Assembly (NCBI GenBank): GCA_017537965.1
Contig: JAFYJV010000020.1
Location: 55,772 to 119,771 of the forward strand
Length of the DNA stretch: 64,000 nt
Direction of reading: 5' to 3'
Origin: Bacteroidales bacterium
Lineage (GTDB): Bacteria > Bacteroidota > Bacteroidia > Bacteroidales > F082
The translations under genes and the position numbers were made by a program. Of this stretch, positions 1-64,000 are shown in pieces. Position 1 is the stretch's first letter; each line of letters starts with the position of its first letter. A model generated the notes under the pieces. The model was not told the DNA's origin. It made no database searches and saw only the letters and a list, made by a program, of their open reading frames with translations.

Positions 1-1487
1 GTGTTTCCTCCGATACTATCTTTAAGTTGTGTGAATTGATTATCCACAACTCTCAATTTGTCAATTTGTTGCTCCTTTTGCTGCTTTACCCTTTCCTGAT
101 ATTGCCTATAGGCATGTTGACGGATGAACAATAGAAAAGAGTGTAATAGCACAATGAAATCTCTTGTGGCGTTCCCTTCCTCAATCAATCCCTCGCGGTT
201 TGTTTTGTCTTTCAGTCTCGGATTCCCTTGTTTGGAAATATCAACAAACCCAACCACTTGGTCATTGCTGAGATAGTCGCCGGCACGTCCAACGCCTCTC
301 TTTTTGTCAATTTCAAGCCAATCGTTGTCAGGGTCTCCGTATGGTGCAACCCGAATATGGTCTCTATACAAATATATCCTGTGTTCTTTTATTGTTTCTT
401 TGTCTTTTTTATCTAAATAGTATGCGCCGCTTTCTCTATCAGCCGCAAAATCAAAAACGAAAAAATTAAACTTGAAATCTCCACATGTTGTGCTCCTAAT
501 TTCTGTTTCACCAAATAGATTCTTCTCTGCAAAACGTTCTTTGAAAACGGTTAACCCTGAAATTTGACTGTCTTTAAGCGATAGAGCATAAGGGACGTTG
601 TTTATTTTGTAAGTAAAACGCCCTTCTTTTTCTGAATATAAGCCATTCGTTATTTTAAGAACCGCAGAATTTTCTAATAAAGATGACAATTCTTTTATGG
701 TCTCATCAGAATACAACAATCTGTTGTCGTTGCATTCAAAACCAATTTCGAAAAGATCTTCTTTTTTCTTTTCGGAGAATATTTTCTCGAAGATAGATTC
801 AAGCTTTTGAGATTCGGCATTTACTTTTTTAATCTTGTCAAAAGACCATTCTCCTTTCAGGTTGGAAATCTCAATAATAGTTCCATGATCGTTACCTTGC
901 TCAAACACAGTATTATTGACAACCACTTTTCTATCTACTAACAGAAACGGTGTTTGCTCTGAAACAGGAATGTTGATATCGTCAATGAACAACTGTTTGT
1001 CTTTGCCATCTTCAGTTAGAAAATCATCATCATACTGAGACAGTTTATAATCAATGACATATTCAACGTTTTCATCTTCGGGTCTTGTCGTAATCTTTAT
1101 GTCTCTACCCAATTTAAGAATGGCAAATCGGCCTATGCCCTTTTCACCCTGAATGATACGGTGCTTCTTTGGAGTAGTCTTTACTTCTTCGTTTTCTCTT
1201 GTTTTTTTATTTGGCGTGGCGGGATTCATCCAACTATCTTCAATGACTTGCAAAGTCATACCACAGCCATTGTCTTCAACTATAATCTTTGAATCTTTGG
1301 TTTTGAGGATTTCTTTTTTCTTCTCGTCATAGCCAAAGTTGACAAAATTAACCTTGACCCAATCTGCATCGGCATCGTATGAATTTTTGATAAGTTCTGC
1401 CAATGCGATTTGCTCATTTTTTATGAGCTGTTCTCCAAGCATAGTAAGCAAACGTGCGTATGGCCTTATTTTCAACGTCTTATCCAT
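1..1487 (-). CDS. GHKL (Hsp90/MutL/MORC-type) ATPase, C-terminus beyond window
   Basis: The minus strand is open from an ATG at 1487 to the window edge (about 495 codons), so the C-terminus is not visible. The N-terminus carries the GHKL ATP-binding motifs in order: N-box ALAELIKNSYDADAD (about residues 26-40), G1 box VEDNGCGM (about 66-73) and G2 box GEKGIGRFA (about 115-123). This is the Bergerat fold of Hsp90, MutL, gyrase B and histidine kinases. No His phosphoacceptor is seen, so it is not a kinase of the usual type. The rest is charged and ends in a Gln/Lys-rich coiled-coil-like stretch. It starts 6 nt after the stop of the DNA methyltransferase at 1494, so the two are very likely co-transcribed. 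GHKL ATPases next to methyltransferases are known from restriction-modification loci (MutL/MORC-like). The ATPase fold is clear from the motifs; a restriction or defence role is inference. Confidence 0.88.
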   Translation of the reverse strand, partial: MDKTLKIRPYARLLTMLGEQLIKNEQIALAELIKNSYDADADWVKVNFVNFGYDEKKKEILKTKDSKIIVEDNGCGMTLQVIEDSWMNPATPNKKTRENEEVKTTPKKHRIIQGEKGIGRFAILKLGRDIKITTRPEDENVEYVIDYKLSQYDDDFLTEDGKDKQLFIDDINIPVSEQTPFLLVDRKVVVNNTVFEQGNDHGTIIEISNLKGEWSFDKIKKVNAESQKLESIFEKIFSEKKKEDLFEIGFECNDNRLLYSDETIKELSSLLENSAVLKITNGLYSEKEGRFTYKINNVPYALSLKDSQISGLTVFKERFAEKNLFGETEIRSTTCGDFKFNFFVFDFAADRESGAYYLDKKDKETIKEHRIYLYRDHIRVAPYGDPDNDWLEIDKKRGVGRAGDYLSNDQVVGFVDISKQGNPRLKDKTNREGLIEEGNATRDFIVLLHSFLLFIRQHAYRQYQERVKQQKEQQIDKLRVVDNQFTQLKDSIGGN

Positions 1488-1493
1488 ATCAAC

Positions 1494-2756
1494 TTACTTT
1501 TTCATTATTATCACATACTCATTCGGATACACCTTTTTGCAATTCGGATTGTCCTGTTTTGTGAACCTACCTGTATTTTTATCCCTAAGAGTAGGCATTA
1601 ATTTGTGAGGAATGCTTCGTTTGATTACTTTTACCTTACACAGTCCCGCATTGCGCAAAAACTCAAAGAAAACCTCAGCAGACTTTATCTGAACGTCTTT
1701 TATCTTTGTATTGCCAATCACAATGCAGGCATAGCCGTTGGGGGCAAGTACTCTTTTCATCTCTTGGGCCACCTTCTGCATGTCATTAAAATATTGGGCA
1801 ACGTCACGAGCAATATGTTTGCTTTTTCCCGATAAATCATTGACAATCTTTTGGGCTTGTTTACTATCTGAAACTATTAGTGAATCATTTCCAGAATAGG
1901 AAGAACCAATGAACTTCTTGCGAAACTCATGAATGTCAGAAATATACTCCATCCAATAGGCTGTTAACTGATGGATGTCAGCATATTCATAAGATGTCAC
2001 ATACGGCGGTGAAGTAATAATTGCATTTATGCTTCCCGTCGGGATTGATGTATGGCGAGCATCCTCCAATAGGATTTCACATGTGGTATCCAAGTATCCT
2101 TTCTGACACAATTCTTCATAGAACTTTCTGTTCCATTCCATCATTCTCTTACAATGACGACAGAATTCCTTAAATGGGTCTTCAAGTTTCTTACCCATGT
2201 CCCTTTGAGGCTTTGTGCCGGATTGCAACCACCATGAACAATTCTTTAAGATATGAGAGATACAAACATAGAAGAAATCCTTTATGTCATCACGAATAAC
2301 CGAATGGTAAATCTTATCATACAGAAAAGCAATCTTTGCTTTTTGTGATGGAGTGAACCAATAGTCTATTCTTTCGTGCTTTTTTATATCCGCATAATCG
2401 GCTTCATTGTATTCATCAAACAACGCTACGAGATTATTGTATGCTGATTGGAGAGCATCAAGCGTCAAAGGTGTCGTCTTTACCTTGGTTATTAGCTGAG
2501 CCACAGGATTGATATCCGTCCCAACAGAAGCAATACCATGAACTTTTGCTTCAACCAAGGTCGTTCCACACCCAGCAAACAAATCTGCTATTCGAATACT
2601 ATCTTGTGCATAGTCTTCAATAATCTTTCTGACGACATCAGGAAGAAACTTCGCCGGATAACGATGGTAGCCATGGGTCCATTGTTCCGTAGAACGAACA
2701 TTTTCAAATGCCCATTCCCGATTTTCTGGTATGTTGTCAAAACTTATATAGCGCAT
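1494..2756 (-). CDS. site-specific DNA amino-methyltransferase (N4-cytosine or N6-adenine)
   Basis: This 420-aa protein has SAM-binding motif I DLFAGCGTT (about residues 58-66) and catalytic motif IV TSPPY (about 250), the signature of exocyclic amino DNA methyltransferases. The sequence HGYHRYPAKFLP near residue 28 is typical of N4-cytosine-like enzymes; SPPY rather than DPPY also leans to N4-cytosine. Motif I precedes motif IV. The region between them (about 90-240) is long and may include target recognition. No restriction endonuclease is recognisable beside it, but the GHKL ATPase gene follows after 6 nt and could be the partner. A Bacteroidota -7 box lies at 2827-2834. Base composition is AT-rich compared with genes beyond 4.4 kb. 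Methyltransferase activity is confident; the modified base and target are unknown. Confidence 0.9.
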   Translation of the reverse strand: MRYISFDNIPENREWAFENVRSTEQWTHGYHRYPAKFLPDVVRKIIEDYAQDSIRIADLFAGCGTTLVEAKVHGIASVGTDINPVAQLITKVKTTPLTLDALQSAYNNLVALFDEYNEADYADIKKHERIDYWFTPSQKAKIAFLYDKIYHSVIRDDIKDFFYVCISHILKNCSWWLQSGTKPQRDMGKKLEDPFKEFCRHCKRMMEWNRKFYEELCQKGYLDTTCEILLEDARHTSIPTGSINAIITSPPYVTSYEYADIHQLTAYWMEYISDIHEFRKKFIGSSYSGNDSLIVSDSKQAQKIVNDLSGKSKHIARDVAQYFNDMQKVAQEMKRVLAPNGYACIVIGNTKIKDVQIKSAEVFFEFLRNAGLCKVKVIKRSIPHKLMPTLRDKNTGRFTKQDNPNCKKVYPNEYVIIMKK

Positions 2757-2826
2757 AATGATAAATTGTCTTTCATATACTCTTTCTTACCATCCAAATA
2801 ATCATGTATAATACCCCAATTATTTG

Positions 2827-2834
2827 CAAAAGTA
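2827..2834 (-). promoter_or_regulatory. Bacteroidota -7 box for the methyltransferase gene
   Basis: On the minus strand this reads TACTTTTG, a match to the Bacteroidota -7 consensus TAnnTTTG, about 70 nt upstream of the methyltransferase ATG. No clear -33 TTTG is visible in the AT-rich sequence behind it. It suggests that the methyltransferase-ATPase pair has its own promoter separate from the gene at 2941-3744. Confidence 0.5.
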
Positions 2835-2940
2835 AATATTTCTTTGAAATATTTACTTATTTACTGAATTATTTTTTTAATATTAATTATACTATTTTAT
2901 TAAAAATGTTATTTAAAAATATAGTTTGTTAAAAAATATA

Positions 2941-3744
2941 CTAACAGCTTACAATTCCATTTAACTGCAAATGCAAAACCGATAAAATCTCACTTAAAAT
3001 AGAGCTGAGTATATCGTGATTGTCTTGATATTGTCTATCAGACCTATAAACAGTTCCTATCTTTTTTGTCAACGATTCCATCTTCTCGGCAATCTGAATA
3101 ATGAGCTTGCCCAAATCATCGGCTTCGGCCATTTCTGAAATCTTGATTTCAACTTTGTCAACAAACGTAGCGGGACGGAGGCTCTTGGATTCGTCTAAGA
3201 TGTAACTCTCTACTTTCTTACCTGAGGCTTCTTCCAGAATGTCAATAATAGATATTTGCGAATTGGCCTTGAGTGCGCTGATCAGCGAATATAGATCGGC
3301 TGGTTTGGTGTCTTGGACAATATCCACAAAATCACTGTAGAGGTCGCTGAAAACAGTGTGGTATTTCAGTTGTTCGCGAGTGATGCCATGTGTTTTCACG
3401 GTGCCATCAGGATTGTAGTCTTTCTCATCATCACTACCGTACTCATTAATATAATCAAGGCGTTTAGAGAGCGCATAATACTCCCAACTACCCGAATACT
3501 CATCAAAGTACTCATTGATGATGTTCGCCCATTCTTCCAATCGTCCAAACACACCATGAAGCCATTTCTCCCAAAGAACGGTCTCATAAAAACTCTGCAT
3601 CTTGAATACCGCCAACTCGCCTGTCGCATCACTGAATGTTCGAGGAATACTCATTGATCGCAAAAGTGAGAGTTTCATGATAATACGATTGAATACTTTC
3701 GCAAGGGGCAAATCGCTCTCTATGGGTTTCAGATAATCTTTCAT
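2941..3744 (-). CDS. hypothetical protein (267 aa) next to methyltransferase/ATPase module
   Basis: An acidic, helix-rich 267-aa protein with no signal peptide or membrane segment; I do not recognise a family. Visible features are a charged N-terminal half with many aromatic residues (WLHGVFGRLEEW) and a C-terminal half predicted as long helices (EIKISEMAEADDLGKLIIQI). ATG at 3744 is chosen because the in-frame stop TAG lies shortly upstream and no other start intervenes. It lies 184 bp upstream of the methyltransferase, in the same direction and with the same AT-rich composition, so it may belong to the same acquired module. The gap holds a separate -7 box, so co-transcription is not certain. 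Function unknown. Confidence 0.7.
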   Translation of the reverse strand: MKDYLKPIESDLPLAKVFNRIIMKLSLLRSMSIPRTFSDATGELAVFKMQSFYETVLWEKWLHGVFGRLEEWANIINEYFDEYSGSWEYYALSKRLDYINEYGSDDEKDYNPDGTVKTHGITREQLKYHTVFSDLYSDFVDIVQDTKPADLYSLISALKANSQISIIDILEEASGKKVESYILDESKSLRPATFVDKVEIKISEMAEADDLGKLIIQIAEKMESLTKKIGTVYRSDRQYQDNHDILSSILSEILSVLHLQLNGIVSC

Positions 3745-3890
3745 GTTGTCAAAACTGATAGTTACATAAATAAGTAGCTAAAAAGGCAAAATGTTTCATT
3801 TCTGAATAAAAAATAATCGTACAACAATAATAAAAAACTATAATAATTAGTATTGTTTTTATTTTTAATACATATTTAGAGAAACTTTAG

Positions 3891-3898
3891 TATCTTTG
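3891..3898 (+). promoter_or_regulatory. Bacteroidota -7 box for gene at 3920
   Basis: TATCTTTG matches TAnnTTTG exactly, 21 nt before the ATG at 3920. It also decides the start: an in-frame TTG at 3896 would lie inside the promoter and cannot be the translation start. Confidence 0.7.
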
Positions 3899-3919
3899 CA
3901 GAAAAACACCACCTTGAAC

Positions 3920-4327
3920 ATGGACATTCCTACTGGAACAAAAAAAGAAGATTTCAAAATACGGGAAGAGATTATCACATCCTTTTACGTAGAGTGGGGG
4001 CGTAATAATCCAGAGCACCGAGTGTTTAACAACTGTTTGAACGATTATATCTATGTGGCTTACTCGTCGCTCAATGAAACACGACGCCACGCAGCAAAGA
4101 GATTTCAATCGACGATGGCTGTGTTGCAACTCGACACAATATTACGAACTGCAAAACGTGTCGGCAAGCCTCTTCCCATTAAACCTGGTTCTAAAAACCA
4201 AAAGAACTTCTCAAAAATGATCAGACTGGAATGTCAACTGGATGGTATCGGCAAAGTTAAACTCTTAGTGGGAATCAAAAAGAAAACCAGGGAAATGGTC
4301 CAGTACTGCATCACAGCACTTGAATAG
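3920..4327 (+). CDS. hypothetical protein (135 aa), cytosolic, basic
   Basis: A 135-aa basic protein starting at the ATG of MDIPTGTKKEDFKIREE. There is no signal peptide or transmembrane stretch. The middle (YIYVAYSSLNETRRHAAKRF) looks helical and the C-terminus (MIRLECQLDGIGKVKLLVGIKK) reads like a beta-rich domain. I do not recognise the family. It has its own -7 box and is followed directly by a strong bidirectional hairpin, so it is a single-gene transcription unit pointing away from the methyltransferase module. A nucleic-acid-binding role would fit the charge but is only a guess. Confidence 0.65.
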   Translation: MDIPTGTKKEDFKIREEIITSFYVEWGRNNPEHRVFNNCLNDYIYVAYSSLNETRRHAAKRFQSTMAVLQLDTILRTAKRVGKPLPIKPGSKNQKNFSKMIRLECQLDGIGKVKLLVGIKKKTREMVQYCITALE

Positions 4328-4334
4328 TAACAAA

Positions 4335-4393
4335 AAAAACCGTTGGAGTTACTAGGGGCCTCCCGTACCGGAGCTTCCCGTCCAACGGTTTTT
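4335..4393. terminator. bidirectional terminator with long, internally structured loop
   Basis: A perfect 13-bp inverted repeat, AAAAACCGTTGGA (4335-4347) and TCCAACGGTTTTT (4381-4393), separates convergent genes ending at 4327 (+) and 4459 (-). The A/T ends give a T-tract on either strand. The 33-nt loop can itself fold (CTCC/GGAG with flanking G/C runs), so the hairpin is taller than a normal terminator. Confidence 0.8.
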
Positions 4394-4458
4394 CTGCTTG
4401 CAAAGATACAACGAAAACTTGATTTCGCAATACTTTTGAAGAAATTTTTTTATCGTGA

Positions 4459-4953
4459 CTACAGCTTCTTCGGCCAAAACCTTCCCGTCCGCTTGCAATA
4501 CACCTCATACTCTTCCCCGAAATCCATGCGAAGCCGCTTCTCTTCTGAAAGCACTTGGAACATCATAATAGCGATAAATCCCACAAATACCAGCAGTGCC
4601 GGCCATCTCCAAAGCAACACACAAACGCCAGCGAAATAGATGAAACTACCCGTCAGCATGGGGTTGCGGCTCAAGCGATAGGGACCTTCGGTCATCAGGT
4701 GTTTGGTGCGAGGCGCCACCTCGTGGCCAAAGGCGTCCATGGGGTTGCCGTCGCCCTTGCGGCGCATATAGACGATGGACCAAACGCTCAACGACAGGCC
4801 GAGCAACGCGAGCACTAGAGCAATCACCCAACGCCAGATGGGGACTGCCAACAAACAAGGCATCCCTGAAACCCACCACATCAGTGCAGGGATCAACAGC
4901 ACGAATAGCAAGCCGCCAAGGGCATAGCCGAGTATTTCTTTGAGTTTTTTCAT
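4459..4953 (-). CDS. membrane isoprenylcysteine/phospholipid methyltransferase-family protein
   Basis: A 164-aa integral membrane protein with four hydrophobic segments and the C-terminal SAM-binding pattern of the ICMT/PEMT-like family: HLMTEGPYRLSRNPML, then a membrane segment, then EEKRLRMDFGEEYEVYCKRTGRFWP. Family members methylate small or lipid substrates in the membrane; the substrate here cannot be told. I start at ATG 4953 (MKKLKEIL) because the longer frame from 4992 would overlap the stop of the upstream gene at 4967. The gene follows the DUF4298 gene with a 13-nt gap and probably shares its mRNA. Confidence 0.85.
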   Translation of the reverse strand: MKKLKEILGYALGGLLFVLLIPALMWWVSGMPCLLAVPIWRWVIALVLALLGLSLSVWSIVYMRRKGDGNPMDAFGHEVAPRTKHLMTEGPYRLSRNPMLTGSFIYFAGVCVLLWRWPALLVFVGFIAIMMFQVLSEEKRLRMDFGEEYEVYCKRTGRFWPKKL

Positions 4954-4966
4954 CCCATGGTAGTTA

Positions 4967-5269
4967 TTATTGGTCCTCGCCAATCGTTTCATTGGCTTTT
5001 ATTGTCTCTTTCAACCATCGATAATCCTCCAGCAGGTTCCAAAGCCCGTCCTCGCTCAGCACACCACGCTTAAGGTCTTTAGGCAACAGTCCAGCCTCAT
5101 CAGCTTCAAAGTCAGAACGCCAGTCGGGACCGTCGTAATAGGCTTCCAATTCCTCGATGTCAGGTGCCAGTACAGCGAAATCTTTAAGGGCGCTTTCCAA
5201 TCGTTTGACAACCTCCTCACTCTTGTCGAAGAGGGCTTCCATTCGGGTGATGCGTTCGATCCGTTCCAT
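4967..5269 (-). CDS. DUF4298 domain protein
   Basis: A 100-aa acidic, fully helical-looking protein beginning MERIERITRMEALFDKSEEVV, the signature of DUF4298, with the conserved YDGPDWRSDFEADEAGLLP stretch in the middle. There is no signal peptide, so it is cytosolic. The role of the family is unknown. It lies 21 nt after the S46 peptidase gene and 13 nt before the methyltransferase, in one direction, suggesting a three-gene unit. Confidence 0.85.
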   Translation of the reverse strand: MERIERITRMEALFDKSEEVVKRLESALKDFAVLAPDIEELEAYYDGPDWRSDFEADEAGLLPKDLKRGVLSEDGLWNLLEDYRWLKETIKANETIGEDQ

Positions 5270-5290
5270 AGGCGAAAAAGGTGATGGCCT

Positions 5291-7423
5291 TTATTCCACA
5301 ATGGTCATCTCATCCACCAGATGCCTGGCACCGGCGAACTTATCCATGATAAAGAGCACATAACGGATATCCACCGAGATGTTGCGGCAGATGGCGGAAT
5401 CGTAGATCAAATCGCTCATGGTGCCTTCCCAGCAGCGGTCGAAGTTCAGGCCCAGCAGCTGGCCGTCGGCGTTGAGGATTGGGCTGCCCGAGTTGCCTCC
5501 CGTGGTATGCACACTGGCAGTGAAAGCCACATGCATGGTGCCGTCCTTGTCGGCATAACGCCCATAATCCTTGTTGTTGTAAAGCTCCTTCAACCGAGGC
5601 TCTACCACGTAGTCGTAGATGTCGGGGTTCTCCTTCTCCATGATGCCGTCCAAAGTGGTGAAATGACGGTAGTTCTTGCCGTCCTGGGGCTTGAAGCCCT
5701 CCACCTTGCCGTAGGTCACGCGCAAGGTAAAGTTGGCGTCAGGCGAGAAGCGTTTCTCGGGTTCCATCTGCATCTGTCCCTTCATGTAAAGACGCTGCAA
5801 GCGGTCGATTTCCTTGTTGATGGGCCCCATCTTCGGGTTGACCTCCTCGCGATAAAAACCGATCATGCTCTGATAGGCCTGAAGGGCGGGATCTTTCTGT
5901 AACTTCTTGAGCTTGTTAGGCTTGAAGTGATCCAAGAAATCATTGACTTGCTCCTCTGAGGCAAATATCGACTTCTTGAAAAGCTGCTCCACGTAGGCGT
6001 CAACATCCTTGATCTCGTTCAGGAAAGAGGGCCGGAAGTCGGCAGGTTGGTTCTCCAGGTATTCGCTCAGCATGGTCCTGGCCACCTCCTCGTCAATGGG
6101 TTGGTAATAGTCCTTGAAAAATGCCTGCGTTGCCTTCCGTAAAGAAGCAATCATCTTGTCAACGTCCTCTTGTGGGGTGTCGGCGGTGACCTGCGACAAC
6201 TTGTTGAAATTGCCCGCAAAGTCAATGATTTCGATGTTCAATCCGGCATTGCTCAGATAGGTGTATGCCACACGGTAAGGTTCCAGCTCCTTGTATTTCT
6301 CCTCGAACTGTTGCAGCAGATTAAAATAAAATGAACGTTGGAATGTGACATAGCACCATTTTTCAAAAGCCTCTTCGTAATAGCGTTTCTTCTCTACCCC
6401 ATGGAAATGGTTGATGCCCTCGGTGACACCCATCCACTTCTTCCAGCCGTTGCCCAATCCAGCGTGTTTCGAGGCATATTGGATACGCACCTTCTTGTCT
6501 TGCTCCTGATACTTGTTATAGATATCCAGAATCTCTCCGCGAAGCCTTACTGCGATGGGATCGATCACGTTGGCTTCCTGATCGACGGCCACGGCAGGCA
6601 GGTACTCGTTGGTGCGGGCGGGATAACCGAACACAAAGGCAAAATCGCCTTCCTCGGCGCCTTTTAGTGAGATGTCCAGATGTTTGGCTGGCTTATATGG
6701 AACGTTGTCAACGCTATAGTTGGCCGGATGACCGTCTTTGTCGGCATATACGCGAAACACACTGAAATCGCCCGTATGGCGCGGCCAAACCCAGTTGTCG
6801 GTGTCGCCACCGAACTTGCCTATGTTGCTCGGGGGACAGCCCACCAGTCGCACGTCGGTAAACACCTCGTTGAGCAAAAGATAGTACTCGTTCCCTAGGA
6901 AGAAAGGCTTGATGGAGACTTTATACTTGGTGGACTTTTCCATCTCGGCGACGATCTCCTTGATGCTTTGGTCGATGGTGGCTTGACGCTTTTCTTCCGA
7001 CATCTCGTCGGTGACGTGCTGCAACACCTGCTTGGTGACGTCGCGCATCTCACGGAGAATGGTGACGCTCAAGCCTGGACAAGGCAGCTCCTGCGAACGG
7101 TCCATGGCCCAAAAGCCGTCGGTGAGGTAGTCGTGCTCCACGGAGCTATGTTTTTGGATCCAGTCATAACCGCAGTGATGGTTGGTGAGCAACAGACCGT
7201 AATCGCTGACAATCTCGCCCGTACAGCCGCCGCCAAACAGCACAATGGCATCTTTCAAACTGCTGTGGTTGATGCTATAAATGTCATCGGCAGTGATGCG
7301 CATACCCATCTCTTGCATCTCTTTCTCGTTGTACTGAAGCAACATCGGGATCCACATGCCCTCGCCGGCAAAAGCCATCATCGAGGTAATCAAAAAAACA
7401 ATTAATAGGTGTAACTTTTTCAT
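5291..7423 (-). CDS. S46-family dipeptidyl-peptidase, DPP11-like (Asp/Glu-specific)
   Basis: A 710-aa exported serine peptidase of family S46, which releases dipeptides from peptide N-termini in the periplasm of asaccharolytic and gut Bacteroidota. It has a signal peptide (residues 1-19, cleavage after MAFA) and the chymotrypsin-like parts: TNHHCGY with the catalytic His at about 83, DNWVWPRHTGDF with the Asp at about 219, and GNSGSP with Ser 645. The specificity position, 18 residues after the serine, is Arg 663 (NFDRCWEG). In Porphyromonas, Arg in this place marks DPP11 (Asp/Glu at P1) and Gly marks DPP7. It has its own -7 box. The two small genes downstream probably ride on its transcript. 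Confidence 0.93.
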   Translation of the reverse strand: MKKLHLLIVFLITSMMAFAGEGMWIPMLLQYNEKEMQEMGMRITADDIYSINHSSLKDAIVLFGGGCTGEIVSDYGLLLTNHHCGYDWIQKHSSVEHDYLTDGFWAMDRSQELPCPGLSVTILREMRDVTKQVLQHVTDEMSEEKRQATIDQSIKEIVAEMEKSTKYKVSIKPFFLGNEYYLLLNEVFTDVRLVGCPPSNIGKFGGDTDNWVWPRHTGDFSVFRVYADKDGHPANYSVDNVPYKPAKHLDISLKGAEEGDFAFVFGYPARTNEYLPAVAVDQEANVIDPIAVRLRGEILDIYNKYQEQDKKVRIQYASKHAGLGNGWKKWMGVTEGINHFHGVEKKRYYEEAFEKWCYVTFQRSFYFNLLQQFEEKYKELEPYRVAYTYLSNAGLNIEIIDFAGNFNKLSQVTADTPQEDVDKMIASLRKATQAFFKDYYQPIDEEVARTMLSEYLENQPADFRPSFLNEIKDVDAYVEQLFKKSIFASEEQVNDFLDHFKPNKLKKLQKDPALQAYQSMIGFYREEVNPKMGPINKEIDRLQRLYMKGQMQMEPEKRFSPDANFTLRVTYGKVEGFKPQDGKNYRHFTTLDGIMEKENPDIYDYVVEPRLKELYNNKDYGRYADKDGTMHVAFTASVHTTGGNSGSPILNADGQLLGLNFDRCWEGTMSDLIYDSAICRNISVDIRYVLFIMDKFAGARHLVDEMTIVE

Positions 7424-7450
7424 TTCTTAAGCGTTTTATCGTTGTGGTTA

Positions 7451-7458
7451 CAAAAATA
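7451..7458 (-). promoter_or_regulatory. Bacteroidota -7 box for the S46 peptidase gene
   Basis: The minus strand reads TATTTTTG, a TAnnTTTG match, 27 nt before the ATG at 7423. The -33 element is not clear. Confidence 0.55.
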
Positions 7459-7502
7459 AGTAGATTTTTTTCATTTTTTCTTGACACAATCAAAAAAACA
7501 TG

Positions 7503-7510
7503 TACTTTTG
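7503..7510 (+). promoter_or_regulatory. Bacteroidota -7 box for the ABC exporter operon
   Basis: TACTTTTG matches TAnnTTTG, 38 nt before the ABC ATPase ATG. It is back to back with the S46 peptidase promoter about 45 bp away, so the two units are divergently controlled from one short region. Confidence 0.65.
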
Positions 7511-7548
7511 CAGTGTTTTAGTAAACTAATACACCAAACAACTAACGG

Positions 7549-8256
7549 ATGATACGGTTAGAAAACATCAACAAGACCTACTTCGGAGCCCAGCCGTTAC
7601 ATGTGTTGAAGGGCATCAACCTCAACGTGGAAGACGGCGAGATGGTGAGCATCATGGGGGCTTCGGGGTCGGGAAAATCGACCTTGCTCAACATCCTTGG
7701 CATCCTCGACAACTACGATACCGGCGACTATTACCTTAATGATAAATTGGTGAAGGACCTCACCGAAAACCAAGCGGCTGACATGCGCAACCGGATGATC
7801 GGCTTCATCTTCCAGTCGTTCAACCTCATCCCTTTCAAGACGGCGATGGAGAATGTGGCCTTGCCGCTTTATTACCAAAATGTGAACCGCAAGAAGCGCA
7901 ACCAGCTCGCCATGGAATATCTTGAACGCTTTGGCTTGAAGGAATGGGCCGACCACTACCCCAACGAGCTCTCCGGAGGACAGAAGCAACGTGTCTCCAT
8001 GGCTCGCGCCCTGGTGACCCAACCCAAGATCATCCTCGCCGACGAGCCTACCGGCGCCTTGGACAGCAAGACTTCCGCCGAGGTGATGCAGATCCTTCGC
8101 GAAGTGAACCAGACAGGCATCACCATGGTCATCGTTACACATGAACGGGGCATCGCACTCCGCACCAACAAGATCATCCACCTGAAAGACGGCGTCATCG
8201 AAAACATCGAGACCAACAACCCTGACCAACTCGACTTCAACCAAGAAATCAAATAA
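7549..8256 (+). CDS. ABC exporter ATPase (MacB/LolD type)
   Basis: A 235-aa ABC ATPase with Walker A GASGSGKST (about residues 37-45), signature LSGGQKQRV (about 143), Walker B IILADEPTGALDS (about 163) and the switch His in VTHE. The short length and the PTGALD sequence place it in the MacB/LolD/FtsE class that drives mechanotransmission permeases instead of membrane pores. Its stop overlaps the ATG of the first permease (TAATG), so they are translationally coupled. It is the first of five genes that together make a tripartite efflux system. Confidence 0.95.
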   Translation: MIRLENINKTYFGAQPLHVLKGINLNVEDGEMVSIMGASGSGKSTLLNILGILDNYDTGDYYLNDKLVKDLTENQAADMRNRMIGFIFQSFNLIPFKTAMENVALPLYYQNVNRKKRNQLAMEYLERFGLKEWADHYPNELSGGQKQRVSMARALVTQPKIILADEPTGALDSKTSAEVMQILREVNQTGITMVIVTHERGIALRTNKIIHLKDGVIENIETNNPDQLDFNQEIK

Positions 8257-9491
8257 TGGACTTCTGGCAAGAAATATTCATGGCGCTGCGGCGCAACAAG
8301 CTGAGGACTTTCCTCACGGGATTGGCCATCTCATGGGGCATCTTCATCCTCATCGTGCTCCTCGCCGCTGGCAACGGGTTGATGGATGCCGTCGGAAAAC
8401 AGTTCAGCAGCCGCTCCACCAACACCTATACCCTCTATGGCGGAATGACCTCCAAGCCCTACAAGGGACACAACAGCAACCGGTGGATCCCATTAACCGA
8501 CAAGGACATCCGGCTGCTTGAGAACAACTTCCCGCATGTGGACCAGGTATCGCCTCGCGTAAACAGCGGCGGCAATGCCGTTTATGGCAACCAGTTAAGC
8601 CCCATCGTTTTGAGCGGAGTGCGACCAGTGTATGCCAAGACCAATGATGTCGAGATGACCATGGGTCGATTTATCGACGAACTGGACGAGAAAAATAACG
8701 AGAAAGTGCTCGTTATCGATGAAAATGTGCAAGAGCAACTCTTTGATCCAGAGGAAGATCCTGTTGGTAAACTCATTTTCGTCAATGACATCGCCTACAA
8801 GGTCATCGGTGTTTGGAAAGGAAATCCCAACTCAGGCGGCGGCGAATGCTTTGTACCCTTCTCCACTTTGAAAAAGATCACCAACAAGGATGAGTATTCC
8901 ATGCTGAATTTCACCACCTACGATCTCGACACCAAAGAGGCCAACGAAGCATTTGAAAAGTACTTAAGGACCCAATTGGCCCACTTACATGAGTTTGACC
9001 CTGAGGACAATTCTTCCATCTATATCATAAGCACCATGTTGCAATACCTGCAAACCAACAAGATCATGAACACCTTGCAGATCTTCATCTGGATCATCGG
9101 CATCGCCATGCTCATCTCAGGTATCGTGGGCGTAAGCAACATCATGCGCATCACCGTAAAGGAACGTACCAACGAGATCGGCATCCGCAAGGCCATCGGT
9201 GCCAAATCGCGTTCGATTTTGGCCTCCATAGTTGTTGAATCGATGATCATCACTACTCTGTTCGGCTATATCGGGATGTGGCTCGGCATGATGGTGGCTG
9301 ACCTCAGTGGCGATATCATCAGCAAAGCCCAAGAAGGCAACATGGTTACCATCAACATCGTGCCTTCCATCGACCTCGGCATCGTGCTGATGGCTACGGC
9401 ACTGCTTATCGTCTGCGGTGTGCTGGCAGGCTTCTTCCCTGCCCGCAACGCCGTGAAAATCAAACCTATTGAAGCAATGAACTACAGATAA
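8256..9491 (+). CDS. ABC permease, MacB/FtsX family (1)
   Basis: A 411-aa permease: N-terminal membrane segment (about 20-42), a large periplasmic MacB-type domain (about 45-275) and three C-terminal membrane segments ending with the FtsX motif GVSNIMRITVKERTNEIGIRKAIGA. In MacB the ATPase is fused to the permease; here ATPase and permease are separate chains, as is usual in Bacteroidota. A second similar permease follows after 11 nt, so a heterodimer is likely. Confidence 0.93.
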   Translation: MDFWQEIFMALRRNKLRTFLTGLAISWGIFILIVLLAAGNGLMDAVGKQFSSRSTNTYTLYGGMTSKPYKGHNSNRWIPLTDKDIRLLENNFPHVDQVSPRVNSGGNAVYGNQLSPIVLSGVRPVYAKTNDVEMTMGRFIDELDEKNNEKVLVIDENVQEQLFDPEEDPVGKLIFVNDIAYKVIGVWKGNPNSGGGECFVPFSTLKKITNKDEYSMLNFTTYDLDTKEANEAFEKYLRTQLAHLHEFDPEDNSSIYIISTMLQYLQTNKIMNTLQIFIWIIGIAMLISGIVGVSNIMRITVKERTNEIGIRKAIGAKSRSILASIVVESMIITTLFGYIGMWLGMMVADLSGDIISKAQEGNMVTINIVPSIDLGIVLMATALLIVCGVLAGFFPARNAVKIKPIEAMNYR

Positions 9492-9502
9492 CACCCAGGA
9501 TT

Positions 9503-10765
9503 ATGTTCGACTTTGACGGATTGAAAGAGATTTGGCAGACCATTGCCCGCAACAAGACCAGGAGCTTGTTGACTGCCTTCGGCGTGTTCTGGGGTGTCTT
9601 CCTCCTCGTAGTGCTTTCCTCCACAGGCAACGGCTTCGAGAATGGCATGATGCGCCAAGTGGAAGGCGTGACACCCAACACAGGACTCTTCTTCACAGGG
9701 ACGACCAGCGAGCCTTATAAAGGCTACCAAAAAGGTCGCAACTGGTCGATGAATCTTTCCGATTTGGAGGCCATCAAAGACAACGTCCCCAACATCGTCG
9801 CCATCTCGCCCGAGGCAAGCGTATGGACCTCGGAGGACAAAAACGTGGTGTATGGCAACCGTAGCGGGAGTTACACGGTGAAAGGCGTGATGCCCGAGTA
9901 CGACTACATCATGAAGTCGAGGATCCTGAAGGGCCGTTTCATCAACAACGCCGACATCGCCAACCACCGCAAGGTATGTCTGTTGGGAAAACGCGCCTAC
10001 GAAGAGCTGTTCGACAAAGACGAGAATCCCTTGGGAAAAATGATTCGGGTAAACGGCCTCTATTTCCAGGTGGTGGGCGTCATCAGCACCTACAACACCA
10101 ACGTGCAAATCAACGGCAGCCCCGACGAGTCGGTCGTCCTGCCCTTCACCACCATGCAGCAGCTATTCTCGAAAGGCGACAAGATTGACTTCTTTATGCT
10201 GGCTGCCTCCGACAACGCTTCCATTGCAGAGGTCGAAGAAAAGGTCAAGCAGCTGCTCAAGGAACGGCACGACATCGCCCCTGATGACAAGACGGCCATC
10301 AGCTCTTTCAACCTGGAGGAGGTCTTCAAGATGTTCAAAGGCCTGTTCCTCGGTATCCATATCCTGATTTGGATTGTGGGCCTGGGCACCTTGTTGTCGG
10401 GCATTATCGGCGTGAGCAACATCATGCTGGTGACCGTAAAGGAACGCACCCGCGAGATCGGCGTGCGACGCGCCATCGGAGCCAAACCTAAAAACATCAT
10501 CACACAGGTGCTTTCAGAGAGTCTGCTGCTCACCACCTTGGCGGGTTTGGTGGGACTTTGCATCGGTGTGGGCATCATGGCCGTGGTCGGGATGGTCGTT
10601 TCCAACATGCTGAGCGACAACATGATGTTCCAGGATCCGAACATGAGCTTCACCGCTGCCGTGACAGCGACCATAATAGTCATCATATCCGGTCTTCTGG
10701 CTGGTGTCTTGCCTGCCTGGAGAGCCATTCAAATCAAGGCGATAGATGCCATCAGGGAGGAGTAA
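9503..10765 (+). CDS. ABC permease, MacB/FtsX family (2)
   Basis: A 420-aa paralogue of the preceding permease with the same layout: N-terminal membrane helix, periplasmic MacB domain, three C-terminal helices and GVSNIMLVTVKERTREIGVRRAIGA. It is the probable partner in a heterodimeric transporter. The gap to the adaptor gene downstream (208 bp) is much larger than the other gaps in this operon because a palindromic element is inserted there. Confidence 0.93.
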   Translation: MFDFDGLKEIWQTIARNKTRSLLTAFGVFWGVFLLVVLSSTGNGFENGMMRQVEGVTPNTGLFFTGTTSEPYKGYQKGRNWSMNLSDLEAIKDNVPNIVAISPEASVWTSEDKNVVYGNRSGSYTVKGVMPEYDYIMKSRILKGRFINNADIANHRKVCLLGKRAYEELFDKDENPLGKMIRVNGLYFQVVGVISTYNTNVQINGSPDESVVLPFTTMQQLFSKGDKIDFFMLAASDNASIAEVEEKVKQLLKERHDIAPDDKTAISSFNLEEVFKMFKGLFLGIHILIWIVGLGTLLSGIIGVSNIMLVTVKERTREIGVRRAIGAKPKNIITQVLSESLLLTTLAGLVGLCIGVGIMAVVGMVVSNMLSDNMMFQDPNMSFTAAVTATIIVIISGLLAGVLPAWRAIQIKAIDAIREE

Positions 10766-10779
10766 TAACTATGAGAAGA

Positions 10780-10943
10780 AACTACGAATTTTACGAATTC
10801 GATGCATGTTTGGGTAAACAATTTCGCAACTTCGTTGCGGATTTCACGAAGGTACAAAAACCTATCACTTTGGTAATAATCCGCAACGAAGTTGCGAAAT
10901 TCACTAGTAAAAAGAAAACTAATAATTTGTAGAATTCGTAGTT
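10780..10943. mobile_element. 164-bp palindromic MITE-like element inside the exporter operon
   Basis: Two nested inverted repeats are visible. Outer ends AACTACGAATTTTACGAA (10780-10797) and the complement of 10926-10943 agree at 16 of 18 positions. Inner arms at 10820-10842 and 10879-10901 are a perfect 23-bp inverted repeat, and each arm contains its own small hairpin CGCAAC-TTC-GTTGCG. It has no credible gene. The structure fits a non-autonomous mobile repeat. No clear target-site duplication is seen. In RNA it would form a strong hairpin between the permease and adaptor parts of the message. Confidence 0.7.
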
Positions 10944-10973
10944 GACTGTTGATAATCATAAAATCTAAATAAA

Positions 10974-12074
10974 ATGAAAAAAGTATTCAAAATCTTGTTT
11001 TTTATCTTGTTAGGAATCGGAGTCGTTTGGACATTCGTGTATCTCTTCAAGAAATCGAAACCTCAGGAAACCGTTTACGAGATCGTGGAGGCTCGCATCG
11101 ACACGATCCAGAAATCGACCGTGGTCACCGGTCAGATCGACCCACGTGACGAGGTGGCCATGAAGCCCCAAGTATCGGGCATCATCGCCGAGATCCTCAA
11201 AGAGCCGGGACAACAGGTCAAGCAAGGCGAGGTGATCGCCGTGGTAAAGGTCATCCCCGATGTGAGCAGCCTCTCAGCCGCTGAGTCGCAGGTGCGCGTG
11301 TCCAAACTGAACCTCGACAACGTAGAGAAAAGCTACCAGCGTCAGGAGAGCTTGAAGCAGAAAGGCCTCATCTCAGCCGAGGAATTCGAGAAGTCGCAGC
11401 TGGAGTACCAGCAAGCCAAGGAAAGCTACAGCAATGCCAAAGACCAGCTCAACATCATCAAGGAAGGCATCTCGAAAAGCGCCAAGGAATACAGCAACAC
11501 CAAGATCCGCGCCACCATCTCCGGCATGATCCTCGACATCCCCGTCAAAGTAGGCAACTCGGTGATCAACTCCAACACCTTCAACGACGGCACCACCATC
11601 GCAACCATCGCCAACATGCAGGACATGATCTTCAAAGGCAAGCTCGACGAGACCGAGGTGGGCAAGATCCATGAAGGAATGCCCATCACCTTGACCATCG
11701 GCGCCATGAACGACCGCAAGTTCAACGCTGAGTTGGAGTACATCGCTCCCAAAGGCACCCAGGAGAACGGTGCCGTGTTCTTCGAGATGAAAGCCCGCGC
11801 CATCTTGCCCGATGACGTCTTCGTCCGTGCCGGCTATTCGGCCAACGCCGAGATCATCCTCGACCGCGCCGCCGGAGCCGTCGTGGTGCCTGAGAGCTGC
11901 ATCAGCTATGAAGACGGCGAGACCTACGTGTATCGTTGCACCAAGGAAAGTCATCCCCAGGAATTTGAAAGAAAACAAGTTGAAGTCGGACTCTCTGACG
12001 GTGTCAACATCGTCATCACCGACGGCTTAAAAGCAGGAGAGAAAATCCGCGGCAATGAAATGGAAACCGAATAG
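10974..12074 (+). CDS. periplasmic adaptor of tripartite exporter (MacA/HlyD family)
   Basis: A 366-aa membrane-fusion protein: N-terminal anchor helix (about residues 5-25), biotinyl-lipoyl half-motifs (PQVSGIIAEILKEPGQQVKQG at about 67-85 in two parts, and ISGMILDIPVKVG after the hairpin), a coiled-coil hairpin of about 80 residues (SQVRVSKLNLDNVEKSYQRQ onward) and beta-barrel domains. It links the inner-membrane ABC permeases to the TolC-like channel gene 9 nt downstream. Confidence 0.93.
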   Translation: MKKVFKILFFILLGIGVVWTFVYLFKKSKPQETVYEIVEARIDTIQKSTVVTGQIDPRDEVAMKPQVSGIIAEILKEPGQQVKQGEVIAVVKVIPDVSSLSAAESQVRVSKLNLDNVEKSYQRQESLKQKGLISAEEFEKSQLEYQQAKESYSNAKDQLNIIKEGISKSAKEYSNTKIRATISGMILDIPVKVGNSVINSNTFNDGTTIATIANMQDMIFKGKLDETEVGKIHEGMPITLTIGAMNDRKFNAELEYIAPKGTQENGAVFFEMKARAILPDDVFVRAGYSANAEIILDRAAGAVVVPESCISYEDGETYVYRCTKESHPQEFERKQVEVGLSDGVNIVITDGLKAGEKIRGNEMETE

Positions 12075-12083
12075 TTTTTGATT

Positions 12084-13397
12084 ATGAAAAAGTTATTGAT
12101 ATTTTGCCTCATAGCAGCCACCTTCACGAAGGTGTACGCCCAACAGGTGTGGACCTTGCAACAATGCATCGACTACGCCATGGAGCACAACACAGGCATC
12201 CTCCAAAGCCAGTTGCAGCAACAGAATGCCGACTACCAGCTCAAGATGAGCCAAAACTCTTGGTTGCCATCGGTTAGTGCCAATGCCTCTGAAGGTTTGG
12301 GGTTCGGCCAGTCGCCTTCCTACACCGGCGTGTATGTGTCCGACAACTCCTCATCCGCCTCTGTAGGCATCAACGTCTCCATGCCCCTCTTCCAAGGCCT
12401 GAACATCTACAACACCACCAAGGCCGATCAACTCAACCTTTTGGCCTCTGTACAAGACCTGGAAGCCGCCAAACGCGACCTTAGCTTGGCCATCATGGCC
12501 TACTACATGGACGTGGTCTATTGCAAAGAGCTGAAAGGCGTGGCAGAACGTCAGCTGGAGCTCTCGGAAACTCAACATCAACGCACCCAGGAGCTGTTCG
12601 AAGTCGGCAAGGTGCCCGAGTCGAATGTCTATGAAAGCGCCGCCCAGGTGGCATCCGACCGCGCTTCACTCACCGAAGCGGAAAACAACCTCATGTTGAG
12701 ACTGTTGGACCTTACGCAAGCCATGGAGATCGACGATATCGAGGGCTTTGACGTGGTGGCACCAGACGCCTTCATGACGGAAGACGAACTGCCCCTCACT
12801 TCGGCCCAAGCCACCATCCAACACGCTTTGAAACATCAGCCCGAGATGCTGTCAGCACAATATAAGCTGGAGCAAGCCCATTACGAGCTCAAAGCCGCCA
12901 AGTCGGCCTGGTATCCATCGCTGAGCCTGTTTGGTGGCTATTCCAACGGCTACTATCATTATTTTACTGGTGGAAACGCCAACGTCCCGTTTTCGCAACA
13001 ACTCCAGACTAACGGCCGCACCCAAGTAGGGGTGTCGCTCAACATCCCGATCTTCAACAGCATGCAGACCAAATATCGCGTGAAGATGACAGAGTTGGGT
13101 ATCGACAACCAGCAGCTTAACATCGAGAATACCGGCAAGAAGCTGAAGAAGGAGATCCAACAAGCCTATTATAGTGCCGTTGCCGCCAAGCAGAAATACG
13201 TGGCTGCAGAGAATAGTCTAGCCTCGTCGCAGCTGGCCTACGATTATGCCCAAGCCGGTTACGAAGCGGGCAAGACCACCCTGATGGAGCTCAACGAGAG
13301 CAAGAATCGCCTCTACAAGGCCGAGTCGAGCATGCTTCAGGCCAAATATGAGTATCTGTATCGCTGCAAGGTGATGGCGTTTTACAATGAAGACTAA
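12084..13397 (+). CDS. TolC-family outer-membrane channel
   Basis: A 437-aa outer-membrane efflux protein with a signal peptide (MKKLLIFCLIAATFTKVYA) and two repeated OEP halves rich in long helices (for example LEQAHYELKAAKSAWYPSLS). It is the exit duct of the exporter encoded upstream. ATG 12084 is chosen over the in-frame TTG at 12078 because it starts the signal peptide directly. Its stop overlaps the convergent stop of the next gene by four nucleotides. Confidence 0.93.
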   Translation: MKKLLIFCLIAATFTKVYAQQVWTLQQCIDYAMEHNTGILQSQLQQQNADYQLKMSQNSWLPSVSANASEGLGFGQSPSYTGVYVSDNSSSASVGINVSMPLFQGLNIYNTTKADQLNLLASVQDLEAAKRDLSLAIMAYYMDVVYCKELKGVAERQLELSETQHQRTQELFEVGKVPESNVYESAAQVASDRASLTEAENNLMLRLLDLTQAMEIDDIEGFDVVAPDAFMTEDELPLTSAQATIQHALKHQPEMLSAQYKLEQAHYELKAAKSAWYPSLSLFGGYSNGYYHYFTGGNANVPFSQQLQTNGRTQVGVSLNIPIFNSMQTKYRVKMTELGIDNQQLNIENTGKKLKKEIQQAYYSAVAAKQKYVAAENSLASSQLAYDYAQAGYEAGKTTLMELNESKNRLYKAESSMLQAKYEYLYRCKVMAFYNED

Positions 13398-14647
13398 TCG
13401 ATCTTCATCCGATAAAGTTGTTTGGCGTGGTTGTCTTCCTTGGAATAGAGGAAATATAGCATTCCGTCGCGCACCTGTGGGTTGAACACAAAGGTAAAGC
13501 CATTCAGCCTTGCCACTTCATCGGCTTTGCCCGTGTTGGTGTTGATTTTCTTCAGGACCATCACGCCGTTTTCCTCAAACACCGCATAAAACTTGGCCTT
13601 TTCTTTGTCCAGCAACACCAGCCGTTTCCAATCCTTGCGCATCTGCCATTTATTGTCCCAGGTCCGCTCCCGATGGAAAGTCAACCAACCAGAGCCAATA
13701 CGCTGTGCCTGATGGTTGAAATAGATGATCTTGTCAGCCTCAAAATTGAACAAAAAAATCGTGTCGTTCGATTCAAATACAGGATCGTAAATGACTTTGA
13801 GAAACAGGAGGTCGCCGCCACCGCCGAACTTTCGATAGTTCTCTGCCATGTCGAGCCCGCCAGTGTTAGCGACATAATCCAAAAAATAGCCTTTGTCTGG
13901 TTTGCCGATTTCGTAATAGTTATAATAAATCTCCTGGGCGCGGTCGCCATAATCGGCCACGATAAACACTTCGTCGTTTGCCAGCACGTTGTTTCCCATC
14001 ATGGCGTAGAACTCCTCCAGCCGCATACCGTAGAATAGTTCCATGTTCATGTACTGGCCGCGGTATTGCCGATGACCGATCTGGTAAGTGGAGTCGGGAC
14101 CAATCAGATGGATTTGGTCATAAACGTCTTTATAAAGCCGTTGGAACTTCCTCCGTATAGGCAACACAGAGAGCGTGTCGAAGTTCATCGAGAGGTGCAG
14201 CAACGAGCAACTTTCATCCTGTCGGTAGGCAATCATGTAAAAACCCAAGTCGTTGAACTCGTAGTCAATCAGGCTGTTCACCTTGTTACGATAAGCCAAC
14301 ACGGGAGCTGATCCTATGATATCCACTTCCAACAAGCTGTAGGCATTTTCCAGCATCATGATGGGGACTTCCTTTTTCGAAAAATCCTCTTTCTCGATGA
14401 CAAAGCGGGTATATTCGTAAGTCAGATGCGAGAGGCAAAGCGTGTCGCCCACTTTGGCTTTGTTCACGGTAAAATTGCCGTTTTTGTCGGAAACCGAAAG
14501 CAACAGCGAGTCAACGGAATAGATATTCACCCCTTGAATGGGTTGTTTTCTCAAGTCAATGCATCGGCCATGTATCACGCCTTTGTTTTGGGCAATGACA
14601 GTCAACACTGACAACAGCGTCAATAGCAAAAACAAGATTTTCTTCAT
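13394..14647 (-). CDS. exported beta-propeller protein with N-terminal CarboxypepD-reg-like domain (paralogue A)
   Basis: A 417-aa secreted protein: signal peptide (MKKILFLLLTLLSVLTVIA), an Ig-like carboxypeptidase-regulatory domain (about 25-110, GVIHGRCIDLRKQPIQGVNI) as in TonB-linked Bacteroidota proteins, then a repetitive beta-rich C-terminal region of about 300 residues read as a six-bladed propeller. ATG 14647 is preferred to a longer frame (14791) because a -7 box sits at 14670-14677 and the signal peptide starts here. It is very close to the paralogue at 21146-22381 (both contain YQIGHR, ELFYGM and a MGNN stretch). Substrate or partner unknown. Confidence 0.82.
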   Translation of the reverse strand: MKKILFLLLTLLSVLTVIAQNKGVIHGRCIDLRKQPIQGVNIYSVDSLLLSVSDKNGNFTVNKAKVGDTLCLSHLTYEYTRFVIEKEDFSKKEVPIMMLENAYSLLEVDIIGSAPVLAYRNKVNSLIDYEFNDLGFYMIAYRQDESCSLLHLSMNFDTLSVLPIRRKFQRLYKDVYDQIHLIGPDSTYQIGHRQYRGQYMNMELFYGMRLEEFYAMMGNNVLANDEVFIVADYGDRAQEIYYNYYEIGKPDKGYFLDYVANTGGLDMAENYRKFGGGGDLLFLKVIYDPVFESNDTIFLFNFEADKIIYFNHQAQRIGSGWLTFHRERTWDNKWQMRKDWKRLVLLDKEKAKFYAVFEENGVMVLKKINTNTGKADEVARLNGFTFVFNPQVRDGMLYFLYSKEDNHAKQLYRMKID

Positions 14648-14669
14648 GGCAATCAAGGTTTTATTGCCA

Positions 14670-14677
14670 CAAAGATA
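14670..14677 (-). promoter_or_regulatory. Bacteroidota -7 box for beta-propeller gene A
   Basis: The minus strand reads TATCTTTG, 22 nt before the ATG at 14647. It lies inside the longer open frame and so argues for the shorter start. Confidence 0.65.
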
Positions 14678-14757
14678 TAAAAATCTATTCTGTCCATGTC
14701 GTTTTCGTCCCGAATCACTGAAAATCGATGGTAACTGTTGATTATTACAAAAAAAGC

Positions 14758-14765
14758 TAACTTTG
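14758..14765 (+). promoter_or_regulatory. Bacteroidota promoter for the DUF2461 gene
   Basis: TAACTTTG matches TAnnTTTG; a TTG at 14738-14740 lies 17 nt upstream as a possible -33 element. The distance to ATG 14814 is 48 nt. Confidence 0.6.
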
Positions 14766-14813
14766 TTTGCGAAATGGTGGCTGTTTACCACCTATCAGGC
14801 AACATCATTCGAC

Positions 14814-15491
14814 ATGGAAGAAATCATCACCTTTCTCACCAACGTGCTCCACAACAACAACCGCGAGTGGTTCCATGAGCACAAACAGGAATACCAGAAC
14901 GCTCAGGCCAAGTTCAACGCCATTGCCGAGCAGATCATCGCAGGAGTGCAGCAGTTCGACCCCGACATGCAGGGACTGACGCTGAAAGATTGCACCTATC
15001 GCTTCTACCGCGACACCCGTTTCTCGTCCGACAAGCGGCCTTACAAGACGCATTTCGGGGTGTTTGTCTGCAAAGGCGGAAAGAAATCCATGCTCAGCGG
15101 CTATTACTTCCAGGTGCAGCCGCGTGAGTCGGAGGACTATTTCAGCGGCAACATGCTCTGCACAGGGATGTACATGCCTTTTCCCGAGACCTTGAAAAGC
15201 CTACGCGAGGAAATCCTTTACGACGGACAGCCTCTTTCCGAAGCCATCAAAAAGGCCAAAGGCTTCACCTTGGATACCGGTCGCGCCATGAAACGAGTGC
15301 CCAACGGCTATCCCAAGGACCATGCATACGCCGAGTTCTTCAAGCAACGCGACTGGCTGCTGGTGAAGGAAGTCGATGACAAACATCTTTATAGCCCGAA
15401 CCTTGTGGAGTGGGTGCTTGACGAGTTCAAGATAACCAAGGACTTCTGCCAATGGCTGAATCGAGTTGACGGTTGGAAAATAAAAGGATGA
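14814..15491 (+). CDS. DUF2461 (TIGR02453) family protein
   Basis: A 225-aa cytosolic protein with the DUF2461 pattern: FLTNVLHNNNREWFHEHKQEY at the N-terminus (positions 4-24), RFYRDTRFSSDKRPYKTHFG in the middle and HLYSPNLVEWVLDEFK near the end. The biochemical role of the family is unknown. Start ATG 14814 gives the usual family N-terminus; the frame upstream to 14763 begins inside the promoter. A degenerate, gene-poor region follows. Confidence 0.88.
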   Translation: MEEIITFLTNVLHNNNREWFHEHKQEYQNAQAKFNAIAEQIIAGVQQFDPDMQGLTLKDCTYRFYRDTRFSSDKRPYKTHFGVFVCKGGKKSMLSGYYFQVQPRESEDYFSGNMLCTGMYMPFPETLKSLREEILYDGQPLSEAIKKAKGFTLDTGRAMKRVPNGYPKDHAYAEFFKQRDWLLVKEVDDKHLYSPNLVEWVLDEFKITKDFCQWLNRVDGWKIKG

Positions 15492-15502
15492 CATCTGGAT
15501 AA

Positions 15503-15588
15503 TTTCGTCTCGGTTTTATCAAATAATTGGTGTTTTTTCGTCTCGGTTTTGTTAAATAGTACTATTGTTGCCAGCGAAAACACCAATT
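15503..15588. repeat. direct and inverted short repeats at the edge of a decayed region
   Basis: A 15-bp direct repeat TTTCGTCTCGGTTTT occurs at 15503-15517 and 15536-15550 (33-bp period). Overlapping it, AATTGGTGTTTT (from 15525) is inverted at the sequence ending CACCAATT (to 15588). The repeats lie between the DUF2461 stop and a gene fragment and look like the scar of an insertion or deletion. Confidence 0.45.
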
Positions 15589-15589
15589 A

Positions 15590-15776
15590 AAACTCAGGAG
15601 ATGCCATCAAGAGCCTTTGGTCGTTCAAGGAGGACTTCCCGGAGCTTCACGTCGTGGCAGCGGGATCATTGTTGGAGTTTGCCCTCAAAAGGCTTTCGTC
15701 TTTTGGTGTGGGACGGATACGTTCGTTATTCGTCTATCCTTTCTCGTTTGACGAGTTCCTGGTGGCTGAGGGAAAA
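15590..15776 (+). pseudogene. fragment of an AAA_14/DUF4143-type ATPase gene
   Basis: In one frame the sequence reads AIKSLWSFKEDFPELHVV, then AAGSLLEFAL and RIRSLFVYPFSFDEFLVAEG. This is the core Walker B/sensor region of the Bacteroidota AAA_14 ATPases (family consensus of the type PELHVIAAGSLLEF and YPLSFEEFL). The Walker A part and the DUF4143 C-terminus are missing, and the short match QEMP just upstream is in another frame, so the fragment is truncated at both sides and frameshifted. It is a remnant, not a gene. Confidence 0.7.
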
Positions 15777-15887
15777 CCCCTCCGAAAAGAGGGGTTAATC
15801 TGTGTTATCGCGGGGGGAACATGCCGAAACCCGCCCCTTACGTCTTGATAATGCACTGGTTTTTCACTCCGTGTCCGCGACCAACTG
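15771..15887 (-). ncRNA. candidate small RNA with own promoter and terminator (~115 nt)
   Basis: On the minus strand a -7 box TATCTTTG (15892-15899) is followed by about 90 nt without a convincing reading frame. It then ends in a hairpin AACCCCTC-TTTTCG-GAGGGGTT (15775-15796) followed by TTTTCC, a plausible intrinsic terminator. Inside, GTCGCGG near the 5' end can pair with CCGCGAT near the 3' end, and a GCGGG/CCCGC stem is an alternative. I cannot match it to tmRNA, SRP, RNase P or 6S from memory. It could also be the relic leader of a lost gene. Confidence 0.4.
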
Positions 15888-15891
15888 ATTG

Positions 15892-15899
15892 CAAAGATA
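15892..15899 (-). promoter_or_regulatory. orphan Bacteroidota -7 box driving the candidate small RNA
   Basis: The minus strand reads TATCTTTG. No protein gene lies downstream within 400 bp on that strand; the next element is the terminator-like hairpin at 15775-15796. Confidence 0.5.
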
Positions 15900-15910
15900 C
15901 AACAATTTTC

Positions 15911-16130
15911 TCAGTCTGTTAAGAGGCTTTTGTGTTTTTCTTCTCTGCCTCGCACACCGAGTTGGCGTCGGCGAAGTACGTCTTCATACTCGTTGATAAT
16001 CTCATCATTAAACAACAGCACAATCCGTCCTTCAAACACATAGTCTAACAGCAGTACAGTGGGAGAATCCTCTCTTTTCGATAACAAAGAGGATACTAAC
16101 ATTAGTGTCAAAAACGGCATAGTATGTCAT
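15911..16130 (-). pseudogene. frameshifted, truncated PIN-domain toxin (COG1569-like)
   Basis: The ATG at 16130 begins MTYYAVFDTNV, the start of a PIN-domain ribonuclease toxin with its first catalytic Asp. After that the family sequence continues in another frame as LVSSLLSKREDSPTVLLLDY (family pattern), then FEGRIVLLFNDEIINEYEDVLRR, so a small deletion next to codon 11 broke the frame. The frame then stops at 15911 after unrelated residues, leaving out the C-terminal acidic residues. The start overlaps the antitoxin stop (TGATG), the usual toxin-antitoxin coupling. The toxin must be inactive. Confidence 0.75.
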
Positions 16131-16402
16131 CATTGGGCAACGGCATTTTTCTTTTCTTTTCTCGCTTGACGAATTTCCTCATTAATCTCATCAAGAGTCA
16201 ATTTGGAATTACCATTCATCTCACTTTGCTGCCGCATTAACTCAATGGCCAAACGAGCTCGTGCCTTTCGACTTGAATAAAACTGAATCAACAGCTGTTC
16301 GATCTGCTGTTGTAGCCATTGTTCAAAATCGGTTTCATTAGCAAAAGAAGGCCGAACTTTTTCAATTATTGAGTCGTTAATCGTAATGTTATAGCTACAC
16401 AT
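16130..16402 (-). CDS. antitoxin partner of the broken PIN toxin
   Basis: A 90-aa acidic/basic helical protein (MCSYNITINDSIIEKVRPSF at the start) with a DNA-binding-like N-terminal beta-helix pattern and a charged C-terminal tail (LTLDEINEEIRQARKEKK) expected to wrap the toxin. A -7 box TATATTTG at 16424-16431 supports ATG 16402 over 16426. It directly precedes and overlaps the toxin remnant by 1 nt. The antitoxin frame is intact although the toxin is dead, so it may be in decay or kept for protection against related toxins. Confidence 0.75.
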   Translation of the reverse strand: MCSYNITINDSIIEKVRPSFANETDFEQWLQQQIEQLLIQFYSSRKARARLAIELMRQQSEMNGNSKLTLDEINEEIRQARKEKKNAVAQ

Positions 16403-16423
16403 AACACTTCGCTTTTTTCGATG

Positions 16424-16431
16424 CAAATATA
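16424..16431 (-). promoter_or_regulatory. Bacteroidota -7 box for the antitoxin
   Basis: The minus strand reads TATATTTG, 21 nt before ATG 16402. It also excludes the longer in-frame start at 16426, which would lie inside the promoter. Confidence 0.6.
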
Positions 16432-16469
16432 CAACATTATTTCATATTTCGCAAGGCGTTTTTATGCTT

Positions 16470-17393
16470 TCACGAAGACTCCGCTCCCGAAGACGAACTT
16501 TCCCCTATCAACTCCTGGATCTTCTCCTCGCTCAAGCCCATCGATTGCATTTTATCTGCGATCTCCTTGATTGCCTGTGCTTTGCCTAGTTCCATTCCTT
16601 TTTCCATTCCTTTTTCCATTCCCTTTTCCATCCCTTCTTGCATCCCCTTCTTCATCCCTTTTTCATACGAGTAATTAATGGTACTTAGATTGTCCCAGTA
16701 GTGCTTCCGGCTCATCATGTAGGCAAAACGCTGCTCTCCGTCGAACATCCCTATCCTCGCCTCCTCGAAGAACTTCGTGAACACCTGTTCCTGCAGCTCT
16801 TTGGGTTGTTTTAACAGGTAACAGATATTCTTTATCACGAAGAGCCACTTGTCACGCATCGTCACCAACTCATCCTCTTTCTTTGTGAATTTCGGCATCT
16901 CCACGTAGTAGAATGTCAGCTTGTCATAGAATTCATGGTGGTCTTTCGTGTCTTTCAGCATGACCTTATGGATATAGCTGTCATCGCCGTACTCATTGTT
17001 GGGGAATACAAAATCGAGGATGCCGATCACACACACATCCTTGAGCTCGTGATCCCAAGGGCCTCTTGGTCCCTGATCCACAATCGTAGCCGAGGCGTAA
17101 TAAACGGTCCTGTCCTTGAAATAAGGCTGGTCGGAACGTTGCATCTCCACCACAAAGTACGTGTCGTCCTCGGTCTTGCAAAACACATCGAATACCGAGC
17201 TGCGGTCGCCATAGTACGGTCCCAGTTGTTCCGTATTGAGGTATGTCAGATCCACGATGGTCTTTCTGTCACCGTCAAACAACGCATTGAGAAAACTTAT
17301 CAGGATGTCCTTGTTCGGCTCCCTGCCGAACAGCTTCTTGAACCCAAAATCCGTGTAGGGGTTCATAAAGACTTCATTTTTGTAGATTTCCAT
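16470..17393 (-). CDS. Rpn-family PD-(D/E)XK nuclease with repeat tail
   Basis: A 307-aa protein of the Rpn/PDDEXK_2 family (recombination-promoting nuclease, often annotated transposase). N-terminal MNPYTDFGFKKLFGREPNKDILISFLNALF (positions 10-39) and the core SSVFDVFCKTEDDTYFVVEMQ give the Asp and the ExQ/K catalytic elements. The C-terminus has a run of Met-Glu-Lys-Gly units (GMEKGMEKGMEKGME) encoded by a 12-bp repeat at 16590-16662, followed by a helical tail. In Rpn genes of enterobacteria the C-terminal part is also translated alone from an internal start and neutralises the nuclease; the many in-frame ATG codons here would allow this. A -7 box lies at 17423-17430. Confidence 0.88.
   Translation of the reverse strand: MEIYKNEVFMNPYTDFGFKKLFGREPNKDILISFLNALFDGDRKTIVDLTYLNTEQLGPYYGDRSSVFDVFCKTEDDTYFVVEMQRSDQPYFKDRTVYYASATIVDQGPRGPWDHELKDVCVIGILDFVFPNNEYGDDSYIHKVMLKDTKDHHEFYDKLTFYYVEMPKFTKKEDELVTMRDKWLFVIKNICYLLKQPKELQEQVFTKFFEEARIGMFDGEQRFAYMMSRKHYWDNLSTINYSYEKGMKKGMQEGMEKGMEKGMEKGMELGKAQAIKEIADKMQSMGLSEEKIQELIGESSSSGAESS
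16590..16662 (-). repeat. 12-bp tandem repeat coding for the GMEK tail of Rpn
   Basis: On the minus strand units of the form GGAATGGAAAAA repeat about six times with variation toward the 5' end (GGGATGAAGAAG, GGGATGCAAGAA). The most uniform copies are adjacent, as expected for recent slippage. Each unit carries an in-frame ATG behind a purine-rich stretch. Confidence 0.75.
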
Positions 17394-17422
17394 ATTTTTG
17401 TACTATTTTAAATAATTCCATG

Positions 17423-17430
17423 CAAAAATA
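17423..17430 (-). promoter_or_regulatory. Bacteroidota -7 box for the Rpn gene
   Basis: The minus strand reads TATTTTTG, 29 nt before ATG 17393. Confidence 0.6.
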
Positions 17431-17526
17431 GACATTGTTTTTTACAATTTCACAATTATGGAAAAAATTTCTAATTTTTATTATTAACCGTTTATTATTC
17501 ACTGCTATAATTCACTCGAATATTTC

Positions 17527-17534
17527 TATCTTTG
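17527..17534 (+). promoter_or_regulatory. Bacteroidota -7 box for the TlpA-like lipoprotein gene
   Basis: TATCTTTG matches TAnnTTTG, 21 nt before ATG 17556. Confidence 0.65.
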
Positions 17535-17555
17535 CCGCATCTTAACTGATACATC

Positions 17556-18599
17556 ATGAAAGCAAAGTCACTCCTCTTGGCAGCGATCGCCCTGATGCTC
17601 ACTGCCTGCAACAACAAGGAACCTCAATTCAAAATCAATGTGAACCTCGCCAACGCCGATGGACAAACGGTCTATCTGCAAAAAGACGGGCAAGTGCTCG
17701 ACTCGGCAGTCATCCAAAACTGGGATGCCACCCTCAAGACCCCGATCTGCTCCGACAACGAGATGTATGCCATCATGCTCAAGTCGTGGCGCCGTCCCCT
17801 GTCGTTCTTCACCGACAACAAAGACATCTTCCTTGAAGGCGATGCCCAAAACCCGAACGCCATCGTGGTGAAAGGCTCGGAAACCCAAGCGCGTTTGGAT
17901 GCCTTCAACAAAGGCTATTATGAAATGGAAGCCAAATTGGAAGCCGACAGCACCATCAACCCTGCCGATGGCGAAGAGATGCTGAAGATGCACTGCTTCG
18001 ACTACGTCTGGGATCACCCCACCGACCCCGTGGCGCATTATGTGCTGTATCGCTACAAATGGGCTTTCGGTCCCTGCGAGATCCGCACCATGATCGACAA
18101 CATCCATCATGCCGACAGCACCCTCTGCACCAGCAACCTGAAGTTGGCCGAGGAGTATGTGGAAAAGCTGGAACGCGTTCAAGCCGGACAGCCCATCATC
18201 GACTTCACCCAAAACGACCCCGACGGCAACCCAGTGACGCTTTCACAATTGGCTGAAGGCAAGTTGCTGCTGGTGGACTTCTGGGCTTCGTGGTGCCCCG
18301 ACTGCCGCAAGGCCAACCCCGATGTGGTGGCCGCTTACCAGAAATATCACGACAAAGGTTTCGACGTGTTGGGCGTGTCGTTCGACACCAACAAGGAAGC
18401 CTGGCTTGCCGCCGTCGAGAAGGATGGCTTGACCTGGACGCAGGTCTCCGACCTCCAAGGCTGGGGCAATGCCGCCGGTGCCCTCTATTCCATCGCCTTC
18501 ATTCCGCAGAATGCCTTGATCAAGGACGGCGTGATCGTCGCCCGTAACCTCGAAGGCGACGCCTTGATGGATGAAGTTGCTGCCCAATTGGGTAAATGA
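17556..18599 (+). CDS. TlpA-like thioredoxin-fold lipoprotein with CPDC active site
   Basis: A 347-aa lipoprotein (signal peptide with lipobox LTAC, Cys at about 18) with a DUF4369-like N-terminal beta domain (about 25-120), a helical middle and a C-terminal thioredoxin fold of the TlpA/ResA type (FWASWCPDCRKANPDV at about 244). Such proteins handle thiol-disulphide exchange in the periplasm. The active site is Cys-Pro-Asp-Cys, where the paralogue at 44290 has Cys-Gly-Pro-Cys. It stands alone on the plus strand and converges with the beta-propeller cluster, one base between stop codons. Confidence 0.92.
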   Translation: MKAKSLLLAAIALMLTACNNKEPQFKINVNLANADGQTVYLQKDGQVLDSAVIQNWDATLKTPICSDNEMYAIMLKSWRRPLSFFTDNKDIFLEGDAQNPNAIVVKGSETQARLDAFNKGYYEMEAKLEADSTINPADGEEMLKMHCFDYVWDHPTDPVAHYVLYRYKWAFGPCEIRTMIDNIHHADSTLCTSNLKLAEEYVEKLERVQAGQPIIDFTQNDPDGNPVTLSQLAEGKLLLVDFWASWCPDCRKANPDVVAAYQKYHDKGFDVLGVSFDTNKEAWLAAVEKDGLTWTQVSDLQGWGNAAGALYSIAFIPQNALIKDGVIVARNLEGDALMDEVAAQLGK

Positions 18600-18600
18600 T

Positions 18601-19854
18601 TCAATCAAGATCAATCCTCTCTACGAAGCTCTTGATATCACCTGTAGAGGTTTGTCCCCGTTTCATGATATACAGGTGACCGCCATAAACCGTCACCTTG
18701 TTGAACAAATCGACATCCAGTCGTGTTTTGGGGATGGTTTGGCCTGTGCTGAGGTCAATTTCATGCAGCCAACAACTGATAAATGTATAAAACTTATTGG
18801 TTTTGAGATCCTGCAAGATATAGGGTTTCCAATCGTTTTCGTTTTGATAATCGATAACACATGCACTAAGCTCGTTAAGATCCAAGTCTGACTGACGAAT
18901 CAAACCGACGTTATGGTCGAAATACACCAACTTGTCGTCCGCCAACGCCAAATACGCCGCACTTTTGCAAAACCAAGCGCCTCGTACAAACTCATGCCAA
19001 AGAGAAAGTGTCGGGCCTCGGCCGTTTTCTGGTGGGTGCAGTGCGGCAAATCTCATCTCATCCGCGATGTCCACCAACTTGTCTGAACCATCATCAACAA
19101 ACAAGGGTTCCAATTGTTTCGTTTCAATATCTATTCGATAAAACGAAGTGGCCAAACCGCCCATCCAGCCGACTCTAAAATAGAGATGCTTATCCGTCAT
19201 AAACTGGCAATCGCCCATCGTGCTGAAATAATGTCTCCGCTCAACCGGAATATATGTATAGGGCTTGTCTTTATAATGTATTTCATAAACGCTGTCGGCA
19301 GCGACCAGCTGACAATTCCCCAGACAATCCTTCAATAGCAAAACAGGCTTGATGTCTTTACGAATGGGCAAGGTGTCAAATACGGCGAGTTCCTCATCCG
19401 CCAACAAAAGACGGTAATTGTTTCCGTTGCCTTGCAGCATGCATACCGTGCCGTCATACATCTCGAAATCCACGATGATGTTCCTGCCGCCTTCAAAGCG
19501 CGGCCGTTCTGCCAAAACGCTCACCTCCTCCAAGGCGTACTTCTGTTTCTGCATCTTGAAACTGATGTTGATGGAATCCTTTTCCAATTGTTTCTGCAAA
19601 AGACTTACAACGGTGTCTTGATAACCGATGCAAGAATAATGGAGGTTGATCCGCTTGTTTTTTTCGGTCAGCAACAACTTGTAATGTCCTTTGGCATCGG
19701 AGACCGTGCCGTTTTGCGTGTTGAGTACGCTGATGTTGACATTCTCCACGCCGAGATTACCATAGACCAAAGTCTTGTTTTGTGCCCGACCGTAGAGGAT
19801 GGCAACCATGGTCAGAAGCAACAAAAGCTGACGTTTTAATGCAATGCGTTTCAT
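18601..19854 (-). CDS. exported beta-propeller protein (paralogue B)
   Basis: A 417-aa secreted protein with a signal peptide (LLLLLTMVAILYGRAQ), a CarboxypepD-reg-like domain (GNLGVENVNISVLNTQNGTV, then YSCIGYQDTVVSL) and a beta-rich propeller-like remainder. It is homologous in the first 120 residues to the gene at 21146 (same YSCIGYQDTVVSL) but the propeller half is more diverged. Its ATG overlaps the stop of the upstream gene (ATGA at 19851-19854), so the three genes 22381-18601 are one coupled operon. Function not known. Confidence 0.8.
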   Translation of the reverse strand: MKRIALKRQLLLLLTMVAILYGRAQNKTLVYGNLGVENVNISVLNTQNGTVSDAKGHYKLLLTEKNKRINLHYSCIGYQDTVVSLLQKQLEKDSINISFKMQKQKYALEEVSVLAERPRFEGGRNIIVDFEMYDGTVCMLQGNGNNYRLLLADEELAVFDTLPIRKDIKPVLLLKDCLGNCQLVAADSVYEIHYKDKPYTYIPVERRHYFSTMGDCQFMTDKHLYFRVGWMGGLATSFYRIDIETKQLEPLFVDDGSDKLVDIADEMRFAALHPPENGRGPTLSLWHEFVRGAWFCKSAAYLALADDKLVYFDHNVGLIRQSDLDLNELSACVIDYQNENDWKPYILQDLKTNKFYTFISCWLHEIDLSTGQTIPKTRLDVDLFNKVTVYGGHLYIMKRGQTSTGDIKSFVERIDLD

Positions 19855-21134
19855 GGCTCAATTTTTACTTGGTAAAGTGATTTCCGATTGTTGTTGCCCG
19901 TGGGATAGAGGAAATACAGCACCCCGTCATGCACCCGTGGCAACTCCGCAAAGGGATAGCCGCTGAGGTCGAGAACGGGTTTTGCCGTACCCGTCGGCAA
20001 GTCGATGCGCATCAAGGTACACAGTCCGTCGTTGACGAAAAACGTATAGAACTCCTTTCTGGCACGATCCACCATCATGCTCTTCTTCCAACGCTTATCT
20101 ACCGCCCAATGGCCATTCCATTTCTTGTATTCATGAAAAGTGAGCGGATAGCGCTCCAACTCCCTGCCGACTACATCATACACTACGGTTTCGTGATCGG
20201 TGTAGGCAAAGAGATAAAACTTGTTGTCGATGCAATATATCGGATTGTAGATGTGCAGCATGGACGGGAAAAAATTGGCAGCAAAAAAGTAGAACCGATC
20301 GTCGTATGCCTCGAGAAAGTCGTCACGAGCCACTTCGTCCACGATATGTTCCAGTAGATATATCGTGTCGGCGGTCGGAGTGACGCAATAGTAATACTGT
20401 TCCAAGCCATAAAAGGCGTACCGTCCTGTGATGACGATGCTATCGGACGCAGCTACGATGAGCGCGTAGGTCTTGTAAAAGTTCTCCATGGAGATGGGGG
20501 CATACAAGAACATGTCTTTCTTTGCTCCATTGATGGTTTCGGTGAAGCCTATTTGGCAAGCGTTCTCATTGCTGATGACATGGATGAATCCATAAAAATC
20601 CTTGTAGAGGTTTTCGTAGGAAGACGAGATTCTCATCTCGTGCAAAGTATCCATCTCGAATGAAAGATGCAACAAGGCCGTGTTATGTCGGCGATAGGCC
20701 ACTAAGTAAATGCCATCATCGGCAATTACATAATCAACGACACTTCTCACTGGGTTGTCGAAAGCGATACGCGGCGCGTTGGCAGTCACTTCCACTTCGA
20801 GCAACTCGTGTTTTTTTGTGTTCATGCTGATGTTTATCGGCTTGCCGTCCAGATCCTTGTCCTTTACGGTGTAGTACACGGGTTCGTAAGCCACGTGCGC
20901 AAACCGAAACTTGTCGCCCGCTTTAGCGCGCTTGTAGGCGAAGCAGCCATTCTCGTCGGTAATGGAAACGAGGACCGAATCACGTACATAAACACTTGCG
21001 TTTTCAATGGCTTTCCCTTTCTCATTTTGGCAAATACCTTGAAGAATCACGCCGTTTTGAGCCTTCATAACGATGGGGACGGCAACGAGCAGGAACAAAA
21101 CGAGCAGGAACAATATGATATAGGTCTTTTTCAT
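19851..21134 (-). CDS. exported beta-propeller protein (paralogue C)
   Basis: A 427-aa secreted protein: hydrophobic N-terminal signal (LFLLVLFLLVAVPIVMKA), a CarboxypepD-reg-like domain (GICQNEKGKAIENASVYVRD, about 32-110) and a propeller-like region with repeated aspartate-aromatic strands. The C-terminal pattern LPRVHDGVLYFLYPTGNNNRKSLYQVKIE is shared with paralogues A and D. It starts 11 nt after the stop of the gene at 21146. Confidence 0.8.
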   Translation of the reverse strand: MKKTYIILFLLVLFLLVAVPIVMKAQNGVILQGICQNEKGKAIENASVYVRDSVLVSITDENGCFAYKRAKAGDKFRFAHVAYEPVYYTVKDKDLDGKPINISMNTKKHELLEVEVTANAPRIAFDNPVRSVVDYVIADDGIYLVAYRRHNTALLHLSFEMDTLHEMRISSSYENLYKDFYGFIHVISNENACQIGFTETINGAKKDMFLYAPISMENFYKTYALIVAASDSIVITGRYAFYGLEQYYYCVTPTADTIYLLEHIVDEVARDDFLEAYDDRFYFFAANFFPSMLHIYNPIYCIDNKFYLFAYTDHETVVYDVVGRELERYPLTFHEYKKWNGHWAVDKRWKKSMMVDRARKEFYTFFVNDGLCTLMRIDLPTGTAKPVLDLSGYPFAELPRVHDGVLYFLYPTGNNNRKSLYQVKIEP

Positions 21135-21145
21135 GGGAAAAACGA

Positions 21146-22381
21146 TTATTCTATCTCCATCCGATAAAGCGCCTTGCTATGCGTAATGCCGGTGTGATAC
21201 ATGAAATATAGTTTGCCGTCGTTCACCCTGGGCAGTTGTACGAATTGAAACCCCGACAGTCTTGCCACCTCTTTGACTTCTCCCGTTTTGATGTCTATCT
21301 TCTTCAATACCAATATGCTATCCTCCAAAAAGACCGCATAGTACTTCTTTCTGACCATATCAACCAGCACCATCCTGTTCCAAGTATCTTTCATCGGTCG
21401 TTTTCCATCCCATTTTTTGTCCCGATGGAACTTGATCGGGGTTTCTCCGACCTGTTGTGCGTTGTTGTCGAAAAACTCTATTTTGTCTGCTTCAAAGTTG
21501 AACAAAACCAAAGAGTCTCCCACCGCAAACACAGGGTCGTATATCGGTGGTGGGGGCATGATGGTGCCGAGACCGAATTTCCTGATGTTTTCCGTCAAGT
21601 CCAAGCCTTCTTCGTCGAAAGTGTATCTCAAAAAATGCGCATTGGGATCTCCTTTCTTGAAATAATGGTAATAGAGTTCCTGTGCCCCGTCGCCGTAGGT
21701 AGCAATCACAAAAATACTGTCGTTTGCCGTGGCGTTGTTCCCCATGATCTTATAGAAATCATGGTGGGACATCCCGTAAAACAGTTCCGCATCCAAATAT
21801 TTGCCGCGAAGGTTCCGATGGCCAATTTGGTAGGTTGAATCATAGCCGATCAGATGGATTTGACCATACACGTCTTTGTAGAGTCGTTCAAATTTCCTAC
21901 CGATGGGAAGGATGGATAAAGTATCGAGGTCCAACGAAAGATGCAACAGCGCATTGCTGCTTTTGCGATAGACAATCATATACAGGCCCATCTCGTTGAT
22001 CTCGTATGCCATTAGGCTTATCATCGGTTCGTGAAAGGCGATTTTCGGCTTGTTTTCCGTCACGGTCACTTCCTCCAAGGAATAGTCCTTGGAACGCATA
22101 CGGAAACTGATGTTGACGGTTTCTTTTTGCAATTGCGATGGCGTAAGACTCACCACGGTATCTTGATAGCCGATACAGGAATACAATAGGTTGACGCGTT
22201 TGCTTTGTTCGGATAGCAGCAGTGCATAGTTTCCCGAAGCGTCGGAAACTGTTCCTTGTTTGGTGTCCATCACAATGATGTTCACGTTAGGCACACCAAG
22301 ATTGCCATAGACCTTGGTGGTTTGGGCGTTGGTGCCTTCAAAAAGGTAAAGCAAGGCAATAATGAGTAGGTGTTTTTTCAT
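21146..22381 (-). CDS. exported beta-propeller protein (paralogue D), first gene of the cluster
   Basis: A 411-aa secreted protein with signal peptide (MKKHLLIIALLYLFEGTNA), CarboxypepD-reg-like domain (YGNLGVPNVNIIVMDTKQGT) and a propeller-like body almost parallel to paralogue A (YQIGHRNLRGKYLDAELFYG against a similar stretch in A). ATG 22381 is used because the -7 box at 22387-22394 would fall inside any longer frame; the box ends only 5 nt from the ATG, implying a leaderless or nearly leaderless message. Confidence 0.8.
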   Translation of the reverse strand: MKKHLLIIALLYLFEGTNAQTTKVYGNLGVPNVNIIVMDTKQGTVSDASGNYALLLSEQSKRVNLLYSCIGYQDTVVSLTPSQLQKETVNISFRMRSKDYSLEEVTVTENKPKIAFHEPMISLMAYEINEMGLYMIVYRKSSNALLHLSLDLDTLSILPIGRKFERLYKDVYGQIHLIGYDSTYQIGHRNLRGKYLDAELFYGMSHHDFYKIMGNNATANDSIFVIATYGDGAQELYYHYFKKGDPNAHFLRYTFDEEGLDLTENIRKFGLGTIMPPPPIYDPVFAVGDSLVLFNFEADKIEFFDNNAQQVGETPIKFHRDKKWDGKRPMKDTWNRMVLVDMVRKKYYAVFLEDSILVLKKIDIKTGEVKEVARLSGFQFVQLPRVNDGKLYFMYHTGITHSKALYRMEIE

Positions 22382-22386
22382 GGGAA

Positions 22387-22394
22387 CAAAGTTA
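22387..22394 (-). promoter_or_regulatory. Bacteroidota -7 box abutting the start codon (paralogue D)
   Basis: The minus strand reads TAACTTTG, followed by TTCCC and then the ATG. Transcription would start at or a base or two before the start codon. The sequence CTTTGTTCCCATGAAAAA is shared with the promoter of the gene at 23322-24392. Confidence 0.6.
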
Positions 22395-22444
22395 ATGACC
22401 ATGTCAATAGTTTTTGCTCCCTAAGCTGAGCGATATAGATTTTT

Positions 22445-22470
22445 ATGGATTAAACAAGGAGTTAATCCAT
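22445..22470. terminator. inverted repeat downstream of the LuxR-type regulator operon
   Basis: ATGGATTAA (22445-22453) and TTAATCCAT (22462-22470) form a perfect 9-bp stem with an 8-nt loop, after the stop codon of the regulator at 22513 on the minus strand and followed there by AAAAATC. The U-tract is weak, so it is a possible terminator or an operator-like palindrome upstream of paralogue D. Confidence 0.4.
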
Positions 22471-22512
22471 TGGATTTCTGAATGATAATGAAAAATGCAG
22501 TATAGATTATTG

Positions 22513-23325
22513 TTACCCCAGCAACTCAATTACAGGGTCTTTCCCAACTTTTTTCAAGAGATTCGAGCGGTATTTCATTACGGTGTTTTGGCTCAATTCC
22601 AGGATTTCGGCTTCTTCCTTGATGCGGAACTCAAGGAAGTTGAGCACGAGAAGGTCGTATTCCTGTTCGGTCAAGTCGGGATAAGTGGACTTCAGCCGTT
22701 CGTAGACATGAGGATATGTTGAATTGAAGGCCTCCAGGATGCGCTTTCGTTGGTTGCCCCGTGAAAGGATCTCTTTGGCTTGTTTCTGCAGATTCTCAAA
22801 GGTTTGCTTCTCGATTGCGGTTTGTGCGGCATCCAGCTTTCGGTCATAAACTTCGCGTTGGTATTGTTGCTGCTCAAGAAGGTTGGCTTCAGCCTTTTTG
22901 TGCCGTTTGTGGTTTATGAGAAACACGCCACCCATGACCAAAAGCACCAACAACGCCACCCCGCCTATCAATAGGATCTGACGATGTGACTTCTGCCGTT
23001 CGTGGGTGATGGAAAGATCATAGTTGTCGGCCAGAAACAGGGCGTATTCATTGATTTTAGGCGTATCGCCTTCATTTAAGGCAATGTCCAGAAGATATCT
23101 TGCCGCAGTCGTCTTTTGGTTGGCATCGTTTTCGAACACGGGCTCCAGATAGACCTTGGCGGAATCTGCCTGTCCCTCAAAATAGAAGGCGGTTCCGATG
23201 TCCAAATACCGATCCCAGCGACCCGTACCAGCGGGTTGGGCGTATGCAACCAAGGCCGTCGCGCAAACGATTGCCATGATGAAACGCCTTATGTTTTTCG
23301 CTGTTTTCATCGCCGCCGGAATCAT
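22513..23325 (-). CDS. membrane-spanning LuxR-type transcription regulator with periplasmic domain
   Basis: A 270-aa protein: signal-like N-terminus, a short TPR-like periplasmic region (about 30-110, with DSAKVYLEPVF and TTAARYLLDIAL), one membrane helix (ILLIGGVALLVLLVMGGVFL, about 123-142), a cytosolic coiled coil and a C-terminal helix-turn-helix of the LuxR/GerE kind (LTEQEYDLLVLNFLEFRIKE followed by AEILELSQNTVMKYRSNLLKK). This arrangement would couple an envelope signal to DNA binding in a single chain. Its ATG overlaps the stop of the upstream gene (ATGA), so it is made together with the 356-aa exported protein; that protein may be its sensor partner or its target. Confidence 0.82.
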   Translation of the reverse strand: MIPAAMKTAKNIRRFIMAIVCATALVAYAQPAGTGRWDRYLDIGTAFYFEGQADSAKVYLEPVFENDANQKTTAARYLLDIALNEGDTPKINEYALFLADNYDLSITHERQKSHRQILLIGGVALLVLLVMGGVFLINHKRHKKAEANLLEQQQYQREVYDRKLDAAQTAIEKQTFENLQKQAKEILSRGNQRKRILEAFNSTYPHVYERLKSTYPDLTEQEYDLLVLNFLEFRIKEEAEILELSQNTVMKYRSNLLKKVGKDPVIELLG

Positions 23326-24392
23326 TCATTTATTTTCACCCTGCTAAGTACCCCTTGTGTTTTCTCCCTATCGAAAAAGACGCTGTAGGCATAACCTCCA
23401 TGCACTTTGAATGCACGCGGATAGATGTCAACACAGGCTTTCTGCCCCATGCTCACGGTGCCTTTGGTTGGGTTATACAAGCCGAGGTAATTCATGCCGT
23501 CCTTTGTAAAGACGCCGTAAGTCTTGCCCGTGGCTTCATCGGTGAGGAACTGGTTTTTAAAACAAGACGCTCCGTAAAGGACTTTCAAGGGTCGGGGATC
23601 GGAGGTGTGGAACTCCTTATCGACCTCCACTATTTTCAATCCCTGCAAATCTATCAGTTGTAATAAATCCTTGTATCTCAATGCCGCCGTGTGATACTCC
23701 TTGGCCACATTTTGCCGGTACCATAGAATCTGGAGATGGATGTTGAGTGTCTGGTTCAAGCTGCGTAAGTCGCCGTCCCAAGTGCCTTGACGAAGCTCAT
23801 TGGCTCCTATGGGAACTGCGTGGTTGTACATGGCAATGATCTGGTTCAAGTGGGCTTGGCAAAGCTTGACGGCCTCCGTATTGACAAAGCGGCACAAAGG
23901 ATGCGTCCTCTTTTCCGGATCGTTTTTCAGCATATAGGAATAGGTCTGCGCTTGTCCGTGGTATTCCTGGACATGATAGTCGTGCTTATCGTAAACCATG
24001 CTACGGAGCACGTAGGCGCCGTTGAACTCCAGCACAAACCTCGCCACCTTCTCCTGGAACTGCTGTTTGGAGAACGTTGTCAGCGGCACGGCTTTCAATT
24101 GTCGGTCAAAGTATATTTGCAGGCAGCTGTCCTGGTTGATCAACAGACAATCGCCGAAGCAATCGATATACAATTCTTCGAAAAACTGTTGGAATTCCGT
24201 CTCGCTCAGCTTGTTTCCGTCTAAATCGAGCAAACTCAAAATTGAATTATGACTGCGGTTTTCGAGGACGAGGATCTGGTTCCCCGAAAAGGCGACATCG
24301 GCAATATAGCGGTTGCTGCGCGTCCTATAGAAATCGGCACGAAGACTTCCGGCCAGGCACAACAACACAACGATGATCAAATACTTTTTCAT
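23322..24392 (-). CDS. exported beta-propeller-like protein lacking the CarboxypepD-reg domain (paralogue E)
   Basis: A 356-aa secreted protein with signal peptide (MKKYLIIVVLLCLAGSLRA) and a beta-rich body (ISLLDLDGNKL-type strands) that resembles the propeller half of the neighbouring paralogues but has no N-terminal CarboxypepD-reg domain. The C-terminus (FKVHGGYAYSVFFDREKTQGVLSRVKINE split over two strands) matches the family ending. It is translationally coupled to the membrane LuxR-type regulator, which suggests a sensor/regulator pair. A -7-like box touches the start codon. Confidence 0.72.
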   Translation of the reverse strand: MKKYLIIVVLLCLAGSLRADFYRTRSNRYIADVAFSGNQILVLENRSHNSILSLLDLDGNKLSETEFQQFFEELYIDCFGDCLLINQDSCLQIYFDRQLKAVPLTTFSKQQFQEKVARFVLEFNGAYVLRSMVYDKHDYHVQEYHGQAQTYSYMLKNDPEKRTHPLCRFVNTEAVKLCQAHLNQIIAMYNHAVPIGANELRQGTWDGDLRSLNQTLNIHLQILWYRQNVAKEYHTAALRYKDLLQLIDLQGLKIVEVDKEFHTSDPRPLKVLYGASCFKNQFLTDEATGKTYGVFTKDGMNYLGLYNPTKGTVSMGQKACVDIYPRAFKVHGGYAYSVFFDREKTQGVLSRVKINE

Positions 24393-24397
24393 GGGAA

Positions 24398-24406
24398 CAA
24401 AGGATA
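24398..24406 (-). promoter_or_regulatory. -7-like box abutting the start codon (paralogue E)
   Basis: The minus strand reads TATCCTTTG, one base longer than TAnnTTTG, followed by TTCCC and the ATG at 24392. It copies the arrangement upstream of the gene at 21146, so the two promoters may be co-regulated copies. Confidence 0.45.
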
Positions 24407-24465
24407 TGCGAAAAACCAGTTAAGTTATTGATTTTTTGAGTAATAACGAAAAAAAGAAGAGTAGT

Positions 24466-24696
24466 TCAGCCTATCTTTGTTGTTTTCTGATCTCTGTAAT
24501 CCGAAAAGCACTTGAAGAAATCATAATCCAGCAAATTGCTGATTTTGAGCAGCATGTCGGTATATATCCAAGAACGGTTGAGGATTTTGTAGATGTTCTG
24601 CCGTGAGCAGCCCAGCTGTTTTCCCAACCAGGTGATGGTGCGTCCCTGTTGTCGAAGCACTTCCTTGATAATATGTCCGATATGGGGCTCTTCCAT
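24466..24696 (-). CDS. small HTH (XRE-like) protein, last gene of the envelope operon
   Basis: A 76-aa protein with one helix-turn-helix (GRTITWLGKQLGCSRQNIYK, about 18-37) followed by a helix (LLKISNLLDYDFF), a short XRE-like form common in Bacteroidales. It has no signal peptide and is likely cytosolic and DNA-binding. It lies 23 nt after the transglutaminase-like gene at the end of a seven-gene set, so it may be an autoregulator. Low-level uncertainty only about its target. Confidence 0.8.
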   Translation of the reverse strand: MEEPHIGHIIKEVLRQQGRTITWLGKQLGCSRQNIYKILNRSWIYTDMLLKISNLLDYDFFKCFSDYRDQKTTKIG

Positions 24697-24719
24697 GATG
24701 CCGTTAGCCTAAGTCTTAC

Positions 24720-26192
24720 TTAACGAAACTTCACCACGTTGGCCTTGACTTCCTTGAATTGCGGCATGGCCGTACCGATGGGAGCTCCTATGTAAGTGGG
24801 GTCGCAAACAATGTATTTCACCCCGTCAACCATCAGATAGTCACCGCTGACGTTTCCTTTGAAACGCACTGCAGTGGCCAAATGGCCGGGATAATGCAAC
24901 AATACCGCTTCCAGCCCCATGAGTTCACGTACCAAGTTGGCGTACAAGATGGAACGATCCTCGCAGTCGCTGTAGGGATAGTAGAACGTCTCGTCAGGGA
25001 ATAGCGGACGCTCGTAGCCGAACTGTTTGTCGTCGGTGGCATATTCAAAGCCAGTCTGCACAAAGTTGATCAGGATGTTGGCGGCATCTACTTCCGACTT
25101 GCCCTTGATGGCTTCACGCAACACGGGATAAAGCGTCTTCTTCAACCCTGCACTCAGCGAAGTTGCCGAATAATACTGCCACTCGGCGCTCAGCGGATAG
25201 GTGTTGTAGAAATCGATCAGGTTTTTGTTCGTTTCCACAGTAGCCGAAACGCTGGGATAACGGCGCGAGGTCACCGTGCGTTTTCCAGCAGGATTCAGTA
25301 CGAAATCCTGTTGCGACTGGCTCAGGGAGAAGGAATGCTCTTTCGGGAAGGCATGATCGAAGATATAGAGACGTTGGCCCTTGAGCGAAGTGTCCATCAA
25401 ATAAAAGATGCCACCGTCCAGCACATAATACGTGTATCGGTAGATCTTCTCATCCGAACCCAACAAGATGGCCATGCGTTCTTCGTTCCGTGCGATACGC
25501 ACTTTGAAGCCCGACTGAGTCAGCAGGTACATGTGAAGCACCACTGCCTCGTTGGTTGAGCCTCCACAACAAGTCTCAGCCACATTCTTGGTCAGCAGGT
25601 AATAAGCCCAATCGCACATCTGGCGTTTCTCGCGATAGTCCAGGCACTCGGCTAGGATGCGGTCGAAATACAGATCGTTGAGTTGTTCCCAGAATGTAGC
25701 GACTTCATTCTCGGAAATGCCGTTAAGTTTTACCGTATGCCGATTGTCGATGCTGAACCCATAAGTGGTGCCAAACATGATCACATTACGCAAGGTGGGC
25801 GCTGGTTTGTTGCTGGGTTGTGGCTCCACTTTAATAGGCACGATGGGCTGAGGCTTCACGATAGGCTTCGGCTCGATGGGTGGGTTGCATGGGATAGGAT
25901 CGGCCGAAGGCTTTTTTTTCGGATCTATCACAATGGGTTTCGGCGGTTCGGGTTTCCAAGGAATATCCTCCATGGGTTTCGCGTCGAACGATCCCCAATG
26001 CTGTTTCATAAACGAGGCATATTCATCGTTGATCTTTTTCCGAAACGCTTCGTAATTTTGATCCGATTTTTGCTTGAACTGCTCAAATTGGCTATTCGAC
26101 TGATTGAGGAATTTATCCCATTCATCATCTGCCTGGCCGAAGGCGGAAGCCCCCAGACACAGGCAGACGATGAATAACCATGTCTTTTTCAT
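24720..26192 (-). CDS. secreted transglutaminase-like protein with proline-rich linker
   Basis: A 490-aa exported protein: signal peptide (MKKTWLFIVCLCLGASAFG), a helical segment with repeated NSQFEQFKQKSDQN-type heptads (25-75), a proline-rich linker (PKPIVIDPKKKPSADPIPCN, about 85-130), a middle beta domain and a C-terminal transglutaminase-like core. The core has the three catalytic elements: Cys in YSDCEDRSILYANL, His in YPGHLATAV and Asp in YIVCDPTYIGA. Such domains act as cysteine proteases or cross-linking enzymes; the linker suggests it reaches out from the membrane. It starts 4 nt after a lipoprotein gene and shares its operon. Confidence 0.85.
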   Translation of the reverse strand: MKKTWLFIVCLCLGASAFGQADDEWDKFLNQSNSQFEQFKQKSDQNYEAFRKKINDEYASFMKQHWGSFDAKPMEDIPWKPEPPKPIVIDPKKKPSADPIPCNPPIEPKPIVKPQPIVPIKVEPQPSNKPAPTLRNVIMFGTTYGFSIDNRHTVKLNGISENEVATFWEQLNDLYFDRILAECLDYREKRQMCDWAYYLLTKNVAETCCGGSTNEAVVLHMYLLTQSGFKVRIARNEERMAILLGSDEKIYRYTYYVLDGGIFYLMDTSLKGQRLYIFDHAFPKEHSFSLSQSQQDFVLNPAGKRTVTSRRYPSVSATVETNKNLIDFYNTYPLSAEWQYYSATSLSAGLKKTLYPVLREAIKGKSEVDAANILINFVQTGFEYATDDKQFGYERPLFPDETFYYPYSDCEDRSILYANLVRELMGLEAVLLHYPGHLATAVRFKGNVSGDYLMVDGVKYIVCDPTYIGAPIGTAMPQFKEVKANVVKFR

Positions 26193-26196
26193 GACA

Positions 26197-26520
26197 TTAC
26201 TCTTTTGGGGTTAATTGAATGTCGCCACGCACTGTCTCGCCAGCCAGCACATTCACCGTTTTGGTGTCTGTTTTGTATTCGGCGTGCCGAGCCTGGATTT
26301 TGTACTGGGCGGCTTCGAGATCAATAAATTCATAGTTGCCATCAGAGCCCGTCACCGAAGTCTTTCCCGATGGAGAAAGTGTCAACGAGACGTTTCCGAT
26401 GGGCTCACCAGTATTGATGTCGGTCACTACCCCGTTGATCGAACCAAACAAGGTATATTCGTCCTCGGTGCAGCCTACAAACAGCATGGCTAATACTGCG
26501 AAAAGAAATACTTTTTTCAT
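26197..26520 (-). CDS. small lipoprotein consisting of one CarboxypepD-reg-like domain
   Basis: A 107-aa lipoprotein with lipobox (LFVGC, Cys at about 17) and a single Ig-like carboxypeptidase-regulatory domain (GSINGVVTDINTGEPIGNVS then SVTGSDGNYEFIDLEAAQYK). The same module starts the two large lipoproteins just upstream, which differ by long C-terminal extensions. It could be a truncated copy that arose by duplication, or a stand-alone surface subunit. Confidence 0.85.
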   Translation of the reverse strand: MKKVFLFAVLAMLFVGCTEDEYTLFGSINGVVTDINTGEPIGNVSLTLSPSGKTSVTGSDGNYEFIDLEAAQYKIQARHAEYKTDTKTVNVLAGETVRGDIQLTPKE

Positions 26521-26549
26521 GTTAAGTTGAGTTTTTGATGATTACTAAA

Positions 26550-28376
26550 TTACTGTTTAGCGTTGTATAAAGCCCTGATCTCATCGGCCGTCAAAACACG
26601 GCTATATGTACGAATGTTGTCCATCTTGCCGGAGAAGCCTCCTGTACCAAAGGATGTTGATGAATTGTAGCTAGAATTCCAATAATAATTACCAACCGTG
26701 GTCGTATCGAACAAGACCCCATCAATATATGCAGAGATAGATGAACCGCTATATGTAACTGTCAACATGTGCCATTGATTATTAAGATATGAAGTAAAAG
26801 GATTATTTGTCGTCCAATAATTCTGCGTTCTAACTGTTAATTTCGAAGCATTAGTAAAACCGATATAAAAACTAGAAGCATTAGTGGCAAACAAAATACA
26901 ATTATTAGAACCTGTTTTAAACCAAACATTATATGACCATGGCACTCCATGAAGCATAATCACATAAGGCACATAAAGATATGATGTTTGGCCATCAAAT
27001 TGCATACTAAATCCTTCACCACTGGGTGTGTCGGTAGAAGTCAAAGCGCCGAAATTCAATCCATCATAATTTCCTCCCCAGTCAGTAACTGCACCGTCAT
27101 CAAAATTGTAGTATGCAATTAGTCCATCTGTAACCAGCACATTGCTACTGGGACAAGTAGCAGAAATTGAGATGGAAGCTTCGTTAGTCTGTCCAATCAC
27201 AGCAACGGTGGTACTAACGTCACTATGGATTTTGCTTCTGTCTATAGTTGCGGTCACCAAAGTACCGCTACCAGCATTGGTACTGCCAGTCATTGGGGAA
27301 AACGACAGCCATTCCTCTGTTGGCGTTGAGATGTACCATTCAAGCATGGTGCCGGTTGCACCTACATTCTTCACCTGGAAGGTTTTCGTGGTAGCCTCTT
27401 CACCGAAATCAAGGGAGCCTTCGCTAAGCTGAAGGATCGCCATGCCGCTACCCTCAGAAGCGGCATTAATAGTGATAGATTGTGTAGATCCCGCGCCACT
27501 GAAATTCACCGAGGTGGAAACAATGCCGTCTATCATTGTACGATCTATAGAAGCTATCACTGGAGTACTGCTTCCTCCTGCAATATTGCCCGAAGTAGGT
27601 GTAATGGTAAGCCAATCCACCGTAACGTTAGAGCAAGTCCAATTCAAAGAGGTATTGGCTGGACCCGTATTCAACACATAAAAGGTCAGACTAGTGGCTG
27701 AAGTGCCAAATTCAAGTGAGTTCTCGCTTAACTGGAGTTGTGCACTGTTGCTTCCCGAAACGCTCACGTTCACGGGCAGTACGACGGTTTGGTCACCCGC
27801 TGTCACCGTAAGATTGGTCGTGGTGCTTTGCTCGATCTGATCGCGGTCGATGCTCACCAAAACAGCCACCTCTTGACCTGCATTGAGGTTACCCGACGAT
27901 GGTGTGGCGGTGAGCCATGCCATACTTTCGGTGATGCTCCAACTTACAGGCAGTGAAGTGCTAGTGTTGATGATCTTGAAACTCAGTTGTGAGAAGTTGG
28001 TGCCAAAGTCCAGATACTCCACATTTAACCTAAATCCCGATACCTCGGGGGTCAGCATCATGTCGCCAGATGAGATGTTGCCCTCAATAACGGTAATGTT
28101 TTTGGTGTTGCTTTCAAAGCCCGACTTAACTCCTTGTACCGTGTATTGTCCGCTAGGAAGCTTGACAAATTCATAACGTCCATCGCTACCCGTCACGGCG
28201 GAAAGGCCTGTGGGACTGAGCGAAATGTTGACACCTTGAATCGGTTCGTTGTTTGCTGAATTAGTAACAATTCCTTGAATGCTGCCTGTCTCGGGAGCGG
28301 CGTCTTTGACGCAGGAACCCAACAGGAAAAGAAGGGAGGCTACAAATACGCCTAAAACGATTCTTGTGTTTTTCAT
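26550..28376 (-). CDS. surface lipoprotein: CarboxypepD-reg + 3 BACON/hydin-like repeats + LamG
   Basis: A 608-aa lipoprotein (lipobox LLGSC). Order of parts: CarboxypepD-reg domain (about 30-115), three tandem beta-sandwich repeats of about 88 residues each starting with a LDFGT-type motif (RLNVEYLDFGTNFSQLSF, LQLSENSLEFGTSATSL, LQLSEGSLDFGEEATTK) and containing WLTxxPxSG, and a C-terminal concanavalin-like LamG domain (about 410-605; GLIAYYNFDDGAVTDW to MDNIRTYSRVLTADEI). The repeats resemble BACON or ASPM/hydin domains. The LamG domain should bind a glycan or protein ligand at the cell surface. It is a close paralogue of the next gene upstream, with two fewer repeats. Confidence 0.88.
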   Translation of the reverse strand: MKNTRIVLGVFVASLLFLLGSCVKDAAPETGSIQGIVTNSANNEPIQGVNISLSPTGLSAVTGSDGRYEFVKLPSGQYTVQGVKSGFESNTKNITVIEGNISSGDMMLTPEVSGFRLNVEYLDFGTNFSQLSFKIINTSTSLPVSWSITESMAWLTATPSSGNLNAGQEVAVLVSIDRDQIEQSTTTNLTVTAGDQTVVLPVNVSVSGSNSAQLQLSENSLEFGTSATSLTFYVLNTGPANTSLNWTCSNVTVDWLTITPTSGNIAGGSSTPVIASIDRTMIDGIVSTSVNFSGAGSTQSITINAASEGSGMAILQLSEGSLDFGEEATTKTFQVKNVGATGTMLEWYISTPTEEWLSFSPMTGSTNAGSGTLVTATIDRSKIHSDVSTTVAVIGQTNEASISISATCPSSNVLVTDGLIAYYNFDDGAVTDWGGNYDGLNFGALTSTDTPSGEGFSMQFDGQTSYLYVPYVIMLHGVPWSYNVWFKTGSNNCILFATNASSFYIGFTNASKLTVRTQNYWTTNNPFTSYLNNQWHMLTVTYSGSSISAYIDGVLFDTTTVGNYYWNSSYNSSTSFGTGGFSGKMDNIRTYSRVLTADEIRALYNAKQ

Positions 28377-28385
28377 AATATATAT

Positions 28386-30836
28386 TTATTGTTTGGCATT
28401 AAACAAAGTCTGAACCTCAGCAGCTGTCAAAGCACGGTTGTAAGTGCGGATGTTGTCCATCTTGCCTTCGTAATAGGTGTTATATGAATCATAATAATCC
28501 AGATTTGTTCCTATATACGTTCTGGTATATTGAGACCACCATGTTAAGTTATTATGATTACATGTTTCAAACAACGCTCCATCAATATAGACACAGGCAA
28601 CACTTCCAGTATATGTAACTGTTAACATGTGCCATTGGTTATTGAGGAAAGTGGTAATGGGGCCTGAAAGTCCCCAACTATAGGTGTTGTTAGGACTGAT
28701 TGTAAGATTGGAGAGGGGATAACCACCAAACGCTATTCCTTGGAAATGTGTGTAATATGAAAGATTTGTCCCTAAAATGATTCTTTGTTTATCAGTTTTA
28801 AACCACATATTATATGACCAGGCACCGCTTGTGGGGAATAAAACGTACGGGATTTGGAGATACGAGGAGTTCCCATCAAATTCCATGGAAAGACCTTGTC
28901 CGTTAGGAGTGTCGGACGATGATGACGCACCTTGATTGAATCCATTGAAATTATTGCCGCTTAAGTCTGTCACGGTACCTTCATCGAAATTGTAATAAGC
29001 CATCAAACCATTGGTGACAATCACTGTGTTGTCCACGGTTATGGAAACCGTAGCAGTGGAACCAGCTCCTGTAATGATGATTTCCGTGGTTTCATTTCCC
29101 ACAAAAGCATTACGGTCAACAGTAAGGGTCACTGTGCTGGGTGAATTGGCACTTGCACTTCCGCTCATAGGCGACACCGTCAGCCAACTCACCGAGGGTG
29201 TGGCGATGCTCCAGTTTACCAAGGATCCAGTTTCACCCGTGTTTCTGATTTGGAAGGTTTCTGAGGAACTGGTAGTGCCAAAATCAACCGATGTGACGGA
29301 AACATTCATGGTAGGATTGGCAGTAGAAGCCATAATGTTCACAATTGCACTTTGATCGCCTGACGTAATCGTAATCGTGGTGGAGACATCGCCGTCGAAC
29401 TTGGTACGATCGATGGTGAGGTTCACGGTTTTGGACTGGTTGGCGTTGATGGTGCCTGACATAGGCGACACGGTCAACCAATTGACCGAAGGTGCAACGA
29501 TATTATATGACAAGGTGGAGCCTTCATCACCAGTGTTCTTGATTTGGATGGTCTCCGACGAACTCATCTTTCCGAAATCGACAGAAGTGACAGGGACTTC
29601 TAGATTCGGATGGTAATTAGCCGCTGAAACGCTAAGGTTGGCGCTGTTGTTGGAACCGCTTACAGTGATAGTGGTGGAGACCATGCCATGGACTTTGTTG
29701 CGGTCGATCACGGCGGTCACCTGGGTGCCACTGCCCGCATTGGTGTGGCCAGTCATCGGGGTCAGCGTCAGCCAATCCACCGAAGGCGTGGCGATGGTCC
29801 AATCGAGCACCGTGCCTGCCGAGCCCACATTCTTCACCTGGAAGGTCTTGGTGGTCTCATTCTCTCCGAAGTCAATGGAGCCTTCACTCAACTGAAGGAT
29901 GGCTGCGCCGGCACCTTCGGTGGCGGCACTGATGGAGATGGTGGCTGAGCTGCCGGCACCGCTGATCGTCACCGAAGTCGATACCATTCCGTCGATCTTG
30001 GTCCTGTCGATGGTGGCCATCACCGGAGTGCTGCTGCCGCCGTCGGTATTACCAGAGGTGGGACTGATCATCAACCAATCCACGTTGATATTGGAACAAG
30101 TCCAGTTGAGCGAAGTGCCCACGGGACCTGTGTTCATCACATAGAAGGCAAGGCTGTTGGCCGAGGTGCCAAAGTCAAGCGAAGTCTCGCTCAACTGCAG
30201 ATGGGGGCTGTTGCTTCCCGAAACGCTCACGTTCACAGGCAGCACAACGTTTTGATCGGCGGCTGTCACCGTGAGGTTGGCTGTGGTGTTCTGCTCAATT
30301 TGGTCACGATCGATGGTCACCATCACCACCACTTCCTGACCTGCGTTGAGGTTGCCCGACGACGGCGTAGCCGTCAGCCAGCCCATGCTTTCGGAAATGC
30401 TCCAGTTGATGGGCAGCGAAGTGCTGGTGTTGATGATCTTGAAATTCAGGGACGAGAAGTTGGTTCCGAAATCCAAATAATCCACATTTAACCTGAAGCT
30501 CGTCACTTCGGGTTTCAGCGTCATGTCGCCCGATGAGACATTGCCTGCCACGATGGTGATGTTCTTGGTATTGCTCTCAAAACCCACCTTCACACCTTGT
30601 ACGGTATATTGTCCCGCGTCGAGGTTGTTGAATTCATAACGTCCGTCGCTGCCTGTCACTGCCGAAAGACCGGTGGGGCTCAGCGAGATATTGACGCCTT
30701 GTATGGGTTCATTGGTGGATTCATTGGTAACGATTCCTTGTATGCTGCCCGTCTCAGGAGTGGTGTCTTTTACACAGGAGGCCAACAAGAACAGGGAGGC
30801 GCAAACGACGCCTAAAAAGAGTTTCAGTGTCTTCAT
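28386..30836 (-). CDS. surface lipoprotein: CarboxypepD-reg + 5 BACON/hydin-like repeats + LamG
   Basis: An 816-aa lipoprotein (lipobox LLASC) built exactly like its neighbour but with five repeats: LNVDYLDFGT, LQLSETSLDFGT, LQLSEGSIDFGE, VPVTSVDFGK and VSVTSVDFGT. The last two repeats have no counterpart in the 608-aa protein. The C-terminal LamG domain runs from GLMAYYNFDEGTVTDLSGN to MDNIRTYNRALTAAEV. ATG 30836 gives the signal peptide MKTLKLFLGVVCASLFLLASC in place; the ORF upstream to 30860 overlaps the previous gene. Repeat number probably sets how far the LamG head stands from the membrane. Confidence 0.88.
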   Translation of the reverse strand: MKTLKLFLGVVCASLFLLASCVKDTTPETGSIQGIVTNESTNEPIQGVNISLSPTGLSAVTGSDGRYEFNNLDAGQYTVQGVKVGFESNTKNITIVAGNVSSGDMTLKPEVTSFRLNVDYLDFGTNFSSLNFKIINTSTSLPINWSISESMGWLTATPSSGNLNAGQEVVVMVTIDRDQIEQNTTANLTVTAADQNVVLPVNVSVSGSNSPHLQLSETSLDFGTSANSLAFYVMNTGPVGTSLNWTCSNINVDWLMISPTSGNTDGGSSTPVMATIDRTKIDGMVSTSVTISGAGSSATISISAATEGAGAAILQLSEGSIDFGENETTKTFQVKNVGSAGTVLDWTIATPSVDWLTLTPMTGHTNAGSGTQVTAVIDRNKVHGMVSTTITVSGSNNSANLSVSAANYHPNLEVPVTSVDFGKMSSSETIQIKNTGDEGSTLSYNIVAPSVNWLTVSPMSGTINANQSKTVNLTIDRTKFDGDVSTTITITSGDQSAIVNIMASTANPTMNVSVTSVDFGTTSSSETFQIRNTGETGSLVNWSIATPSVSWLTVSPMSGSASANSPSTVTLTVDRNAFVGNETTEIIITGAGSTATVSITVDNTVIVTNGLMAYYNFDEGTVTDLSGNNFNGFNQGASSSSDTPNGQGLSMEFDGNSSYLQIPYVLFPTSGAWSYNMWFKTDKQRIILGTNLSYYTHFQGIAFGGYPLSNLTISPNNTYSWGLSGPITTFLNNQWHMLTVTYTGSVACVYIDGALFETCNHNNLTWWSQYTRTYIGTNLDYYDSYNTYYEGKMDNIRTYNRALTAAEVQTLFNAKQ

Positions 30837-30859
30837 AACATTAAAATTGACTAATTTCA

Positions 30860-31717
30860 TTAAAATTGATATGCCACGGCAAATCCCGTGGACTCAGGAG
30901 TGATGGAAGGATAAAACGCCAAACCGTTTTTTGAGGTCTTCACATAACGAGTACCCGAAGCGGCAACTGCATCGATGAGGTTATAGACATAGACGGCGGC
31001 GGCAGCCGCAATGCATCCGTTACGGATATTCTTGCAGTTGCTGGCTTTGGCATAATACTGCTGAGCGTACTTTGGTTGTTTTTTGGCTTTGGTGACATAG
31101 CTGGAACGCATCCCCTCAAAAGCGACAACACCGCCCAAGGTAGCCACCTGCGAACCGAGGAGAGCCAAACCTTTGGCCTGACTGCCTTTATACATCTGAC
31201 CCCAACCAGGGCAGACAGCCGAACGCCAAAGACCGGTAACACCATATTTGTCAGTGATTTGCACTTTGTCGAATTTGACCGACGAAGCCTTGGGGTTGCC
31301 CAGTGCCACCAAGAAGAAATAATTACCCATGGCACGACCGGGTTCATAATACTCGTCGATGATCTTGGCAACCACAGTAACAGGCTCGCCTTCGACCACA
31401 GCCCTCATCTCGAAATAAGTCTGTTCGTCATAGTCGTTTCCATGACTTACCACCTTTTCGCTGGAAGTAGAAGCTATCTTTACCGTTTTACTGGTTTCAA
31501 GATAATGGGTGAGTTCCTTGGGCACTAGGCCTCTAGCCTCCGAAACACTATGGGCATCAATGGAGATCACTTTGTATTCGAAGGTGTTGTTGGATGCGAC
31601 AGGTGGTTGGGAAATCCAACGGGGGCGTCCGTCTTTCCCCGAAGCTGAAGCCGACCATGGGAACAGCAGCGCCGTAATACACAGCACTGCTGTCAAAACA
31701 ATAAATCCTTTTTTCAT
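30860..31717 (-). CDS. secreted DUF5683-like envelope protein
   Basis: A 285-aa exported protein with a signal peptide (LCITALLFPWSASASG), an N-terminal soluble domain (about 30-150) that looks like the LPP20-type domain, and a C-terminal DUF5683-like membrane part with WRSAVCPGWGQMYKGSQAKG (about 177) and two hydrophobic segments. Its ATG overlaps the stop of the preceding gene (TAATG). Role unknown; its place between a small secreted protein and LamG lipoproteins suggests envelope assembly. Confidence 0.75.
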   Translation of the reverse strand: MKKGFIVLTAVLCITALLFPWSASASGKDGRPRWISQPPVASNNTFEYKVISIDAHSVSEARGLVPKELTHYLETSKTVKIASTSSEKVVSHGNDYDEQTYFEMRAVVEGEPVTVVAKIIDEYYEPGRAMGNYFFLVALGNPKASSVKFDKVQITDKYGVTGLWRSAVCPGWGQMYKGSQAKGLALLGSQVATLGGVVAFEGMRSSYVTKAKKQPKYAQQYYAKASNCKNIRNGCIAAAAAVYVYNLIDAVAASGTRYVKTSKNGLAFYPSITPESTGFAVAYQF

Positions 31718-32361
31718 TATTCTTCTATTTCAAATCTCTCCCTTACAAAATCAGAAATGCTCTTTGAGAATTCTTCTGCAAGTTTAGATTCTTCTATAGC
31801 CGTTTGCATGGCTCTCAAACGGATTTGGGCAGCCTTCTCTTCGTTGACAATGTAATAGACGTTGTATTCTTTGTTTCCATTAGCATCCTCTTTGTAAATG
31901 CCAAAGCTTTCCTTCATCTCTTTTTCAATGGCACCTGCCACCAAACGCTCGTATGAAGCAGCAAAGTTATCGAATTCCTCTCCGCCAAGACTGCCTACAT
32001 TTGACGTTTCAACGCCTCTCAATACTGATTTTTTGGCAAGCTGCGCGTAGGCAACAGCTGCATTATGGTTAGCCCGGTCATGAGCCACATTGCGTGATGT
32101 AGCCTTGGAGACCCTACCGATGATTTCATAGTTGTTTTCGTCTTTTTCCATCGCCACCTTATGCTCCAAAATGGCCTCTTCTAACGTCTTTGATTGGGTA
32201 TCAAGCTTCCACCCATCTTTGTTCAGTTGCTTGACAAGTTTTGAAGCCGATTTTGCCTTGGCTTTGTCTAATTTCTTTTCAAGTCTGGATTGTGAGAACA
32301 CTTCATTTGAGCTTCCAATAACAAATAAGCCCATGAATAAAAGTAATGCTAACTTTTTCAT
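31717..32361 (-). CDS. secreted helical protein, first gene of envelope operon (LPP20-like?)
   Basis: A 214-aa exported protein with signal peptide (LALLLFMGLFVIGSSNEVFS), a Lys/Ala-rich helical start (SRLEKKLDKAKAKSASKLVK) and a domain with SVLRGVETSNVGSLGGEEFD and QIRLRAMQTAIEESKLAEEF. Resemblance to the LPP20-type family is a guess from the pattern. ATG 32361 starts the signal peptide; the longer frame adds eight residues. A -7 box TAAATTTG lies at 32407-32414 and is taken as the promoter of the seven-gene operon down to 24466. Confidence 0.75.
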   Translation of the reverse strand: MKKLALLLFMGLFVIGSSNEVFSQSRLEKKLDKAKAKSASKLVKQLNKDGWKLDTQSKTLEEAILEHKVAMEKDENNYEIIGRVSKATSRNVAHDRANHNAAVAYAQLAKKSVLRGVETSNVGSLGGEEFDNFAASYERLVAGAIEKEMKESFGIYKEDANGNKEYNVYYIVNEEKAAQIRLRAMQTAIEESKLAEEFSKSISDFVRERFEIEE

Positions 32362-32406
32362 TTTGTGTGATTTTAAAATAAACATTAAGATACTTATTCA
32401 ATTGTT

Positions 32407-32414
32407 CAAATTTA
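32407..32414 (-). promoter_or_regulatory. Bacteroidota -7 box for the seven-gene envelope operon
   Basis: The minus strand reads TAAATTTG, a TAnnTTTG match about 46 nt before the ATG at 32361. The flanking 32415-32529 is AT-rich and holds nothing else I can identify. Confidence 0.5.
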
Positions 32415-32529
32415 CCGAATACCGTGCAAAAAACTAAATTGCGATGTAATCAATATAGCGTAAATATTTATTATTATTAGTTGTCTATTTTATCTAATTT
32501 AAATTTATATAATCAACCTATAGTCATCC

Positions 32530-33273
32530 CTAAAACATACCTGATTTGATACCTGGTGCCCATGCCACAAAAGGTGGATTGGGATAGTCTTCCTTATCGT
32601 ATTCCAAAGGCAACCCGTCGCTGATACGAAGCACCTTGCCACCGGCAGAAGTGAGGATGGCATCGGCAGCCGCTGTATCCCATTCCTTGGTCTTGCTGTA
32701 ACACACATACACGTCGGCGGTGCCTTCCACCAGACGGGCAAACTTCAGGCTGCTGCCTTGGCTGTCGATGACCAAGTCGGGATGTGCGGGACGCAACACC
32801 CTATCTATGTATTCGTCCACTTCAGGTGTACGGTGCGAACGGCTTACCAACACAGTAAACGGTCTCTTCCTGTTCACGCATTCTGTCTCCCGACTTCTGG
32901 CTTCTGACTTCCAGATTTGCTTCGTCACCGGCGCATAAATCACGCCCAACACCGGCTTTTTGTTTTCAATCAAGGCAATGTTGACAGTGAACTCGCCGTT
33001 GCGTTTCACAAACTCGACAGTACCATCCAACGGGTCAACGAGCCAATAACGGCCAAAGCCCGACCTATCAGGCGGCAGGTCTTCTTCACTTACAAACGGC
33101 AAACCCGTTTCCTTCAGCGTCTCCTTGATGATGGCACTGGCCCTCAAATCAGCCTGCGTCACCGGCGAAGCGTCGTCCTTGGTATATACCTCAAAAGGCT
33201 GTGCATACACATCCATGATGGCTTGTCCAGCCAATCGAGCGGCCTTTATTGCGATTTCCATCCATGTTTTCAT
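32530..33273 (-). CDS. cysQ: 3'(2'),5'-bisphosphate nucleotidase CysQ
   Basis: A 247-aa member of the inositol-monophosphatase superfamily. It removes the 3'-phosphate of PAP, a by-product of sulphate activation. Metal-binding motifs are present: SEEDLPPDR (about 69), WLVDPLDGTVEFV (about 76-88) and WDTAAADAIL near 199. Between residues 122 and 140 the sequence KSEARSRETECVNRKR is unusual for the family; it is encoded by a 7-nt-period GA-rich array (32881-32912). A -7 box TATATTTG (33278-33285) ends 4 nt before the ATG. Confidence 0.92.
   Translation of the reverse strand: MKTWMEIAIKAARLAGQAIMDVYAQPFEVYTKDDASPVTQADLRASAIIKETLKETGLPFVSEEDLPPDRSGFGRYWLVDPLDGTVEFVKRNGEFTVNIALIENKKPVLGVIYAPVTKQIWKSEARSRETECVNRKRPFTVLVSRSHRTPEVDEYIDRVLRPAHPDLVIDSQGSSLKFARLVEGTADVYVCYSKTKEWDTAAADAILTSAGGKVLRISDGLPLEYDKEDYPNPPFVAWAPGIKSGMF
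32881..32912. repeat. heptamer array inside the cysQ reading frame
   Basis: On the coding strand the sequence is a run of GAAGNNN-type units (GGAAGTC, AGAAGCC, AGAAGTC, GGGAGAC, AGAATGC in 7-nt steps). It is the same unit type found at 36889-36972, 44118-44166 and 47771-47805 and is translated as a hydrophilic insertion. Confidence 0.65.
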
Positions 33274-33277
33274 GCGA

Positions 33278-33285
33278 CAAATATA
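33278..33285 (-). promoter_or_regulatory. Bacteroidota -7 box abutting the cysQ start codon
   Basis: The minus strand reads TATATTTG followed by TCGC and the ATG at 33273, leaving 4 nt between box and start codon. The mRNA should be leaderless or nearly so. Confidence 0.6.
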
Positions 33286-33391
33286 AGAAAAAAAGTAAGA
33301 TGGACATTGATACCATCCTCACACCTAGTTTATTAATAATAAACTATGAAATTTTTTGAATTTTTTTGGGTTTTATGCGCATTTATTCTAC

Positions 33392-33399
33392 TAATTTTG
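33392..33399 (+). promoter_or_regulatory. Bacteroidota -7 box for topA
   Basis: TAATTTTG matches TAnnTTTG with a TTTG at 33365-33368 as a possible -33 element. It lies inside the longer open frame that starts at 33366 and so supports ATG 33444. Confidence 0.6.
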
Positions 33400-33443
33400 C
33401 CGCGGATTTCGGAGGCGTCGCCTCCATTAGCAAGCAACAAAAC

Positions 33444-35780
33444 ATGACTAAAAACTTAGTAATTGTCGAGTCCCCCGCTAAAGCGAAGACCATCGAAGGC
33501 TTCCTTGGGAAGGAATACACCGTGAAGTCAAGCTACGGACATGTACGCGATTTGAACAAGAACACGCTCAGTGTCAACATAGAAAAAGACTTTGAACCCG
33601 AATACGAGATCAGCGACGACAAGAAATCGTTGGTGACCGAGTTGAAGAAACTCTCGAACGAGGCTGACACCATCTGGCTGGCTTCCGATGAAGACCGTGA
33701 AGGAGAGTCTATTTCCTGGCATCTTTATGAAGCCTTGAACTTGAAGAACAAGGACACCAAACGTATCGTCTTCCACGAGATCACCAAGACCGCCATCCTG
33801 AATGCCATCCAGAACCCACGCCAGATCGACATGGACTTGGTGGCTGCCCAACAGGCTCGTCGTGTGCTCGACCGCCTGGTAGGCTATGAACTGTCGCCAC
33901 TTCTTTGGAAGAAGGTGAAGCCCTCGCTCTCGGCAGGTCGTGTGCAGTCGGTGGCAGTGCGTCTCATCGTGGAACGCGAAGAAGAAATCAAGAACTTCGT
34001 GCAGACCAGCGCATACCGCATCACCGCCCAGTTCTCTTTCATCCAGAACGGACAGGAATATACCATCGCCGCCGAGATGCCGAACCGTTTCGACACCGAA
34101 GACGAAGCTCGCGCCTTTGTGGAGTCATGCGTAAAGGCGACCTACAAGGTGGAAAACATCGAGAAGAAACCTGCCTCGCGTTTCCCAGCACCGCCTTTCA
34201 CCACCTCCACGTTGCAGCAAGAAGCCGCCCGCAAGCTGGGGTTCTCCGTGGCCAACACCATGCGTCTCGCCCAACAGCTCTACGAATCGGGAAAGATCAC
34301 CTACATGCGTACCGACTCCGTGAACCTCTCTAGCCTTGCATTGGGCATGGCCAAGAAAGAGATTGCCGAGAACTACGGTGCCGAATACGTCAAGACACGT
34401 CAATACCAGACCAAGACCAAAGGTGCCCAAGAAGCCCACGAGGCCATCCGTCCCACCTACTTGGACCAGCATACCATCAAAGGTACCGCTGACGAGCGCC
34501 GTCTCTATGAACTCATTTGGAAACGCACCATCGCCTCACAGATGGCCGACGCACAGCTGGAACGGACCAACGTCAGCATCGGCATCTCCTCTTCCGACAA
34601 GAAACTGACCGCCACCGGCGAAGTCATCCTCTTCGACGGCTTCCTCAAAGTCTATATGGAAAGCTATGATGACGAACGCATGGAAGACAAGGTCAGCGTC
34701 CTTCCTCCCATCGAGACCGGCATGACACTCGACCTCGAGAAGATGGAGGCACAACAGCGCTTCACTCGTCACCCACTCCGTTACACCGAGGCCAGCCTGG
34801 TGAAGAAGATGGAAGAACTCGGCATCGGCCGTCCTTCCACTTATGCACCCACCATCTCCACCATCCAAAAACGAGAATACGTCACCAAAGGCGATGTTCC
34901 GGGCGTGACCCAGCAGTTTAACGTCATCACACTGAAAAACAGCAAGATCACCGAAAAGAAAGGCAAGGAAAACTATGGAGCGGAGAAAGGCAAGCTGCTG
35001 CCTACCGACATCGGAATCCTTGTCAATAAGTTCTTGCTTCAGTATTTCGAGAGCATCATCGACTATAACTTCACCGCCAATGTGGAGAAGGAATTCGACA
35101 AGATCTCGGAAGGCAAGTGCGAATGGAACAAGATGATCAAGGACTTCTATTCCGGATTCCATAAACAAGTGGTGAGCACCACTGAGAACTCAGGTAAGTT
35201 CAGCGGTGAAAAGCTTTTGGGCGTTGACCCCGCCTCGGGCAAGAACGTCTATGTGAAAGTCGGTCGTTTTGGTCCCGTTGCCCAAATAGGCGACACCGAG
35301 TCGGAGGAGAAGCCTCGTTTTGCAGGACTCCGCAAGGACCAAAGCATCGAGAACATCACCCTCGAAGAGGTGCTCAAGTTGTTTGAGTTCCCGCGTGTCC
35401 TGGGGTTGTACGAGGACAAGGAAGTCAGCGTCTCTGTCGGCCGTTTCGGACCGTATGTGAAGCACAACAACACCTTCTTCAGCCTGGCCAAGACCGACAA
35501 CCCAGCCACCATCGACATTGAACGCGCCATCGAGATCATCGGAGAAAAACGCCAAAAAGATGTGGAAAATACGCTGCTGACCTTCGAGAACGATCCCAAC
35601 ATGAAAGTCCTCAATGGACGTTTCGGTCCGTATATCTCCTACAAGAAAAAGAACTATCGTATCGCCAAAGACGTAGATCCCAAGACGTTGAGCTATGAAG
35701 CCTGCCTTGCCTTGGTGGATTCCACTCCAAAACCCGCAACGAAAACGGCACCGAAACGAAAGGTGGCAAAGAAGAAATAA
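33444..35780 (+). CDS. topA: DNA topoisomerase I
   Basis: A 778-aa type IA topoisomerase that relaxes negative supercoils. The TOPRIM domain starts the protein (LVIVESPAKAKTIEGFLG; ASDEDREGESISWHL), and the active-site Tyr is residue 287 in ITYMRTDSVNLS. The C-terminal part has Gly-Arg-Phe-Gly-Pro repeats (VGRFGPVAQIG, VGRFGPYVKHNN, NGRFGPYISYKKKNY) in place of zinc fingers, followed by a Lys-rich tail, as in other Bacteroidota. ATG 33444 gives the conserved N-terminus. A clear intrinsic terminator follows 7 nt after the stop. Confidence 0.97.
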   Translation: MTKNLVIVESPAKAKTIEGFLGKEYTVKSSYGHVRDLNKNTLSVNIEKDFEPEYEISDDKKSLVTELKKLSNEADTIWLASDEDREGESISWHLYEALNLKNKDTKRIVFHEITKTAILNAIQNPRQIDMDLVAAQQARRVLDRLVGYELSPLLWKKVKPSLSAGRVQSVAVRLIVEREEEIKNFVQTSAYRITAQFSFIQNGQEYTIAAEMPNRFDTEDEARAFVESCVKATYKVENIEKKPASRFPAPPFTTSTLQQEAARKLGFSVANTMRLAQQLYESGKITYMRTDSVNLSSLALGMAKKEIAENYGAEYVKTRQYQTKTKGAQEAHEAIRPTYLDQHTIKGTADERRLYELIWKRTIASQMADAQLERTNVSIGISSSDKKLTATGEVILFDGFLKVYMESYDDERMEDKVSVLPPIETGMTLDLEKMEAQQRFTRHPLRYTEASLVKKMEELGIGRPSTYAPTISTIQKREYVTKGDVPGVTQQFNVITLKNSKITEKKGKENYGAEKGKLLPTDIGILVNKFLLQYFESIIDYNFTANVEKEFDKISEGKCEWNKMIKDFYSGFHKQVVSTTENSGKFSGEKLLGVDPASGKNVYVKVGRFGPVAQIGDTESEEKPRFAGLRKDQSIENITLEEVLKLFEFPRVLGLYEDKEVSVSVGRFGPYVKHNNTFFSLAKTDNPATIDIERAIEIIGEKRQKDVENTLLTFENDPNMKVLNGRFGPYISYKKKNYRIAKDVDPKTLSYEACLALVDSTPKPATKTAPKRKVAKKK

Positions 35781-35787
35781 ACCGAAT

Positions 35788-35817
35788 AATCCCGTTAATT
35801 ATTAGCGGGATTTTTTT
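35788..35817 (+). terminator. intrinsic terminator of topA overlapping the next promoter
   Basis: AATCCCG (35788-35794), an 11-nt loop and CGGGATT (35806-35812) form a 7-bp stem followed by a T run. The T run is continuous with the -7 box (35817-35824) of the next gene. Confidence 0.85.
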
Positions 35818-35824
35818 ATTTTTG
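35817..35824 (+). promoter_or_regulatory. Bacteroidota -7 box for the deoxyhypusine-synthase-like gene
   Basis: TATTTTTG, 33 nt before ATG 35858. Its first bases are the end of the topA terminator T-tract, so the terminator hairpin covers the region where the -33 element would lie. Confidence 0.65.
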
Positions 35825-35857
35825 CGGATGAGAAAATAACCAACAAAAAATAAGAAA

Positions 35858-36895
35858 ATGGAGAAAAAAGACCTTCTGAAAGACGTTGTCGAACATATCG
35901 ACATCAAGAAGTACGACTCAACTGAATTGATCAACGCCATGCGCAAGATGTCGTTCACTTCACGCGACACGGCCCGCGCCGCCGACATCCTCTGCCAGAT
36001 GATCGCAGAGAAAGACTGCACCAACATCCTCACCATTGCTGGTTCCACCTCGGCTGCCGGCTGTATGCAGGTGTATGTGGAGATGGTCCGCAACAAGATG
36101 GTTGATGCCGTCGTCAGCACCGGTGCCAGCATCATTGACATGGACCTCTTCGAAGCCCTTGGCTACAAGCACTACATCGGCACCAAGGAGAACGTCATCC
36201 CCGACACCAAGTTGCGTGAGCTTTACATCGACCGCATTTACGACACCTTCATCGATGAAGAAGAGCTGCAAGCCTGTGACCAAGCCACCTGCGACGTGGC
36301 CGATACCCTCGAGTGCCGTCCCTACAGTAGCCGCGAGTTCCTCTATGAGGTCGGCAAATGGCTCGCCAACGGTCACGGCGTGAAGAAGGAAAGTCTCATC
36401 CAGACCTGCTACGAATGCGGCGTGCCGATCTTCTGCCCGGCCTTCAGCGACTCATCGGCAGGCTTCGGCATCGGCAAGCACCAGTGGCTCCGCAAGAAAG
36501 CCGGCAAACCCTACGTCAGCATCGACTCAGTAGCCGACTTCCTCGAACTCACCGAAATCAAGATGAACAGCCCTCAGTCAGGCCTCTTCATGGTCGGCGG
36601 CGGCACGCCCAAGAACTTCGCCCAGGACACCGTCGTCTGCGCCGAGATCCTTGGCGTCGAAGTGCCTATGCATAAATATGCCATCCAGATCACCGTGGCC
36701 GACGTTCGCGACGGCGCCTGCTCGTCCTCAACGCTGCTTGAAGCCGGTTCTTGGGGCAAGGTGAGCGAGGAACTCCAACAGATGGTCTATGCCGAAGGCA
36801 CCACCGTCATCCCCGCCATCGTCAGCTACGCCTACCATAACGCACCATGGCGTGAGCGTGAATACAAGAATTGGCAGAAACTGTATAAGAAGTAA
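35858..36895 (+). CDS. deoxyhypusine-synthase-like protein (probable homospermidine/polyamine enzyme)
   Basis: A 345-aa NAD-dependent enzyme of the deoxyhypusine synthase family, which moves an aminobutyl group from a polyamine. Signs are the NAD-fold motif TGASIIDMD (about 88), GHGVKKESLIQTCYECGVPI (about 172-191), GGGTPKNF (247) and SWGKV with Lys 301, the counterpart of the catalytic lysine of eukaryotic DHS. Bacteria have no eIF5A, and bacterial members studied make homospermidine from putrescine, so a polyamine role is likely. The next gene is a ureohydrolase-fold protein, in line with polyamine metabolism. Confidence 0.9.
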   Translation: MEKKDLLKDVVEHIDIKKYDSTELINAMRKMSFTSRDTARAADILCQMIAEKDCTNILTIAGSTSAAGCMQVYVEMVRNKMVDAVVSTGASIIDMDLFEALGYKHYIGTKENVIPDTKLRELYIDRIYDTFIDEEELQACDQATCDVADTLECRPYSSREFLYEVGKWLANGHGVKKESLIQTCYECGVPIFCPAFSDSSAGFGIGKHQWLRKKAGKPYVSIDSVADFLELTEIKMNSPQSGLFMVGGGTPKNFAQDTVVCAEILGVEVPMHKYAIQITVADVRDGACSSSTLLEAGSWGKVSEELQQMVYAEGTTVIPAIVSYAYHNAPWREREYKNWQKLYKK

Positions 36896-36972
36896 GAAGT
36901 CAGAAGACAGGAGTCAGAAGTTAGAAACCGGAAGGCCTTCTAACTTCTTACTTCTAGCTTCTAAATTCTAAA
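36889..36972. repeat. 84-bp array of twelve heptamers with internal inversion
   Basis: The sequence divides into exact 7-nt units: seven of the type GAAGNNN (GAAGTAA, GAAGTCA, GAAGACA, GGAGTCA, GAAGTTA, GAAACCG, GAAGGCC) and then five of the type TTCTNNN (TTCTAAC, TTCTTAC, TTCTAGC, TTCTAAA twice). The two halves are inverted, so the RNA folds into a hairpin (AGAAGTTAGAA with TTCTAACTTCT). The array starts in the last codons of the upstream gene and fills the whole gap to the ATG at 36978. Confidence 0.8.
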
Positions 36973-36977
36973 AAAAG

Positions 36978-38153
36978 ATGGACATCAGCATGTTTCTGGA
37001 ACCCGTTCCAGAGAAATGTTTCACCACAAACACCCGTCCCGGAAAGAATACCTTCGGGGAAACCCTCACCGTCTATAGAAACGAGGAGGATTTCCCCGAC
37101 CTTGAAGGCTTTCAGCTGGCGTTGATCGGCATCAAGGAGGAACGCGGTGCCGTTGACAACCATGGCTGCGCCGACGGAGCCGACCACATCCGCAAAGCCT
37201 TCTACCAGCTCTTCAACCACCATGACGACCTGAAGATCGTCGATCTGGGAAATATCCGCTCCGGACAGGAAATCTCGGATACCTACTACGCCCTTAACCA
37301 AGTGCTCACCGAGCTGCTGAAGGAACATGTGTTGCCCATCCTCTTCGGAGGCAGCCAAGACATGACCTATACCATGTACCAAGTGTATGAGCCCACAGGG
37401 AAACTCATCAACATCGCCACGGTCGATCCTTTGTTCGACCTCGGCAACGACAACGATGGACTGACCTCACGCTCTTACTTGAGCCATATCATCCTCCACC
37501 AACCCAACTTCCTCTTCAACTTCACCAACATCGGCTATCAGTCGTATTATGTTGACAACGAAAGCATCGACCTGATGAAACAGCTGTTGTTCGACACCTA
37601 TCGACTGGGGTCGCTGAAACAGCATATCGAACTGACCGAGCCGTTGATCCGCAACGCCAACATCCTCAGCATCGACATGAGTGCCATCCGCGCCGCCGAC
37701 GCTCCCGGAGTAAAGAACGCTTCACCCAATGGCTTCAACGGCGAGGAAGCCTGTCGCATGACACGATACGCAGGACTCAACTACAAACTCTCCTCCATCG
37801 GTTTCTTCGAATACAACCCCCATTACGACATCAACTCACGCACTGCCAACTTGATTGCCGAGATGATCTGGTACTTCATCGAGGGCTACAGCAATCGGCA
37901 AGACGACCTCCCGACCATGGAGAGCACCGACTTCAAACGGTTCAACGTGCAGATCGGCGAAGGCGAGCAGAACATCATCTTCCTTTGCCATAAGATCACA
38001 GGGAAATGGTGGATCGACATGTCGTTCATGCATGCCGACGACCCCCGTTACGAACGGCATCATTTCATCCCTTGTTCCAAAGAAGACTACGAACAGGCCA
38101 TGCGCAATGAGCTGCCCGACAAATGGTGGCAGTTTTATCAGAAACTGATGTAA
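36978..38153 (+). CDS. ureohydrolase-fold protein with altered metal site (formimidoylglutamase-like)
   Basis: A 391-aa protein of the arginase/agmatinase/formimidoylglutamase superfamily by overall pattern: [19 protein letters not shown] (about 115-133), [14 protein letters not shown] (about 143) and [16 protein letters not shown] (about 232). True ureohydrolases have GGDHS, DAHxD and SxDxDxxDP metal ligands; here the first His is Gln, the second His is absent and the last Asp is displaced. A two-manganese centre therefore looks incomplete. As far as I recall this altered form is a Bacteroidota family feature, not a local mutation. Its activity is unknown. It follows the DHS-like gene across the heptamer array. 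Confidence 0.8.
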
Positions 38154-38163
38154 ACCCTCGAGG

Positions 38164-38748
38164 ATGGAAACGGAAAAAATCATCCTCGGCATCGACCCCG
38201 GCACCATCGTGATGGGTTACGGCATCTTGCAACAGAAAGGCAAGGAGCTGAGTATCCTACGCATGGGAGTGTTAAAGCTGGGAAAACTTGACAATCAGGC
38301 ACTCAAGCTGAAAAAGATTTTCGAACGCATGTTGGAGATCATCGAAGAATACAAGCCTGACGAGATGGCTATCGAAGCACCTTTCTTTGGTAAAAACGTG
38401 CAGTCGATGCTCAAGTTGGGCCGTGCGCAGGGCGTGGCGATGGCCGCAGCGCTGTATCGCGACATCCCTATCTTCGAATACGCACCTCGTACCATCAAGC
38501 AGACCATCACCGGCAATGGCAACGCCTCGAAAGAACAGGTGTCGAAGATGCTTCAAGCCATGCTGCGTTTCAAAGAAGTGCCTGAGTTTTTCGATGCCAC
38601 CGATGCCCTCGCGGCAGCAGTATGCCATCACCTCGACCGCGGCAAGGACGTCAACTACACCAAGCCGAAACATAGCCGCAAATCCGCCAGTTCACAATGG
38701 ACACAATTCGTCAAGCAAAACCCTGACCGTTTGACCAAAATACCGTAA
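38164..38748 (+). CDS. ruvC: Holliday junction endonuclease RuvC
   Basis: A 194-aa RuvC resolvase with the acidic catalytic residues in their usual context: GIDPGT (Asp 11), [20 protein letters not shown] (Glu near 70) and [13 protein letters not shown] (Asp near 141). It cuts four-way junctions together with RuvAB in homologous recombination. It starts 10 nt after the upstream stop and is followed after 5 nt by the MscS gene, so the three form one unit. Confidence 0.97.
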
Positions 38749-38753
38749 CGCCT

Positions 38754-41255
38754 ATGAAAAAGATCCGAATGGTAGCTTGCCTGCTGCTGGCTTTGATGAT
38801 TTCAGGACCAGCCTGGGCCGTTTTTTACGAAAAGGACATGAAAACCACCTTGTCCATCTTGTTGCAGGAACTGCGACAGACACAAGAAAAATTCAAACAG
38901 TTCAGCGCCGCTCAACGCACCAACGAAAGGCAAAAAAGCAGTCAGAAAAGAGGTCAACGGATTGATCTGGATGAATTGACCGAGCAGTGTCACGCACTCT
39001 CGCTGATGTTATATTCCCAGTCGGCGTATAATTACACCTTCGACCTCACCTACGCCTTGGATCAGGTGTCGAAACAATACAATGAGTTCGACTCAAAGAA
39101 ACAACCCTACGAGCAAAGGCTTTCGATGATGCAATCGGGAGAAGACCGCTATTCACGGCTGATCAGAACCTTGAAAAAGATGCCTGACAATCCCGAATAC
39201 AACGCGGTGCGCGACAGTTGCGTGGTCATTGCCGAACAGATGAAGGTGTTCTATAGCCAAGGTCTCTCGCGGCTTGAAACAGAAAGCAACCGCTACCTTG
39301 AACTGGAAAAGGATCTTGAGGATGCGTATGAATATGCACAGAAAAGCTATGAAACCGTTCAGCAACGCATCTTCCTGAAAGGTCAGCCAAGCCTGTGGCT
39401 GATGCTTCAGCGTCGTGATTTCTATTTTCCTCGGCTGCGTCAGGAAGTAGCGGATAAATACGGGTCGACTGGTGTTTCCGACCTCTCTTCCGAAAAGGCA
39501 TGGAGCGGATCGGCGTTGTTGCTGTTCGGTGGAATCGCCTTGATCGCCTTGGTTTGCTGTTTCCTGTTGGCCTGGTTGATTTCCTGGCTGTGTTTCCGTT
39601 TCATTCCCTTCCTCCAGAAAGGCTTTTTAAAGACCCGTCGCAGGATGATTATCCTGTTGTTGGGCATTATCTTTTTCGGAATCTTCTCGTTCCTGTTGGG
39701 ATCCCGCTCCAACCCCTACTGGATGATGATCTCCCAGCTTTTGAGACAATATACCTGGCTTCTGGTTGCCATCTTCCTGTCGTTGTTGATCCGTACCGAC
39801 AGCCAGTTTACGCGCAACACGGTGGCAGTATATATTCCCAGCTTGCTACTCGCGTTCCTCACCATCCTTTTCCGCATCATCTTCATCCCCAACACCTTGC
39901 TTGCCTTTGTGTTTCCGGCACTGTTGCTGATCTTCTTCATCTGGCAGTTTATCGTCAACGTCCGTCGCAACAAACGCGTTCCAAGGCCCGACATGTTCTA
40001 TATGTGGATCTCCTTCGGAGTGATGATCACCGCTTTTTTCATGGGCATCTTCGGCTATTCCATGGCTGGACTGCTGCTGTTGATCTGGTGGTTCTTCCAG
40101 CTAACGCTCTTCCAAACCATCACGGCACTGTATGTCCTGTTGAAGCGCTATTATGACGGGAGGGTGTCGAAACTCAAGGCACGCTATCACGAGAAGAATC
40201 CCGGGCTGCCGCTCAATGGCAAGGGTGCCTTTATCGAAGTCACCTGGTTGTATGATCTGTTCAAAGACGTGGTCATACCGTTGGCGGTCATCAACTCCAT
40301 CCCTATGAGCGTTTTCATGGCGGGCGATGTGTTCAACATGAGCGCCACTTTCAGGCAGATTTATTATAAACCGCTATTGCATTTCGAAGGCTGGTTCTCG
40401 TTGTCGCCAAGCCACCTTTGCATCCTGGTGGGCTTGTTCTTCTTTTTCAAATATCTTGTTTATCTTATCTGTTCCCTGATGCGGGTGAGCAAGATCAGAA
40501 ACACCCTGAAAAAACTGAATAAAGACGTGGAGATCAAAGAGTCGGATGTCAACCTCAGTCTGGCCAATACGCTCATCTCCGTGCTCTGCTGGCTTTTGTA
40601 TGCCATCATCGGATTTTCGCTCTTGCAGATTCCGACTTCCGCACTGACGGTGATCACAACCGGTTTGGCTGCCGGTATCGGTTTCGCCCTCAAGGATGTG
40701 TTGAACAACTTCTTCTATGGCGTGCAACTGATGTCGGGTCGTGTCCGTGTCGGCGATGTCATCTCATGCGAAGGTGTGCGCGGCGTGGTGCGGCGTGTGA
40801 GTTATCAGACCACGCTGGTGGAGGAAGAAGACGGTTCACTGATCGCTTTCACCAACACCAACCTCTTCTCGAAAAACTTCAAGAACCTCACCGGAGGAAA
40901 GAACTACGAGATGCTGAAGATCCCGGTAGGCGTGAAATACGGCACCGACATCGAGAAGACCCGACAAGTCATCTTGGATGCCTTGAAACCGCTTCAAAAG
41001 AAAGACAAATTCGGCCGCGATATTGTGGATCCCAAACGAGGCATCGACATCCGTTTCGACAAGTTCGGAGACAGCTCTGTTGACCTGATCGTTTTCCTTT
41101 ACACCACGGTCGATACACACTATACCTTCCCGGCACGTGCCAAGGAATTGATCTATAACGCACTGAATGCCAATGGTATTGAGATTCCATTCCCGCAGAC
41201 CGACATCTATGTCAAGTCGTTGCCGGAGACGATGGATTTGCCAGAGAAGGAATAA
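38754..41255 (+). CDS. large MscS-family mechanosensitive channel
   Basis: An 833-aa inner-membrane protein: signal peptide, periplasmic helical domain (about 25-245, rich in Gln/Glu heptads), about ten membrane helices (from 248 to 640) and the conserved MscS pore and beta domain (ITTGLAAGIGFALKDVLNNF near 630-650, then GRVRVGDVISCEG). It opens under membrane tension to release solutes. The last 44 bp overlap the 3' end of the convergent asparagine-synthase-like gene. Confidence 0.92.
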   Translation: MKKIRMVACLLLALMISGPAWAVFYEKDMKTTLSILLQELRQTQEKFKQFSAAQRTNERQKSSQKRGQRIDLDELTEQCHALSLMLYSQSAYNYTFDLTYALDQVSKQYNEFDSKKQPYEQRLSMMQSGEDRYSRLIRTLKKMPDNPEYNAVRDSCVVIAEQMKVFYSQGLSRLETESNRYLELEKDLEDAYEYAQKSYETVQQRIFLKGQPSLWLMLQRRDFYFPRLRQEVADKYGSTGVSDLSSEKAWSGSALLLFGGIALIALVCCFLLAWLISWLCFRFIPFLQKGFLKTRRRMIILLLGIIFFGIFSFLLGSRSNPYWMMISQLLRQYTWLLVAIFLSLLIRTDSQFTRNTVAVYIPSLLLAFLTILFRIIFIPNTLLAFVFPALLLIFFIWQFIVNVRRNKRVPRPDMFYMWISFGVMITAFFMGIFGYSMAGLLLLIWWFFQLTLFQTITALYVLLKRYYDGRVSKLKARYHEKNPGLPLNGKGAFIEVTWLYDLFKDVVIPLAVINSIPMSVFMAGDVFNMSATFRQIYYKPLLHFEGWFSLSPSHLCILVGLFFFFKYLVYLICSLMRVSKIRNTLKKLNKDVEIKESDVNLSLANTLISVLCWLLYAIIGFSLLQIPTSALTVITTGLAAGIGFALKDVLNNFFYGVQLMSGRVRVGDVISCEGVRGVVRRVSYQTTLVEEEDGSLIAFTNTNLFSKNFKNLTGGKNYEMLKIPVGVKYGTDIEKTRQVILDALKPLQKKDKFGRDIVDPKRGIDIRFDKFGDSSVDLIVFLYTTVDTHYTFPARAKELIYNALNANGIEIPFPQTDIYVKSLPETMDLPEKE

Positions 41256-42906
41256 AGTTGTTGGCTGCGCCCAACACCGTCAAGGCCATCAGTTTGTCCA
41301 ACATCGCATCACTGCGAAACATGGCATCCACCTCGTCAAGCAAGGTCTGGCTGCCCACCAACAGGGAACGATGCTCCCGATAGTAGGTTTCAAAGAACTC
41401 GCGGATCCGTGGGTCGGTGTCATACCAATATTCGTATGGATTCATGGAAGCTTCGGGACGGATCCGCGACGGCACCCAACCTGCCTTGAACAACAACTTC
41501 CTGCCCATTTTCAGTCCTTTATGGTAAGCCCTCGACATCAGGTCAAAGGCCTTTTGGGCGGTCGTTACAGGCATTCGCTTGCGGCTGGATGGCACCTCCA
41601 AAGCCTCTGGATAATAGCATTCCACCCATTTCCAATACAAGTTGTGTCCTTTCCTCATGGCGATGGGCAAGTCATAGCAAAAACCCATGAAATCGACATC
41701 CGTGAAAGGCGACAGGGCAAAAGTGTATTGTTTCCTGATGAACCACGACGACATGGCACCCATGAACCCTCTTGTGTAAAGGCTGAACAAGTCTTGGTTC
41801 TCAAACAGCTCGGGGTTGGGATCGAAACGCAAGGGCAGCCGGTGTGAGAGCCGCACCGCTTCGGGATCCACGGCGATGGAGTTGCCCTTTACAAAAGTGC
41901 CAATGGTGATGTCGCCTAATTGTCCGGTTTGTTCGGCTCCGAATTGGCTGAAATCCAATCGCGACAACAAACGGGCACCGCCTGTGATTCCCGTGTAGAG
42001 ATAGGTTCCGAAATTGCCTCGCAACAACGTATCGATGTCATAGATGAACTCGTGATTGTCCAATGCCTCGAACACCATCTCGTTGCCGAAAAGCTTGGAG
42101 GCTTGTTTTGAGAGCACTTCCTCTTCGCTGCCCGTCTGGCTGTAGCTGATGTTGGTGATGGGACCATAGCCCAAGGTCTTGGCGACGCAGTTGACCATCC
42201 TGGAATCCATGCCAGCGCTCATGTCCACCAAATGCCGTTTGAAGCCATATTCCAAGTCCTTGTCGAAACAGCGTTTGACGGCTTGACGGAACAGCGTATC
42301 AATGCGTTCAATGGTTTCGTTTTCGGTGATGGAAAGGGTGTTGGAACTGAAGCAGTGATATCGCTGTTCCGTCCAATGACCTTGATCAAGATACAACGCT
42401 TTGCCTGCTCTTAACCGCTTGATTTCCTTCACAAAAGTGGCATCGTCAATAAGATAGCCGAAAGTCAACATCCAGTGCGCGGCTTTCTCGTCAAAATGGA
42501 CGTCGATATGCTCTCTCTGGAGAAACTCCAACAACAGCATGAAGTTGGAAGAGAACGCCTGAAGGGTCTCGGATTGGTAATGGAACACCGCTGAGTCACC
42601 AGTGTGGTTGGTGAAGACGACGGCTTGTCGAGCTTGTTTATCGTAATACAATCCAGTGAACGGGCCTCTGAACTCCTTGAAGAAAACCTTGGGTTGGTCG
42701 TGACGCATAGTCAGCACCAGCTGTAGGAAATCGTCGGCTCCATATCTTTGGAAAAGCTCTTTTTGGTTGAGGATGAGTCCGTCGATGACCACCGTGACAT
42801 CCTCTGTGTCGCTGCACAGATGGTCGTGCTCGAAGCGGCATGGCCCCGTCTCCGTGACGGTGACATTCGTTGGTGTGAAATAGGCCAGCCAGTCGATCAT
42901 GGGCAC
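41212..42906 (-). CDS. asparagine-synthetase-like protein without glutaminase cysteine
   Basis: A 564-aa protein with an N-terminal Ntn-like domain (about 1-190) and a C-terminal PP-loop ATP pyrophosphatase domain (VDMSAGMDSRMV at about 228, where AsnB has SGGxDS). The nucleophile Cys 2 of true glutamine-dependent AsnB is missing (MPMIDW), so it is unlikely to use glutamine and may be a specialised amidotransferase or adenylating enzyme, as seen in capsule and peptide-modifying loci. It lies 9 nt after radA. The 3' end overlaps mscS by 44 bp on the other strand. Confidence 0.82.
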   Translation of the reverse strand: MPMIDWLAYFTPTNVTVTETGPCRFEHDHLCSDTEDVTVVIDGLILNQKELFQRYGADDFLQLVLTMRHDQPKVFFKEFRGPFTGLYYDKQARQAVVFTNHTGDSAVFHYQSETLQAFSSNFMLLLEFLQREHIDVHFDEKAAHWMLTFGYLIDDATFVKEIKRLRAGKALYLDQGHWTEQRYHCFSSNTLSITENETIERIDTLFRQAVKRCFDKDLEYGFKRHLVDMSAGMDSRMVNCVAKTLGYGPITNISYSQTGSEEEVLSKQASKLFGNEMVFEALDNHEFIYDIDTLLRGNFGTYLYTGITGGARLLSRLDFSQFGAEQTGQLGDITIGTFVKGNSIAVDPEAVRLSHRLPLRFDPNPELFENQDLFSLYTRGFMGAMSSWFIRKQYTFALSPFTDVDFMGFCYDLPIAMRKGHNLYWKWVECYYPEALEVPSSRKRMPVTTAQKAFDLMSRAYHKGLKMGRKLLFKAGWVPSRIRPEASMNPYEYWYDTDPRIREFFETYYREHRSLLVGSQTLLDEVDAMFRSDAMLDKLMALTVLGAANNFIPSLANPSSPATT

Positions 42907-42915
42907 CTCCGTTGT

Positions 42916-44277
42916 TTATCCGAAGAGTTCGGTGACCAGGTCGTACACGGTGGCGACAGGTACAACCTCGATATGGAAACGCTTGGTGTCCAGTCCTTTG
43001 GCATTGTATTTCGAGATGAAGATCTTCTCGAAACCCAGCTTGTCGGCTTCGGCGATGCGTGCGTCGATACGGGTCACGGCACGGATCTCGCCTGAGAGGC
43101 CCACCTCGGCGGCAAAGGCAAAGCGGTTGCTGATGGGGATGTCGGCATTGGAAGAGAGCACGGCGGCAACTACTGACAGGTCGAGGGCAGGATCGTCGCT
43201 GCGGATGCCTCCCGCAATGTTCAAAAAGACATCTTTCATGCTGAGTCTGAATCCAGCACGTTTCTCCAAGACGGCAAGGAGCATGTTCATCCTCCGGGTG
43301 TCGAAGCCCGTGCTGGAACGTTGCGGGGTGCCGTATGCCGCCGTGCTCACCAGCGCTTGTGTCTCGATGAGCATGGGCCGTTGCCCTTCCATGGTGGCGG
43401 CAATGGCGATGCCGCTGACTTCCTCGTCGCGCTGCGAGAGCAGGAACTCACTGGGGTTGTTGACCTCGCGAAGGCCGTTGGCGTTCATCTCGAAGATGCC
43501 CAGTTCGGAAGAGGCACCGAAACGGTTCTTGATGGTGCGAAGGATACGGAAGCCATAGTGTCGGTCGCCCTCAAATTGCAATACGGTATCGACGATATGC
43601 TCCAGAATCTTGGGACCCGCGATGCTCCCGTCCTTGGTGATATGGCCGATGAGGAAGACGGGCACCTGGTACGACTTGGCGATCTTGTTCATCTCGGCGG
43701 CGCTCTCACGTATCTGGGTGATGGTACCCGCCGTGGCATCGGCGTAAGGCGAAGTGAGGGTCTGGATCGAGTCGATGACAACCATGTCGGGACACACCTG
43801 TTTGAAGTGTTTCAGGATCTCCTGGGTGTCGGTCTCGGTAAGTATCAGGCAGTCTTCGTTGCGGATGCCGAGACGGTCGGCGCGCATCTTGATTTGGGTC
43901 TGGCTCTCCTCGCCGGAGATGTACAGCACCTTCTTACCCACCAGCTGCAAAGCAGTCTGGAGGAGCAGTGTCGATTTGCCGATGCCGGGTTCGCCGCCCA
44001 CCAGGACGAGTGAACCCATCACAAGTCCGCCGCCAAGCACACGGTTGAGTTCCCCAAATGGCAAGAGGATGCGTTGTTCCTCTGAGTGCACGATCTCTTT
44101 GATCGGTAACGGAACCACTTCCGTCTTCTGCCTTCTGTCTTCTATCTTCTTACTTCTGACTTCTTTCTCCTCCACACAAGTGTTCCACTCGCCGCAGGCC
44201 GGACATTTGCCAAACCATTTCGGCGACTCGTTGCCGCACGACTTGCAAAAGAAGACGCTCTTTTCCTTCGTTGCCAT
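42916..44277 (-). CDS. radA: DNA repair protein RadA (Sms)
   Basis: A 453-aa RecA-like branch-migration ATPase. An N-terminal C4 zinc finger (CKSCGNESPKWFGKCPACG, about 11-29), Walker A GEPGIGKST (about 93), the RadA-specific KNRFG motif (about 250) and a Lon-like C-terminal domain with GGIRSDDPALDLSVVAAVLS are all present. Between the zinc finger and the ATPase domain there is an unusual charged stretch KEVRSKKIEDRRQKTEV coded by a 7-nt-period array. Cotranscribed with the TlpA-like gene upstream (12-nt gap). Confidence 0.97.
   Translation of the reverse strand: MATKEKSVFFCKSCGNESPKWFGKCPACGEWNTCVEEKEVRSKKIEDRRQKTEVVPLPIKEIVHSEEQRILLPFGELNRVLGGGLVMGSLVLVGGEPGIGKSTLLLQTALQLVGKKVLYISGEESQTQIKMRADRLGIRNEDCLILTETDTQEILKHFKQVCPDMVVIDSIQTLTSPYADATAGTITQIRESAAEMNKIAKSYQVPVFLIGHITKDGSIAGPKILEHIVDTVLQFEGDRHYGFRILRTIKNRFGASSELGIFEMNANGLREVNNPSEFLLSQRDEEVSGIAIAATMEGQRPMLIETQALVSTAAYGTPQRSSTGFDTRRMNMLLAVLEKRAGFRLSMKDVFLNIAGGIRSDDPALDLSVVAAVLSSNADIPISNRFAFAAEVGLSGEIRAVTRIDARIAEADKLGFEKIFISKYNAKGLDTKRFHIEVVPVATVYDLVTELFG
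44118..44166. repeat. heptamer array inside the radA reading frame
   Basis: Seven consecutive 7-nt units on the plus strand (CTTCCGT, CTTCTGC, CTTCTGT, CTTCTAT, CTTCTTA, CTTCTGA, CTTCTTT), equal to GAAG-type units on the coding strand. They code for the charged linker after the zinc finger of RadA. Same unit type as the intergenic array at 36889-36972. Confidence 0.75.
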
Positions 44278-44289
44278 GGCGAGAGGGTT

Positions 44290-45375
44290 TTAGAGTCGGC
44301 TGCTCAACGCCTCTTCCAACTTCTCGCCTCTTAGGTTCTTCTCGACGATGATGCCGTTTTCATCAAGGAGCAAGTTGCTGGGAATATAATAGATAAGGTA
44401 ATCCTCGCTGACTTTCGCTTCCGCGTCGCGGACATGCGTCCAAGGAAGCTGGTCGGCGTTGACGGCATTCTGCCAGGCGGTGGCGTCTTGGTCGATAGAG
44501 ACACCCAACACCTCAAAGCCTTTTTCATGATAACGGTTGTATGCAGCCAGGACGACGGGATTCTCGGCACGGCAGGGTCCACACCAGGAGGCCCAGAAAT
44601 CCACCAAGGTCAGCTTGTTGCCCTTGATGTATTCCGACAAGGTCACATCTTCGCCTTCCACAGTCTGCAAAGTGAAATCGATAAACGGCTTTCCTATTGC
44701 CAGGTTTTCCAACTTGGCGATATAGTCGTTGAGGTCTTTTGTGTAAAGATCGTCCGTGGTGAAACCGGCAACGGCTTCTTTCAGCTCTTCCAAGGTATAG
44801 TCTTGTTTTTTCTCGTCCAAAACATAATGGCCGACAAAATGGTCCTTGTGTTCCTGGATAAAGTTCTCGGTATAGTCGCCCTGTTGTTTCATGATCTCGT
44901 TGCCCTGTTGGCTGATGCTTTCCATCAGGACAGAATCATTATTGTTATAGGCATCTTCCATCTTGGAATAGAGGTCTCTGAGCTGAAGGTTGAAGGCGTT
45001 AAAGCCTTTGTTGTATTCGTTGTAAAGTGCCTGTGCCTCGCCGCCAAGGATCTCCACATCGGTCGGGTTGTCGATGGCACCGACTACAGTGACGTCTTGG
45101 TTCTCGGGGAAGAACAACATGGATCCACGCATCCCCTTCACCTTGATGGAATAAAGCAACTTGGTCTCATCCTTGGGTGCCGTCAAGGTGGCTACTTCGT
45201 TCTGGAACAAGACGGAGTCGATGACAACGGTCTTGTTGTCCACAATCTTTCTCAGATAGATCATGGTATTGTCATCCGCATTTTTCAAGCTGACATTGAC
45301 GTTGAATTGGTTGCTCTTGGAACAGGAGGCAAGTCCTATGGCCATCAAGAGTACGATGACGATGTTTCTTTTCAT
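44290..45375 (-). CDS. TlpA-like thioredoxin-fold lipoprotein with CGPC active site
   Basis: A 361-aa lipoprotein (lipobox GLASC) with DUF4369-like N-terminal domain, helical middle and thioredoxin fold (FWASWCGPCRAENPVVLAAY at about 260-279; YYIPSNLLLDENG with the cis-Pro loop). It is the standard-active-site paralogue of the protein at 17556. Probably a periplasmic thiol-disulphide reductase. It lies 25 nt after mreD in the place where pbp2/rodA are found in many mre operons. Confidence 0.92.
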   Translation of the reverse strand: MKRNIVIVLLMAIGLASCSKSNQFNVNVSLKNADDNTMIYLRKIVDNKTVVIDSVLFQNEVATLTAPKDETKLLYSIKVKGMRGSMLFFPENQDVTVVGAIDNPTDVEILGGEAQALYNEYNKGFNAFNLQLRDLYSKMEDAYNNNDSVLMESISQQGNEIMKQQGDYTENFIQEHKDHFVGHYVLDEKKQDYTLEELKEAVAGFTTDDLYTKDLNDYIAKLENLAIGKPFIDFTLQTVEGEDVTLSEYIKGNKLTLVDFWASWCGPCRAENPVVLAAYNRYHEKGFEVLGVSIDQDATAWQNAVNADQLPWTHVRDAEAKVSEDYLIYYIPSNLLLDENGIIVEKNLRGEKLEEALSSRL

Positions 45376-45400
45376 GGTAAAGCAGTATTGTAAGTTGATA

Positions 45401-45922
45401 TTAGGCGTGTTCTTTTTTCTTGGTCGGAGCGAAGAAATAAAGGATCAGCATGATGATGAAGATGGACACCGGCACGCTGAGGAGGATACGCAGCAAAGCC
45501 TGTCCGACAAGATGGAAGCTGAAGCCTTCAAGCATGAAGAGGGTGAAGTTGTGTACCGTGACCATGCAGAGGGTATAGCGCAGAAACCACGCGAAGCCCA
45601 GTTGGCTGATGTTTGGTTCCCTGATGTTTTCGAATTTTTGGTTGCCCGATACCAGCCTGATGATGGCGGGACGGCAGAAAGCCATGAGAGTGGTGGCTCC
45701 AGCATGCATCCCGAGGGTGCCCATGAACAAGTCGATGGTGAGGCCGATGCCGAAACCGGAGAGCAGCAACTGCCATCCCGGGATGTTGATCGGAAGCAGC
45801 ATCACAAAGATGAGATAGATGTATGGGTGAACATAACCACCAAGACGGATGTGGTTGATGACCAGCACCTGGGCGGTCACCAGCAGCACGAAACGGATGA
45901 CGTTGAGAAAGACCTTGTTCAT
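45401..45922 (-). CDS. mreD: rod shape-determining protein MreD
   Basis: A 173-aa membrane protein with five hydrophobic segments, typical of MreD (NHIRLGGYVHPYIYLIFVML, ILLSVPVSIFIIMLILYFF). It works with MreB and MreC in the elongasome. Its ATG overlaps the mreC stop (ATGA at 45919-45922). It is recognised mainly by position after mreBC and by hydrophobicity. Confidence 0.9.
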   Translation of the reverse strand: MNKVFLNVIRFVLLVTAQVLVINHIRLGGYVHPYIYLIFVMLLPINIPGWQLLLSGFGIGLTIDLFMGTLGMHAGATTLMAFCRPAIIRLVSGNQKFENIREPNISQLGFAWFLRYTLCMVTVHNFTLFMLEGFSFHLVGQALLRILLSVPVSIFIIMLILYFFAPTKKKEHA

Positions 45923-46740
45923 AGCGCAGCTTGGTTTTTGAGGAGGGAATCCAGTTCCGCCTTGTTGGTATGATGGATGACATAGACGTTCTTCAAGGTG
46001 GAGAAGTCGGTCGAGAACTGTATCTTGGCTTTGTTGAGGGTTCCGCTCGGCGATGGGATGAGTTCCATCACGGTGCCTGCCATCAAGTTCTCCGGGAAGA
46101 TGTAGGAATAGGAGCTGGTGACGATGGTGTCGCCCTTTTGCAGCAGCAGATGGGTGGGGATGTCGTCGATGATGCCGTAGCGGTAGTTGGTGGTCTCCCA
46201 GCGCAGGTTGGCGAGGTGTTCGTTGTTCTTGAAACGGACGCTGATGGTGGAGTAGCTATGCAGCAGGCTCATCACGGAGGCGTAGTGCTGGCTTACGTCG
46301 GCAACGATGCCTACGATGCCGTCGGTGGAGATGACGCCCATGTCTTTCTCAATGCCGTCAAGCCTACCCTTGTCGATGAGGATATAGTTGTTGGGCCTGT
46401 TGACGGTGCTGTTGACCACACGCGCTGGGATGAACTCGTATATCGTGTCCTTGTTGACGTATTCCTGGTAGGGCTGGGTGGTGTCGGTGATCACCGACAG
46501 CTGACGACGTAGCATGGCATTCTCCTCGGCCAGTTCACGGTTGATCTTGCCCAAGCGGAAGTAGTCGCCAATGTCGTTCCCTGTCTCATAGATCCTTCCC
46601 ACGATGTCGTTGGTCGTATTGATCCGTTTCTGACGGTGGAAGCTCTGAGTGGAGGTCAACATCACGATGCACAGCACCTCGAGCACCAGGAAGAGGAGGA
46701 CGAAGTGGTGTTTTTGTATAAATCGGATGAGGTTATACAT
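45919..46740 (-). CDS. mreC: rod shape-determining protein MreC
   Basis: A 273-aa protein: N-terminal membrane anchor (FVLLFLVLEVLCIVML), coiled coil (LGKINRELAEENAMLRRQLS) and two beta domains with the family sequences NSTVNRPNNYILIDKGRLDG and VGIVADVSQHYASVMSLLH. It connects cytosolic MreB to the wall-synthesis enzymes. It starts 3 nt after mreB. Confidence 0.95.
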   Translation of the reverse strand: MYNLIRFIQKHHFVLLFLVLEVLCIVMLTSTQSFHRQKRINTTNDIVGRIYETGNDIGDYFRLGKINRELAEENAMLRRQLSVITDTTQPYQEYVNKDTIYEFIPARVVNSTVNRPNNYILIDKGRLDGIEKDMGVISTDGIVGIVADVSQHYASVMSLLHSYSTISVRFKNNEHLANLRWETTNYRYGIIDDIPTHLLLQKGDTIVTSSYSYIFPENLMAGTVMELIPSPSGTLNKAKIQFSTDFSTLKNVYVIHHTNKAELDSLLKNQAAL

Positions 46741-46743
46741 TCC

Positions 46744-47766
46744 TTATTTGATGAGGAAGGTGAAGCGGTCGAAGTTCTTCAAGGCGATGCCGGTACCTCT
46801 TGCCACGGCGCGCAGCGGGTCTTCAGCCACATGGATCGGCAGCTTGGTCTTGGCTGCAAGACGTTTGTCGAGGCCACGCAACAAAGCACCGCCACCAGTG
46901 AGGTAGATACCCGTACGGAAGATGTCGGCTGCCAACTCGGGCGGCGTAAGTTCCAAAGCGTTGAGCACGGCGGTCTCGATCTTCATGATACTCTTGTCGA
47001 GGCAATGGGCGATCTCGGAATAGTTCACCTTGATCTCCTTCGGGATACCGCTCAGCATGTCGCGACCCTGCACGGCGAAGTCTTGTGGCGGGTTGTCGAG
47101 TTGGGGGATGGCGGCGCCGACTTCGATCTTGATACGCTCGGCAGAGCGTTCGCCGACGATGATGTTGTGTTGTTTGCGCATGTATTCCTCGATATCGGCA
47201 TTGAAGTCATCGCCGGCGATACGGATGGATTTGTTGTTGACGATGCCGCCCAGGGCGATGACGGCGATCTCGGAGGTGCCGCCTCCGATGTCGATGATCA
47301 TGTTACCCGTGGGCTCCAGCACGTCGATGCCGATGCCGATGGCGGCCGCCATCGGCTCGTGGATTAGCCTCACCTCCTTGGCGCCGGCCTGCTCGGCACT
47401 GTCTTTCACGGCGCGTTCTTCCACCTCGGTGATGCCCGATGGGATGCAGATCACCATCTTCAAGCTAGGCGGGAACAAGGTGTTCTTGAAATTGATCATC
47501 TTGATCATCTCGCGCATCATGTGTTCCGCGGCTTGGAAGTCGGCGATGACACCGTCGCGCAACGGGCGGATGGTCTTGATGTTCTCGTGGGTCTTGCCGT
47601 GCATCATCATGGCTTTCTTGCCAACGGCGATGATCTTCTTGGTGTCACGCTGGATGGCCACGATGGAAGGCTCGTCAACGACAACCTTGTCGTTGTATAT
47701 CACGATCGTATTGGCTGTACCCAAGTCAATAGCGATCTCTTTGTTCAAAAATGAAAAGGCACCCAT
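46744..47766 (-). CDS. mreB: actin-like rod shape protein MreB
   Basis: A 340-aa actin-fold ATPase with phosphate-1 motif AIDLGTANTIVIY (about 11-23), phosphate-2 IDIGGGTSEIAVI (about 161-173) and adenosine motif LTGGGALLRGLDKRL (about 287-301). It forms the filaments that guide lateral wall growth. The gap to purH is filled by a heptamer array. Confidence 0.97.
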   Translation of the reverse strand: MGAFSFLNKEIAIDLGTANTIVIYNDKVVVDEPSIVAIQRDTKKIIAVGKKAMMMHGKTHENIKTIRPLRDGVIADFQAAEHMMREMIKMINFKNTLFPPSLKMVICIPSGITEVEERAVKDSAEQAGAKEVRLIHEPMAAAIGIGIDVLEPTGNMIIDIGGGTSEIAVIALGGIVNNKSIRIAGDDFNADIEEYMRKQHNIIVGERSAERIKIEVGAAIPQLDNPPQDFAVQGRDMLSGIPKEIKVNYSEIAHCLDKSIMKIETAVLNALELTPPELAADIFRTGIYLTGGGALLRGLDKRLAAKTKLPIHVAEDPLRAVARGTGIALKNFDRFTFLIK

Positions 47767-47770
47767 TTTA

Positions 47771-47805
47771 TTAAGAATTTAGAATTTAGAAGTAAGAAGT
47801 AAGAA
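47771..47805. repeat. heptamer array between purH and mreB
   Basis: Five 7-nt units (TTAAGAA, TTTAGAA twice, GTAAGAA twice) run from beside the mreB start to the purH stop. They are AT-richer variants of the GAAGNNN unit seen at 36889-36972 and in radA and cysQ. Confidence 0.65.
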
Positions 47806-47806
47806 T

Positions 47807-49324
47807 TTAATGTTTAAAGTGTCTGAAGCCGGTGAAAACCATGCTGATGTCGAACTGGTCGCAGCAGTCGATGGATTCCTGGTCGCGGACGGAGCCGCCT
47901 GGTTGTATGATGGCCGTGATGCCGGCTTCGTGGGCCAGCTTCACGCAGTCGTCGAAGGGGAAGAAGGCGTCAGAGGCAAGCACGGCACCATGGAGGTCGA
48001 ACCCGAAGGAATGGGCTTTCTCGATGGCTAGGCGCAAGGCATCGACGCGTGAGGTCTGGCCGATGCCAGAGGCATAGAGCTGCTGGTCTTTGGCCAGGGT
48101 GATGGCGTTGGAGCGGCTGTGTTTGACAACCTTGTTGGCGAAGATCATGTCCTTGACTTCGGCGCGCGAAGGGGCGGTCTTGGTGACCGCCTGGAAGTCT
48201 TCGATACCTTCACTGTGCAAGTCGCGGTCTTCCACTAAATAGCCGTTCAAAGCGGTCTTCACCGTCATCGTTGGATATAGGTCTTGTTTCAGGCGAAGCA
48301 CGACACGGTTCTTCTTGCTGAAGAGCAGGTCGAGGACTCCCGGCCCGTAGTCGGGCGCCACGATGACTTCGATAAAGAGCTTGTTGATCTCCTCAGCGGC
48401 ATCGAGGTCGATAGGACGGTTGCATACGAGCACCCCACCGAAGGCCGAGACAGGATCACCCGCCAAGGCGGCGAGATAGGCCTCTTTCACGGTGGGACGG
48501 CAGGCGATGCCGCAAGGGTTGTTATGCTTCAAGATGGCGAAAGTAGGCGTATCGAACTCGCGCACCAACGAAAGGCCTGCCTCCAAGTCCAGCAGGTTGT
48601 TGTACGACAGTTCCTTGCCGTGCAGCTTCTCGAACAACGCATCCAAGTCGCCATAAAACATGCCTTTTTGATGGGGGTTCTCCCCATAACGGAGCACCGT
48701 GCCGTTGCCTTCGCTGATACGCAGCTCAGGCGAAGCGTCGTTACGGGCAAACCAACGGTAGATGGCACTGTCGTAGCGGGAGCTTTCGGCAAAGGCATAG
48801 CCGGCGAAACGCTTCCGATCCTCCAACGAGGTCTCACCCTGTTGGGTCTCCAAAAGGCGGATCAACTCGTCATAATGACGGCGTGACGGGACGATGAGCA
48901 CGTCATTGAAGTTCTTCGCACCTGCACGGATCAGCGAGATGCCGCCGATGTCGATCTTCTCAATGATCTCCTCTTCGGTACCGCCGTTAGCCACCGTCTC
49001 CTCAAAAGGATAGAGGTCAACCACCACCAAGTCGAAGGCTGGGATCTCATATTGAGCCATCTCGTGTTGGTCGGATGCCAAACCCGTCCTTCCCAAGATG
49101 CCTCCAAACACTTTTGGGTGGAGCGTCTTCACGCGACCGCCCAAGATGGAAGGATAGCCAGTCAACGATTCCACCGTTTTCACCGATGGATCGATCTTCT
49201 GGAGATAGTCATACGTGCCACCCGTTGAGTACAACTGAACGCCTTGCTCTTTCAAAAGCGTGGCAACGGTATCTATTCCGTTTTTGTAATATACTGATAT
49301 TAAAGCCGTTTTAATTTTTTTCAA
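47807..49324 (-). CDS. purH: bifunctional AICAR transformylase/IMP cyclohydrolase PurH
   Basis: A 505-aa enzyme for the last two steps of IMP synthesis. N-terminal IMP cyclohydrolase (ALISVYYKNGIDTVATLLKE; YSTGGTYDYL) and C-terminal AICAR transformylase (LRYGENPHQKG; KHNNPCGIA; ASDAFFPFDDCV; IIQPGGSVRDQESIDCCD) are complete. It is the first gene of the run purH-mreBCD-TlpA-radA. Confidence 0.97.
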   Translation of the reverse strand: MKKIKTALISVYYKNGIDTVATLLKEQGVQLYSTGGTYDYLQKIDPSVKTVESLTGYPSILGGRVKTLHPKVFGGILGRTGLASDQHEMAQYEIPAFDLVVVDLYPFEETVANGGTEEEIIEKIDIGGISLIRAGAKNFNDVLIVPSRRHYDELIRLLETQQGETSLEDRKRFAGYAFAESSRYDSAIYRWFARNDASPELRISEGNGTVLRYGENPHQKGMFYGDLDALFEKLHGKELSYNNLLDLEAGLSLVREFDTPTFAILKHNNPCGIACRPTVKEAYLAALAGDPVSAFGGVLVCNRPIDLDAAEEINKLFIEVIVAPDYGPGVLDLLFSKKNRVVLRLKQDLYPTMTVKTALNGYLVEDRDLHSEGIEDFQAVTKTAPSRAEVKDMIFANKVVKHSRSNAITLAKDQQLYASGIGQTSRVDALRLAIEKAHSFGFDLHGAVLASDAFFPFDDCVKLAHEAGITAIIQPGGSVRDQESIDCCDQFDISMVFTGFRHFKH

Positions 49325-49617
49325 GAGTCAAGTTTTTTGGGGGTTTTAAATTGCAAGATTATTAAAAATAAAGACACCACGCAACCAGATTTTGAAAAAA
49401 AACATCCCATTTTTTCAACATGTTTAAATGAAAAAACGAATTGTCTGAGACTTTCTATTATTTTCAAAAACCATTTAGCCCTTATCTTGAATGAGTGTTT
49501 TTTCTATCAATTTAACAATATGGTATTCAATGAATTGATGTTTTTTATTATTCTAAATAAATATTTTTTATAAAAATTCAAAAAATGTTCTTATTTTTAC
49601 AAATTCAAAATTAGGCA
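49325..49617. promoter_or_regulatory. AT-rich divergent control region between purH and recJ
   Basis: This 293-bp gap is strongly AT-rich and holds no credible gene. Two near-consensus -7 boxes point outward: TAATCTTG on the minus strand (49354-49361, toward purH) and TATTTTTA on the plus strand (49592-49599, toward recJ); each differs from TAnnTTTG at one position. I see no riboswitch-like structure. Confidence 0.4.
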
Positions 49618-51399
49618 ATGGAAACAAAGTGGATTTTAAACAAGAGTGTTGACAACCAGCAGGTTGAAGACATTGTCAAGGCTCTCAATATTGACGAGAA
49701 CCTTGCCACTTTGCTTGTCCAGCGCGGCATAACCAACTACAACGAGGCAAAAGTCTTCTTCCGACCTTCCCTTTCTCAGCTTCATGATCCCTTCTTGATG
49801 AAAGACATGGATCGGGCGGTGGATCGCATCGTTTACGCCATCAACAACGGGGAAAAAATCCTTATCTACGGCGACTATGACGTGGACGGCACCACGGCGG
49901 TTGCAGTGGTTTATACTTATTTGAAAAAATTCTTTAAGAAAAAGAAGATCGAGTTTTACATCCCCGACCGTTACGACGAGGGCTACGGCATCTCATACAA
50001 AGGCATCGACTATGCAGCGGAAAACGATTTCAAGCTGGTCATCGCCCTTGACTGCGGCATCAAGGCTGTGGAACGCATCCGCTATGCCAACGAGAAGGGT
50101 GTGGACTTTATCATCTGTGACCATCACCGTGCCGGCGACGAATTGCCTGCTGCTGTGGCTGTGCTCGACCCCAAACGTTCCGACTGCACCTATCCTTACA
50201 AGGAGCTTTCCGGCTGTGGCGTCGGCTTCAAACTCGTCACCGCCCTGTCAATGCGCTTGAACCTGCCCATCGATGAGGTCAACGAACTGCTCGACCTGCT
50301 GGCTGTCAGCATCGCTGCCGACATCGTGCCCATCACGGGAGAGAACCGTGTGCTAGCGTTTTACGGACTGAAACAGCTGAACAAGAAGCCACGTCCAGGC
50401 ATCGAAGCCATCTTGCAACATGCCAACATCTATCGCCGCGAAGAAGATCCTGAACGGGTAGACGGCGACAACGCCAATGTGCTCACCCGCGAGCTCACCA
50501 TCAGCGACCTCGTCTTCCTCATCGGCCCCCGCATCAACGCCGCAGGACGTATCGACAAGGCTTCCGACTCGGTGCGTCTCCTCCTCGCCGAAAAACATGA
50601 ACACGCCCTTAAACTCGCCGCCAACATCAACGAACTCAACGACACGCGTCGCGAACTCGACAACGGCATCACCGAAGAGGCGCTCAACATGATTGCCGAC
50701 GACGAGGAATTGCTCAACGCCCGTAGCACCGTCATCTTCAACGAGAATTGGCACAAGGGCGTCATCGGCATCGTGGCCTCGCGCCTCACCGACTACTACT
50801 ATCGCCCCACCATCGTGCTCACTCGTGCCAACGACCTCATCACTGGATCTGCACGTTCCATCAAGAACTTCGACATCTACGATGCCATCGACCATTGCTC
50901 CGATCTTCTTGAACACTTCGGTGGCCACAAATATGCCGCAGGCCTTTCCATGAAACCCGAGAATGTCAATGAATTCCGTCGCCGTTTCGAGGACTATATC
51001 CGTGAACACCTCACCGCCGAAGACCTGGTGCCTGAACTGGAAGTCGATCTGAAGATCCAATTCCGCGACATCACCGCCAAGTTCATGCGCATCCTCAACC
51101 AGTTTGCTCCTTTTGGTCCAGGTAACACGGCTCCAGTTTTCTGGTCGGACAACATCATCGACACGGGTGGCTCACGCCCCGTTGGAGGTCACAAACACCT
51201 GAAACTCACCGTTAAACAACTTGGCGATGAAGACGAGACCGTTTTCTCCGGCATCGCCTTCCAAAAAGGAGATCTCTTCGCGCGCATCCATAGCGGCGAG
51301 CCCTTCAGCATCTGCTATAACCTGGAATACAACTACTGGCAAGGCAAGACCACCCTCCAGCTCAATGTCAAGGACATCAAGTTCAAAGATACCTTTTAA
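49618..51399 (+). CDS. recJ: single-stranded-DNA exonuclease RecJ
   Basis: A 593-aa DHH-family 5'-3' exonuclease with the metal-binding motifs YGDYDVDGTTA (about 80-90), ALDCGIKA (about 143) and CDHHRAG (about 164), the DHHA1 part (GPRINAAGRIDKASDSVRLL; GHKYAAGLSM) and the C-terminal OB-like domain. It acts in recombination and mismatch repair. It starts at the only ATG after the divergent region. Confidence 0.97.
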   Translation: METKWILNKSVDNQQVEDIVKALNIDENLATLLVQRGITNYNEAKVFFRPSLSQLHDPFLMKDMDRAVDRIVYAINNGEKILIYGDYDVDGTTAVAVVYTYLKKFFKKKKIEFYIPDRYDEGYGISYKGIDYAAENDFKLVIALDCGIKAVERIRYANEKGVDFIICDHHRAGDELPAAVAVLDPKRSDCTYPYKELSGCGVGFKLVTALSMRLNLPIDEVNELLDLLAVSIAADIVPITGENRVLAFYGLKQLNKKPRPGIEAILQHANIYRREEDPERVDGDNANVLTRELTISDLVFLIGPRINAAGRIDKASDSVRLLLAEKHEHALKLAANINELNDTRRELDNGITEEALNMIADDEELLNARSTVIFNENWHKGVIGIVASRLTDYYYRPTIVLTRANDLITGSARSIKNFDIYDAIDHCSDLLEHFGGHKYAAGLSMKPENVNEFRRRFEDYIREHLTAEDLVPELEVDLKIQFRDITAKFMRILNQFAPFGPGNTAPVFWSDNIIDTGGSRPVGGHKHLKLTVKQLGDEDETVFSGIAFQKGDLFARIHSGEPFSICYNLEYNYWQGKTTLQLNVKDIKFKDTF

Positions 51400-51410
51400 T
51401 TCCTATTAAT

Positions 51411-52016
51411 TCATTCCTCGACGACCTCTGCATCTTCCACAACCACGGATGAGGCGCTTTCTTTCTGCAATTGCCTGTTGGCTTTCCCCTGAAGGCTGCG
51501 CACGGCAAAGGCAAACATGATCGTCAAGATGCCCACCACCAAAGCAATGGCACCTGTCAGCTTCACAAAAAACTCCGCCGACTCGAATGGATTGATGATC
51601 ATCAAGACGCCGAAAGCAAGCGCCAACAAGCTGCATACGATGAAAAAGCCACGATAGACAAACTTCGAGAGCGTCAACAGCGCAAACAGCTGCATCAATC
51701 CGATGACAGCAACCCAAACACCTATGATTATTATCAGCAGTTCCACCGTCTTCTGCGACCACACAATGGCTGCGACGCCCAGCAAAATCATGACCACCGA
51801 CTCAAAGAGAAGCAAGCCCCAAGGTTGCATGTTTTTCCGACGGCGCAGTGATACCAAAAGACAAATCACGCCCGCCACGATGACCACGATGCCCGAGATT
51901 GTCATGACCGTCTCCAAGAGACCGCCGGGCAACAACAAGGCCACCAGGCCATAGACCAAGGCCACCAGACCTCCTACTAAAAACTGATTCCAATTGGTTT
52001 TGACTTTGCTTTCCAT
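51411..52016 (-). CDS. DUF308/HdeD-like membrane protein
   Basis: A 201-aa membrane protein with six hydrophobic segments in three pairs, each pair ending in charged residues (RRRKNMQPWG; KFVYRGFF), the DUF308/HdeD pattern. The C-terminal tail is acidic (SASSVVVEDAEVVEE). HdeD in enterobacteria is linked to acid resistance; the function here is not known. ATG 52016 (MESKVKTNWNQF) is preferred to the longer frame because it gives the usual short cytosolic start. Confidence 0.85.
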   Translation of the reverse strand: MESKVKTNWNQFLVGGLVALVYGLVALLLPGGLLETVMTISGIVVIVAGVICLLVSLRRRKNMQPWGLLLFESVVMILLGVAAIVWSQKTVELLIIIIGVWVAVIGLMQLFALLTLSKFVYRGFFIVCSLLALAFGVLMIINPFESAEFFVKLTGAIALVVGILTIMFAFAVRSLQGKANRQLQKESASSVVVEDAEVVEE

Positions 52017-52038
52017 AATGATTGTTTTTTTGGATTGA

Positions 52039-52734
52039 CTATAACTTGAAATTGATGAAGCCACTGACGATGAAATACAGGCCAAACAGCACTAAACCGA
52101 CACCTATGATGATGTTCATGATACGGATACGCTTGGCGTTGAAGAACTTCTTCAAGAAAGACGCCCCCTTGGCCTTCAGCAAATCACAGCCGAAGCTGGT
52201 GGCCAACACAATGACAAAAAACAACAGGATCTTGAATTTGTTGCCATCCATCTTACCCGCAGTAACTGCCACGGTGCTGAACCAGAAGATCCATACAAAG
52301 GGATTCAAGATATTCAGCACAAAGCCCTTGCCGAGAAAAACAAACCATTTGGGTGTACGGTCTTCATTCTTGAAGATCTCCTTGTTCTCGTCAATGATCT
52401 CGTCAGTACGCTCCTTGATGGCCTTGAAGTTGTCTTCCTTGACTTTTCGAGTATAAGTGAAAATGCCAAATAAAATAAGGATGATACCTGCACCGATGCT
52501 AAAGAAAAACATCTCCCGTTCGTTGTTGGCCACCACCTGGATGGAAGTCAGCACGCACAGCGATACCATCAGCACGTCATTGATGAACACGCCCATAGCG
52601 AACCAAGCGGCCGAACGAAAGCCACGGTGGATGCTGGTCTGAATCAAAGTGATGAAGGCCGGTCCAAAACCGAAGACAATCGCAAGGCTGAGTCCGAAGA
52701 CAATGGCATCAAAGACAAAGCGTATCATGGTCAT
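52039..52734 (-). CDS. LysE-family amino-acid exporter
   Basis: A 231-aa membrane protein of the LysE/RhtB superfamily with six hydrophobic segments and the N-terminal signature FGLSLAIVFGFGPAFITLIQ plus GKGFVLNILNPFVWIFWFS. It has an unusually long charged cytosolic loop (VKEDNFKAIKERTDEIIDEN) in the middle. It probably exports an amino acid or derivative. Its ATG overlaps the stop of the GH3 gene (ATGA), so the two are translationally coupled. Confidence 0.88.
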   Translation of the reverse strand: MTMIRFVFDAIVFGLSLAIVFGFGPAFITLIQTSIHRGFRSAAWFAMGVFINDVLMVSLCVLTSIQVVANNEREMFFFSIGAGIILILFGIFTYTRKVKEDNFKAIKERTDEIIDENKEIFKNEDRTPKWFVFLGKGFVLNILNPFVWIFWFSTVAVTAGKMDGNKFKILLFFVIVLATSFGCDLLKAKGASFLKKFFNAKRIRIMNIIIGVGLVLFGLYFIVSGFINFKL

Positions 52735-54308
52735 AAGTTTTTAAGGTACTCTGTCCACATTTCATATCGGGTTCCCTTCAACACGCGAGGAAACTTGGTC
52801 GCGCCACCCCATTTTCCGATCTTCTGCTGCATGAAATCATAGAAAACATGCGTTGGCAACACATCGATGAAAAGCTCTTTGATGGCTTCGGTGCGTTCCA
52901 CTGCATAGTCGTCGTTCAGTTTGCAAAGGTTTTCGTCAATCTTCTTGATGGCGACTTGAGGATCGATCTTGTCGTCAGTGCCTAGATACCAATGGTGCGC
53001 ATACATGGTTTCATGTTTGATGCCGGCCACGGTAAATTCCGTGATGTCAACACCCAAATCATTAGCCATCATATCCACGGCTTGGGTCATGTTGTCTTGT
53101 GATAGATGCTCTCCTGTGATACTCAGGAACTGCTTGGTACGGCCCGTGATGGCAATGTTGACTCCTCTTGGACGGTCACCAAAGAGAGGACCATCGGGAG
53201 GAAGGAACTTGATGGTGTCGCCAATGAGGTAACGCCAGGTGCCCGCACAAGTGGAAAGAAGCAGGGCATAGTCGGTGTTTTCTTCCACTTCGGCCAAAGT
53301 CAGCGTCTTGGGGTGCTCTACGATGTTGCCATTTTCGTCGAAGTTCTCCTCATTGAAAGGCACGAACTCAAAATAGATGCCGTTATCAACCAACAGCTGC
53401 ATCACACGTTTCTTGAGGTCCACCTGATAAGCGATATAGCCTTCCGAGGCGAGATAGCTCTCCACGAAGACGACCTTCTTGCCAAACAAACGCTCAAAGC
53501 TCTTCTCGTAAGGAGCGAAGGCAACGCCGCTATGGACATACACGGCCAGATTGGGCCAAATGTCGTGGATGGTCTTCAGATGGTATTCCTTGATGATACG
53601 TTCCAGCAGAATCTGCACCCAGGCCGGGACGCCTACCATGACGCCGATATCCCACTTAGGGGCTTCCTTCACCATCTCGTCAAGCTTCTCCGACCAATCC
53701 TTGATCTTGGAAATGCGCTGTCCTGGCTTGTAGAAGAACTCGAACCATTTGGGGATGCGTCCTGCCGAGATGCCAGAGAGGTCACCGGCATAATAGCCTC
53801 CCTTGCGGCTGTAGGAGAGGTCGGTGCTGCCGCCGATCATCAGCACGCCACGGTTATAGAAATCCTTCGGAAAATCATATCTCACCGCCGACACCAACTG
53901 GCGGATGCTTGCTTTGGTGATCTTGCTGTTCAGTTCGCGAGTGATGGGAATGTACTTGCTGGAGGCTTCGGAGGTGCCGCTGCTCAGCGCAAAATACTTG
54001 ATCTTGCCTGGCCAGGTGACGTTGTGTTCACCGTTCAAGGAGCGGTACCACCACTCGTTATGCATCTTGTTGTAGTCGAACACCGGCACGGTCTCGCGAA
54101 AAGCATTCATCACCTTCTTTTTTGAAAGCAGAATCTCAGTGAAGTGATAATGACGTCCAAAATCGGTGAACTGGGCCTTGCGCAAGAGTTTCTTGAGTTC
54201 TCGTTCTTGGGCCTTTACGGGACGAATGGTTTTTTGTTTCAACTCCACGGGGATGTTCTTCAACTCCGCAGCTGTTTTTATGATCGTTCCAAATAATGGG
54301 GATGGCAT
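52731..54308 (-). CDS. GH3-family acyl-adenylate-forming protein
   Basis: A 525-aa protein of the GH3 family, named after plant acyl-amido synthetases that join amino acids to hormones. Motifs seen: FALSSGTSEASSKYIPIT (ATP-binding phosphate loop), YLASEGYIAYQ, TCAGTWRYLIGDTIKF and ITGRTKQFLSITGEHLS. Bacterial members have no settled substrate. Its coupling to a LysE-type amino-acid exporter suggests that it makes an amino-acid conjugate that is exported, which is inference. It has a perfect -7 box and is divergent from the PorT-like gene. Confidence 0.9.
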   Translation of the reverse strand: MPSPLFGTIIKTAAELKNIPVELKQKTIRPVKAQERELKKLLRKAQFTDFGRHYHFTEILLSKKKVMNAFRETVPVFDYNKMHNEWWYRSLNGEHNVTWPGKIKYFALSSGTSEASSKYIPITRELNSKITKASIRQLVSAVRYDFPKDFYNRGVLMIGGSTDLSYSRKGGYYAGDLSGISAGRIPKWFEFFYKPGQRISKIKDWSEKLDEMVKEAPKWDIGVMVGVPAWVQILLERIIKEYHLKTIHDIWPNLAVYVHSGVAFAPYEKSFERLFGKKVVFVESYLASEGYIAYQVDLKKRVMQLLVDNGIYFEFVPFNEENFDENGNIVEHPKTLTLAEVEENTDYALLLSTCAGTWRYLIGDTIKFLPPDGPLFGDRPRGVNIAITGRTKQFLSITGEHLSQDNMTQAVDMMANDLGVDITEFTVAGIKHETMYAHHWYLGTDDKIDPQVAIKKIDENLCKLNDDYAVERTEAIKELFIDVLPTHVFYDFMQQKIGKWGGATKFPRVLKGTRYEMWTEYLKNL

Positions 54309-54330
54309 AAAGTGTTTTCTAAATTTTCTG

Positions 54331-54338
54331 CAAAGATA
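54331..54338 (-). promoter_or_regulatory. Bacteroidota -7 box for the GH3-LysE operon
   Basis: The minus strand reads TATCTTTG, 22 nt before ATG 54308. It lies 9 bp from the opposing -7 box at 54348-54355, so the two promoters overlap. Confidence 0.65.
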
Positions 54339-54347
54339 AAAAATAAT

Positions 54348-54355
54348 TACTTTTG
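54348..54355 (+). promoter_or_regulatory. Bacteroidota -7 box for the PorT-like gene
   Basis: TACTTTTG, 29 nt before ATG 54385. Back to back with the minus-strand box at 54331-54338. Confidence 0.65.
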
Positions 54356-54384
54356 CACAAGTTATTATCTATATAGTGTAGTCG

Positions 54385-55014
54385 ATGCGACGCTTATTAT
54401 TTTTGCTTTGTTGCCTATTTCTCGCCATCCTTCCAGCTCGGTCGCAACAGTTGGGAGGCGGCTTGATGATTGGCCCTACCCTCTCGACGATGCATATCGC
54501 TGGTGTCGATAGCACACAGTTTCGTGCCGACTATTGCTTTGGCGTTCGTATGGCATTGATTCCCAAACGGTTCATTCTCGGTGCCGAGTTGGATGTCATC
54601 TTTTCGCGACAAGGCACGCGCATGAAACAGGCTGTCCTGGAAAATGGCGACAAGGTGCGTTGGATCGAGAAATCGTCTTACATCAACATACCGTTGTTGT
54701 TGAACGTGTATTTCAGGAAATGGCGTGAAGACGATGAAGACGAGTCGAGGCTGATACGGCTCCGTGTGGGACCACAGATAGGCTTTTGCCTGAAAGGCGA
54801 CGAGGTGGAAAGCATTAAGCAGCCAAGAAAGACCGTCCAAAACATCCATCCTTGGCAACTCGGCACGTTCAACAGGATCGACTACGGCATGACAGTCGCG
54901 GTAAGCTATTGGTATGTGGAGGTACGTTATACCTACGGTCTATCCAATGTATTCAAGGAAGGGGAAAAATCAACGAACCACGTGATTTCCGTCACGTGGT
55001 CCGATATCTGGTAG
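54385..55014 (+). CDS. PorT-like outer-membrane beta-barrel protein
   Basis: A 209-aa exported protein with signal peptide (LLFLLCCLFLAILPARS) and alternating-pattern strands of an eight-stranded barrel (GGLMIGPTLSTMHIAG, YINIPLLLNVYFRKW, LRVGPQIGFCLKGDE, MTVAVSYWYVEVRYTYGLSN). It resembles the PorT/OMP_b-brl_2 family; PorT itself is part of the type IX secretion machinery, but many family members have other or unknown roles, so the name is kept general. Confidence 0.82.
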   Translation: MRRLLFLLCCLFLAILPARSQQLGGGLMIGPTLSTMHIAGVDSTQFRADYCFGVRMALIPKRFILGAELDVIFSRQGTRMKQAVLENGDKVRWIEKSSYINIPLLLNVYFRKWREDDEDESRLIRLRVGPQIGFCLKGDEVESIKQPRKTVQNIHPWQLGTFNRIDYGMTVAVSYWYVEVRYTYGLSNVFKEGEKSTNHVISVTWSDIW

Positions 55015-55029
55015 ATGGTCACTCTGCTT

Positions 55030-55221
55030 TCACGGCTCCTGGGGCATGACCAATGCGCAAATGAGATAGGCGATCAAGCCAACGGAACAGCTGACGAAAG
55101 TGAAGATGATCCACAGCAGACGGATCAACGTAGGATCCAACTCGAAGTACTCGGCGATGCCGCTACAGACTCCGCATAGTTTCTTGTCTTTCGACCGGTA
55201 AAGTTTTTTGTAATCGCTCAT
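55030..55221 (-). CDS. PspC-domain membrane protein
   Basis: A 63-aa protein made of one PspC domain: [20 protein letters not shown], the [13 protein letters not shown] segment and a membrane helix ([20 protein letters not shown]). In enterobacteria PspC is part of the membrane stress response; short stand-alone forms are widespread and of unknown role. It converges with the PorT-like gene and is divergent from the EF-G gene. Confidence 0.92.
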
Positions 55222-55231
55222 TTTTTCTTCG

Positions 55232-55239
55232 TATTTTTG
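55232..55239 (+). promoter_or_regulatory. Bacteroidota promoter for the EF-G gene
   Basis: TATTTTTG with TTTG at 55207-55210, spaced 21 nt: the best full match to the Bacteroidota -33/-7 promoter in the window. It lies 40 nt before ATG 55279 and rules out the upstream in-frame start at 55237. Confidence 0.75.
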
Positions 55240-55278
55240 CAGCCCGAAAATACAGCAAAAACTATTCCATCACATATC

Positions 55279-57342
55279 ATGAGTCAAAATATTTCAAAAC
55301 TACGTAATATTGGTATTGCAGCTCATATTGACGCTGGCAAAACCACTGTCTCGGAACGCATCCTTTTCTTCACCGGCGTGAACCGCAAGGTGGGTGAGAC
55401 CCACGACGGACAGGCCACCATGGACTTCATGAAACAGGAGCAGGAGCGCGGCATCACCATCGCCTCCGCTGCCATCACCGCCCATTGGAACGACCACCAG
55501 ATCAACCTCATCGACACTCCTGGCCACGTTGACTTCACCGTGGAAGTGGAGCGCTCGCTGCGTGTCATCGATGGCATGGTGGCAGTTTTCTGCGCAGTAG
55601 GCGGCGTGGAGCCCCAGTCGGAAACGGTGTGGAACCAAGCCGACAAGTACCGTGTGCCCCGTATCGCCTTTGTCAACAAGATGGACCGTACCGGTGCCGA
55701 CTTCAACGAGGTCGTCGGCCAGATGCAGAAATACCTCGGCGCCAATGCCGTGCCATTGCATCTGCCTATTGGCGCCGAAGCCTCGTTTGAAGGCATGGTG
55801 GATCTCGTGCAGATGAACTCGGTTAGGTTTATCGAGAAGGAACGCATCGTGGGTCCCATCCCGGAACAGATGATGGAGCAAGCCCAGGCTGCCCGTCGCA
55901 ACCTTATTGAGAAGGTGGCTGATGTGGATGACAATGTGGCAGAGCTTTACCTCGATGACAAGGAGATCCCCACCGACCTGCTCATGGCAGCCATCCGTCA
56001 AGCCACTATCAAGCTGATGATGGTCCCCGTGCTCTGCGGCGCCGCTTATAAGAACAAAGGCATCCAGCTGCTGCTGGATGCCATCGTGGACTACCTGCCG
56101 TCGCCCAAAGACCTTGGCGCCGTCATCGCCCACGACCCCTATAACGAGGACAAGACCTGCCAGCGCAACCCCTCGGAGAACGAGCCTTTCGCCGCCTTGG
56201 CTTTCAAGCTCATCAACGACCCTTACGTGGGTCAGCAGACCTTCATCCGTATCTTCAGCGGCAAGCTCACCAATGGCATGAGTGTATATAACACCAACAA
56301 GACCAAGAGCGAGCGCGTTGGCCGCATCTTCCGCATCAAGGCCAAGGAACGCGAAGAGATCGCTGAGGCGGGTCCAGGCGAGATCGTGGCTCTCGTGGGT
56401 ATGAAATACACCCGTACAGGCGACACCCTCTGCGATGAGAAAGCCCCGTTGATGCTCGAAAACATCCATATCCCACCAGCGGTCATCGAGATGAAGGTGA
56501 ACCTCGAAGACAAGAAAAACCGCAGCAAGCTCAGCGAGGCGCTGGCCAAGCTCTGCAACGAGGATCCTTCGTTCCGCGCCCACTTCGACGAGGAGACTGA
56601 AGAGACCATCATCGCCGGCATGGGCGAGTTGCACCTGGAGATCATCGTCGATCGTATCAACACCGAATTCAAGGTGCCCGTTACCGTGGGCGCACCTTCT
56701 GTGTCGTTCCGCGAGACCATCACCACGCCTTTCGAGTGCAACTACAAATATGCCAAGCAATCGGGCGGCAAGGGCCAGTACGCTCATACCGTCATCCGCT
56801 TCGAGCCGAATCCCGGCAAGGGCTTCGAGTTCGTCGATGTCAGCAAGGGTGGCGTGGTGCCTAAGGAATACATACCCTCTGTGGAGAAGGGTCTTGCCGC
56901 CGCCATGCTCAAAGGCCCGTTTGCCGGTTATCCCGTGGTGGATGTGAAATGCGTCCTCGTGGACGGCAGCTCGCACCCTGTGGATTCGAGCGACATGGCC
57001 TTCCAGATCTGCGCACAGATGTGCTTCAAACAGGCCTTCATGAAAGCCAACCCCGTGCTGCTGGAGCCCATGATGAAGGTGGAGATCAACACGCCCGACG
57101 ATTACATCGGCAACGTGACAGGCGACGTCAACAAGCGCCGCGGCCGTATCGAGAACATGCGTCGTTTCCGCAAGGGATCGCAGAAGTTGGATGCCTTCAT
57201 CCCGCTGATGGAGATGTTTGGCTATGCCACTGCCCTGCGCAACCTCACCTCAGGACGCGCCAACTACTCGATGGAGTTCTTCCAATACACGCCGACGCCA
57301 AAAGACAAACAAGAGGAAATCGTCAAGGAACGCAATGCCTGA
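55279..57342 (+). CDS. fusA: translation elongation factor G (stand-alone copy)
   Basis: A 687-aa translational GTPase with all EF-G domains: G1 AHIDAGKTT (about 14-22), G3 DTPGHVDF, G4 NKMD, domain II, domain IV with the EF-G loop ([29 protein letters not shown]) and domain V. It catalyses translocation. The gene stands alone and not in the rpsL-rpsG-fusA operon, and the switch I/G1 part reads TTVSERI and ITIASAAI where the main bacterial EF-G usually has TTTTERI and ITITSAAT. It may be the only EF-G or a second copy; the window cannot tell. A near full-consensus promoter precedes it. Confidence 0.93.
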
Positions 57343-57359
57343 ACAAGGTCGCAACCCGT

Positions 57360-58523
57360 TTAGGAACGCGCGATTTTCAACATCTTCTTCCACATCTTTT
57401 GCGTCTTGTCCGCCCGAGTCAAGGTGTCATAGTCGCAGAAGGTAATGTCCATGTATCGGGCGATTTTTTTCAGGTCGCCGGTAAGGTCTTTTTTCAAGGA
57501 GAAAATATAAGAATGACATGCGATGCCTAGCAACACCTCTTTCAACGCGCTGACCTTATAGACGATCTCGTTGAACATGCTCTCGGAGGTGATGCCGCTC
57601 TTGCATTCGATCACAAACAGCTGGTTGTTCTTGAGGAAACAGACGTCCAACTCGTTGTTGTGCTGGATCTCTTGACATCCGTCAATATGCACACCGATGG
57701 CGATGTCGTCTGGCTGGATGTTTTTCCTAACCATGTGATATACATACTCTTCGAACCATCCTCCCGTGAGAAATTCGATCTCCGCCTGTTGGAGCGTCCC
57801 TTTCTGAACAGGATCATATTGGATGTACTTCAGGAATTTGCTTAGGTTGGGGATGGGAATCATACGGTCGCTGACGGCGTTTTCCACTTCTTCTATGTCG
57901 ATGTATTTCCAATTGCGGTATTTCTCGCGAAGGACCTCCATGACTTTGAAGTCGCTGGTGGAGAGTTGACGTTTCGAGAACATCTCGAATAGCCGCTGTA
58001 CCTGTGTTTCTTCCCCTACCAAAGGCTTTGGAATGTCCAAGTCGTGACACAGCCCATAGACATTGAAATACTCGTCAAGCTTAATTTTGTATTGAATGGG
58101 ATAGATCTCATCGTCGTTGTCGAAGATGCTGTTGTCGAAAATGGTCTTAACGATGAGGTTCTCGTGTGTCTGGATATAGTAAAACTTGGCTTTGTAGTTG
58201 GATAACACATGCTGCACCGAGAGGGCCATGTAACGGGTGCCTCCGGCCAGGTTCACACAATACTCGGCTTTCTTGTCCAAGGCACTGCTGATGATGCGGC
58301 AGATGCGTTCGTAAGTATAGCTGTCGGAGTCGCGCCGCAAGACGATTCGCTGCACCATCTCCTTGTCGATTTTCAAGCAGTTGACAAGTGGGGTGATGCA
58401 GTCGAAGTTCTCGTTGGCGGCAATGAACACCAGCTTGTCGCCTTCTTCATAGTTTTCCTTGATGAAGAGGAAGGCGGCAAGCGGGTGTTCACGGCTGATG
58501 ATGTTGACCAGGGTCTTCATCAT
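57360..58523 (-). CDS. CARF-domain PD-(D/E)XK nuclease, Card1/Can2-like (DUF1887)
   Basis: A 387-aa protein. Residues 1-150 form a CARF-type Rossmann domain with the ligand motif NLAGGTRYM (91-99), as in sensors of cyclic oligoadenylate made by type III CRISPR complexes. A winged-helix-like stretch follows (about 180-240). The C-terminus is a PD-(D/E)XK nuclease with Glu in GGWFEEYVY (254-262), Asp 293 in NELDVCFL and Glu 306/Lys 308 in LFVIECKSG, so all catalytic residues are present. The ATG overlaps the pgk stop codon (ATGA at 58520-58523). No CRISPR array, cas gene or cyclase is visible in the window. The long in-frame extension to 58637 lies inside pgk and is not used. Confidence 0.88.
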
Positions 58524-59773
58524 TTCTTGATCGCGGCGATGCCGGGAAGTTCCTTGCCCTCGATGGCCTCGAGGAGGGCTCCACCGCCGGTGCTCACATA
58601 ACTCACACGGTCGGCGAGGCCGAACTTGTTGATACAAGCCACGCTGTCGCCGCCACCGATGAGGGTGAAAGCGCCGTTTTTCTCTGTGGCTTCCACGATG
58701 GCTTCGGCCAAGGCCTTGGAGCCTTCTGCAAACTTGTCGAACTCAAACACGCCGCAGGGACCGTTCCAAAGCACCGTCTTCGACTGCTTGATGATGCCAG
58801 CGTAGAACTTGCGGCTCTCGGGACCGCAGTCCATGCCTTCCCAGCCGTCGGGCACGTTCATCGGGTCAACCACCATGGTGTCGGCGTCGTTCGAGAACTT
58901 GTTGCCTGCCACCACGTCGAAGGAGAGGTAGAGGTTGACGCCTTTCTGCTTGGCTTTCTCGATAATGTCCAAGGCGAGGTCGAGCTTGTCTTCCTCACAG
59001 ATGGAGTTGCCGATATGGCCGCCCAAAGCACGCTTGAAGGTGTAGGTCATGCCGCCGCAGAGGATGAGGTTATCGACTTTGGTGAGCAGGTTTTCGATGA
59101 TCTCGATCTTGGTGGAGACCTTCGAGCCGCCCATGATGGCGGTGAAGGGGCGTTGGATGTCGTTCATCACCTTGTTGACGGCGGCCACTTCCTTGCCCAT
59201 GAGGTAGCCGAACATCTTATGATCGCTATCGAAATAGTCGGCGATGAGTGCTGTGGAGGCATGGGCACGGTGGGCAGTACCGAAGGCGTCGTTGATGTAG
59301 TATTCGCCATAGCCAGCCAGGGTTTTGGTGAACTCCTTCTGCGAGGCTTTGATGGCTTTCTTGGCTTCGTCGTAGCCTTCTTCGCCTTTCTCGATGCCAC
59401 GGGGCTTGCCTTCTTCCTCAGCATAGAAACGGAGATTCTCAAGCACGAGCACCTCACCGGGTTTCATGGCATCCACCTGAGGTTTGGCTTTCGTGCAGTC
59501 GTCGGCAAATTGCACAGGACGGCCGAGTAGCTCTTCCAGATGTTTGATGATGGGCTTGATGCTGTACTTAGGATCCGGATTCTTCTTGGGACGGCCAAGA
59601 TGCGACATCAGCACAACCATGCCCTTATCGTTGAGCACTTTGTTGATAGTCGGCAAGGCGGCACGCATACGGGTGTCGTCGGTGATGTTGAAGTTGTCGT
59701 CCAACGGGACGTTGAAATCTACGCGGATTACTACGTGTTTGTTTTCAAAATTGACTTGATCGATGTTTACCAT
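58520..59773 (-). CDS. pgk: phosphoglycerate kinase
   Basis: A 417-aa glycolytic enzyme that transfers the phosphate of 1,3-bisphosphoglycerate to ADP. Family motifs are complete: [20 protein letters not shown] (13-32), LMSHLGRPK (about 55), [10 protein letters not shown] (about 165), [14 protein letters not shown] (about 213) and [13 protein letters not shown] near 373. The C-terminal codons overlap the start of the CARF nuclease gene. The upstream gene for the lipid kinase ends 25 nt before. Confidence 0.97.
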
Positions 59774-59798
59774 GGTATTTTTGATTTAAATTTAAGAT

Positions 59799-60761
59799 TC
59801 AAAATTGATGGTTCTCAGGGACAACCATGTTGATGGCTTCCGGAAGCATTTCGAAATCGAAAGGAGAGTTGGTCAAGGTTTCGCCTTCGGTCTCCAGCAA
59901 CAGCTTATGCGAAGGGATGGAAACGATCCTGATCTTCTTTCCGCGGTAGGTAGAGACCTCCTTGAGTTTGTCAACGAAACTGCCGTCGTAAAGGTTGTTG
60001 ATGCTGGCGGCAAACTTCAACATGCCCAACTTCTTGATGACAGTGATGTCGAACAATCCGTCGTTGGGAACCGCTTTAGGCATCATCATCATGCCGCCGC
60101 CATTGTAGCGACCGTTACCTACCGAAAGGCTAAGTATCTCATCGTCAAATACCAACTGGTCGTCAAGCTCCAGTTGGATATGGACGCACTTGAACCGAAA
60201 AAGACAGCTGGCGGTGCTGAGCATATAACGCACCGAACCTCCTTTTCCCTTCGACTTCAATAGGTTGGTCTTGCCACACACCATCTCGTCCAATCCTGTT
60301 CCCGCGGCATTTAAAAAATATCTGACCTGTGGGTCTCCATGGTTGTAATACACCACTTTTCCAATGTCATGGCGAAAGAGACAACCTTCTTTTATGGTTT
60401 TAATATTTTGTTGATAATCAATTGGAAAACCAAAAGTCCTACGCCAATCATTGCCTGTTCCAATGGGGATGATTCCCATCGAGATCTCTGTGGTGGGGTA
60501 ACGCTGCTGGGTGAAAATGCCATTGACCACTTCGTTGTTGGTGCCGTCTCCACCGACCGAAATCACGTGTTTGTAGCCTTTCTCGGTGATAAGATCCCTG
60601 ACCAATTCGATGGCGTGGCGAGGATATTCCGTCATTTTGGCGTCGAACTCAATATTTTCATTTTTCAACAGTTGTTCTATAGCCGGCCAATCCTTTCCGC
60701 ATTTGCCTATGGATGCCTTGGGATTGACAATGACTAGCCACTTATTTGTTGTTTCGTCCAT
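59799..60761 (-). CDS. diacylglycerol/lipid kinase family protein (YegS/DgkB type)
   Basis: A 320-aa cytosolic lipid-kinase-like protein with NADK/DAGK fold motifs: VIVNPKASIGKCGKDW (about 10-25), HVISVGGDGTNNEVVNGIF (about 66-84) and MGIIPIGTGNDWRRTFG (about 97-113), and the C-terminal NGRYNGGGMMMMPKAVPNDG. It should phosphorylate a lipid such as diacylglycerol. ATG 60761 is chosen because the -7 box at 60782-60789 lies inside the longer frame. It is the first gene of a unit with pgk and the CARF nuclease. Confidence 0.92.
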   Translation of the reverse strand: MDETTNKWLVIVNPKASIGKCGKDWPAIEQLLKNENIEFDAKMTEYPRHAIELVRDLITEKGYKHVISVGGDGTNNEVVNGIFTQQRYPTTEISMGIIPIGTGNDWRRTFGFPIDYQQNIKTIKEGCLFRHDIGKVVYYNHGDPQVRYFLNAAGTGLDEMVCGKTNLLKSKGKGGSVRYMLSTASCLFRFKCVHIQLELDDQLVFDDEILSLSVGNGRYNGGGMMMMPKAVPNDGLFDITVIKKLGMLKFAASINNLYDGSFVDKLKEVSTYRGKKIRIVSIPSHKLLLETEGETLTNSPFDFEMLPEAINMVVPENHQF

Positions 60762-60781
60762 GCTCTGTTTTAATTTTGCTC

Positions 60782-60789
60782 CAAAGATA
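60782..60789 (-). promoter_or_regulatory. Bacteroidota -7 box for the lipid kinase-pgk-CARF operon
   Basis: The minus strand reads TATCTTTG, 20 nt before ATG 60761. No further -7 match with full consensus occurs before pgk, so this is the likely promoter of all three genes. Confidence 0.65.
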
Positions 60790-60848
60790 AGAAGGATTTG
60801 TTTATCCCCAACCATGAAAAAAGAAAACATTATATCAAATAATTGTTG

Positions 60849-60856
60849 TATCTTTG
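60849..60856 (+). promoter_or_regulatory. Bacteroidota -7 box for the DUF4249 gene
   Basis: TATCTTTG, 25 nt before ATG 60882, divergent from the minus-strand promoter at 60782-60789. Confidence 0.65.
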
Positions 60857-60881
60857 ACGCTCTATTTCTAATGGACTGAAA

Positions 60882-61904
60882 ATGAAACAAACTATTCGAC
60901 TGTTTTTATTACTGACAATCTTCGCGAATCTCTTCTATTCATGCAGCACCGACGTTGACTTATTCGCTGATTATAAAGATATTACAGTAGTTTACGGACT
61001 ATTGGATGTCAACAAGGATACCAACTATGTCAAGATTAACAAGGCTTTTTTGGGTCCAGGAAATGCTTTAGACATTGCCTTGATTGCCGACTCGTGCAAC
61101 TATCCAACCAAACTGAACAGCCGTATCATTGAGTACGTAGCTTCGAACAACAGCAACAATTACACCCAGACCCGTGTGTTGGAGTTGGATACCATCACGA
61201 TCCACGACAAAGAGCCCGGCATCTTCTATTCGCCCAATCAGTTGGTATATTTCACCAAGGAAAAAATCCATAACAACACAGATAGACACAAATACCGTTA
61301 TGATTTGGAAATTGATCGTGGCGACACGTTGTTGACAGCGTCCACCCATATCGTTGGAGGTGGATATTTTGCCGTCGTTCAATCCATCTTGAATTTCTCT
61401 TCCCTTTCCACTCAAGGAGTCATCAGCTGGTATCCATGTCCCAACTCGGCAATATATGATGTGGAAGTGGATTTCCATTATTACGAAATCGGGTCTTCAG
61501 CAGATTCTGTGCTTCATGTTGTACGCATACCGCTGGGCACCCATCCTGAGACAGAACTTGCCTTTGAAGATGGCATTTATAGCATTGTTTATAACCACTC
61601 CTTATTCCTCAATGCAATTGCTGATGAAATAGGTGCCGATTCCCTGCTAAATGTAGAGCGTGTCGTATTTGAGCCTTGTATGAAGATAAAGATTTCGGCA
61701 GGTGGTGATGAGCTTTATAACTTCATCTCCGTCAACGGTCCCACCAACAGTATCGTACAGACCATTCCTGAATACACCAACGTTACTGGTGGTTATGGGG
61801 TGTTCTCTTCCCGTACCACGATAGAAAAGAAAGTGAGACTTTCTTCGCAAACTTTTGTCGATTTGCGCAATCGTGAGAATTGGCATTTCCGCCAAGGAAG
61901 ATAA
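60882..61904 (+). CDS. DUF4249-like lipoprotein
   Basis: A 340-aa lipoprotein (lipobox LFYSC, Cys at about 21) with the DUF4249 start pattern ITVVYGLLDVNKDTNYVKIN followed by KAFLG and a beta-rich body. In Bacteroidota such proteins are often encoded next to TonB-dependent receptors, but none is seen here; the gene is followed after 35 nt by mutA. Function unknown. Confidence 0.8.
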   Translation: MKQTIRLFLLLTIFANLFYSCSTDVDLFADYKDITVVYGLLDVNKDTNYVKINKAFLGPGNALDIALIADSCNYPTKLNSRIIEYVASNNSNNYTQTRVLELDTITIHDKEPGIFYSPNQLVYFTKEKIHNNTDRHKYRYDLEIDRGDTLLTASTHIVGGGYFAVVQSILNFSSLSTQGVISWYPCPNSAIYDVEVDFHYYEIGSSADSVLHVVRIPLGTHPETELAFEDGIYSIVYNHSLFLNAIADEIGADSLLNVERVVFEPCMKIKISAGGDELYNFISVNGPTNSIVQTIPEYTNVTGGYGVFSSRTTIEKKVRLSSQTFVDLRNRENWHFRQGR

Positions 61905-61939
61905 ACCAAACAATGAACGATCACACAAATTACTAATAT

Positions 61940-63790
61940 ATGGAAAACAACAAAAAACTCTTTGAGGAATTTCCACCGGTCAGCACCCAGGAATGGGAAG
62001 CCGTGATTGAGAAGGACCTCAAGGGGGCAGATTACAACAAAAAACTGGTTTGGCGTACGGCCGAGGGCTTCAACGTGAAGCCTTACTACCGTGCCGAGAA
62101 TCTGGCCGACATCCCGTGGACGGGGCAGCAACCCAACGAGTTCCCGTATGTCCGCGGCAACAAGCCTGAAGGCAACGAGTGGCTCGTTCGCCAGGATGTC
62201 ACCGTGAAGGATGTCAACGAAGCCAACAAAGTGGCACTGAACGCCCTGAGCCGCGGCGCCAACTCCATCGGATTCAAGCTGGAGTACGACAAGGCTTACA
62301 CGGCCATCGAGATTTCCACCCTGCTGAACGGCATCGACCAGAAAGCCGTGGAGATCAATCTTTATAACAACAAGTACCATCTGCCACTGCTCGAAATGCT
62401 CTCGAAGATCCCAGGCATCAAAGGTTCGCTGAACTATGACCCACTGACGCGCTACATCCGTCGCGGCGTATGGTATGTTACCGAAAATACCGATATGGAG
62501 CTGGCATACATCATGGTAAAAGCTGAAATTCCCGGCTTCCAGACCATTGGCGTCAACAGCCACGTATTCACCAATGCCGGTTCAACCATCGTGCAGGAGA
62601 TGGCCTTCGCACTGTCAGTAGGTGCCGAGTACCTCGACAAACTCACCGAGAAAGGCCTGACCATCGATGAAATCGCTCCCAAGATGCGCTTCAACGTCGC
62701 TGTCGGACAAAACTACTTCATGGAGATGGCCAAACTGCGCGCCTACCGCCTGCTGTGGGCCAACATCGTGAAGGCTTTCGGCGGCAAGGAAGAAAACGCC
62801 AAGATGCACATCCATGCCACCAACGCCGAACTCGGCATGAGCCTCTACGACGCTTACGTCAACATGCTGCGCACCACCACAGGTACGATGTCAGCCGTCC
62901 TCGGCGGTGTGGACTCATTCACCGTGATGCCGTTCGACGCACCGTTTGAACTGCCTACCGACTTCGCCGACCGTATCGCCCGCAACCAACAACTCATCCT
63001 CAAGGAAGAGGCCCACTTCGACAAGGTGGCCGACCCCGCCGCAGGTTCCTACTACATCGAGAACCTCACTGAGAGCCTGGCTGCTGCCGCTTGGGATTTG
63101 TTCAACAAGATCCAAGACGAAGGCGGTTATCTCGAAGCCGTCCGCAAGGGCATGATTCAAGGCCTCATCAAGGAGAGCGCTGCCAAGAAGTTCAGCAACG
63201 TGGCTACCCGCCGCGAGACTATCCTCGGCACCAACCAGTTCCCAAACTTCACCGAGAGTTTGAAGTTCACGCCCGAAGCTTGGGTGATGGAAGCCGACGA
63301 CCGCCGCGACGAGAACGCACAAGTCGAGACCATCGTCACCTTCCGCGCTGCCCAGCAGTTCGAGAAGCTACGCTTCGCCACTGACGTCTATGCCCAGGAT
63401 CACAAGCGTCCCGTGGCTTGGATGTTCACCTATGGCAACCTCGCCATGCGCAAGGCCCGCGCCAATTTCGCCTCCAACTTCTTCGCCTGCGCCGGCATCC
63501 AAGTCGTCGACAATCCTGGCTTCAAGACTTTGGACGAAGGCATCGCCGCCGCACGCAATGAGAAACCCGAAATCGTGGTGATCTGCTCCTCCGACGAGGA
63601 ATACGGCGAAGGCAACGCCCTCAAGATCTATGAGGAGTTGAAGAACGACACCATCGTGGTGCTTGCTGGTAACCCCGAAGGCACTGCCGACATCCTCAAA
63701 GAGGCTGGCCTGAAGTACTTCATCCACGTCAAGAGCAATGTGCTTGAGACGCTGCAAGATTTTCAACGTCAATTAGGTATAACGAAATAA
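61940..63790 (+). CDS. mutA: methylmalonyl-CoA mutase small (beta) subunit
   Basis: A 616-aa subunit of methylmalonyl-CoA mutase, part of the succinate-propionate pathway of Bacteroidales. The TIM-barrel part (FEEFPPVSTQEWEAVIEKDL at the start) and the degenerate C-terminal domain are complete. As usual for the small subunit, the B12-binding motif DxHxxG is absent (the domain reads GIQVVDNPGFKTLDEGIAAA), so it is the non-catalytic partner of mutB, which starts 98 bp downstream. Confidence 0.96.
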   Translation: MENNKKLFEEFPPVSTQEWEAVIEKDLKGADYNKKLVWRTAEGFNVKPYYRAENLADIPWTGQQPNEFPYVRGNKPEGNEWLVRQDVTVKDVNEANKVALNALSRGANSIGFKLEYDKAYTAIEISTLLNGIDQKAVEINLYNNKYHLPLLEMLSKIPGIKGSLNYDPLTRYIRRGVWYVTENTDMELAYIMVKAEIPGFQTIGVNSHVFTNAGSTIVQEMAFALSVGAEYLDKLTEKGLTIDEIAPKMRFNVAVGQNYFMEMAKLRAYRLLWANIVKAFGGKEENAKMHIHATNAELGMSLYDAYVNMLRTTTGTMSAVLGGVDSFTVMPFDAPFELPTDFADRIARNQQLILKEEAHFDKVADPAAGSYYIENLTESLAAAAWDLFNKIQDEGGYLEAVRKGMIQGLIKESAAKKFSNVATRRETILGTNQFPNFTESLKFTPEAWVMEADDRRDENAQVETIVTFRAAQQFEKLRFATDVYAQDHKRPVAWMFTYGNLAMRKARANFASNFFACAGIQVVDNPGFKTLDEGIAAARNEKPEIVVICSSDEEYGEGNALKIYEELKNDTIVVLAGNPEGTADILKEAGLKYFIHVKSNVLETLQDFQRQLGITK

Positions 63791-63808
63791 AAACGCGGCG
63801 TTTCGATA

Positions 63809-63860
63809 CTTCGACAAGCTCAGCACTCAACGACCGCTAAGGTCCCTGAGCCTGTCGAAG
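63809..63860. repeat. TTCGACA/CTGAG palindromic repeat between mutA and mutB
   Basis: CTTCGACAAGCTCAG (63809-63823) and CTGAGCCTGTCGAAG (63846-63860) are inverted with one mismatch around a 22-nt loop. This sequence type (CTTCGACAGGCTCAG) is a dispersed REP-like element known from many unrelated bacterial genomes. In the mRNA it forms a stable hairpin between the two subunit genes. Confidence 0.7.
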
Positions 63861-63888
63861 GGCCGACATAAAAAGAAAGGATAATACA

Positions 63889-64000
63889 ATGAAGCCTAAT
63901 TATAAAGAAATAAACATCAACGCTATACCTAAGCACAGTGGTCTCATCCTGCCGAACGGCGAGCCTTGGGAGACCTCTGAACACATCATGTTGAAGCCTG
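63889..64000 (+). CDS. mutB: methylmalonyl-CoA mutase large (alpha) subunit, 5' part only
   Basis: The frame from ATG 63889 is open to the window end (37 codons). It begins MKPNYKEININ and continues GEPWETSEHIMLKP, where the large subunit typically has WxTPEGIxVKP just before its TIM barrel. Position directly after mutA supports the call. The catalytic and B12-binding parts lie outside the window. Confidence 0.88.
   Translation, partial: MKPNYKEININAIPKHSGLILPNGEPWETSEHIMLKP

Follow-up and report, generated by a model that had tools for sequence, protein, structure and literature searches.

CARF nucleases are usually read as receivers of the cyclic oligoadenylates made by Cas10. A CARF domain is also present in RtcR, which we take to be an RNA-repair regulator. 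One study reports that the contacts of Can2 with cA4 include Ser19, Thr42, Lys99 and Tyr118, these four being shared with Can1, and that its nuclease domain can be superposed on that of EndoMS, a mismatch nuclease (PMC7969007). The same study describes VC1899 of Vibrio cholerae, the one orphan nuclease for which we found a test with cA4, as not activated by cA4 and as possibly degenerate, 'cast adrift' from CRISPR (PMC7969007). In another study, Daci_4198-type CARF genes of the VC1899 family lie in type VII secretion/Ter clusters, and the CARF domains of RtcR and RV2818 are suggested to bind ligands other than the usual one (PMC4012209). Orphan CARF nucleases are already in print, namely VC1899 and those of the type VII clusters; what is new here is a conserved, derived orphan clade. 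Our literature search, which had most subscription papers outside its scope, returned no account of an orphan clade that is conserved and has a remodelled pocket.

Here we analyse such a protein from a Bacteroidales bacterium. From comparison of its relatives, we consider it rather probable that the protein began as a type III CRISPR effector and was domesticated into the core genome, with its nuclease kept and its ligand pocket remodelled.

Results

An intact Card1/Can2-type nuclease beside pgk

The features under discussion lie in the window (the whole 64-kb stretch of DNA analysed) as follows.

57360..58523, minus strand: orphan Card1/Can2-type CARF-PD-(D/E)XK nuclease gene, an open frame of 387 aa (386 aa from the conserved start, the second ATG)
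58068..58511, minus strand: CARF sensor domain, residues 5-152 (Pfam CARF_Card1 PF23400, E 2.1e-12)
58227..58253, minus strand: NLAGGTRYM, residues 91-99
58110..58145, minus strand: acidic insertion of 12 residues, residues 127-138, missing from type III-linked relatives
57486..57779, minus strand: Card1-type endonuclease domain, residues 249-346 (Pfam Card1_endonuc PF09002, E 1.3e-19)
57600..57752, minus strand: span with the putative catalytic residues E258, D293, E306 and K308, from the alignment of ortholog rows
58520..59773, minus strand: pgk, phosphoglycerate kinase (PF00162, 493 bits), whose TGA overlaps the start of the nuclease gene
59799..60761, minus strand: DAGK/YegS-type lipid kinase (Pfam), the upstream member of the same-strand run
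55237..57342, plus strand: convergent gene, identified by eye as a fusA-like elongation factor G

The protein combines an N-terminal Card1-type CARF domain with a C-terminal PD-(D/E)XK endonuclease, and both Pfam matches exceed the curated cut-offs. The best PADLOC model, CARF4--CARF_PDDEXK (6.6e-62), covers nearly the full length (residues 2-380), and the solved relatives found by phmmer include Can2 (7bdv), Card1 (6wxw and 6xl1) and VC1899 (1xmx); no NCBIfam family matched. The four putative catalytic residues are intact in 51/51 intact ortholog rows and also invariant in the five other relatives compared, and D293 falls on the position at which 6wxw and 6xl1 differ (D to N). The Pfam, PADLOC and phmmer results and the invariant residues thus bear out the initial annotation, made from the sequence alone, of an intact nuclease of the Card1/Can2 layout with a complete active site. 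The CARF motif that it had named, NLAGGTRYM, is present as well, but its NLAGG-R form is unusual, type III-linked relatives reading N[LI]T-G/C-G-K.

Judging from the spacing, the lipid kinase, pgk and nuclease genes probably form one operon, and 17 nt separate the stop codons of the nuclease gene and the convergent fusA-like gene. Two tandem ATGs stand at the overlap with pgk. The first yields the ATGA overlap of 4 nt that had been described before, whereas the conserved N-terminus fits the second (386 aa). Ten of the 12 other directly adjacent orthologs begin at the corresponding ATG, with a 1-nt TGATG/TAATG overlap; of the remaining two, G100 has an ATGA overlap and G010 starts 4 nt past the pgk stop. 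The reported lack of a nearby CRISPR system also holds, as the 64-kb window contains neither direct repeats (24 nt or longer, no more than 200 nt apart) nor a cas10 or csm homolog.

Orthologs mark a clade in a genus with few Cas10 matches

Among 100 relatives searched, 34 matched the window protein at E <= 1e-5. Within the genus 52/99 genomes matched, and an ortholog was counted in 51/99 after removal of G001, whose match is remote (30% identity); the orthologs are 53% identical or more. The ortholog of G050 is broken and was left out of the alignments, the dN/dS analysis and the promoter control. The 50 genomes with an intact gene give 51 rows, since G134 is represented twice; its two copies, both at contig ends, were kept among the 51 rows and excluded from dN/dS. 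One Card1-like gene, in the type III locus of G120, was missed by the single-sequence search at 1e-5 and found by the profile, so that remote Card1s may be undercounted, an error not expected for orthologs at their level of identity. Altogether, the gene marks a clade of about 50 species in one Bacteroidales genus, within a large group of gut bacteria.

No Cas10 match was obtained in the nuclease's own genome (2.32 Mb, 93.8% complete). The Cas10 palm2 model matched 3/99 genus genomes (G025, G119 and G120), that is, 1/51 bearers and 2/48 non-bearers; G119 and G025, which were searched twice, matched both times. G119, an assembly of 410 contigs that is 80% complete and 6% contaminated, is the only genus genome with both an ortholog and Cas10. 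Many of the searched genomes are incomplete MAGs; in bearers of high quality (completeness of 90% or more, contamination of 5% or less) Cas10 was found in 0/20. The Cas10 model also matched the E. coli control genome. At E 1e-4, cas10, csm and csx20 homologs were seen neither on the 59 orphan-bearing stretches (about 4-18 kb each) nor in the window, while the same search matched four type III control stretches. The window protein is thus neither encoded with Cas10 nor found to share a genome with it, and its separation from a resident type III system, as first proposed, extends to 50/51 genus bearers.

These results lead us to reject an ordinary displaced effector with Cas10 elsewhere in the same genome. 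The initial annotation had named this outcome for the case of a Cas10 in the genome together with an unconserved pgk linkage; Cas10 is absent from the matches, and the position of the locus downstream of pgk is conserved in the genus. A CBASS SMODS synthase was likewise not matched in the nuclease's own genome and occurs in 8/99 genus genomes, six of them among the 51 bearers, so it was rejected as a general partner. Plasmid or phage cargo was not seen: tblastn gave no match to the nuclease in plasmids and phages at the thresholds used, and none of 11 pattern matches in viral_contigs was confirmed.

Origin of the orphan clade

In a sample of the order, 22/393 genomes matched the ortholog profile, three of them from the same genus. 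Strong full-length members from other families were found in G435 (475 bits) and G217 (453 bits), the best matches of the 17 others reaching at most 82 bits; Cas10 is present in 9 of the 19 non-genus genomes matched, and in neither G435 nor G217. The family of G217 gave matches in 13/104 genomes, seven of them strong and all seven from one genus. In the phylum sample 5/395 matched, strongly only in the nuclease's own genome. The eight orphans of families f2 and f80 stand in different gene neighbourhoods, and besides the nuclease no gene was seen to be common to the orphan neighbourhoods of different families. A RecQ helicase gene adjoins the orphan in G489 and G503; other neighbours in f2 and f80 are galM- and tyrS-like, as read by eye. 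The Cas10 search in f2 covered two of its seven orphan genomes.

In G119 and in G510 (the latter from f2) an orphan coexists with a type III locus that lies on a different contig and has a Card1 of its own. Both type III loci also hold a Csx20-like gene (118 and 122 aa, respectively); the locus of G119 has a CRISPR array of 14 repeats, and the type III stretch of G510 has csm genes and one end of Cas10. We built a tree of 56 Card1-like proteins that takes in 20 of the 51 genus rows and omits two remote rows. In it the orphans (28 rows) form one clade (100/100) that groups with the type III Card1s of G119 and G510 (98/80), while the type III Card1 of G280 falls outside. A tree of the nuclease domain only (43 rows, 15 from the genus, after removal of three remote rows and of seven that lack the search motif) places the orphans (23 rows) on one side of a branch (98/96); long branches meet at the orphan branch in this tree, and its supported sets do not include the pairing with G119 and G510. 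Both trees are midpoint-rooted. The simplest reading is that the orphans descend from a type III effector.

Fixed changes in the sensor pocket

We then compared the positions of the cA4 contacts in 59 orphans, 11 type III-linked relatives and 18 other relatives. The Lys99 position is occupied by Arg in 59/59 orphans (R97 in the window protein), and A93, R97 and Y98 are invariant in the 51 genus rows. The equivalent of Tyr118 is kept in 59/59. The Ser19 position is more variable, with Asp in 40 orphans (39/51 genus rows), Ser in 12, Thr in 6 and Ala in 1, as is the Thr42 position, with Ala in 29, Thr in 25, Pro in 2 and Asn, Gly and Ser once each. All 11 type III-linked relatives have Lys, Ser, Thr or Ser, and Tyr at the positions of Lys99, Ser19, Thr42 and Tyr118, respectively, and 17 of the 18 other relatives have Lys at the Lys99 position. 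As a set, then, the four contacts are not kept in the 59 orphans.

The orphans also share derived features. The first ligand loop is longer by one residue, inserted after the Ser19 position, in 59/59 orphans versus 1/32 others, and the motif NLAGGxRY is found in 59/59 versus 0/32. An acidic hairpin, [TS]I[FY]D.SI.D.DD, is present in its strict form in 55/59 orphans, the window protein included, versus 0/32 others, and the other four orphans have close forms. By NLAGGxRY, the loop insertion, the acidic hairpin and monophyly, the window protein belongs to what we define here as the NLAGGxR orphan subfamily. Judging from the alignments, three sensor changes are fixed in the orphan clade.

The initial annotation had left the choice between a cyclic nucleotide made elsewhere in the cell and another nucleotide. 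Since the pocket changes are fixed in the orphans, we argue for another ligand, and the nuclease probably answers a signal other than the CRISPR alarm. Binding of a cyclic oligoadenylate such as cA4 would still be feasible, because Tyr118 is kept in 59/59 orphans, the equivalents of Ser19 and Thr42 partly survive and the change from Lys to Arg is conservative.

This bears on whether the protein is an ordinary cA4 effector in waiting, to be supplied in trans with cyclic oligoadenylates by an arriving type III system, CBASS or a phage-triggered synthase. Intact nuclease residues and the retained Tyr are consistent with such a role, as is the occurrence in the group of Cas10 loci (in G119, G120 and G025, with a Cas10 end and csm genes in G510) and of SMODS synthases in 6/51 bearers. 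However, Cas10 was matched in only 1/51 bearers, G119 and G510 carry a separate Card1 and a Csx20-like gene inside the type III locus, the orphan stretches have no Csx20 homolog, and the fixed pocket changes occur in 0/11 type III-linked relatives. An effector in waiting therefore appears unlikely to us.

A single presence change and purifying selection

We mapped the presence of the gene onto a DNA tree of pgk from 67 genomes, comprising 49 bearers, 17 non-bearers and G136, which is on the tree but unscored; one change suffices (SH-aLRT 99). With midpoint rooting, which does not by itself decide between gain and loss, this change reads as a gain. Off the tree are 32/99 genomes: the bearers G014, whose pgk is broken up, and G134; G003, G007, G019 and G035; 17 non-bearers with a full pgk at 76-82% identity; and nine genomes without a pgk match.

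No ortholog was found in five genomes whose pgk identity is like that of bearers (G136, G003, G007, G019 and G035). The contigs of the first four end in or soon after pgk, those of G003, G007 and G019 being cut within it, and G035 has a pgk tail of 67 residues (91%) followed by a secreted-protein gene and no nuclease. Gene losses among these five are possible.

The median dN/dS of the nuclease gene is 0.084, with 0.090 for the sensor and 0.081 for the nuclease domain (179 pairs from 48 genomes), compared with 0.105 for pgk and 0.153 for the lipid kinase over the same pairs, 173 of which were usable for the kinase. Both domains are under strong purifying selection, and the gene has the appearance of a core component of the clade, not of a patchily distributed defence gene. 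Its dN distances correlate with those of pgk (Spearman 0.29) and of the lipid kinase (0.47), values that 0/500 shuffles reached. Because this correlation is modest and the subclade with the pgk overlap is not recovered by the pgk tree, the locus may have recombined or the trees may be noisy.

Selection of this kind speaks against a degenerate effector adrift from CRISPR and without present function, as proposed for VC1899. The orphans resemble VC1899 in the loss of CRISPR linkage, in the Arg at the Lys99 position and in the Asp at the Ser19 position of most genus rows, and the G050 ortholog is broken; but the low dN/dS over the 179 pairs, the single presence change on the pgk tree and the invariant catalytic residues make such decay very improbable.

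A repair nuclease would be in keeping with a core, slowly evolving gene. The protein might then serve in DNA repair or replication stress, with the CARF domain acting in fixed dimerisation or as a sensor of a DNA-damage metabolite, and growth arrest would not be its purpose. The likeness of the Can2 nuclease domain to EndoMS noted above (PMC7969007) points this way, and in G489 and G503 the RecQ gene ends about 10 nt before the likely orphan ATG. However, of 60 records searched (the window plus 59 orphan stretches) two, which come from close relatives, have RecQ, and the sensor is as constrained as the nuclease domain, suggesting that ligand gating matters. A role in repair thus seems to us improbable, and domestication of a former type III effector with a remodelled pocket is the reading that we retain.

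The link to pgk is local

In 46 of 52 loci pgk and the nuclease gene lie on one stretch, and the nuclease gene is downstream of pgk in all 46; the other six loci have no pgk on the stretch. Overlap or direct adjacency (-4 to +4 nt) was observed in 13/46, while in the remaining 33 the nuclease gene follows 78-4,462 nt downstream of pgk. A check of whether the pgk-CARF pair is conserved, as the initial annotation had proposed, hence gives a divided answer: the place downstream of pgk is kept in the genus, but the overlap or adjacency is confined to the 13 loci.

A secreted protein with a Por_Secre_tail domain is encoded on the stretch, between or beside the two genes, in 29/33 separated loci. 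It reads by eye as a beta-helix, and HicB, PIN or AAA_14 genes join its gene in some genomes. The same secreted-protein family follows pgk, with no nuclease on the stretch, in 10 of 17 non-bearer loci examined. Because it also follows pgk in genomes without the nuclease, we rejected this protein as a partner of the nuclease.

The separated genes may have promoters of their own. The box TAnnTTTG, which we take to be the Bacteroidetes promoter element, stands within 70 nt of the start codon in 20/52 loci; in 19 of these its position is -24 to -28, and in the other it is -47. The box precedes the nuclease gene in 0/13 pgk-adjacent loci. Among 38 intact non-adjacent loci it was found in 20, against a mean of 1.4 and at most 6 in 500 letter shuffles, although related species are not independent in this comparison. 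In G127 and G135 a hairpin-like stretch, read by eye, lies between pgk and the box.

The functional link to glycolysis that had been suggested for the pair is not supported. A sensor that reads 3-phosphoglycerate or an adenylate-energy signal through coupling to pgk would draw on the adjacency in 13/46 loci and the downstream position in 46/46. Yet the other 33 loci are separated, 20/38 intact non-adjacent loci have their own promoter-like box and two show the hairpin-like stretch, the eight orphan stretches outside the genus have no pgk, and the non-bearer loci show pgk and the same secreted-protein family with the nuclease absent. We consider a glycolysis sensor the least probable of the explanations. 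Glycolytic coupling as a conserved trait is rejected, given the 33 separated loci and the other neighbours in other families; the pgk link is local, within one subclade.

Discussion

For a domesticated former effector, the following mode of action can be proposed. By analogy with Card1 and Can2, the protein would form a dimer with a ligand pocket between the two CARF domains, and the ligand would switch on both nuclease domains, which may nick DNA and/or cut RNA and so slow or stop growth. As far as the pocket residues suggest, the ligand may be an anionic nucleotide other than the cA4 of type III systems, with Arg and Tyr kept for phosphate contact and the base-side and loop contacts changed. 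A host enzyme would make it, and in the overlap subclade transcription from pgk would keep a standing pool of the sensor. More tentatively, it is possible that the protein serves core physiology as a fixed sensor of a new host nucleotide signal, whose dedicated synthase would be encoded elsewhere in the genome.

The question whether CARF nucleases bind any ligands outside CRISPR thereby becomes directly testable with defined proteins, and G119 and G510, which have both the CRISPR form and the orphan form, provide natural controls.

Compared with known systems, the orphans resemble Card1/Can2 (DUF1887; 6wxw and 7bdv) in domain order, Pfam domains, the positions of the putative catalytic E, D, E and K, and length. 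They differ in that their stretches are without Cas10 or csm genes, with a Cas10 match in one of 51 bearers, and in the sensor changes, namely Lys99 to Arg, TGG to AGG, the one-residue loop insertion and the acidic hairpin. The type III Card1s of G119 (L102:13410-14510) and G510 (L236:8001-9125) are the nearest relatives outside the orphan clade in the tree, the former being 38-40% identical to the window protein; in contrast to the orphans, they lie beside csm-like and Csx20-like genes, and their sensor reads NLTGGTKFM and SEQTIPN.

The Daci_4198-type genes are VC1899-family CARF genes (PMC4012209) that, like the window gene, have no CRISPR link; they belong to a predicted conflict-system cluster, whereas the window gene stands alone among housekeeping genes. 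The CARF domains of RtcR and RV2818 mostly have no positive residue after strand 4 (PMC4012209), whereas the window protein has Arg.

VC1899 (1xmx) likewise has no type III association (PMC7969007), and it shares the Arg at the Lys99 position and, with 40/59 orphans, the Asp at the Ser19 position. It is nevertheless remote (phmmer E 1.1e-8) and has Val in place of the Tyr118 that the orphans keep. Its combination of Asp, Asp, Arg and Val in a CRISPR-free setting is not that of the orphans, in which the Thr42 position is never Asp. Finally, VC1899 is thought to be possibly degenerate, whereas the orphan family is conserved and under selection; the signature of the orphan clade is the opposite one, with purifying selection, invariant active-site residues, fixed sensor changes and one presence change.

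Orphan nuclease genes and their surroundings in relatives

In several genomes the gap separating the phosphoglycerate kinase gene (pgk) from the nuclease gene holds HicB-like, PIN and AAA_14 genes, indicating that this spot acquires toxin-antitoxin-like genes. Examples of such inserted genes, in DNA stretches from relatives, are:

L034, 6159-6494
L052, 7581-7991
L048, 5613-6806

One relative, G134, carries two full-length orphan genes, placed on two contigs (L136 and L137) and each lying about 55 nt or less from a contig end; either the gene has been duplicated or the assembly combines two strains.

Card1-like genes with other CARF motifs were also seen. G001 has a remote one (motif NIKCGTKVM), preceded at a distance of 30 nt by a speA-like gene, named by eye; no Cas10 match was found in the G001 genome, and this gene is perhaps an independent orphan. 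G225 and G322 share a closely related Card1-like gene, with the CARF motif NISDGTK in G225, and no Cas10 match was found in either genome; it is a candidate for a further orphan line. The coordinates are:

L062, 7770-8978: remote Card1-like gene of G001
L197, 7226-8401, and L196, 7297-8445: Card1-like gene common to G225 and G322

Unexpectedly, the Cas10 palm2 model matched the Escherichia coli control genome above the model's cut-off.

Other defence-like or mobile genes in the window

Three genes at the start of the window form a run resembling a defence cluster of the restriction-modification type or a related one, and a trace of a mobile element lies distant from the CARF nuclease gene:

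within 3-3744: HATPase_c_3 protein, 495 aa, truncated by the window start
within 3-3744: N6_N4 DNA methyltransferase (PADLOC MTase_II)
within 3-3744: 267-aa protein without a Pfam family
16470-17393: PDDEXK_2 transposase-family protein (PF12784, 6.7e-68), the mobile-element trace

Type III loci in two genomes that also carry the orphan

The type III loci of G119 (L102) and G510 (L236), genomes of different families, encode Csm3 proteins that are 82% identical; this degree of sequence identity across families suggests that the type III system has been exchanged horizontally.
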